This document shows, in pieces, positions 1 through 8,946 of a DNA stretch of 8,946 nucleotides (position 1 is its first letter; every line of letters starts with the position of its first letter). The DNA comes from Elusimicrobiota bacterium (GTDB taxonomy: Bacteria > CG03 > SLGR01 > PWQF01). The notes under the pieces are model-generated. The model saw only the letters and a program-made list of their open reading frames with translations. It searched no databases and was not told the DNA's origin. Both the position numbers and the translations under genes were made by a program. The stretch covers positions 1 through 8,946 of the forward strand of contig PWOI01000164.1 in the NCBI GenBank assembly GCA_003557485.1. Reading direction: 5' to 3'.

Positions 1-676
1 CTATTCTAGCCTGTGTTTCTACTACAAGACGGTCGCCATGATCTATAGGAAGCTGCTGATTCATTTCGCTGTCAGAACCGGTTATTAAATTTCCCTCCCA
101 GAACCTTTGATTACTGTCTTGGTGACCTGTTTCTGTGACCCAGGACCCATCATCCAGAACTATCCATTCGTTCGCGCGGGGAGAGCGTGGTAAAAAATGC
201 GAATCATCCCAGTTTCTTCGCCATAGATAAAGCTGGGCATTAAAGCTCACTGTATAATTACGCGATTTTGCAATAGATGTTGCATAAGCACCGAATTTCC
301 CGTGAAAAGTCCATTCATCCGAAGTTTCAATAAACTGATCTCCGTCAAGAGGAGGTGAAACAAAAATCCCCAAACTACTGTGTTCCCCGATACCTACCGG
401 GCTGAACATTGTCTGGCGGGGCTCTCCGAGAAGACTGGTATGAAAACCACGGGCATTGCCCTCATTAATTACCGTTGAATAGTCATCTCTGGCCCGACCG
501 GTATTAGGTTTGGGACCTTCCTCAAACGGAAACTCGGCGGTGGCATCAAACACAGGGTATATTCTATTCTGAGATACAGCTTTTACAGCACAAAGTAAAA
601 TTATACAGATCGTTACAACTCCTGCGTGGCAAAAAGCAGTTAACAATCTATTTAATGCTGTTTTATTGAATTTCAT
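1..676 (-). CDS. Unrecognised exported protein, N-terminal part (C-terminus outside window)
   Basis: The reading frame is open from an ATG at 676 to the left edge, giving 225 codons with no stop, so the C-terminus is missing. The first ~35 residues form a long signal peptide or N-terminal membrane anchor: a basic start (MKFNK, then NR), a hydrophobic core around VVTICIILLCAV, and an AVS/QN-like possible cleavage site. The rest is polar and rich in aromatics, Gly, Asp and Ser, with alternating patterns such as YTVSFNAQLYLW (residues 141-152) and GDRLVVE (214-220). This suggests a beta-rich extracytoplasmic domain. I do not recognise the family, and no sorting signal is visible in this part. 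It is the last gene seen in the operon and starts 4 nt after the stop of the TPR gene. The Shine-Dalgarno match is weak, so translation may depend on coupling. Open frame and signal sequence are seen directly; the secreted, beta-rich nature is inferred. Confidence 0.8.
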   Translation of the reverse strand, partial: MKFNKTALNRLLTAFCHAGVVTICIILLCAVKAVSQNRIYPVFDATAEFPFEEGPKPNTGRARDDYSTVINEGNARGFHTSLLGEPRQTMFSPVGIGEHSSLGIFVSPPLDGDQFIETSDEWTFHGKFGAYATSIAKSRNYTVSFNAQLYLWRRNWDDSHFLPRSPRANEWIVLDDGSWVTETGHQDSNQRFWEGNLITGSDSEMNQQLPIDHGDRLVVETQARI

Positions 677-680
677 TCTT

Positions 681-1577
681 TTATTGTTTACCCAAACTCC
701 GTTTTCTTATTTCAATAAGATTTCTAAGGTTCTTCTCACCGGGATCCGCTTTTTTGTACGCCTTACTGTAGGCTTCAGCCGCTTTTTCAAAATCTCCGAG
801 TCGGGCATACGCATCACCTAAAAGTACATATAGTATTTCCTTATCCGGACTTATACGTATTCCGTCTTCCAGGATGTCCGCCGCCTTGTCATATTCGGAG
901 GATTGAATATATTTAATACTAAGCTGATGATGCAAATATGCTGTATGTTCTCCTGCTTGCCGGTTTTTTTCAATACCCTTCTTTAAAATCCTCTCAGCCT
1001 CTGACATATTTCCACGAGTTCTGTATACAGTTCCCGCATACATATAATTGGCAAGAGAATCCGGAGCATTATTGATTCCTTCTAATGCTAGCTGCAGGGC
1101 TTTTTCTTCATTACCCAAACTACTGTATGCCACGGCTAAATCGTGATATGCCGGACCATAATCGGGCTTGATTTCTAATGCTCTATTAAGCGCTATTATC
1201 ATATCTTCATATTCTTCAGCGTAAAAATGTACGTATTCCATTAGAATATAGGCATAAGGGTTATCCGGATTATTGAGAATAAGGTTTTCAGCAATATTTC
1301 TCATGGTTTTGGCGCTTTCGGGGCTGGCAGAAATACGCCGATGAGATTTGTTAGCTTCATCCATCCTGTTAAGTGAATAATATGCAATCTGAATAAAATA
1401 ATGAGGAGAAGGATTCTCCGGTTCTCTTTCCGCCCAACTTTCGCCATCTCTTATAATTTGCTCCCAATTTCCCTGGAGAAGATGATACGACAGTTGATCT
1501 GTTTCGGCTCTGGAAACCCCAGATACTGTTAATATCAAAATAGAAAATATAATGGTTGTTATTACTTTCTGTTTCAT
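681..1577 (-). CDS. Exported TPR-repeat protein
   Basis: This 298-residue protein has an N-terminal signal peptide: a basic MKQK, a hydrophobic core to about residue 20, and a likely signal peptidase I site after SRA near residue 24. About five tetratricopeptide repeats follow, at roughly 106-139, 142-172, 175-206, 213-244 and 247-278. They show the usual small/large pattern, for example AYHDLAVAYSSLGNEEKAL and YVLLGDAYARLGDFEKAAEAY. Degenerate repeat material occupies 35-90. TPR arrays bind other proteins, so a periplasmic or surface scaffold role is likely; no catalytic motif is visible. The ATG at 1577 overlaps the upstream TGA as ATGA, and a G-rich AGGGGG lies about 11 nt before it, both supporting this start. 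Its partner may be the membrane protein encoded just upstream, which carries its own TPR tail. The TPR assignment is firm; the molecular role is unknown. Confidence 0.9.
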   Translation of the reverse strand: MKQKVITTIIFSILILTVSGVSRAETDQLSYHLLQGNWEQIIRDGESWAEREPENPSPHYFIQIAYYSLNRMDEANKSHRRISASPESAKTMRNIAENLILNNPDNPYAYILMEYVHFYAEEYEDMIIALNRALEIKPDYGPAYHDLAVAYSSLGNEEKALQLALEGINNAPDSLANYMYAGTVYRTRGNMSEAERILKKGIEKNRQAGEHTAYLHHQLSIKYIQSSEYDKAADILEDGIRISPDKEILYVLLGDAYARLGDFEKAAEAYSKAYKKADPGEKNLRNLIEIRKRSLGKQ

Positions 1578-4500
1578 CTCGTCACTATCCCCCTTGCTTC
1601 GGGTAGAAGTATAGAAACATATCTTTCATCATATCTCATAGCCCTGTTAAAAGCTCCTTCCGCCTGTTCCGCCCTATTAAGCCTTAAATATACATGTCCA
1701 AGGATATACCAGGCATCGGCAGATTCTGGATAGCGCTCAAGAGCTTTATGCATATACTTTTTAGCCTCAAGCGGATTATTTTTATTTTCAAGAAGAATTC
1801 TTCCTAAATGCAGATAAGGATATAAAAAGTCCGGCTGGCGACTGATCGCCTCCCTAAACAGAACATCAGCCTGTTCTATCCTTCCGGTCCGGATGTAGAT
1901 ATCTCCAAGGTTATTGTAGGCAAATATGTAATCAGGATTATCTTTAATTATCTCTTTAAGAATTCCTTCGGCTTTTTCTATATTTTCTTTAAGTAGGTAT
2001 GCCTGACTAAGATTTATTCTTGTGGCCTCATCCTTAGGATTTATATCCAGTGACTTATGAAGCATATCCATACCAGTATCCACATCCCCCAGCATGAGGT
2101 AGCAGTAACCGGAAAGATTATACGCTTCTTGCAGTTTCTGGCCACTTGAAATTGATATTTTTAATTCTGAAAGAGCCAGTGTGAAGTCATTCCTTTTTAT
2201 AAATGCCTCCGCCAGCTCTAAATTACCTTCAAAATCTATTATATAATTTGCAGGGCTTTCCCTGTTTTCATTTAAAAATTGATGGGTGCGATCCCCGGTG
2301 TCCAGGTACATATTCCGTGCCGCTGAAAATTCAAGAAGTGGACGATTATCAGAATTTACTCCCCTTACTGACCCGGTAATCCTTTTTATTTTTTCGGGAC
2401 CTATAACAAATCTGGAAAGCAGGTCGTATGGGGTTTCGATACCCAATAGCTGAGAGTAGTTATTCTCAGCATTTTCAAACATTTCTTTTATTTTATTAAA
2501 ATCAATTTTATTCACATCTTCAGACGCTATAATAAGAGAATCACTGTGAGAAACGTTCCAAACAAACACATTTTCAAATACTTCATCAATAGTTTTAAGT
2601 ACTAGTGCATAATCTTTCGGATGTATTGCATATCTCTGCATCCATGCACCGAAAACACCTCCAGAATTAAGCCTATATTTTACTGTCTCAAAAAATTCCT
2701 TAGTGAACAGCTGAGCGCTGCCTGCCATCCAGGGGTTTGAAGGAACGGAGGATATTACATCATAAGTTTGTCTTGTTGCATTCAAATAGCTGCGTGCATC
2801 ATTAATTATTATATTTATTCTTTCATCATTTAACGGGTCACCACTCCACTGGTTAAAAAACCTGCTGGCTTCTATCATGGCGGGCTCTATTTCAACACAG
2901 TTTATAGTTTCAATAGTTTCCCATTTTGTCATAGAACCAAGAGTTATACCGCTCCCGAGGCCTATAACAAGACTTTTTCTAGGTGATCCATGCATCATTA
3001 CGGGTAAATCCGAAAGTAAAACATGGGTCTCCATTTCTTCCGCAACATTGTTGGACGCATCAACTTTGCCGTCTATGCGTAAAGTTCTTATCCCCGAATC
3101 TGCAGACTCCTCCACACTTACTGTAAAATGAGTGCCTTCTTTATAATAAAGAATCTCGCTTTCCCATTTCCTGAATTCCCATATATCAGAAGAAGTAATA
3201 TTTTTTGCCTTTATATTTTCTCTATAAGTAAGAGCGTAATTATATATTCCTGAAGCAAGAACCTGTTTATTCCACTCAGGCAATGCAAAAACATAAGGAA
3301 CCACAAAGAAAATCACTGCCGCAGTAACTATGCTTCTTTGAATTTTATTCTTTTGCAGCCCTATATTAAGCAATACCAAAGCCAAAACAATATTTATGAA
3401 CGAAATGGTAATTACGGTTCTTTGAATTCCTATTAGAGGTATCAAAGCGAATCCCGTCGCCAAAGTTCCTATAACAGCACCTATTGTATCGGCAGAGTAG
3501 ATTCTTCCAACAGATATTCCGGTTCCCGGAATACTGTTTTTTTTATGATTCTTGTAGTTATTCCTATATATACTGCAGGCAAGGGGCAAAGTTATTCCAA
3601 ACAATGTAGTGGGAATTATCATTACTGCAAAAACCAATAAGAATTGTGCACCCTGGAATAAGGTGAAGTTATCTCCAACAACATTGAAGAGATTTAAAAA
3701 AACAATAGGGAGAAAACCGAACACAGGGATAAGCAGAAGAACTGAAAGCCCTATAGCAGCTTGAGTATATCCATATAAAGTTATTTGTTTTTCAATCTTT
3801 AAAATCTTACTTTTTTTCTCATAGGCTGCATAAATAGCTCCTCCTATTGCAAGCCCCATAAGAAAAGCACAAAGCATTGTTGCGAATGCATATACAGTTG
3901 ATCCAAGTACCATGGAAAGAATCCTTGTCCATACTACTTCATATGAGAGAGCTGTAAGGCCTGAAAGTCCGGCAACTAAAAGTATTATATTAACTCTTCC
4001 AGGTTTTTCCTTGTCAACAGTTATTTTCGGTTCTTTTCCAGAAACAAAATCAAACTCATTTGTTCGAGCCTGAATAAAGACCGTAATTGCTATAACAAAA
4101 TTCACTGTTGCCGTAAAATAGAGAGTACCCTTAACTCCAATAAACATTATTAAAAGATATCCTGCCAGAAATGAACCCAATGCCGCACCTAACGTATTTA
4201 CAGAATAAAGCAGCCCTACATTGAAACCCAGTTTTCCCCCAAAACTATGGTATTCATTGAAAAATTTACTCATAACAGGAAACATTCCTCCTATAAGAAA
4301 TGTCGGAATGAAAACTGCAATAAATCCTATAATAAAAATCAACATTACACTTAGGCTTGTATTTTCAATAATGCCTATTCTTGAATAGAGCTCGTTTATT
4401 CCTGAAAATATCAAGAAAGAAAAAAGAATATAAATACCTGTTCCCGCTTCCAACATACTATAAATATAAAGAGGAGACTGTTTTTTAGAATCTACCAGAG

Positions 4501-4678
4501 CCCCAAAAAACCATGATCCCAGAGCCATACCGCCCATAAATCCCGCAAGAACAGTTGTAACTGCATAAGTTGCATTTCCAAATATATTACCTAGCAACCG
4601 AACACAGACAACTTGGTATACTAGTCCGGCAAAACCTGACATAAAAAATAAAACAATAAGTTTTTTCTTAATATTCAT
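1574..4678 (-). CDS. Fused MFS-like membrane protein / spermidine-synthase-like domain / TPR tail
   Basis: This 1034-residue protein has three parts. Residues 1-465 form a polytopic membrane domain with about 12-13 hydrophobic segments in two similar halves; each half opens with a related motif (GLVYQVVCVRLL at 18-29, ALSYEVVWTRIL at 243-254). Residues ~500-790 resemble spermine/spermidine synthases, with a glycine-rich nucleotide-binding loop VIGLGSG (571-577), an acidic CVEIEP strand end (594-599), NDARSYL (626-632) and SNPWMAG plus LFTKEFF downstream. Residues ~815-1020 are four to five TPR repeats. This layout matches proteins annotated as fused MFS/spermidine synthase. The position where true synthases carry an acidic DSTDP-type motif reads SVPSNP, so aminopropyl transfer is doubtful. 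A SAM-type ligand-binding role or another transferase activity remains possible. The start ATG overlaps the previous stop as TGATG, with no strong Shine-Dalgarno, implying translational coupling. The substrate is unknown. The gene is visibly more A+T-rich than the HEAT genes before it. Confidence 0.88.
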   Translation of the reverse strand: MNIKKKLIVLFFMSGFAGLVYQVVCVRLLGNIFGNATYAVTTVLAGFMGGMALGSWFFGALVDSKKQSPLYIYSMLEAGTGIYILFSFLIFSGINELYSRIGIIENTSLSVMLIFIIGFIAVFIPTFLIGGMFPVMSKFFNEYHSFGGKLGFNVGLLYSVNTLGAALGSFLAGYLLIMFIGVKGTLYFTATVNFVIAITVFIQARTNEFDFVSGKEPKITVDKEKPGRVNIILLVAGLSGLTALSYEVVWTRILSMVLGSTVYAFATMLCAFLMGLAIGGAIYAAYEKKSKILKIEKQITLYGYTQAAIGLSVLLLIPVFGFLPIVFLNLFNVVGDNFTLFQGAQFLLVFAVMIIPTTLFGITLPLACSIYRNNYKNHKKNSIPGTGISVGRIYSADTIGAVIGTLATGFALIPLIGIQRTVITISFINIVLALVLLNIGLQKNKIQRSIVTAAVIFFVVPYVFALPEWNKQVLASGIYNYALTYRENIKAKNITSSDIWEFRKWESEILYYKEGTHFTVSVEESADSGIRTLRIDGKVDASNNVAEEMETHVLLSDLPVMMHGSPRKSLVIGLGSGITLGSMTKWETIETINCVEIEPAMIEASRFFNQWSGDPLNDERINIIINDARSYLNATRQTYDVISSVPSNPWMAGSAQLFTKEFFETVKYRLNSGGVFGAWMQRYAIHPKDYALVLKTIDEVFENVFVWNVSHSDSLIIASEDVNKIDFNKIKEMFENAENNYSQLLGIETPYDLLSRFVIGPEKIKRITGSVRGVNSDNRPLLEFSAARNMYLDTGDRTHQFLNENRESPANYIIDFEGNLELAEAFIKRNDFTLALSELKISISSGQKLQEAYNLSGYCYLMLGDVDTGMDMLHKSLDINPKDEATRINLSQAYLLKENIEKAEGILKEIIKDNPDYIFAYNNLGDIYIRTGRIEQADVLFREAISRQPDFLYPYLHLGRILLENKNNPLEAKKYMHKALERYPESADAWYILGHVYLRLNRAEQAEGAFNRAMRYDERYVSILLPEARGIVTR

Positions 4679-5349
4679 CAGAAAAACAGAAACCTGCGCC
4701 GCCTCTGCGGGGCAATCTCATTAATTTTATCAAGGGCAGACCCGGCAGATTTTTTAACCCGTTCGTTTCTGTCCCGCCTGCTTATACTATTTAAAGCGCT
4801 TCTCGCTTTCTCTCTTGCGTTTTCTTCCCTTAAAGCAATATTACCGAGGGCAGCGGCTGCCGCTTCTCTCACCGGCCATTCGGGATCGTTCTCGGCGATC
4901 CGGATAATACTGTCAAGCTCATCTTCTCCCCCGGTTTCACCAAGGGATTTTAATGCCGAAATCCGGACATTTTCATCTTCGCTCTCTATTGCTGACAATA
5001 AGCGGCTTTTTACTTCCCGTCCCTCAAACCTGCTGAGCGCCTCGGCGGCCATTGCCCTTGCGGCAGGGAGTTCATCACGGTTTAAAATATTTGTGAGGGG
5101 ATCCACCGCCGCTTCATCACCTATCTGGCCAAGCGCTACTATCGCATTTATTCTAACCCCGGGAACCTCGTCTCCAAGCGCTTTTATGAGAGCAGGGACA
5201 GCTTCCTTTATTTTTTCTGTTCCCAGCCTGTAGGCTTCGGCGCTTCTGACGGCAGGATTTTCATCTCTTAAAAGAGGGAACTCAGCACCGTAACATACCG
5301 CTGCTGAAGTTATTAATAAAAAGACGGAAATAATAATTGCTTTTCTCAC
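4678..5349 (-). CDS. Exported HEAT-repeat protein (second of two tandem paralogues)
   Basis: This 223-residue protein begins with a signal peptide (MRK, hydrophobic core IIISVFLLITSAAV, cleavage near CYG/AE around residue 21). The rest is HEAT/PBS-lyase-like repeats of about 30 residues: NPAVRSAEAYRLG (31-43), PGVRINAIVALGQIG (63-77), ARAMAAEALSRF (97-108), ENVRISALKSLGETG (126-140), WPVREAAAAALGNI (158-171) and ERVKKSAGSALDKI (196-209). Such arrays form alpha-solenoid binding surfaces; no enzymatic motif is seen. The C-terminus is basic then aromatic (RRRRFLFF). The start is GTG, overlapping the upstream stop as GTGA, with GGGAG placed 6 nt before it, so this start is well supported. It aligns along most of its length with the upstream HEAT protein, indicating local duplication. 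The envelope location is inferred from the signal peptide, and the binding partner is unknown. Confidence 0.9.
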   Translation of the reverse strand: MRKAIIISVFLLITSAAVCYGAEFPLLRDENPAVRSAEAYRLGTEKIKEAVPALIKALGDEVPGVRINAIVALGQIGDEAAVDPLTNILNRDELPAARAMAAEALSRFEGREVKSRLLSAIESEDENVRISALKSLGETGGEDELDSIIRIAENDPEWPVREAAAAALGNIALREENAREKARSALNSISRRDRNERVKKSAGSALDKINEIAPQRRRRFLFF

Positions 5350-6023
5350 CTTTGTCTCCCTCTGCCTCTTTCCTGCCTTACTTCCCTGAGTTTTTCCGAA
5401 TACTCTCTGGCGGCTTCTGCAGTTTCAGCGCCGCCCTGTCTGGCTAAATTTTCAATGATTTCTTCCAGCACTTCTAATTCATCATCTTCCCGTCCGAACT
5501 CGGGGTGATATATTATAGACTCTATTGAAGCCCTTTTTATTCTTTCTCTTTTAGTTTCCCGCACCTTTTCCATAAGCCTTTCTTTTGTTGACGGTGTACC
5601 TATTCTTCCAAGAGACCTTACTGCTGTTTCTGCAACCAGCTCATCTTCATCTTCGGCAGCAGCAGAAAGAGCCTCAACAACTTCTTCACTGCTGAAGCTG
5701 CCGAGAGCCTGCGCCGTCATAATCCTGACTGAACGGGAAGAATCGTTCTTTAAAACCTCCAGCATGGGCCTTACAGCTCCTTCGCTTCTAAACCGGCCCA
5801 GAGCCACCGCTGCGCTGGCCCTTACACCGGATGACGGGTCTTGCAGCATCTGAATAATAAGGGGGACTGCTCCGGTAACGAATTCATTGCCGAGCCGCCT
5901 AATCTCGTTCATTCTTACAGCCGGCGAAGTGCTCTCAAGGAGAGAGTATTCTGCCATAAGAGACGAAACGGCTGACGCCGTGTATACTGCCGATATAATA
6001 AAAATTTTAATAAGTACTTTCAT
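5346..6023 (-). CDS. Exported HEAT-repeat protein (first of two tandem paralogues)
   Basis: The open frame extends to an ATG at 6038, but I prefer the internal ATG at 6023 (MKVLIKIF). It gives a standard signal peptide ending near SSLMA/EYS and has GAGA about 6 nt upstream, whereas the ATG at 6038 has no Shine-Dalgarno match. The mature part carries HEAT repeats. In 230-residue numbering from 6038 these are SPAVRMNEIRRLG (38-50), SGVRASAAVALGRF (70-83), RSVRIMTAQALGSF (102-115) and LVAETAVRSLGRIG (134-147). A charged helical tail rich in Glu and Arg follows (160-230). A solenoid protein-binding role in the envelope is inferred; no catalytic residues are visible. It is followed with a GTGA overlap by its paralogue, and it lies about 90 bp after the operon's first gene, with a stem-loop between them. 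The HEAT assignment is firm and the function unknown. Confidence 0.88.
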   Translation of the reverse strand: MKVLIKIFIISAVYTASAVSSLMAEYSLLESTSPAVRMNEIRRLGNEFVTGAVPLIIQMLQDPSSGVRASAAVALGRFRSEGAVRPMLEVLKNDSSRSVRIMTAQALGSFSSEEVVEALSAAAEDEDELVAETAVRSLGRIGTPSTKERLMEKVRETKRERIKRASIESIIYHPEFGREDDELEVLEEIIENLARQGGAETAEAAREYSEKLREVRQERGRGRQR

Positions 6024-6059
6024 TTTCTTTCTCAACATGCAGAAAAACCATATATTTTT

Positions 6060-6095
6060 TCTGATGTATTTCTCTGAATCTTGAGAAATATCAGA
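6060..6095 (-). other. Intercistronic stem-loop between first and second operon genes
   Basis: ATTTCTC (6068-6074) pairs with GAGAAAT (6083-6089) around an 8-nt loop. CTGAT (6061-6065) pairs with ATCAG (6090-6094), leaving a 2-nt bulge at 6066-6067; T6060 and A6095 can add one more pair. On the transcribed minus strand the stem is followed by an A-run, not a T-run, so it is not a rho-independent terminator. An mRNA-processing or stability element is the most likely role, and that is inference. Confidence 0.5.
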
Positions 6096-6113
6096 TAGGC
6101 CGTATGGAAGTCT

Positions 6114-6590
6114 TTATTCCAGAAGAATGGGAACCCTGAATCTGGGTTCGTCTTTAGTTGGAAGCTTCATACATAGCAGAAGCATAAATGCGCCTAAAAT
6201 AGGCGCCGTAAAGACAATATTTGCTGCTCCCATTGGATGGCTGACGCTTTCGGTTAACATAACCATAAGTTCTTCGCGGCCGGGCATAAAAGAAGTCATC
6301 AGCCGGGGCAGATTAAGGATGAAGTTTGGAAGGAGGCTTTCAGTAGTTTCGGGAGGCGAGACCCTGCGGGTAACTCCGAAGGGTGAAATCTCTGAATAAA
6401 CTCTTGTGAAAACAGTAGAGCGGAAAGTAAAATCAGATTCAAGGGGGCGGTTCTGGGAATCCCTGGCGTCTATCATATGACGGCTTGAAAGATCCGCAAA
6501 ACCTCTGTGCAGAGTGAAAGCTTCGGCTGCTGCGACGCTGCCTATAAGCAGAGTAAAAGCAAGAGCCAGTATTATATTAATTTTTCTCAT
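6114..6590 (-). CDS. Unrecognised small exported protein with C-terminal membrane segment; first gene after the riboswitch
   Basis: This 158-residue protein has a clear signal peptide (MRKINIILALAFTLLIGS, cleavage near AAAEA around residues 21-24). A polar, moderately Arg-rich central region follows (25-115). A hydrophobic segment at about 120-142 (ANIVFTAPILGAFMLLLCMK) could span the inner membrane, followed by a short charged tail. I do not recognise a family, and there is no enzymatic or repeat motif. It starts only 20 nt after the last base of a rho-independent terminator, so its expression should depend directly on the upstream riboswitch. No good Shine-Dalgarno sequence is visible (the upstream stretch reads AAGTAAAGACAATAT). 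A bitopic envelope protein acting with the downstream HEAT/TPR proteins is plausible from context only. The open frame is real by signal peptide, codon structure and operon position; the function is unknown. Confidence 0.75.
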   Translation of the reverse strand: MRKINIILALAFTLLIGSVAAAEAFTLHRGFADLSSRHMIDARDSQNRPLESDFTFRSTVFTRVYSEISPFGVTRRVSPPETTESLLPNFILNLPRLMTSFMPGREELMVMLTESVSHPMGAANIVFTAPILGAFMLLLCMKLPTKDEPRFRVPILLE

Positions 6591-6609
6591 ATATTGTCTT
6601 TACTTATAT

Positions 6610-6647
6610 AAAAAACAGCCGGTTTCTCTGATAAGAATAACCGGCTG
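6610..6647 (-). terminator. Rho-independent terminator of the riboswitch expression platform
   Basis: On the minus strand, CAGCCGGTT (6647-6639) and AACCGGCTG (6624-6616) form a perfect 9-bp GC-rich stem with a 14-nt loop, followed at once by six T residues (6615-6610). This is a textbook intrinsic terminator. It lies 19 nt after the aptamer and 20 nt before the ATG of the first operon gene, which argues for conditional attenuation. The loop contains CTTATCAG (6635-6628), the exact complement of CTGATAAG (6746-6739) in the aptamer. Confidence 0.9.
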
Positions 6648-6665
6648 CTTGATAGAAATCGAATT

Positions 6666-6750
6666 TCTGCCGGCGGCCCAGCCCTCCGGCATCGCCGGAG
6701 CTGTGACTTTGCGTGCCGCCCGTTACCGGACGGTAGCCCTTATCAGCAGA
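6666..6750 (-). ncRNA. Cyclic di-GMP-I (GEMM-I) type riboswitch aptamer
   Basis: Read on the minus strand, the fold matches the GEMM-I class by eye. P1 is TCTGCTG (6750-6744) with CGGCAGA (6672-6666), seven pairs including one G-U. The AAGGGC core strand (6741-6736) resembles the conserved AGGGC of Vc2. A hairpin CCGTCCG/CGGGCGG (6733-6727, 6722-6716) is capped by a GTAA GNRA tetraloop, followed by the hallmark ACGCAAAG (6714-6707). A second arm is CAG then CTCCGGC/GCCGGAG with a GAT loop (6703-6684), a GG bulge and CTG (6681-6679), followed by GGCCGCC. The class binds c-di-GMP; a G at the position equivalent to Vc2 G20 favours c-di-GMP over cGAMP. The stretch between core and tetraloop hairpin (CTA) is slightly shorter than in Vc2, so a variant class cannot be excluded. 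A terminator follows directly. The assignment rests on sequence and pairing only. Confidence 0.85.
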
Positions 6751-6782
6751 CTATTTTTACTACTTCAATCCTTCCACTTCAA

Positions 6783-6811
6783 TTCATAACACCGATTGTC
6801 TAATTTGTCAA
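6783..6811 (-). promoter_or_regulatory. Predicted sigma70-type promoter for the riboswitch-controlled operon
   Basis: On the minus strand a perfect -35 box TTGACA (6811-6806) is separated by exactly 17 bp from TATGAA (6788-6783), a 4/6 match to the -10 consensus. Transcription should begin near 6776, about 26 nt before the aptamer, giving a leader of roughly 186 nt. The -35 box overlaps the stop codon of the transposase gene (TGA at 6810-6808), so the promoter abuts the end of the insertion sequence. Confidence 0.65.
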
Positions 6812-7845
6812 CCCCATGTCCTGGCAGGGTACATAGGTAACACTTTGGTTTTCTTCCCAAGCTCATTTTCAATATACTCCATCGGTGTCAGATAATCAAG
6901 AGTCTGATGGGGTCTGTTGTAATTGTACTCTACCAGCCACTGTGTTAAATTTCTATTAAAACTGTCGCAATTAAGTTCAAAATTACCATCATTGAGCCAC
7001 TCATATTCAAGGGTCTGGTTAAACCTTTCTATTTCAGGGTTATCCTTTGGCGTTTTAACCCTGGAAAAATATCTGGTAATTCCCAAAGATTTAGCCGCCC
7101 TGTCGAAATAGTGCGAAAATTCCGATCCATTATCTGTCAGCAGGTTTTCTATAGGCTTGCCTATCACGTACTGGAGCCTGTAGAGAAAATCCTTTGCCGC
7201 TATTGAGCTTTTGTTCTTATACATCCTTGCATATCCCATCTTACTGGCATGGTCTACAGATGTCAGGATATATCTCTTGGAGCTATCCCAGTACATTACT
7301 ATCGTGTCCAGCTGCAGCAGAAACCATAATCTGTTTTCTTTTTTCAGCTGTGTTATCCGTTTCTTTTGTTTCTCTCTTGCCCGGGCCCGTTTCCTTGCTG
7401 TTTTTTCTGCTTTTATCTGATCCGGGTAAAGGCTGTGTTTTCGTATTACCCGTTCTATTTTCCACGTAGATATAGTTTCAGAATATTTCTTTTCATAGAG
7501 CACTTTTAACTTTTTCTTTCCGTAGTGCATATGCTTTCTTCTGAGCTCTTTTATCCTTATCTCCTGCTGGAGGCTTACCTGCCATTTACGCTTATTAATG
7601 GGCTCTTTTGACTGGTCCAGAAGCTCTTCCAGGTGTTCGTTGCTCTCTTTAAAGCGGTTATGCCATTTATAGAAGGTCTTGCGGGATATACCGAAATGAC
7701 GGCTTGTTTTGGCCGCATTTTCTTTTCCCTGGGTCTGGTAGAATATCATCCACTCCAGTCTCAGCTGGGCATTGGCCGGAAGTTTCCATTTACAGGCTTT
7801 TTCCCGCCATTTGTCATATTTTGTTTTTACAGAACTTTCTTTCAT
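6808..7845 (-). CDS. IS481-like DDE transposase
   Basis: This single-ORF transposase of 345 residues has a normal length for the IS481 group. An N-terminal helix-turn-helix lies at about 42-65 (AAKTSRHFGISRKTFYKW), followed by a basic linker (75-170). The rve integrase core carries D180 in LLQLDTIV, D238 in LTDNGSEF and E273 in PEIERFNQT; the D238-E273 spacing gives a proper DD35E triad, so the enzyme looks catalytically intact. The C-terminal YNYNRPHQTLDYLTPMEY is typical of the family. The ATG at 7845 has AGGAG placed 6 nt upstream, a strong start. An extended -10 promoter lies in the adjacent inverted repeat. Its coding end reaches to or just beyond the left terminal repeat, and its stop overlaps the -35 box of the next transcription unit. 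I see no frameshift or internal stop. Family membership is judged by motifs and single-ORF structure. Confidence 0.93.
   Translation of the reverse strand: MKESSVKTKYDKWREKACKWKLPANAQLRLEWMIFYQTQGKENAAKTSRHFGISRKTFYKWHNRFKESNEHLEELLDQSKEPINKRKWQVSLQQEIRIKELRRKHMHYGKKKLKVLYEKKYSETISTWKIERVIRKHSLYPDQIKAEKTARKRARAREKQKKRITQLKKENRLWFLLQLDTIVMYWDSSKRYILTSVDHASKMGYARMYKNKSSIAAKDFLYRLQYVIGKPIENLLTDNGSEFSHYFDRAAKSLGITRYFSRVKTPKDNPEIERFNQTLEYEWLNDGNFELNCDSFNRNLTQWLVEYNYNRPHQTLDYLTPMEYIENELGKKTKVLPMYPARTWG
6831..6848 (+). repeat. Left terminal inverted repeat core of the IS
   Basis: ACATAGGTAACACTTTGG pairs with the right-hand copy at 7887-7905, differing by one substitution (A/G) and a one-base T-run difference. 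It lies inside the last codons of the transposase gene, encoding the KVLPMY region. Confidence 0.8.
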
Positions 7846-7880
7846 GGGCAGCTCCTCTGGTATCTTTTATCTCTTGTGTG

Positions 7881-7889
7881 ATTATACCA
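7881..7889 (-). promoter_or_regulatory. Extended -10 promoter of the transposase
   Basis: The minus strand reads TGGTATAAT, a perfect TATAAT (7886-7881) preceded by the TGn extended -10 motif. No good -35 hexamer is visible at 16-18 bp spacing, which is compatible with an extended -10 promoter. It lies 35 bp before the transposase ATG and within or next to the inverted repeat, a common arrangement in insertion sequences. Confidence 0.6.
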
Positions 7890-7905
7890 AAAGTGTTACC
7901 CATGT
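7887..7905 (-). repeat. Right terminal inverted repeat core of the IS
   Basis: On the minus strand this reads ACATGGGTAACACTTTTGG and matches the left repeat at 6831-6848. It lies upstream of the transposase start and runs directly into the transposase -10 box. Confidence 0.8.
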
Positions 7906-7943
7906 TTCTCAGCCTAGTCAGCCCTGAACCCGTTAACAGGCCC

Positions 7944-8946
7944 TCAGGCCAGGTAAGAGATAAAAAGGGTTGAAAGCCCAAGATATACGCTGACCCCGGT
8001 TATATCCGTGAGAGTGGTGAGGAAGGGTCCGGTCATCATTGCCGGGTCCTTGCCCAGGGCCTTTATAAGAAAAGGCAAAGCCCCGCCCGCTATACCTGCA
8101 ACCAGAACGTTTATCCCCAGGGCCCCGCCCGCCAAAAGGCCCAGATACGGATTCCCTCTTAAACCGAAAGCTATAAGGCCGAAAAGGGTTCCCAGTAAAA
8201 ATCCGTTAAAAGCCCCCACGATTAATTCTTTTATGATAATCTTTCTGAGATCTCTTATCTTTGCCTCACCCAGGGCTATACTTCTTATGGATACGGAGAG
8301 AGACTGTATGCCGACATTCCCGCCCATATCCGTTATCATTGGGATAAAGGCCGCCAGCAGGGCAACTGCCGCTATGGTGGCCTCAAAGCGGGTTATTACC
8401 GCTACCGCCCCCAGGTTAAGAATAATATTTCCCGCCATCCAGGGGAGCCTCCCCCTTGCCGCTTTTAGGGGAGAGGTAAAAAAAGTCTCCTCATAAGTTC
8501 CGGCATAAGATGAAATAAGGTTGTGGGCCCGGGAAGATAAAACTCTCATAGCATCGTCAAAAGTAATTACCCCTTCAATGGCGCCTTCATTGTCCGTGAC
8601 CGGAAGCATAGTCAGCCTCCGGTTTTTTATTATTTCCGCCGCCTCAAAAGCGGGGTCATCCCCTCGCACTGCCGTCACATCTTTTCTTACAAGCTCCTTT
8701 ATACGCATCTTTCCTTCCGCTCTTAAAAGGTCCTTTACTGAAACCACGCCGTAAAGACGGCCGGCTTCATCCAGCACATATACGTAAGGGCGCCGGTCAA
8801 TTTCTGCCGGGGCAGACATTATTGATTCCAGCGTTTCTTCCACGCTCCTTTCCATGTTTACCGAAAGAAAAATCGGCGACATCACCCTTCCACTGCTCTG
8901 CCGGGGATATGCCTGAACCCTTTCAAGGTGGGACTTAATTTTTGCA
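7944..8946 (-). CDS. mgtE: Magnesium transporter MgtE, N-terminally incomplete in this window
   Basis: The frame is open to the right edge: 333 codons are visible, and the GTG at 8885 is internal rather than the true start, because upstream residues (AYPRQSSGRVMSP) match the end of the MgtE N domain. Two CBS domains follow at about visible residues 21-80 and 84-138 and form the cytosolic Mg2+-sensing part. A membrane domain follows at about 168-332 with five hydrophobic segments. Conserved signatures are PMITDMGGNVGIQS (202-215) and GPFLTTLTDITG (306-317); the TLTD aspartate corresponds to the pore Mg2+-binding Asp432 of the Thermus thermophilus channel. The C-terminus ends normally after the last segment (LSTLFISYLA). 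MgtE is a gated Mg2+ channel of the inner membrane. No terminator is visible after the stop, and an insertion sequence begins about 25 bp beyond. It appears unrelated to the downstream operon. Confidence 0.95.
   Translation of the reverse strand, partial: AKIKSHLERVQAYPRQSSGRVMSPIFLSVNMERSVEETLESIMSAPAEIDRRPYVYVLDEAGRLYGVVSVKDLLRAEGKMRIKELVRKDVTAVRGDDPAFEAAEIIKNRRLTMLPVTDNEGAIEGVITFDDAMRVLSSRAHNLISSYAGTYEETFFTSPLKAARGRLPWMAGNIILNLGAVAVITRFEATIAAVALLAAFIPMITDMGGNVGIQSLSVSIRSIALGEAKIRDLRKIIIKELIVGAFNGFLLGTLFGLIAFGLRGNPYLGLLAGGALGINVLVAGIAGGALPFLIKALGKDPAMMTGPFLTTLTDITGVSVYLGLSTLFISYLA

What the first reader, a model, noticed from the sequence alone, without database searches (positions are those of the whole stretch)
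6610..6811. c-di-GMP-type riboswitch, terminator and promoter in front of an uncharacterised envelope operon
Seen directly: a GEMM-I-like aptamer with P1, a GNRA-capped hairpin, ACGCAAAG and the third arm, followed by a perfect 9-bp GC stem with T6 that ends 20 nt before the first ATG; a TTGACA-17-TATGAA promoter lies upstream. Known: c-di-GMP-I riboswitches control motility, surface and envelope genes. Inference: c-di-GMP controls read-through into six genes, five of them coding for exported proteins of unknown role. This places an undescribed HEAT/TPR/synthase-like system under second-messenger control.
Basis: partly seen in the sequence, partly recalled or inferred. Interest (0 to 1): 0.85.

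Follow-up and report, generated by a model that had tools for sequence, protein, structure and literature searches.

The report
c-di-GMP OFF-switch before envelope operon
An RNA sensor for the bacterial signal c-di-GMP really does sit in front of a six-gene cell-envelope operon and is predicted to shut it off when the signal is high; it is a related copy of the sensor that controls a flagellum-like motor operon in the same genome, and related bacteria carry the operon without it.

Summary
Rfam c-di-GMP-I (RF01051) matches window 6748-6669 (-) over all 87 positions at 40.5 bits (gathering cutoff 35). A host promoter (TTGACA-17-TATGAA) lies upstream, and a 9-bp intrinsic terminator with T6 ends 19 nt before the first ATG.

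New here: the terminator's 5' arm and loop (6643-6628) are complementary to the aptamer's 5' strand (6746-6731). Folding along the nascent chain gives this antiterminator first and the terminator last. The same pairing occurs in five orthologous leaders, with some compensatory changes. Predicted logic is OFF: c-di-GMP holds the aptamer, so the terminator forms.

The control is not general to the operon. In two relatives the homologous ORF1-HEAT operon has the same type of promoter and no aptamer. The window copy groups (100/98) with leaders that precede a PorV-like gene, followed in most by a FliF/FliG-like TPR fusion, then MotA and MotB where the contig extends. No FlhA was found in 16 genomes of the phylum. 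The likeliest reading is duplication of that leader onto the envelope operon (support 82/91, not decisive). An IS481-type element sits 6 nt upstream of the -35 box without breaking the promoter.

Verdict: a real new member of a known riboswitch class; apparent regulon expansion.

The parts
6783..6811 (-). promoter TTGACA (6811-6806) - 17 nt - TATGAA (6788-6783), with TGT before the -10 box
   Evidence: sequence; same element in 5 orthologous leaders and a similar one before 2 homologous operons; not listed by the automatic scan
6669..6748 (-). c-di-GMP-I (GEMM-I) aptamer
   Evidence: RF01051, 40.5 bits, full model
6744..6750 (-). P1 5' strand UCUGCUG (pairs with 6672-6666)
   Evidence: sequence, fold
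6666..6672 (-). P1 3' strand CGGCAGA
   Evidence: sequence, fold
6731..6746 (-). antiterminator 5' strand CUGAUAAGGGCUACCG, inside the aptamer
   Evidence: 14 of 16 pairs with 6643-6628
6628..6643 (-). antiterminator 3' strand CGGUUAUUCUUAUCAG (end of terminator 5' arm plus loop)
6610..6647 (-). intrinsic terminator: 9-bp stem (6647-6639 / 6624-6616), 14-nt loop, T6 (6615-6610)
   Evidence: sequence, fold
6114..6590 (-). ORF1, 158 aa, signal peptide and C-terminal hydrophobic segment (by inspection), first gene controlled
   Evidence: homologs in 3 genomes of the order; no Pfam or NCBIfam match
5346..6038 (-). exported HEAT-repeat protein a
   Evidence: Pfam HEAT_2 1.7e-27
4678..5349 (-). exported HEAT-repeat protein b
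   Evidence: Pfam HEAT_2 1.9e-33
1574..4678 (-). polytopic MFS / spermidine-synthase-like / TPR fusion, 1034 aa
   Evidence: NF037959 150.5 bits, Spermine_synth 7.7e-24, TPR
681..1577 (-). exported TPR protein
   Evidence: TPR_19 5.3e-17
2..676 (-). exported protein of unknown family, cut by the contig end
6808..7845 (-). IS481-type transposase; its IS (about 6817-7913) is inserted directly upstream of the promoter and is not part of the switch
   Evidence: IS481 HMM 2.6e-54, under the curated cutoff; ends mapped against relatives

Best explanation
This is a c-di-GMP-I riboswitch that works as a transcriptional OFF-switch. RNA polymerase starts at the host promoter 6811-6783 and makes the aptamer. 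Without c-di-GMP, the aptamer's 5' strand (6746-6731) pairs with the loop and end of the 5' arm of the future terminator (6643-6628), while the aptamer's 3' strand can pair with the rest of that arm; this antiterminator lets transcription continue into the six-gene envelope operon. With c-di-GMP, the aptamer is held, the terminator arm is free, the terminator folds and transcription stops 19 nt before ORF1. The leader is a paralog of the switch in front of the PorV-like / FliF-FliG-like / MotAB operon of the same genome, and probably came to this operon by duplication. Shown by computation: aptamer membership, terminator, mutually exclusive pairings, conservation in five orthologous leaders, absence of the leader in two homologous operons. 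Inferred: ligand identity, direction of control, duplication, envelope role.
For: RF01051 above cutoff. The positions that my knowledge of the Vc2 structure assigns to ligand contact (G20, A47, C92) are G, A and C here. Antiterminator complementarity: five orthologous leaders have duplex energies reached by 0-1 of 300 shuffles, while most other leaders of the phylum (L010, L013, L021, L028, L017, L015) show nothing above chance. Eleven central positions (0 to 10) pair in 5 or 6 of the 6 leaders, with several pair types such as GC, GU and AU at one position; just outside, one position changes from UA to AU. In all six leaders the ensemble goes to an antiterminator probability of about 1 once the loop is made and to the terminator when its 3' arm is complete. 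Diguanylate cyclase (GGDEF) domains present. Homologous operons lack the aptamer. The window aptamer falls in a 100/98 clade with PorV-linked leaders and next to the genome's own PorV leader when promoter and terminator are added (82/91).
Against: In the window copy itself the antiterminator has two internal mismatches (C-A, U-U), its duplex energy is reached by 17 of 300 shuffles, and it has the lowest RF01051 score of the 23 hits in the phylum, so it could be a decaying copy. Thermodynamic folding ignores kinetics, pausing, the aptamer's tertiary contacts and the ligand. Six leaders are few for covariation, and much of the aptamer 5' strand is fixed by the aptamer itself. Support for duplication is under the starred level.
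Confidence: 0.7

Rival explanations
1. The leader is an ON-switch: c-di-GMP prevents the terminator from forming.
For: In the same genome the leader at C100 (before a response-regulator gene) and its ortholog in G001 look like this: the terminator's 5' arm is the aptamer's own 3' strand, so ligand binding and termination exclude each other. ON and OFF cyclic-dinucleotide switches with homologous aptamers are known (PMC9262584).
Against: In the window the aptamer and the terminator do not overlap (6672-6666 against 6647-6616) and both form in the minimum-energy fold; what competes with the aptamer is the antiterminator.
Confidence: 0.12
2. The window copy is a duplicate that binds poorly or no longer switches; the operon is transcribed at a fixed partial read-through set by the terminator.
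For: Lowest RF01051 score of 23 hits in the phylum; longest branch in the leader tree (0.4); antiterminator mismatches; homologous operons work without a leader.
Against: Score above the gathering cutoff, ligand-contact positions intact, helices and terminator well formed, and the alternative pairing still forms in the ensemble.
Confidence: 0.12
3. The aptamer prefers cGAMP or another cyclic dinucleotide.
For: GEMM-I variants that sense c-AMP-GMP exist and differ at a pocket nucleotide (PMC9481103).
Against: The pocket position that is A in cGAMP variants (from memory, position 20) is G here; GGDEF domains are present. Hybrid promiscuous GGDEF enzymes were not tested for.
Confidence: 0.06

Closest known systems
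Cd1 c-di-GMP-I riboswitch (Clostridioides difficile flagellar operon; PMC9262584)
   Same: c-di-GMP-I aptamer; transcriptional OFF logic; aptamer and terminator can coexist and compete with an antiterminator that needs loss of the binding fold
   Different: In Cd1 the antiterminator is described as pairing the aptamer-stabilising strand A with the switching strand T; here the conserved long pairing is between the aptamer's 5' strand and the terminator's loop and 5' arm, with the 3' strand as an additional partner. Different bacteria and target genes.
Leader L002 (own genome C84) and orthologs L019, L026, L027, L029 before PorV-like genes
   Same: Promoter element, GUAA-capped P2, P3 AGCUCCGG-type helix, terminator and antiterminator layout
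   Different: The target operon; shorter leader in the window; two mismatches in the window's antiterminator
NCBIfam NF037959 fused MFS/spermidine synthase
   Same: The large window protein scores 150.5 against a cutoff of 40
   Different: Carries a C-terminal TPR region and sits with HEAT and TPR exported proteins; activity unknown

Membership tests
c-di-GMP-I riboswitch (RF01051) | Covariance-model score above the curated cutoff over the whole model | tested here: met
   40.5 against 35 bits, positions 1-87
c-di-GMP-I riboswitch (RF01051) | P2 with GNRA tetraloop and conserved ACGCAAA joining segment | tested here: met
   GUAA loop, ACGCAAAG
c-di-GMP-I riboswitch (RF01051) | Tetraloop receptor with CUAA / UAUG in P3 (present in many but, from memory, not all members, so not treated as defining) | tested here: not met
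   P3 is a continuous CUCCGGC/GCCGGAG helix with a GUAA loop on P2, as in the related leaders
c-di-GMP-I riboswitch (RF01051) | Binds c-di-GMP at high affinity | not testable with these tools
   needs in-line probing or ITC
Transcriptional OFF riboswitch | Intrinsic terminator between aptamer and gene | tested here: met
   9-bp stem and T6
Transcriptional OFF riboswitch | Antiterminator exclusive with both aptamer and terminator, conserved in relatives | tested here: met
   weaker in the window copy than in its orthologs
Transcriptional OFF riboswitch | Ligand raises termination | not testable with these tools
   needs in vitro transcription
cGAMP (GEMM-Ib) variant | A in place of G at pocket position 20 | tested here: not met
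   G at that alignment position; identity of the position from memory
IS481 element | Transposase above the NCBIfam cutoff | tested here: not met
   184.7 against 224 bits, best family by far; called IS481-type only

The most novel reading that the evidence does not exclude
A whole riboswitch cassette (aptamer, antiterminator, terminator) was copied from the leader of a flagellum-less FliF/FliG-MotAB motor operon into the gap between promoter and first gene of an unrelated envelope operon, so that one second messenger switches both off together in a phylum without flagella.
Probability: 0.45. Interest if true: 0.6.

Novelty: new member of a known kind. Interest (0 to 1): 0.42.

Why it matters
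How a riboswitch comes to control a new operon is rarely visible. Here an aptamer-less state (G002, G004), an aptamer-bearing state and a likely donor leader can all be seen. The leader family also gives a concrete, testable OFF mechanism and ties an uncharacterised envelope operon to the same signal as a FliF/FliG/MotAB-like motor in a phylum where no FlhA was found.

Tried and rejected
1) IS-derived promoter: rejected, IS ends mapped against copies in relatives lie outside the promoter and the promoter recurs without an IS. 2) Conserved riboswitch control of the operon: rejected, two homologous operons have no aptamer; the third, in G003, is cut by a contig end before the promoter. 3) Automatic promoter and terminator scan: listed neither element, the terminator for its 14-nt loop and the promoter for its TATGAA box. 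6) No close relative of the full MFS/synthase/TPR protein among the listed matches in the phylum; they cover single domains only. 7) Literature searches found no paper on this gene set or on FliG/MotAB genes of this kind in flagellum-less bacteria; only open-access papers were searched.

Full report
Observation. The window lies in a 2.07-Mb draft genome of 212 contigs, 86.6% complete. Rfam RF01051 matches 6748-6669 on the minus strand at 40.5 bits, E 2.6e-5, over the whole model. The leader folds better than every one of 200 shuffles (z -4.19). P1, the GUAA-capped P2, ACGCAAAG, P3 and the terminator (9-bp stem, 14-nt loop, T6) are all there. The promoter TTGACA-17-TATGAA is at 6811-6783; the automatic scan listed neither it nor the terminator.

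Insertion sequence. The gene upstream codes for an IS481-type transposase whose stop codon overlaps the -35 box. Copies in G004 (78% DNA identity) and G006 show that similarity runs from about 7913 to about 6817. The IS therefore ends about 6 nt from the -35 box, and the promoter is host DNA. The same promoter element occurs in the orthologous leaders.

Relatives. GEMM-I matches occur in 13 of 16 genomes of the phylum, 23 in all; the window hit scores lowest. In a tree the window aptamer lies in a 100/98 clade with L002 (own genome), L019, L026, L027 and L029. With promoter and terminator added, it pairs with the own-genome copy at 82/91, which is suggestive only. ORF1 has homologs in G002, G003 and G004 only, among 98 genomes searched. 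In G002 and G004 ORF1 is followed by a HEAT gene and preceded by TTGACA-17-TATCTA or TTGACA-17-TAGTAA a short way before the start, with no room for an aptamer and no c-di-GMP-I match even at a loose threshold. G003 is cut before the promoter.

Mechanism. The terminator arm plus loop CGGUUAUUCUUAUCAG (6643-6628) pairs with the aptamer 5' strand CUGAUAAGGGCUACCG (6746-6731) at 14 of 16 positions. In the five orthologous leaders the match is stronger: 0-1 of 300 shuffles are as good, against 17 of 300 for the window. Most leaders of other types show no excess; L023, L024 and L001 show a weak one. Column by column, positions 1 to 7 and 10 of the pairing are kept in all six, some with several pair types. 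Ensemble folding of growing transcripts gives antiterminator probability 0.94-1.0 in the window around completion of the loop, and terminator 1.0 once the 3' arm is made; the other five behave alike. In the intermediate fold the aptamer 3' strand GCCGGC also pairs with the terminator arm GCCGGU. Ligand binding should hold the aptamer and so favour the terminator. This resembles the Cd1 OFF-switch (PMC9262584), with a different strand doing most of the antiterminator pairing.

Regulon. The related leader in the own genome precedes a PorV/UPF0164-like gene with TPR, then a protein with a signal peptide (by eye), a weak FliF C-terminal match below its cutoff, FliG middle and C-terminal domains and TPR; then a long coiled-coil protein, MotA and MotB. 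The PorV-like and FliF/FliG-like pair follows the leader in G002, G003, G005, G009, G012 and G014, and MotA and MotB follow where the contig reaches that far. FliG_C is found in 12 of 16 genomes and FlhA in none; G004, which has the leader (L027), has no FliG_C match. Several genomes are incomplete, and absence of flagella is inferred from FlhA alone. The third leader of the genome, before a response-regulator gene, has a terminator that uses the aptamer's own 3' strand and is predicted to be ON, as is its ortholog in G001.

Target operon. ORF1 (no family), two exported HEAT proteins, an MFS/spermidine-synthase-like/TPR fusion, an exported TPR protein and a truncated exported protein follow with overlaps or short gaps; the longest gap is 75 nt, between ORF1 and HEAT a. 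The function is not known. An envelope role is inferred from signal peptides and membrane segments read by eye.

Verdict. The riboswitch is real and belongs to a known class. Its use here looks acquired. The OFF direction is a prediction with good comparative support in the leader family and weaker support in the window copy itself.

Noticed in passing
L034:8919-18350 (own genome C84) and L084-L089: Operon of PorV-like/TPR protein, FliF/FliG-like TPR fusion with signal peptide, 1300-aa coiled-coil protein, MotA and MotB behind a c-di-GMP-I leader, in a phylum where no FlhA was found in 16 genomes; possibly a rotary motor without a flagellum.
   Followed up: partly
L010, L011, L013, L014, L028 (just downstream of the aptamer); probably L012 and L021: A second near-copy of the aptamer's 3' strand (AGCCGGGCTACCGAA) follows the aptamer, and in L010, L013, L014 and L028 it forms the terminator's 5' arm: one 5' half with two possible 3' halves.
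   Followed up: partly
L001:1501-1588 and L015:1501-1587: c-di-GMP-I leader before a response-regulator gene whose terminator 5' arm is the aptamer's 3' strand, predicted ON-switch, opposite to the window.
   Followed up: partly
L033:1-6669 and L031:1-8265: In relatives the third gene of the ORF1-HEAT operon is a giant protein (over 2200 aa) with weak Ig-like domain matches instead of the synthase/TPR genes.
   Followed up: no
window 6039-6113: Hairpin (CUGAUAUUUCUC/GAGAAAUACAUCAG) between ORF1 and HEAT gene a, without a T run on the coding strand; possible mRNA processing or stability element.
   Followed up: no
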